DNA from: Erysipelotrichaceae bacterium
GTDB lineage: Bacteria > Bacillota_I > Bacilli_A > Erysipelotrichales > Erysipelotrichaceae
DNA length: 9,576 nucleotides
Assembly: GCA_017511325.1 (NCBI GenBank)
Contig: JAFWKS010000433.1
Coordinates: 1-9,576 of the forward strand
Direction of reading: 5' to 3'
The notes under the pieces were generated by a model. The model had not been told where the DNA came from. It saw only the letters and a program-made list of their open reading frames with translations, and did no database searches. Within the stretch, counting starts at the first letter, position 1, and each line of letters opens with the position of its first letter. The translations under genes and the position numbers were made by a program. Below are positions 1-9,576 of the stretch, piece after piece.

Positions 1-57
1 GAAACCGCATTTGATTTTGCCACTAGAGATCTCTCGTTCTATATAAAAGTTCATCAT
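1..57 (-). CDS. possible 5' fragment of a gene running off the left edge
   Basis: On the minus strand an ATG at 57-55, followed by a second ATG at 54-52, opens a frame that stays open to the window edge (19 codons, beginning MMNFYIEREI). A perfect TATAAT lies just upstream on the same strand at 88-83. There is no convincing -35 and no strong ribosome site in front of the ATG. Nineteen codons without a stop is weak evidence and I do not recognise the peptide. It could equally be non-coding sequence downstream of the acetyltransferase gene. Confidence 0.25.
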   Translation of the reverse strand, partial: MMNFYIEREISSGKIKCGF

Positions 58-127
58 TGAGTTTCGCCATATAAGTCAAAACATTATATCCTCTTTCATC
101 AAGTCTTTGATTTACTGACGTTTTGTC

Positions 128-655
128 TTATCTGTATCTGGCAGTCTTTGCGACTTTGCCCCAGTGTTTGTTTACCAGGTCCTGCCATTCTTTTTTGCTT
201 ATAAGTCCGCCATAGCTCAGTATCTCATAGTCCACAAAGAAGAAACTATAGAAGATCCCTGTAGAAACAAAATCATTCCTGAGATAGAAGTCTTTTCTTC
301 TTTGCCTTTCTTCAAAATTGCTGGAACCTTTATTGACCTCTTCGATATCGATGCCTATTCGATAGCCCTGATACTCTTCCTTTATCCTGCTGATAATAGC
401 TGTTCCATAGCCTTTATTTCTTAGGTCTTCTTCAACACAAATATAGCCAAGATAAGCGATATCAGCAAACAGAAAGAAATAGGCCATGCCGATGATCTTT
501 TCCTCTTCCAGATATACGTACATGCGCCGCTCATCATCAAGCATTCTGATCAGCCTGTCGAAATCGATCCGCTCGTCTCTTGGAAAGGATTCATCATAGA
601 GCCTTCTGATCTCCTTGAGGTCCTTGAAGTTTTTAAAGATCCACAGACTTTCCAT
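128..655 (-). CDS. GNAT-family N-acetyltransferase
   Basis: This 175-residue protein has the normal length for a single-domain Gcn5-related N-acetyltransferase, a cytoplasmic enzyme that moves an acetyl group from acetyl-CoA to an amine. The acetyl-CoA pyrophosphate-binding motif A is visible at about residues 71-90: a beta strand YICV, then R79-N-K-G82-Y-G84 matching the R/Q-x-x-G-x-G/A signature, then a helix. The N-terminal half (about 10-60) holds the usual helices and an acidic beta strand ending in IIGMAYF. The substrate cannot be told from sequence. Its ATG shares one base with the TGA of the preceding dehydrogenase gene (TGATG), so it is probably translationally coupled as the last gene of the HAD-dehydrogenase-acetyltransferase unit. 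No clear terminator was seen downstream. The ribosome site is weak, which fits reinitiation. Confidence 0.85.
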   Translation of the reverse strand: MESLWIFKNFKDLKEIRRLYDESFPRDERIDFDRLIRMLDDERRMYVYLEEEKIIGMAYFFLFADIAYLGYICVEEDLRNKGYGTAIISRIKEEYQGYRIGIDIEEVNKGSSNFEERQRRKDFYLRNDFVSTGIFYSFFFVDYEILSYGGLISKKEWQDLVNKHWGKVAKTARYR

Positions 656-1662
656 CAGTAACTGTTCCAGTCAAAAATGATGCAGTTGACCTTATCCTTG
701 TTGTACATAAGATCATAATAAGCCTGTTCGCAATCTTTGGGATCGATGAGCTTGCTTATAAGTTTTGAAACATCGATGTCTTTTTGAATGATCATTTCGC
801 AGACTGTCTTCAGGTTGTTCAAGACCGAATCGTTTGAACCTTCGACCGGATTCACAGGTGCGCTCTGATTGAAAGCACCGATCACTTTGAGATTCTTCAT
901 ATGGATATTCGACAGTAAAGGTGTCACATCTGTCTCATATGACTGTCTAGGTGAACCAAGCAGTATGACCTGTCCGTATCTTCTTGCATATTTCACACAA
1001 TCGATGATCACGGATGAGAGCCCACTCACATCGACTGCAATGTCAAAACCTTCATTATCTGTAAAACCGTTGATGAATGTTTCACAATCTTTGCTGCAGG
1101 TATTCTTTAAGCCCATTCTTTCAGCCAGTACACAGCGGTTTTCGACGACATCGAAACCAACGACTTTGCAGCCAAGTTTCTGGTAGATGAGCCCGGTCAT
1201 GATGCCGATATTGCCTAAACCGAAAACACCGACTTTATAGTTGAGTTTCGTCTCACTCATATTTACCCCCTGCAGGGCAACTAAAGCCAGATTGATAGCT
1301 GTGGCTTCTTTAGGATCGATGTCTTCAGGAAGCACGTAGATATGCGACCCCTGGGTCTTGGCGGTATGAGACCACCTGGCGATCGAGGCATGCGGACAGC
1401 TCGCAAAGACTCTGTCACCTATCTCGGCCTTGATGTCTTTACCTTTCGCGATTATCCTTCCGACTGTTGAATAGCCCGGTCTGACCGGATATTTGAAACC
1501 CTGCTTCAGCGCAAAAGCTCTGGATAATTCCGTACCGGCTGAGATCATGGAGTATTCGCTTTTGATGATCGCTTCGTTGTCTTTAAGATCATCGATACTG
1601 ATCTCTTCGCTGCTTAAATGCGATCTGCCTACATCTGTAAGTTCTACGAAATATGATTTCAT
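655..1662 (-). CDS. MDR-family (zinc-type alcohol dehydrogenase-like) oxidoreductase lacking the usual zinc ligands
   Basis: This is a medium-chain dehydrogenase/reductase of about 335 residues. Numbering here counts from an upstream ATG at 1668. The N-terminal GroES-like domain covers about 1-120. The Rossmann domain has G147-V-F-G-L-G-N-I-G155 and an acidic D173 at the end of the second strand, which favours NAD(H) over NADP(H). Classical members have a catalytic Cys in CG-T/S-D and a GHE motif; here these positions read SAGTE (43-47) and GYS (65-67). This matches the MDR branch related to bacteriochlorophyllide a dehydrogenase BchC (cd08255-like), so a zinc-independent or altered chemistry is likely. 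The ATG at 1668 overlaps the HAD stop as ATGA, but AAAGGA at 1673-1668 sits 5 nt before the second ATG at 1662, so I choose 1662. Substrate unknown; a sugar alcohol or a side-chain alcohol are possibilities. Confidence 0.85.
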   Translation of the reverse strand: MKSYFVELTDVGRSHLSSEEISIDDLKDNEAIIKSEYSMISAGTELSRAFALKQGFKYPVRPGYSTVGRIIAKGKDIKAEIGDRVFASCPHASIARWSHTAKTQGSHIYVLPEDIDPKEATAINLALVALQGVNMSETKLNYKVGVFGLGNIGIMTGLIYQKLGCKVVGFDVVENRCVLAERMGLKNTCSKDCETFINGFTDNEGFDIAVDVSGLSSVIIDCVKYARRYGQVILLGSPRQSYETDVTPLLSNIHMKNLKVIGAFNQSAPVNPVEGSNDSVLNNLKTVCEMIIQKDIDVSKLISKLIDPKDCEQAYYDLMYNKDKVNCIIFDWNSY

Positions 1663-1664
1663 GT

Positions 1665-3230
1665 TCATCCTTTCACAAGATCGAAATGTTTCAGTGTTCT
1701 ATATAATCCGTCATCAGATATGTCATGAGCTATATAATCCGCTTCATCTTTCAGTTCCTGTCGGCCATTGCCCATGGCTACACCCAGACCGGCAGCTTTT
1801 ATCATTTCGATGTCGTTGCCGCCATCACCAAAGGCACAGGTATCTTCCTTTTTAAAACCATATCCTTCCATCACCTTCAACATGGCACTTCCTTTCGTAT
1901 AACCGACCGGCGATACTTCACAAGCCAGGCCAAGATAACAGATCTCGCTGTCTTTGATTATTCCGGCGATCTCGTGCTGACCATCGAAATCGGTATAGAT
2001 CAGAAAATGGATGACTCTTTCCCCTTCATACTTCTTTACTTCGGGTATCATCTTATACAGACGATAGAAGAGATTTTCCTTATCTTCATCATGTCTGTTG
2101 AGATAACCTGTTCCGTTTCCTAAAACATATCTGTAAGTGAGTTTGTTTCTATCACAGTAATCGATGATGGTCTTGACAGTCTCATCATCGATATAGGTGA
2201 TCTTCGACTCGCCGTCGTTTATGATCTGAGCACCATTGGAAAGGATGATCGTATCCATCATCTGTTTTATCTCTTCAGAGATATTTATGCATTCCGCAAG
2301 AGATCTAGAGGTGTTAAGACACAGGATCCTGCCGTTTTCCTTTAGCTCTTTCAATGCTTTTAACGTGTTTTCCTGGATCTTTCCTTCCTTGTGATCGTAG
2401 AGAGTCGAGTCATAATCAAACACAAACATCTTTGGATCATATACATCTTCTTCGATTATTTTTAGATCTGTCAGGGCATCATAAAGCCCGCCGTCTTCAA
2501 TGGATTTGTCACAGATATAGTCTGCAGCCTTCTTGGTGTTGTCTTTGGCATCATCAGTGGCAATACCGATCCCGGCCATCGCCAGCATCACATCATCGTT
2601 GCTGCCATCACCGGCTGCCACGATCTCATCGGTCGTAAAAGAATACATCTGGCAGAATTTCAGAAGACCGAAGCTCTTGTCTACCAGCTTGGCACAGATG
2701 TTTCCGGAATTGCCCCAGCGGGATATCTGAATATCCGGATCGATTGTCTGGATGTGTTCGTATTCTTCATCCGAGACTTCGAAGAAAAACAGATTGGTGA
2801 TATCCTCATCTTCATATTCCTTGAACATGACCTTGCCTCCGGCCATCTTCAGATATTTGCCTTTATTCACATAATCCGGATTGCCCCAGTAGAAAAGGTC
2901 GCCATTGATATCGGTATAATCGTAGTTTATATGTCTTTCATTGAAATAATCCGTATATCTTTTGACCAGATCCTTGTCGATGGTATATGCCTTATAATAC
3001 TGGTCTTCGATCATTGTGATCGCGCCGGTACCCATGATCTTGCAGTCGATCCTGTTCCATAGTTCTTCTGGAAAATTGCCCATTTCCGCATTGACTCTGC
3101 TCGTGCAGATCCCGATCTTTATCCCTTTTTCTTTCAACTTATCCAAAGCCTTTAAAGTGGCTTTAGGGACTCTGTTTAAAGTATGGGAATAGAGTGTATC
3201 ATCAATGTCGAATAAGGCGCCTTTGATCAT
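1665..3230 (-). CDS. tandem fusion of two Cof-type (HAD-IIB) hydrolases
   Basis: The 521-residue protein is about twice the length of a usual Cof-type HAD phosphatase and contains two complete copies. Copy 1 (about 1-260) has motif I DIDDT (nucleophile D8, acid/base D10), motif II CTSR (42-45), motif III K185 and motif IV GDGSNDD (207-213). Copy 2 (about 267-521) has motif I DYDST (D272, D274), motif II NTSR (306-309), motif III K446 in YTKGSA and motif IV GDGGND (468-473). Both active sites therefore look intact, and both keep the type IIB cap region between motifs II and III. Such enzymes are cytoplasmic Mg2+-dependent phosphatases acting on sugar phosphates or similar small phosphoesters. 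The ribosome site (GGA, 4 nt from the ATG) is poor. It heads the HAD-dehydrogenase-GNAT unit, just downstream of a terminator. The substrate of each half is unknown. Confidence 0.9.
   Translation of the reverse strand: MIKGALFDIDDTLYSHTLNRVPKATLKALDKLKEKGIKIGICTSRVNAEMGNFPEELWNRIDCKIMGTGAITMIEDQYYKAYTIDKDLVKRYTDYFNERHINYDYTDINGDLFYWGNPDYVNKGKYLKMAGGKVMFKEYEDEDITNLFFFEVSDEEYEHIQTIDPDIQISRWGNSGNICAKLVDKSFGLLKFCQMYSFTTDEIVAAGDGSNDDVMLAMAGIGIATDDAKDNTKKAADYICDKSIEDGGLYDALTDLKIIEEDVYDPKMFVFDYDSTLYDHKEGKIQENTLKALKELKENGRILCLNTSRSLAECINISEEIKQMMDTIILSNGAQIINDGESKITYIDDETVKTIIDYCDRNKLTYRYVLGNGTGYLNRHDEDKENLFYRLYKMIPEVKKYEGERVIHFLIYTDFDGQHEIAGIIKDSEICYLGLACEVSPVGYTKGSAMLKVMEGYGFKKEDTCAFGDGGNDIEMIKAAGLGVAMGNGRQELKDEADYIAHDISDDGLYRTLKHFDLVKG
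1668..1673 (-). promoter_or_regulatory. ribosome binding site that decides the dehydrogenase start
   Basis: The minus strand reads AAAGGA here, five bases before an ATG at 1662-1660. The in-frame ATG two codons earlier (1668-1666) overlaps this site and has no usable spacing, so the downstream ATG is the better start. The site lies in the last codons and stop of the HAD gene. Confidence 0.6.
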
Positions 3231-3253
3231 AATTCCATATTAACATGGCGATC

Positions 3254-3277
3254 AAAAAAGGTGCGATCATTCGCACC
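3254..3277 (-). terminator. intrinsic terminator after the GntR regulator pair
   Basis: On the minus strand a perfect 7-bp stem GGTGCGA/TCGCACC closes a 4-base loop (3277-3260) and is followed at once by six T residues (3259-3254). It lies 32 bases after the stop of the downstream regulator and only 23 bases before the HAD fusion start, so it should end the regulator transcript and insulate the next unit. Confidence 0.88.
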
Positions 3278-3309
3278 CTGAGAAATCGATTATCTTCTCT
3301 ACATATAAA

Positions 3310-4053
3310 CTATAAGTCGCTGCTTCCATTAGTCTTGTGCAGACTTACGGTAAACGATTGCATGTCACTGCGGATATTGGAGATGCTGTGAGCGATGACC
3401 TCGTTTCTTTCATTGTAGAAATCGCATTCCAGCAGAAGCACAGCTACGCCATCGGGAATATTCAGTGCTTTTCTTATCTTGGCTGAGCCTTTGATGATCC
3501 TTAAGGACTGAGACATCTTCTTAAGCCTGATGCCATAAAAGGAAAGGATATCTCTGAAAGTAAAGACTGATGAGTTGATCATATCCAAAGATGGCAGGAT
3601 CTTTTTTGGGATGAAGAATTCTTCTATCGATGTTTCGATATTGTTTATGGAGTGCATCTGACGTATATAGTAAATCTCGTCTTCCAGTTCAAGTCCAAAC
3701 AGATTGGCATACTTGTTTCCGGCCTGTCTTTCAGACTTCTGCAGTTCCTTGACTGAAAGTCTGGTATCGTTTCTTATTGCATCACCGACAAAGCCTGCAT
3801 GTTCCTCGATCGAAAGTTCGTTCTTGTTTCCGACGACAAAAACGCCCTTGCCCTGAACTCTTCTGAGAAGCCCTTCGTTTACCAGTGCATCGACAGCGTT
3901 TCTGATCGTTATTCTGTTGATGCCGAAGGATTCAGCCAGTTTGTTTTCTGAAGGGATCGCCGTACCAGGCATGTATTCACCATCTTCGATCTTGTTGCGG
4001 ATTATCTCTCTTAGCTGGAGATAGATCGGCATTTTATAATCTTCTCTAGGCAT
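3310..4053 (-). CDS. GntR-family transcriptional regulator, HutC/UTRA type (second of a pair)
   Basis: From the chosen start this is a 247-residue protein. The N-terminal winged helix-turn-helix spans about residues 8-70: it opens with a MPIYLQLREI segment, has IPSENKLAESFGI in the recognition region, and ends with the wing GKGVFV. The remaining part (about 85-240) has the length and pattern of a UTRA ligand-binding domain, which in HutC-type regulators binds a small effector such as a sugar phosphate and releases DNA. A longer reading from TTG at 4077 exists. I prefer ATG at 4053, because GGAAAG at 4064-4059 is 5 nt upstream and the ATG comes one base after the first regulator's stop. The two regulators form one transcript ended by the hairpin at 3254-3277. 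E. coli FrlR belongs to the same family, which fits the FrlC/FrlD-like neighbours. Confidence 0.88.
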   Translation of the reverse strand: MPREDYKMPIYLQLREIIRNKIEDGEYMPGTAIPSENKLAESFGINRITIRNAVDALVNEGLLRRVQGKGVFVVGNKNELSIEEHAGFVGDAIRNDTRLSVKELQKSERQAGNKYANLFGLELEDEIYYIRQMHSINNIETSIEEFFIPKKILPSLDMINSSVFTFRDILSFYGIRLKKMSQSLRIIKGSAKIRKALNIPDGVAVLLLECDFYNERNEVIAHSISNIRSDMQSFTVSLHKTNGSSDL

Positions 4054-4054
4054 A

Positions 4055-4774
4055 TCAGCTTTCCACCGTGCAGACAAAAGTGAACTTGTCCGATCTGATC
4101 AGTTGTTTATAGAACATGACTGTCTCTTTGTTTTGGTCCAGCGCCACACCTGACGCATAGAAAAGCGGTTCGCCGCTTTCAATGCCCAGCACTTCTGCTT
4201 CCGCATCTGTTGCGTAAGTGACGTTGATATGTTCAGTTCCGGATGTCTGGATCGTATTGTAGTAATTCTCAAAAACGGGATCCATTGCCGTATCTTCGTT
4301 ATAGTGATCAATAAAGCCATGATATCTTTCCGCATTTATATATGTCGTTTCGATCGTACAAGGGACACCATCGACTTTGCGGCATTTGATGATCTCATAG
4401 ACTTTCGTTCCCAGCATGACTCTGAGCTTTCTGGCGATCTGCTTGGTAGCTTCGATCTCTTCCATCCTGATGATCTGTTTACTGACCATATGACCCTGAT
4501 CGATCAGATCTCTTACCATCGCATCGACCCCGGCCATATCTCTTGGATAGCGCGGTTCCGCCACATAGACACCCTTGTTCATCACGCGGTAAAGGACACC
4601 GTTTTCTACCAGTTCATCTACAGCCTGCCTCAAGGTCGAATGGCTGACACCCCAAAGATCGCACAGATCTTTTTCACAAGGGATCCTGGTGTGCGGTTTA
4701 AGACGATTCACTTTGATGAAGTCTTCAAGTTTTTCGATCGCCTCCATGCCTGGAGGAGTCTTGTTGATAGCCAT
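4055..4774 (-). CDS. GntR-family transcriptional regulator, HutC/UTRA type (first of a pair)
   Basis: From ATG 4774 the protein is 239 residues. Its winged helix-turn-helix occupies about residues 8-71. It has RIPCEKDL (PCE where family members usually have PSE), then GVSHSTLRQAVDELVENG (about 42-59) as the recognition helix region, then the wing NKGVYV. A UTRA-type effector domain follows (about 82-227). A longer frame starting at TTG 4843 exists, but that start lies in the divergent gene's ribosome site and upstream of the best -10 for this strand, so it is unlikely to be transcribed from that promoter. ATG 4774 lacks a good Shine-Dalgarno, so the start is not certain. The gene is divergent from the isomerase at 4846 and probably regulates it and itself; it may also act on the right-hand catabolic operon. 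Confidence 0.82.
   Translation of the reverse strand: MAINKTPPGMEAIEKLEDFIKVNRLKPHTRIPCEKDLCDLWGVSHSTLRQAVDELVENGVLYRVMNKGVYVAEPRYPRDMAGVDAMVRDLIDQGHMVSKQIIRMEEIEATKQIARKLRVMLGTKVYEIIKCRKVDGVPCTIETTYINAERYHGFIDHYNEDTAMDPVFENYYNTIQTSGTEHINVTYATDAEAEVLGIESGEPLFYASGVALDQNKETVMFYKQLIRSDKFTFVCTVES
4059..4064 (-). promoter_or_regulatory. ribosome binding site that decides the second regulator's start
   Basis: GGAAAG on the minus strand lies 5 nt before ATG 4053-4051, inside the last codons of the first regulator. It supports the ATG over the upstream in-frame TTG at 4077. Confidence 0.5.
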
Positions 4775-4783
4775 GCGTTTTGC

Positions 4784-4813
4784 TTGTTTATAAGCCTTTC
4801 TTTCTTCTATTAT
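4784..4813 (+). promoter_or_regulatory. predicted promoter for the plus-strand isomerase
   Basis: A -35-like TTGTTT (4784-4789) and a -10-like TATTAT (4808-4813) are separated by 18 bases and would start transcription near 4820, about 25 bases before the isomerase ATG. A partial inverted repeat GCTT-N6-AAGC (4782-4795) covers the -35 and is a possible operator. Prediction by eye only. Confidence 0.45.
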
Positions 4814-4814
4814 A
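4809..4814 (-). promoter_or_regulatory. -10 element of the regulator-pair promoter
   Basis: The minus strand reads a perfect TATAAT at 4814-4809. No good -35 sits at standard spacing: TTGTGT at 4834-4829 is only 14 bases upstream. The predicted start near 4802 leaves ATG 4774 as the first usable start codon. This element overlaps the opposite-strand -10 at 4808-4813. Confidence 0.4.
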
Positions 4815-4832
4815 TTATTAACAGCAGTACAC

Positions 4833-4838
4833 AAGGAG
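4833..4838 (+). promoter_or_regulatory. strong ribosome binding site of the isomerase
   Basis: AAGGAG lies 7 bases before the ATG at 4846 and fixes that start codon. Confidence 0.75.
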
Positions 4839-4845
4839 AACAATA

Positions 4846-5691
4846 ATGAGAAAAATCACTTTAAATGACTTTGCGGTTATGACTCCATCTTATCAGCAGT
4901 ATTCATTAGATTATGTTTTGGATTCTCTGCAAAAGATCGGGATCAGAAACATCGATTTCTGGGGAGGAACTCCTCACTTCTGCCACCTTGATTATTCAGA
5001 TCCTGAAGCAGAAAGATTCCTGAAGGAGCTTCGCCAAAAAGCCGAAGACCGCGGGATGAGATTCGTCATTTATACGCCAGAGACTCTGGCCTATCCCTTC
5101 AGTATTGCCGATCCCAATAGCAGAACAGTTGAAAGGACCATCGACTTTTTCCGCACCAGCATGGACGATGCCCTGACTCTTGGCACCAACAGGCTCTTCA
5201 TCAATACCGGTACCGGCTTAAGAGATTATCCTGTTGAAAAGAGTATGGATATCTGCATCAAAGCGATCAGAAAGATCTGCGATGAAGCTGAAAGCAAAGG
5301 CGTCATTATGATGCTTGAACAGCTGCAGCCTTATGAAAGCAATCTCTGCACTGATATCAAAGGTATAAAGAAGATCATCGACAGCGTCGATTCACCTAAT
5401 CTGAAGATCTGTGTAGACCTGGTAGCCATGGATGTTGCCAGGGAGGATCTTGAGATGTATTATGATACCTTCGGCGAAGAAAAGATCGGCTTCATCCATT
5501 TCTCAGATTCTCATCACGAGATCTGCGGAACTGGTAATCTTCCGCTGAAGGAATATATCGAAACACTTGAGAAACATGATTATTCTTCGATCGTCGATCT
5601 TGAGATCAATGATTCAATCTACTGGTTCGATCCTCACGACGCTCATAAGCGAACTATCGACTATCTGAAGACATTTATTCCTGAACAGTGA
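4846..5691 (+). CDS. sugar-phosphate isomerase/epimerase (xylose isomerase-like TIM barrel), FrlC paralog
   Basis: The 281-residue protein belongs to the AP endonuclease 2/xylose isomerase-like TIM-barrel superfamily, whose members interconvert ketoses or epimerise them through a divalent metal. The four expected metal ligands can be placed: E158 (MMLEQL), D191 (CVDLV), H218 (IHFSD) and E253 (VDLEIN). It shares landmarks with the FrlC-like protein at 7032-7862: WGG-x-PH near residue 40, Y-x-PE-x-x-AYP near 76-84, and YESN at 163-166. It lacks the closer FrlC-specific match seen in that paralog, so it probably has a different substrate. It is the only plus-strand gene, alone between a divergent promoter region and a bidirectional terminator, so it is likely a single-gene transcript under one or both GntR regulators. 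Confidence 0.88.
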   Translation: MRKITLNDFAVMTPSYQQYSLDYVLDSLQKIGIRNIDFWGGTPHFCHLDYSDPEAERFLKELRQKAEDRGMRFVIYTPETLAYPFSIADPNSRTVERTIDFFRTSMDDALTLGTNRLFINTGTGLRDYPVEKSMDICIKAIRKICDEAESKGVIMMLEQLQPYESNLCTDIKGIKKIIDSVDSPNLKICVDLVAMDVAREDLEMYYDTFGEEKIGFIHFSDSHHEICGTGNLPLKEYIETLEKHDYSSIVDLEINDSIYWFDPHDAHKRTIDYLKTFIPEQ

Positions 5692-5697
5692 TCAACT

Positions 5698-5736
5698 AAA
5701 AAGGTCCGGCACAACTCACAAGAGCCAGACCTTTTT
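5698..5736. terminator. bidirectional intrinsic terminator between convergent units
   Basis: AAAAAGGTC pairs with GACCTTTTT, then after a C/A mismatch GGC (5708-5710) pairs with GCC (5724-5726), leaving a 13-base loop. Read on plus, the hairpin ends in TTTTT and closes the isomerase transcript 6 bases after its stop. Read on minus, it also ends in TTTTT and abuts the YjbQ stop codon, ending the right-hand operon. Confidence 0.88.
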
Positions 5737-6165
5737 CTATTCTCCTTGGATTATGATATTTATCGTTCTTTGTGAAGGACCGTCAAATTCACAAAACCAG
5801 ATATCCTGAGCAGAACCTCCGATCAGTTTGCCATCGATCAGCGGGAAGTGACAGTGATTGCCGGTTATCATGGCTTTGATGTGACCAGTAGGATTGCCGC
5901 CCGTGCTGCCATAATCTCTTAACATGTGGCAATGAGAATACGGCACATCTTCCGGTACAATCCTGGATAGAAAGACATCTATATCGCTTTGTAGGCACTC
6001 CAGCGATTCATTGACGGTTATACCTGTCGTCGTATGTCTTGTCTCAACTGTCACCATGCCATTTTTTATGCCGGAAGCAGCGATGATCTTTTTAACATCC
6101 TCAGTTATGATGAAATACTGATTGTACTTGTCAGTCATTATTTCCATAGGAATTATCTTTATCAT
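5737..6165 (-). CDS. YjbQ/UPF0047 family protein
   Basis: The 142-residue protein matches the YjbQ family (PF01894, secondary thiamine-phosphate synthase enzyme family) over its full length. Seen directly: H44-TTTGITVNE, a GGNPTGHIKA block (about 89-98, H95) and the C-terminal FCEFDGPSQR signature (about 124-133). E. coli YjbQ has a weak thiamin-phosphate synthase activity that can replace ThiE, but the physiological role of the family is not settled. The ATG shares one base with the TGA of the amidohydrolase gene, and AGGAG at 6176-6172 is 6 nt upstream, so both coupling and an independent ribosome site support this start. It is the last gene of the operon. Its position after FrlC-, FrlD- and BtpA-like genes suggests that it acts on a phosphorylated sugar-derived intermediate; this is inference. 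Confidence 0.88.
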   Translation of the reverse strand: MIKIIPMEIMTDKYNQYFIITEDVKKIIAASGIKNGMVTVETRHTTTGITVNESLECLQSDIDVFLSRIVPEDVPYSHCHMLRDYGSTGGNPTGHIKAMITGNHCHFPLIDGKLIGGSAQDIWFCEFDGPSQRTINIIIQGE

Positions 6166-7031
6166 CAGCTTCTCCTTTCCGGATCATAATGCATGAATTC
6201 GACCGCATTCTTGCCTTTAATAAGTTCAAGCGTGCTTTCTCTGAACCCCAGCTCCTCGATCGCCTTGGACATTCTTATCATCTCAAAACGCGGATCGTTC
6301 GTGCCAAACATCACCTGATGTCTTAAGCTTCTGTCGATCCAGGTGGCCGGTACATCTTTTGTCAGCATCTGGATATAGAATTCTTTGGCACTGTCAAAGT
6401 ACAAAGCTCCCGTATCGGCATAGACGTTTGGATACTTCAGCATCAGCATCGCCGTTTCCTTGCACCAAGGCCAGCCAAAATGCGCCAGGCAGATCCTGAG
6501 CCCGCTTCTTCTTTCTGCCAGTGCTTCAAAATCCAGGGGGTGGCAGTTTTTTGTCGTCGTGTGTGGTTCAAATGAAAGGCCTGAGTGAAACGTGATCGGT
6601 TCGTCATCTTTCTCACAGATGTCATACAAAGGATCCATTATCTTATCATCCGGATGAAAAGCTTGCCTTGAAGGATGAAGTTTAAGTCCTTTCAGATCGA
6701 AGACTGTAAAAGCTTCTTCAAGTTTTTCTAAAGCTTTCTCGTCATGAGGATCGACGCTCGCGAAACCGATAAAACGATCAGGCGCAAGGTCCACCAGTTT
6801 TTTTATTTCCTGATTGCTGACAAGGACATCGCCGTTCATGAAAGTCGAATAGTCTTCAGGCAGCAGCACACACATATCGATCCCGGCACAATTTAGCTTG
6901 TTGAAAAAGTGCTGCAGCGGTGCTGTACCGTTTTTATGGATACTGAGCTCATCATGCCTTAACGCTTCTTTCTTTTCGTCGCTGTTTATCGGCTCAAAGA
7001 AAGCGGGATGGACATGTACATCGATAACCAT
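6165..7031 (-). CDS. amidohydrolase-related metal-dependent hydrolase (PF04909 type)
   Basis: This 288-residue TIM-barrel protein is of the amidohydrolase_2 type, which includes lactonases, decarboxylases and amidases. Visible landmarks: the metal-binding HxH at the very N-terminus (H6, H8 in VIDVHVHP), GLKLHP at 115-120, H149 in FHSG, H184 in LAHFGWPW, and a late MFGTNDPRF block (241-249). In most relatives the last block reads G-T/S-D and the Asp is catalytic; here it reads G-T-N245-D246, so either the Asp is shifted by one or the site has changed. The position of HxH fixes the start. The ATG directly follows the TGA of the FrlC-like gene with no gap. A hydrolytic or lactone-opening step in the pathway is plausible, but the substrate is unknown. 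Confidence 0.85.
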   Translation of the reverse strand: MVIDVHVHPAFFEPINSDEKKEALRHDELSIHKNGTAPLQHFFNKLNCAGIDMCVLLPEDYSTFMNGDVLVSNQEIKKLVDLAPDRFIGFASVDPHDEKALEKLEEAFTVFDLKGLKLHPSRQAFHPDDKIMDPLYDICEKDDEPITFHSGLSFEPHTTTKNCHPLDFEALAERRSGLRICLAHFGWPWCKETAMLMLKYPNVYADTGALYFDSAKEFYIQMLTKDVPATWIDRSLRHQVMFGTNDPRFEMIRMSKAIEELGFRESTLELIKGKNAVEFMHYDPERRS

Positions 7032-7862
7032 TCAGAAACCTGCTTCTTCCATCATTGCCCTGACATTGTCGATCGCTCTGCGGGCATAGAAACGCGGTTC
7101 ATTTATATAACCGGTAACGAGTTCGATCGTAGCAGTGCGATCATAATCTATCTCTTTAAGTTCCTTGATCAGTTCTTTAAGCGGGATCATGCCTTCTCCT
7201 GGCATGACGTGATCATCGGAATCCTTGACGCCATCGATCAGATGCATGTGATACATCTTGTCGCCAAGTTTATCAAAATAGTCCATGATGCTTTCAAACT
7301 GTGTAAAAGGCGGTACTACATCGCACATGCCGACCAAGCATGGCGAATCGATGATCTTGAACAGCTTCTGCAGATCGTTCGCATTTTTTATGACGTTTGA
7401 TTCATAAACGGTCAAAGCCTCCATGACGATCTTCATGCCGATCTTCTCCGCATGATCTGTCAATTCCCTGACGCTTTTTGTCAGTCTGTTCCAGATCTCA
7501 TCATAGGTCGCACTATATCCGGCATGAGCTGCCGAGATCAGCGTATAATCTGCACCCATCTCCTTAGCCATATCAAAACAAAGTTTGAGATAATCGATCG
7601 CATCCTGCCGCATGGCTTCGGAACCGATCATGTAGTTGTAAGGATAAGCGTTGTGCTCTGGACAGTAACCACGGATCTCTATTTCGTACTTGTCTCTTAG
7701 TCTTTTGATCTCATCGATCTGACCGTCTTTTAGATCCGGTGCATAGGCATGAGGTCTGCCGCCCCAGAGTTCTATATAGTCATAGCCGAATCTTTTTGCA
7801 TCGGCGAAGATATGCTCAATTTCGTTACGCTGATAACCACTTGTGAACATTCCCAATTTCAT
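7032..7862 (-). CDS. frlC: FrlC-like sugar 3-epimerase (fructoselysine 3-epimerase family)
   Basis: The 276-residue protein closely follows E. coli FrlC, which interconverts fructoselysine and psicoselysine, in length and landmarks: MKLGMFTSGYQR at the N-terminus, ELWGGRPHAYAPDLK (31-45), YTLISAAHAGY (106-116), VYESNV (152-157), YFDKLGDK (195-202) and ELVTGYINEPRFYARRA (247-263). The metal ligands expected for the TIM-barrel epimerases are present at E148, D181, H207 and E247. This comparison is from memory of the family. The gene follows the FrlD-like kinase after 3 bases, with GAGGAG in the last kinase codons as ribosome site. The frl symbol marks homology. The true substrate may be another ketose or ketosamine, because the SIS-domain deglycase FrlB is missing from the window. 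Confidence 0.85.
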   Translation of the reverse strand: MKLGMFTSGYQRNEIEHIFADAKRFGYDYIELWGGRPHAYAPDLKDGQIDEIKRLRDKYEIEIRGYCPEHNAYPYNYMIGSEAMRQDAIDYLKLCFDMAKEMGADYTLISAAHAGYSATYDEIWNRLTKSVRELTDHAEKIGMKIVMEALTVYESNVIKNANDLQKLFKIIDSPCLVGMCDVVPPFTQFESIMDYFDKLGDKMYHMHLIDGVKDSDDHVMPGEGMIPLKELIKELKEIDYDRTATIELVTGYINEPRFYARRAIDNVRAMMEEAGF

Positions 7863-7865
7863 TTT

Positions 7866-8669
7866 TTATTTCTCCTCGTTTACCCACGGTTCAAATACCT
7901 CTACGACTCTGCTGGCAACTTTAGCGCCGGTACGCATCGCCTTGAGCACATCATCACCGTTCATGATGCTGTAAAGGAATCCGGCGATATAGGAATCGCC
8001 TGCTCCTACTGTGTTAACGACCTTTCTGGCCAGATAGATCGGCCCTACATGGTAACCTGCTTCATCATAGGAACGGCTCCCCTTTTCGCCAAATGTGGCG
8101 ACAGCAATCTTCATACCGCGATCGACTTTATCTTTCAGAAAGGCTTTGATGAATTCATCCTTTCCCTTGTGATAGGAATAGAAACCATAAGTCACGTATG
8201 GAAGAGTTTCTTCAACCAAAGGATGATCAAGTCTATCCGCATAATCGAAAGCGATCGGCACACCTTTTGCAGCGATCTTAGGCAATACCTTTTCAGCTTT
8301 GCCCCATAAAGCAGTATGGACGAGATCATGTTCGCAGGCAAAACGCACATCTTCATCATCGAATTCGATATTTTCGAGAACACCTTCGACATAATCGCCG
8401 TGGATCCTGTCATTGCCGTTCATATCCATATAGGTTATGGCTGTCTTTCCTTCTTTTACTTTAAGATGGGAGATATCGAGACCTTCCTTCTTAAGTGATT
8501 CGATCATCCACTTTCCATACTCATCAGAGCCGGTAGTTGAAATTATCGATACATCGGCACCTAGTTTCTTCAGATTTACGCCGGTATCAACGACATTCCC
8601 GGTCGGATATTTTCTGTCTAAACGTTCATACAGATCAATGCAGTTATCACCAATTTCAGCTACTCTCAT
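7866..8669 (-). CDS. frlD: FrlD-like PfkB-family sugar kinase (fructoselysine 6-kinase family)
   Basis: The 267-residue ribokinase/PfkB-fold kinase should phosphorylate a sugar or ketosamine using ATP. Its length and pattern match FrlD: IGDNCIDLY (6-14), DRIHGDYVEGV (87-97), ALWGKAE (120-126), and the PfkB signature NTVGAGDSYIAGF (219-231) with catalytic base D225. The substrate-side motif usually seen as GGN-x-x-N is TGNVVD (23-28) here, so the second Asn is replaced by D28. This may mean an altered substrate. The start is supported by GGGAG 7 nt upstream, and the gap to the BtpA-like gene is 12 nt. Together with the adjacent FrlC-like epimerase it forms the epimerise-then-phosphorylate pair of Amadori-product catabolism. 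Confidence 0.85.
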   Translation of the reverse strand: MRVAEIGDNCIDLYERLDRKYPTGNVVDTGVNLKKLGADVSIISTTGSDEYGKWMIESLKKEGLDISHLKVKEGKTAITYMDMNGNDRIHGDYVEGVLENIEFDDEDVRFACEHDLVHTALWGKAEKVLPKIAAKGVPIAFDYADRLDHPLVEETLPYVTYGFYSYHKGKDEFIKAFLKDKVDRGMKIAVATFGEKGSRSYDEAGYHVGPIYLARKVVNTVGAGDSYIAGFLYSIMNGDDVLKAMRTGAKVASRVVEVFEPWVNEEK

Positions 8670-8681
8670 AAATTTTCTCCC

Positions 8682-9491
8682 TTACAATTGTTCTCTGATC
8701 CTATAGACTTCAGTCATGAATTCCTTGACCCGGTCAACATCAACGTGGTTCTCCAGCTTGCCGTCATACTTGAATGTCGTCCCGACTACTGCCGCATCTG
8801 CATGTCTCAGTTTTCTTTCTATTGTATCAACTCTGCAACCGGTGTTGCAAAGGACAACGACATCAGGGTTGTATTCCTTTACAGAGATGATCAGTTCATC
8901 GTCGACATCCTGCCCTGCCGCATCAGCTGAGATGCATAAGCCATCAGGTGCAGCTTTGGCAATCGTCGTTCTGGCGATATCCTTCAATGGTCTCAGATCC
9001 AGGCTCTGATCTGATTCGGGATTGATGAAATACAGCATCTTAAGATCATCCATATGCAGGGCAAATTTTCTTCTGATGACCTCAGAGAAATCGTTGTTGT
9101 AGAAACCGCCATCTCCGACATAGACCCCGGAAAAAGTTCCGCGAACATAGTCAGCACCAACACCAGCTGCCAGTTCCAGGCATGCGATACCATCACTGAT
9201 TGCATCGACACCAAACGGGACCTTTATTAGCGGTTTAAGGTTGCCGATGACATATGCCATTGCGGCGACCGTATTTCTGTCCATGTTGCGCTGATACGGA
9301 AAACTGAATTCGTTGGAGAAGATGATGCCGTCGACTCCGCCTTCCTGCAAAGCGATCAGATCAGCTCTGGCATCTTCTACGACCTGATCCATAGTCATGC
9401 CGTACTTCCACATCGGATCTCCTGGTAAAGGATCCAGGTGCAACATGGCAATGATCGGTTTTTTAACTTTAAACATCTCTTCTGTCCACAT
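8682..9491 (-). CDS. BtpA/SgcQ family TIM-barrel protein
   Basis: The 269-residue protein (numbered here from an upstream ATG at 9497) matches the BtpA/SgcQ family (PF03437). The landmarks are IAMLHLDPLPGDP (16-28), GVDGIIFSNEF (54-64), VPFGVDAISDGIA (93-105), GADYVRG (114-120), CNTGCRVD (217-224) and VVGTTFKYDGKLENHVD (237-253). BtpA was named for a role in photosystem I accumulation in cyanobacteria. SgcQ is encoded in the E. coli sgc sugar operon, and a sugar-processing role fits this context better. AGGAG at 9504-9500 lies 8 nt before ATG 9491 but only 2 nt before ATG 9497, so I choose 9491. Reaction unknown; the fold suits an aldolase, epimerase or lyase step on a phosphorylated sugar. 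Confidence 0.85.
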   Translation of the reverse strand: MWTEEMFKVKKPIIAMLHLDPLPGDPMWKYGMTMDQVVEDARADLIALQEGGVDGIIFSNEFSFPYQRNMDRNTVAAMAYVIGNLKPLIKVPFGVDAISDGIACLELAAGVGADYVRGTFSGVYVGDGGFYNNDFSEVIRRKFALHMDDLKMLYFINPESDQSLDLRPLKDIARTTIAKAAPDGLCISADAAGQDVDDELIISVKEYNPDVVVLCNTGCRVDTIERKLRHADAAVVGTTFKYDGKLENHVDVDRVKEFMTEVYRIREQL

Positions 9492-9499
9492 ATTCATCT

Positions 9500-9504
9500 C
9501 TCCT
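9500..9504 (-). promoter_or_regulatory. ribosome binding site that decides the BtpA-like start
   Basis: AGGAG on the minus strand is 8 bases from ATG 9491-9489 and only 2 bases from ATG 9497-9495, which favours the shorter protein by two residues. Confidence 0.6.
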
Positions 9505-9520
9505 GCATATTTTTATATTT

Positions 9521-9576
9521 CTAATAATCAAACTGACGATAGTATCTTCTGACGCTAAGTGGATGCCTGAGGAAGA
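9521..9576 (-). CDS. possible 3' end of an upstream operon gene, cut by the right edge
   Basis: One minus-strand frame is open from the right edge to a TAG at 9523-9521 and encodes 17 residues (FLRHPLSVRRYYRQFDY). The stop lies 29 bases before the BtpA-like ATG at 9491, a normal intra-operon distance, with no terminator or clear promoter between. That makes an upstream co-transcribed gene likely, but the piece is too short to identify. Confidence 0.4.
   Translation of the reverse strand, partial: FLRHPLSVRRYYRQFDY

Follow-up and report, generated by a model that had tools for sequence, protein, structure and literature searches.

The five-gene unit of an Erysipelotrichaceae contig as the probable downstream half of a deglycase-containing frl-type ketosamine operon

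The stretch of DNA analyzed here (the window, 9,576 nucleotides in full) carries on its minus strand five open reading frames, verified by ORF calling and profile matches, with gaps of 12, 3, 0 and −1 bases between them. Starting from the upstream end, they encode a BtpA/SgcQ-family TIM-barrel protein (btpA, 8682–9497; PF03437), a PfkB kinase (kinase 1, 7866–8669; 372 bits against the FrlD model NF007321, cut-off 247), an FrlC-type 3-epimerase (7032–7862; 457 bits against NF007360, cut-off 305), an Amidohydro_2 protein (6165–7031; 86.5 bits against PF04909) with Asn245 at the expected metal-site Asp, and a YjbQ/UPF0047 protein (5737–6165; 101 bits against TIGR00149, cut-off 68), the gene of which overlaps that of the amidohydrolase by one base. 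The frames, family matches and gaps all agree with the tightly packed unit of btpA, frlD-like, frlC-like, amidohydrolase and yjbQ genes described in the first-pass annotation. A strong hairpin 3′ of yjbQ, with a 3′ arm that ends in a T run (5698–5736, minus strand; −20.2 kcal/mol, z −5.1), is a probable rho-independent terminator of the operon; it is absent from the list returned by a consensus terminator scan.

Beyond the hairpin, a convergent gene on the plus strand (4846–5691; AP_endonuc_2) encodes a second epimerase-like protein, 24% identical to E. coli FrlC. It is followed on the minus strand by two GntR/UTRA regulators, regulator 1 at 4055–4843 and regulator 2, assigned by profile match, at 3310–4077. 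The conservation of these and the other genes was judged from 80 related stretches, the best of 148. All were found through the amidohydrolase, so the frequencies given here are conditional on that gene. The 50 long loci are those of the 80 with more than 8 kb to the left and more than 7 kb to the right of the amidohydrolase, and presence means a tblastn match above 55 bits on either strand; matches to GntR genes were often weak. Among these 50 loci, homologues of the second epimerase were found in 31, of regulator 1 in 47 (often at <40% identity) and of regulator 2 in 48.

The first-pass annotation had stated that no SIS protein is encoded here and had proposed an operon that works without a deglycase. 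Positions 9521–9574 of the minus strand, however, translate to FLRHPLSVRRYYRQFDY followed by a stop codon, which lies 23 bases ahead of the btpA ATG. This peptide is exactly the last 17 residues of the SIS protein encoded before btpA in L001, L005 and L007, among others. From its translation and the identity of the C terminus, the segment is read as the 3′ end (17 codons and stop) of a gene for a putative SIS-domain, GfrF-like deglycase, the remainder of which lies beyond the window. Indeed, a complete SIS gene directly precedes btpA in all 10 close relatives that cover the interval (L001 and L003–L011, from the best 80 of 148 stretches). A SIS gene is present in 44 of the 50 long loci, and the other six genomes have one elsewhere; of three additional genomes whose loci are cut, one (G688) gave no SIS match. 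The gene thus seemed to be absent because the window edge cuts it. That the whole operon runs without a deglycase is now very improbable: the 9,576 bases contain no complete SIS gene, but the tail in the window and the deglycase-like SIS genes directly upstream of btpA in relatives rule this out, barring a disrupted upstream gene in the organism itself.

Judged by its sequence and the curated model, the upstream SIS protein is GfrF-like and not FrlB itself. The SIS protein of L003 scored 200 bits against both 2A3N, which we take to be Salmonella GfrF, and 8GLR, and 98 bits against 3EUA, a putative fructose-aminoacid-6-phosphate deglycase according to its deposition. A PTS operon on an E. faecium plasmid, which we label gfr-like on the basis of its gene order, encodes a second SIS protein with which the L003 protein shares 53% identity. 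The curated FrlB model (cut-off 430 bits) was not passed by the SIS proteins of L003 (60 bits) and L027 (85 bits). Four of the best 80 stretches (L025, L032, L033 and L035) have an E. coli FrlB-type SIS gene instead, and the one that was scanned, from L032, passes the model with 475 bits. The synteny around the GfrF-like gene is frl-like, not gfr-like. Two passages of PMC12675984 assign the glucoselysine and fructoselysine roles of Salmonella GfrE and GfrF in opposite ways.

The upstream part of the operon was read from close relatives, whose five proteins are 73%–96% identical to those of the window, and not from the window's own contig. There the genes run from the FrlA-like permease through the FrlD-like kinase (kinase 2), an esterase and the SIS deglycase to BtpA, kinase 1, FrlC, amidohydrolase and YjbQ; a pair of GntR/UTRA regulator genes and the gene of a second epimerase adjoin the operon. 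Of the frlB gene and transporter that were to be sought to the right of the window, the transporter has a counterpart in the FrlA-like permease gene of close relatives; a SIS gene is also found there, but by the curated model it is not frlB. The L003 permease, encoded outside the window, scored 512 bits under the curated FrlA model (cut-off 800), and neither it nor the L003 SIS protein is a certified member of the FrlA or FrlB family.

The expectation that the gene combination is conserved in other genomes was borne out in two orders and, for the trio of kinase 1, amidohydrolase and YjbQ, in the further operon family described below. Close homologues of FrlC and the amidohydrolase share the same 6 of 392 Lachnospirales genomes; among 315 Erysipelotrichales genomes, too, both are found in the same 11. 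The searches were made at the level of orders because a class-wide sample (291 genomes, E up to 1e-60) gave one FrlC match besides the centre genome. Among the 50 long loci, L035 and L075 lack FrlC, and extra Amidohydro_3 and esterase genes occur in loci of relatives. SIS, FrlC and kinase 2 also form small operons with no kinase 1, amidohydrolase or YjbQ nearby, so that a core can be told apart from an accessory unit. On E. faecium plasmids, SIS/FrlD-like pairs lie near a β-galactosidase gene or between cellobiose-type PTS and 6-phospho-β-glucosidase genes. Alignments took proteins within set length limits only, which excluded the mis-called SIS ORFs of L033 and L074.

Kinase 1 and kinase 2 are both present in 46 of the 50 long loci drawn from the best 80 stretches. 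In a tree of 58 chosen rows (23 of 73 K1 sequences, 21 of 59 K2 sequences, 13 others and E. coli FrlD), kinase 1 forms a separate PfkB clade, K1, with support of 100/99. The sugar-site motif, TGNVVD in the window, has Asp in 28 of 28 rows of this clade and Asn in 30 of 30 others; the variant in L036, AGNVVD, keeps the Asp. The K2 row from L004 is a weak match to another kinase. The branch of E. coli FrlD is long, and its placement beside the K1 clade is weak (89/22). The window kinase is 35% identical to E. coli FrlD, compared with 41%–46% for kinase 2 of relatives. It is one of two K1 kinases scanned, both of which exceed the FrlD cut-off, yet it belongs to the clade with Asp in place of Asn. 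Plain orthology to FrlD is therefore doubted on the grounds of clade, motif and identity, with the caveat that the E. coli branch is long.

Two operon families that have diverged from each other link the K1 clade with the amidohydrolase and YjbQ. In the second family the three occur together again, mostly with a SIS gene of their own, and a second kinase is found in four of seven loci. A same-strand upstream kinase 1 is lacking in L018, L063, L076 and L078, the last three of which are cut by a contig end; L018 has the amidohydrolase and YjbQ, with kinase 1 not in the locus. The kinase 1 match in L101 is partial and lies on the opposite strand at a contig edge.

BtpA is the loosest of the five genes, present in 37 of the 50 long loci (best 80 of 148) and often apart from kinase 1. 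It passes the BtpA/SgcQ model TIGR00259 (225 bits, cut-off 153) and fails the photosystem I biogenesis model NF045918 (131 bits, cut-off 400); structure comparison gave many TIM barrels with tied Z and singled out no function. The predicted fold of the amidohydrolase is nearest to 3IRS, LigJ and ACMSD, at 14%–20% identity. At the positions that, judged by motif, would bind metal, the window protein has H6, H8, H149, H184 and Asn245. Across 80 rows including the window (best 80 of 148), the histidines are found in 74, 71, 77 and 69 rows, respectively, and the Asp position holds D in 26 and N in 45. In seven regions around further YjbQ copies, kinase 1, amidohydrolase and YjbQ were together in two (L114 and L115). 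By ORF comparison, L116, L117, L118 and L120 had neither kinase 1 nor amidohydrolase, and L119 had a weak FrlD-like match beside YjbQ and nothing else of the partners, so YjbQ also occurs in other settings. Of 14 control genomes, 10 have a protein that scores above the family cut-off. E. coli YjbQ is described as of unknown function in a passage of PMC7954711.

Taken together, the sequence comparisons make it likely that the five genes form the downstream portion of an frl-type ketosamine operon that includes a deglycase; within it, kinase 1, the amidohydrolase and YjbQ may make up an accessory branch. The operon of this gut bacterium probably degrades sugar-amino-acid compounds, e.g., from heated food. 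The substrates would be ketosamines, i.e., Amadori compounds, for example fructoselysine and the corresponding 3-epimer. By analogy with their families, the permease would import the compound, FrlC would interconvert the 3-epimers, kinase 2 would phosphorylate at C6, and the GfrF-like SIS protein would cleave the kinase product to hexose 6-phosphate and amino acid. More loosely, kinase 1, the amidohydrolase and YjbQ might act serially on a related ketosamine or on an off-pathway phosphorylated form left by the SIS enzyme. The first-pass annotation had the kinase product handled by proteins of uncertain chemistry; the idea is retained as a possible accessory branch beside deglycation, not as a deglycase-free operon.

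What the accessory unit does can be read in several ways. A second catabolic branch, in which kinase 1 acts on another ketosamine or position and the amidohydrolase and YjbQ process its product serially beside kinase 2 and SIS, is a tentative possibility. The presence of both kinases in nearly all long loci, the well-supported K1 clade with its Asp, the recurrence of the trio in the second operon family and the occurrence of kinase 2 in the small operons that lack the trio all favor it, whereas the amidohydrolase metal site, with D in the minority of rows, argues against simple hydrolysis, and L018 retains amidohydrolase and YjbQ with no kinase 1 in the locus. The fuller version, a two-branched catabolism in which kinase 2 and SIS perform the known cleavage and the K1 product is converted without SIS by YjbQ and a protein of amidohydrolase fold whose metal site is relaxed, is somewhat more doubtful. 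Instead of supplying carbon, the three proteins might remove toxic or dead-end by-products of ketosamine breakdown. F-Asn is reported to have a bacteriostatic effect on a fraB mutant of Salmonella (PMC4941530), so ketosamines may do harm once phosphorylated; a dedicated kinase would be odd in a clearance system, and we consider this role unlikely. Equally unlikely is a substrate other than a simple Amadori compound, such as a Heyns compound, glycated peptide, opine-like conjugate or lactulosyl-lysine. The affinity of the SIS protein to 2A3N and not FrlB, the sugar-gene surroundings of the E. faecium pairs and the extra Amidohydro_3 and esterase genes would fit such a conjugate, but the FrlC and FrlA-like proteins point to fructoselysine/psicoselysine.

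Within the frl-type ketosamine operon, kinase 1 and its two partner proteins may mark an undescribed side branch; no description of this gene set was found in the titles, abstract openings and passages of open-access literature that were searched. If the two-branch reading is true, a YjbQ/UPF0047 branch would gain a physiological role, and K1 genes, though passing the frlD model, would be no marker of fructoselysine deglycation. In PMC9749803, gut metagenomes were queried with frlD to find organisms that degrade fructoselysine. Since the two K1 kinases scanned pass the FrlD model yet belong to a separate clade, frlD-based counts may mix two functions. The conserved unit of K1, amidohydrolase and YjbQ offers a concrete setting for testing YjbQ.

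Among the known systems that the locus resembles is E. coli frlABCD-frlR (fructoselysine/psicoselysine), with identities of 54% for FrlC and 28% for the GntR/UTRA regulator 1 to FrlR (both window) and of 52%–57% for the FrlA-like permease and 41%–46% for kinase 2 (both relatives). It differs in having two FrlD-like kinases, a GfrF-like and not FrlB-type SIS protein in most loci, and an amidohydrolase, YjbQ, BtpA, second epimerase and second regulator, none of which is annotated in the E. coli operon. Its link to gfrABCDEF of Salmonella and Enterococcus (fructoselysine/glucoselysine PTS) is the 53% identity of the SIS protein to the one from the gfr-like E. faecium plasmid operon, but an APC-type permease and kinases take the place of the mannose-family PTS. 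The E. coli sgc cluster combines SgcQ/BtpA with SgcE; likewise, in L012, L018, L034 and L050 an FGGY kinase and a relative of ribulose-phosphate-3-epimerase are encoded close to BtpA, whereas here it is part of an frl-type locus. The UPF0047/YjbQ family is named for thiamine phosphate synthase activity, and the window member is over the TIGR00149 cut-off but is set among ketosamine genes.

Five tightly spaced genes lie on the minus strand of the window, as the first-pass annotation had described: a btpA-like gene (8682–9497), the gene of a PfkB kinase (kinase 1; 7866–8669), an frlC-like gene (7032–7862), an Amidohydro_2 gene (6165–7031) and a yjbQ-like gene (5737–6165). Open reading frames and Pfam and NCBIfam assignments agree on all five, and the gaps from btpA to yjbQ are 12, 3, 0 and −1 bases. 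yjbQ is followed by a hairpin (−20.2 kcal/mol, z −5.1) whose 3′ arm contains a run of T; it is absent from the output of a consensus terminator scan. Downstream of two GntR genes, positions 1665–3230 encode a 521-residue protein with two tandem Cof-type HAD phosphatase domains (Pfam, NCBIfam).

The deglycase of this operon is not missing. The earlier statement that no SIS protein is encoded, and that the operon lacks the deglycase, is contradicted by positions 9521–9574 of the minus strand, whose translation is FLRHPLSVRRYYRQFDY-stop. These 17 residues form the C terminus of SIS-domain proteins in relatives (e.g., loci L001, L005, and L007), and a gap of 23 bases separates the stop codon from the start of btpA. 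A full SIS gene directly precedes btpA in 10 of 10 close Erysipelotrichaceae loci spanning the interval (L001, L003–L011); an eleventh, L002, is cut at the contig start and stands outside this count. Genes for an esterase, a second FrlD-like kinase (kinase 2) and an FrlA-like permease precede the SIS gene in these ten loci (the permease gene of L001 is cut by the contig end).

The first-pass annotation had named an frlB-type SIS gene directly upstream as evidence that would refute its reading, and the SIS gene in that position does refute it, with one reservation: the encoded protein is GfrF-like and falls below the curated FrlB model (60 bits for the L003 protein, cut-off 430). The L003 protein scored 200 bits against both 8GLR and 2A3N, the latter taken to be Salmonella GfrF; its score against 3EUA (a putative fructose-aminoacid-6-phosphate deglycase by its deposition) was 98 bits. 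Its identity to the second SIS protein encoded in a gfr-like PTS operon of an E. faecium plasmid is 53%. L025, L032, L033, and L035 have a gene of the E. coli FrlB type in place of the GfrF-like one, and the L032 protein exceeds the FrlB cut-off (475 bits versus 430). Two papers assign glucoselysine to GfrE and fructoselysine to GfrF (PMC5270733, PMC12675984); a figure legend in the latter gives the substrates the other way round.

Conservation was assessed in the best 80 of 148 related stretches, found via the amidohydrolase with one genome per species; by their titles, these belong to Erysipelotrichaceae, many Clostridia and some Bacilli, Coriobacteriia, and spirochaetes. The proposed conserved order of five families held for four of them, kinase 1, FrlC, amidohydrolase, and YjbQ being consecutive among mapped genes in 64 of the 80, but BtpA is looser: it immediately precedes kinase 1 in the 11 loci from Erysipelotrichaceae and in a few more, and is otherwise distant or missing. 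Among 50 loci with wide flanks drawn from these 80, YjbQ was present in 50, kinase 1 in 49, FrlC in 48, kinase 2 in 47, the FrlA-like permease in 46, SIS in 44, Amidohydro_3 in 39, BtpA in 37, FGGY kinase in 34, and esterase in 25; the two GntR/UTRA regulators beside the operon were present in 47 (GntR1) and 48 (GntR2), and a second epimerase-like gene in 31. Six genomes without a SIS gene at a long locus have a SIS match elsewhere (546–654 bits), as do two of three further genomes with cut loci; in the third, G688, a genome search gave no SIS match. The predicted fold of BtpA is a TIM barrel, with structural matches uninformative on function. L012, L018, L034, and L050 have BtpA close to an FGGY kinase and to a relative of ribulose-phosphate-3-epimerase, a neighborhood that resembles the E. 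coli sgc cluster.

Genome-wide searches (centre genome included in each) placed FrlC (>450 bits) and the amidohydrolase (>480 bits) in the same six of 392 Lachnospirales genomes, adjacent in five and on different contigs in G662. In five others, FrlC exceeds the cut-off at 335–351 bits and belongs to SIS-FrlC-kinase 2 operons that lack the closely related amidohydrolase; one of these genomes, G419, carries a diverged amidohydrolase (338 bits) on a separate contig. FrlC matches below the cut-off were truncated (G607) or second copies (G003, G655, G672). In Erysipelotrichales, both genes occur in the same 11 of 315 genomes, in 12 copies, all adjacent by coordinates; FrlC occurs unaccompanied by the amidohydrolase in G781 (352 bits) and G862 (truncated), whereas G890 and G905 have only a diverged amidohydrolase (304–356 bits). 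Some of these genomes also supplied the amidohydrolase-found loci, so the added value lies in the genomes without either gene. One Erysipelotrichaceae MAG (RGIG2514) carries the operon twice, as L001 and L010, each on its own contig; either two separate loci or a mixed bin could explain this.

A second operon family was represented by seven loci, chosen from diverged amidohydrolase matches and further YjbQ copies as examples rather than a sample, with kinase 1 and YjbQ in 7/7 and a SIS gene in 6/7. L100, L115, and L131 share the arrangement epimerase, epimerase, SIS, kinase, kinase 1, amidohydrolase, YjbQ; that of L114 is SIS, kinase, one more ORF, kinase 1, amidohydrolase, YjbQ, epimerase. 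In L132 and L133, kinase 1 is followed by amidohydrolase and YjbQ. L101 combines amidohydrolase and YjbQ with three SIS genes, and its kinase 1 is a partial one on the opposite strand at the contig edge. Together, these loci suggest that kinase 1, amidohydrolase, and YjbQ form a unit that accompanies the deglycation core yet is separable from it.

E. coli FrlD is 41%–46% identical to kinase 2 of seven relatives and 35% identical to the window's kinase 1. Maximum-likelihood analysis of 58 chosen rows places kinase 1 in a single clade (28 rows, support 100/99), which takes in five kinases encoded immediately ahead of the amidohydrolase in the second, diverged family. The sugar-site motif has Asp in 28/28 kinase 1 rows versus Asn in 30/30 others, E. 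coli FrlD among them; a larger set has Asp in 73/73 kinase 1 rows. E. coli FrlD sits on a long branch and is weakly placed in this tree.

The predicted amidohydrolase model is nearest to 3IRS, LigJ, and ACMSD. The position presumed to hold the metal-site Asp is Asp in 26 and Asn in 45 of 80 rows (window included), and the histidines are likewise variable across these 80. This variation makes hydrolysis by the textbook mechanism doubtful. Across 77 rows, YjbQ keeps H44, C57, H78, H95, E126, and D128 without exception. A 422-residue protein, P0110, combines PF04909 and PF01894 in an amidohydrolase-YjbQ fusion, which supports a joint function. The leading readings of the unit's reaction are a second branch, in which it would act beside the deglycation route and which we offer tentatively, and damage control, a somewhat unlikely role.

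The same system occurs on E. faecium DO plasmid 2 (L082; NC_017962.1, 15783–44841), with Amidohydro_3-like, shortened amidohydrolase, YjbQ, FrlA-like permease, GntR, FrlD, GntR, and SIS genes. It adjoins a beta-galactosidase gene, which suggests lactulosyl-lysine as a possible source; aminoglycoside-resistance genes lie nearby. On plasmid pC4-1-2 (L083, E. faecium), an FrlD-SIS pair, its SIS protein 65% identical to that of L003, is flanked on one side by a cellobiose-type PTS gene and on the other by the gene of a 6-phospho-beta-glucosidase, a setting hinting at glycosylated ketosamine import. No description of this gene set was found in the open-access papers searched. The Intestinimonas fructoselysine cluster is described with an ABC transporter, a kinase, and a deglycase (PMC4697335). 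The window operon is classed as a ketosamine operon of the frl/gfr type that carries an accessory unit, one for which the same papers gave no description.
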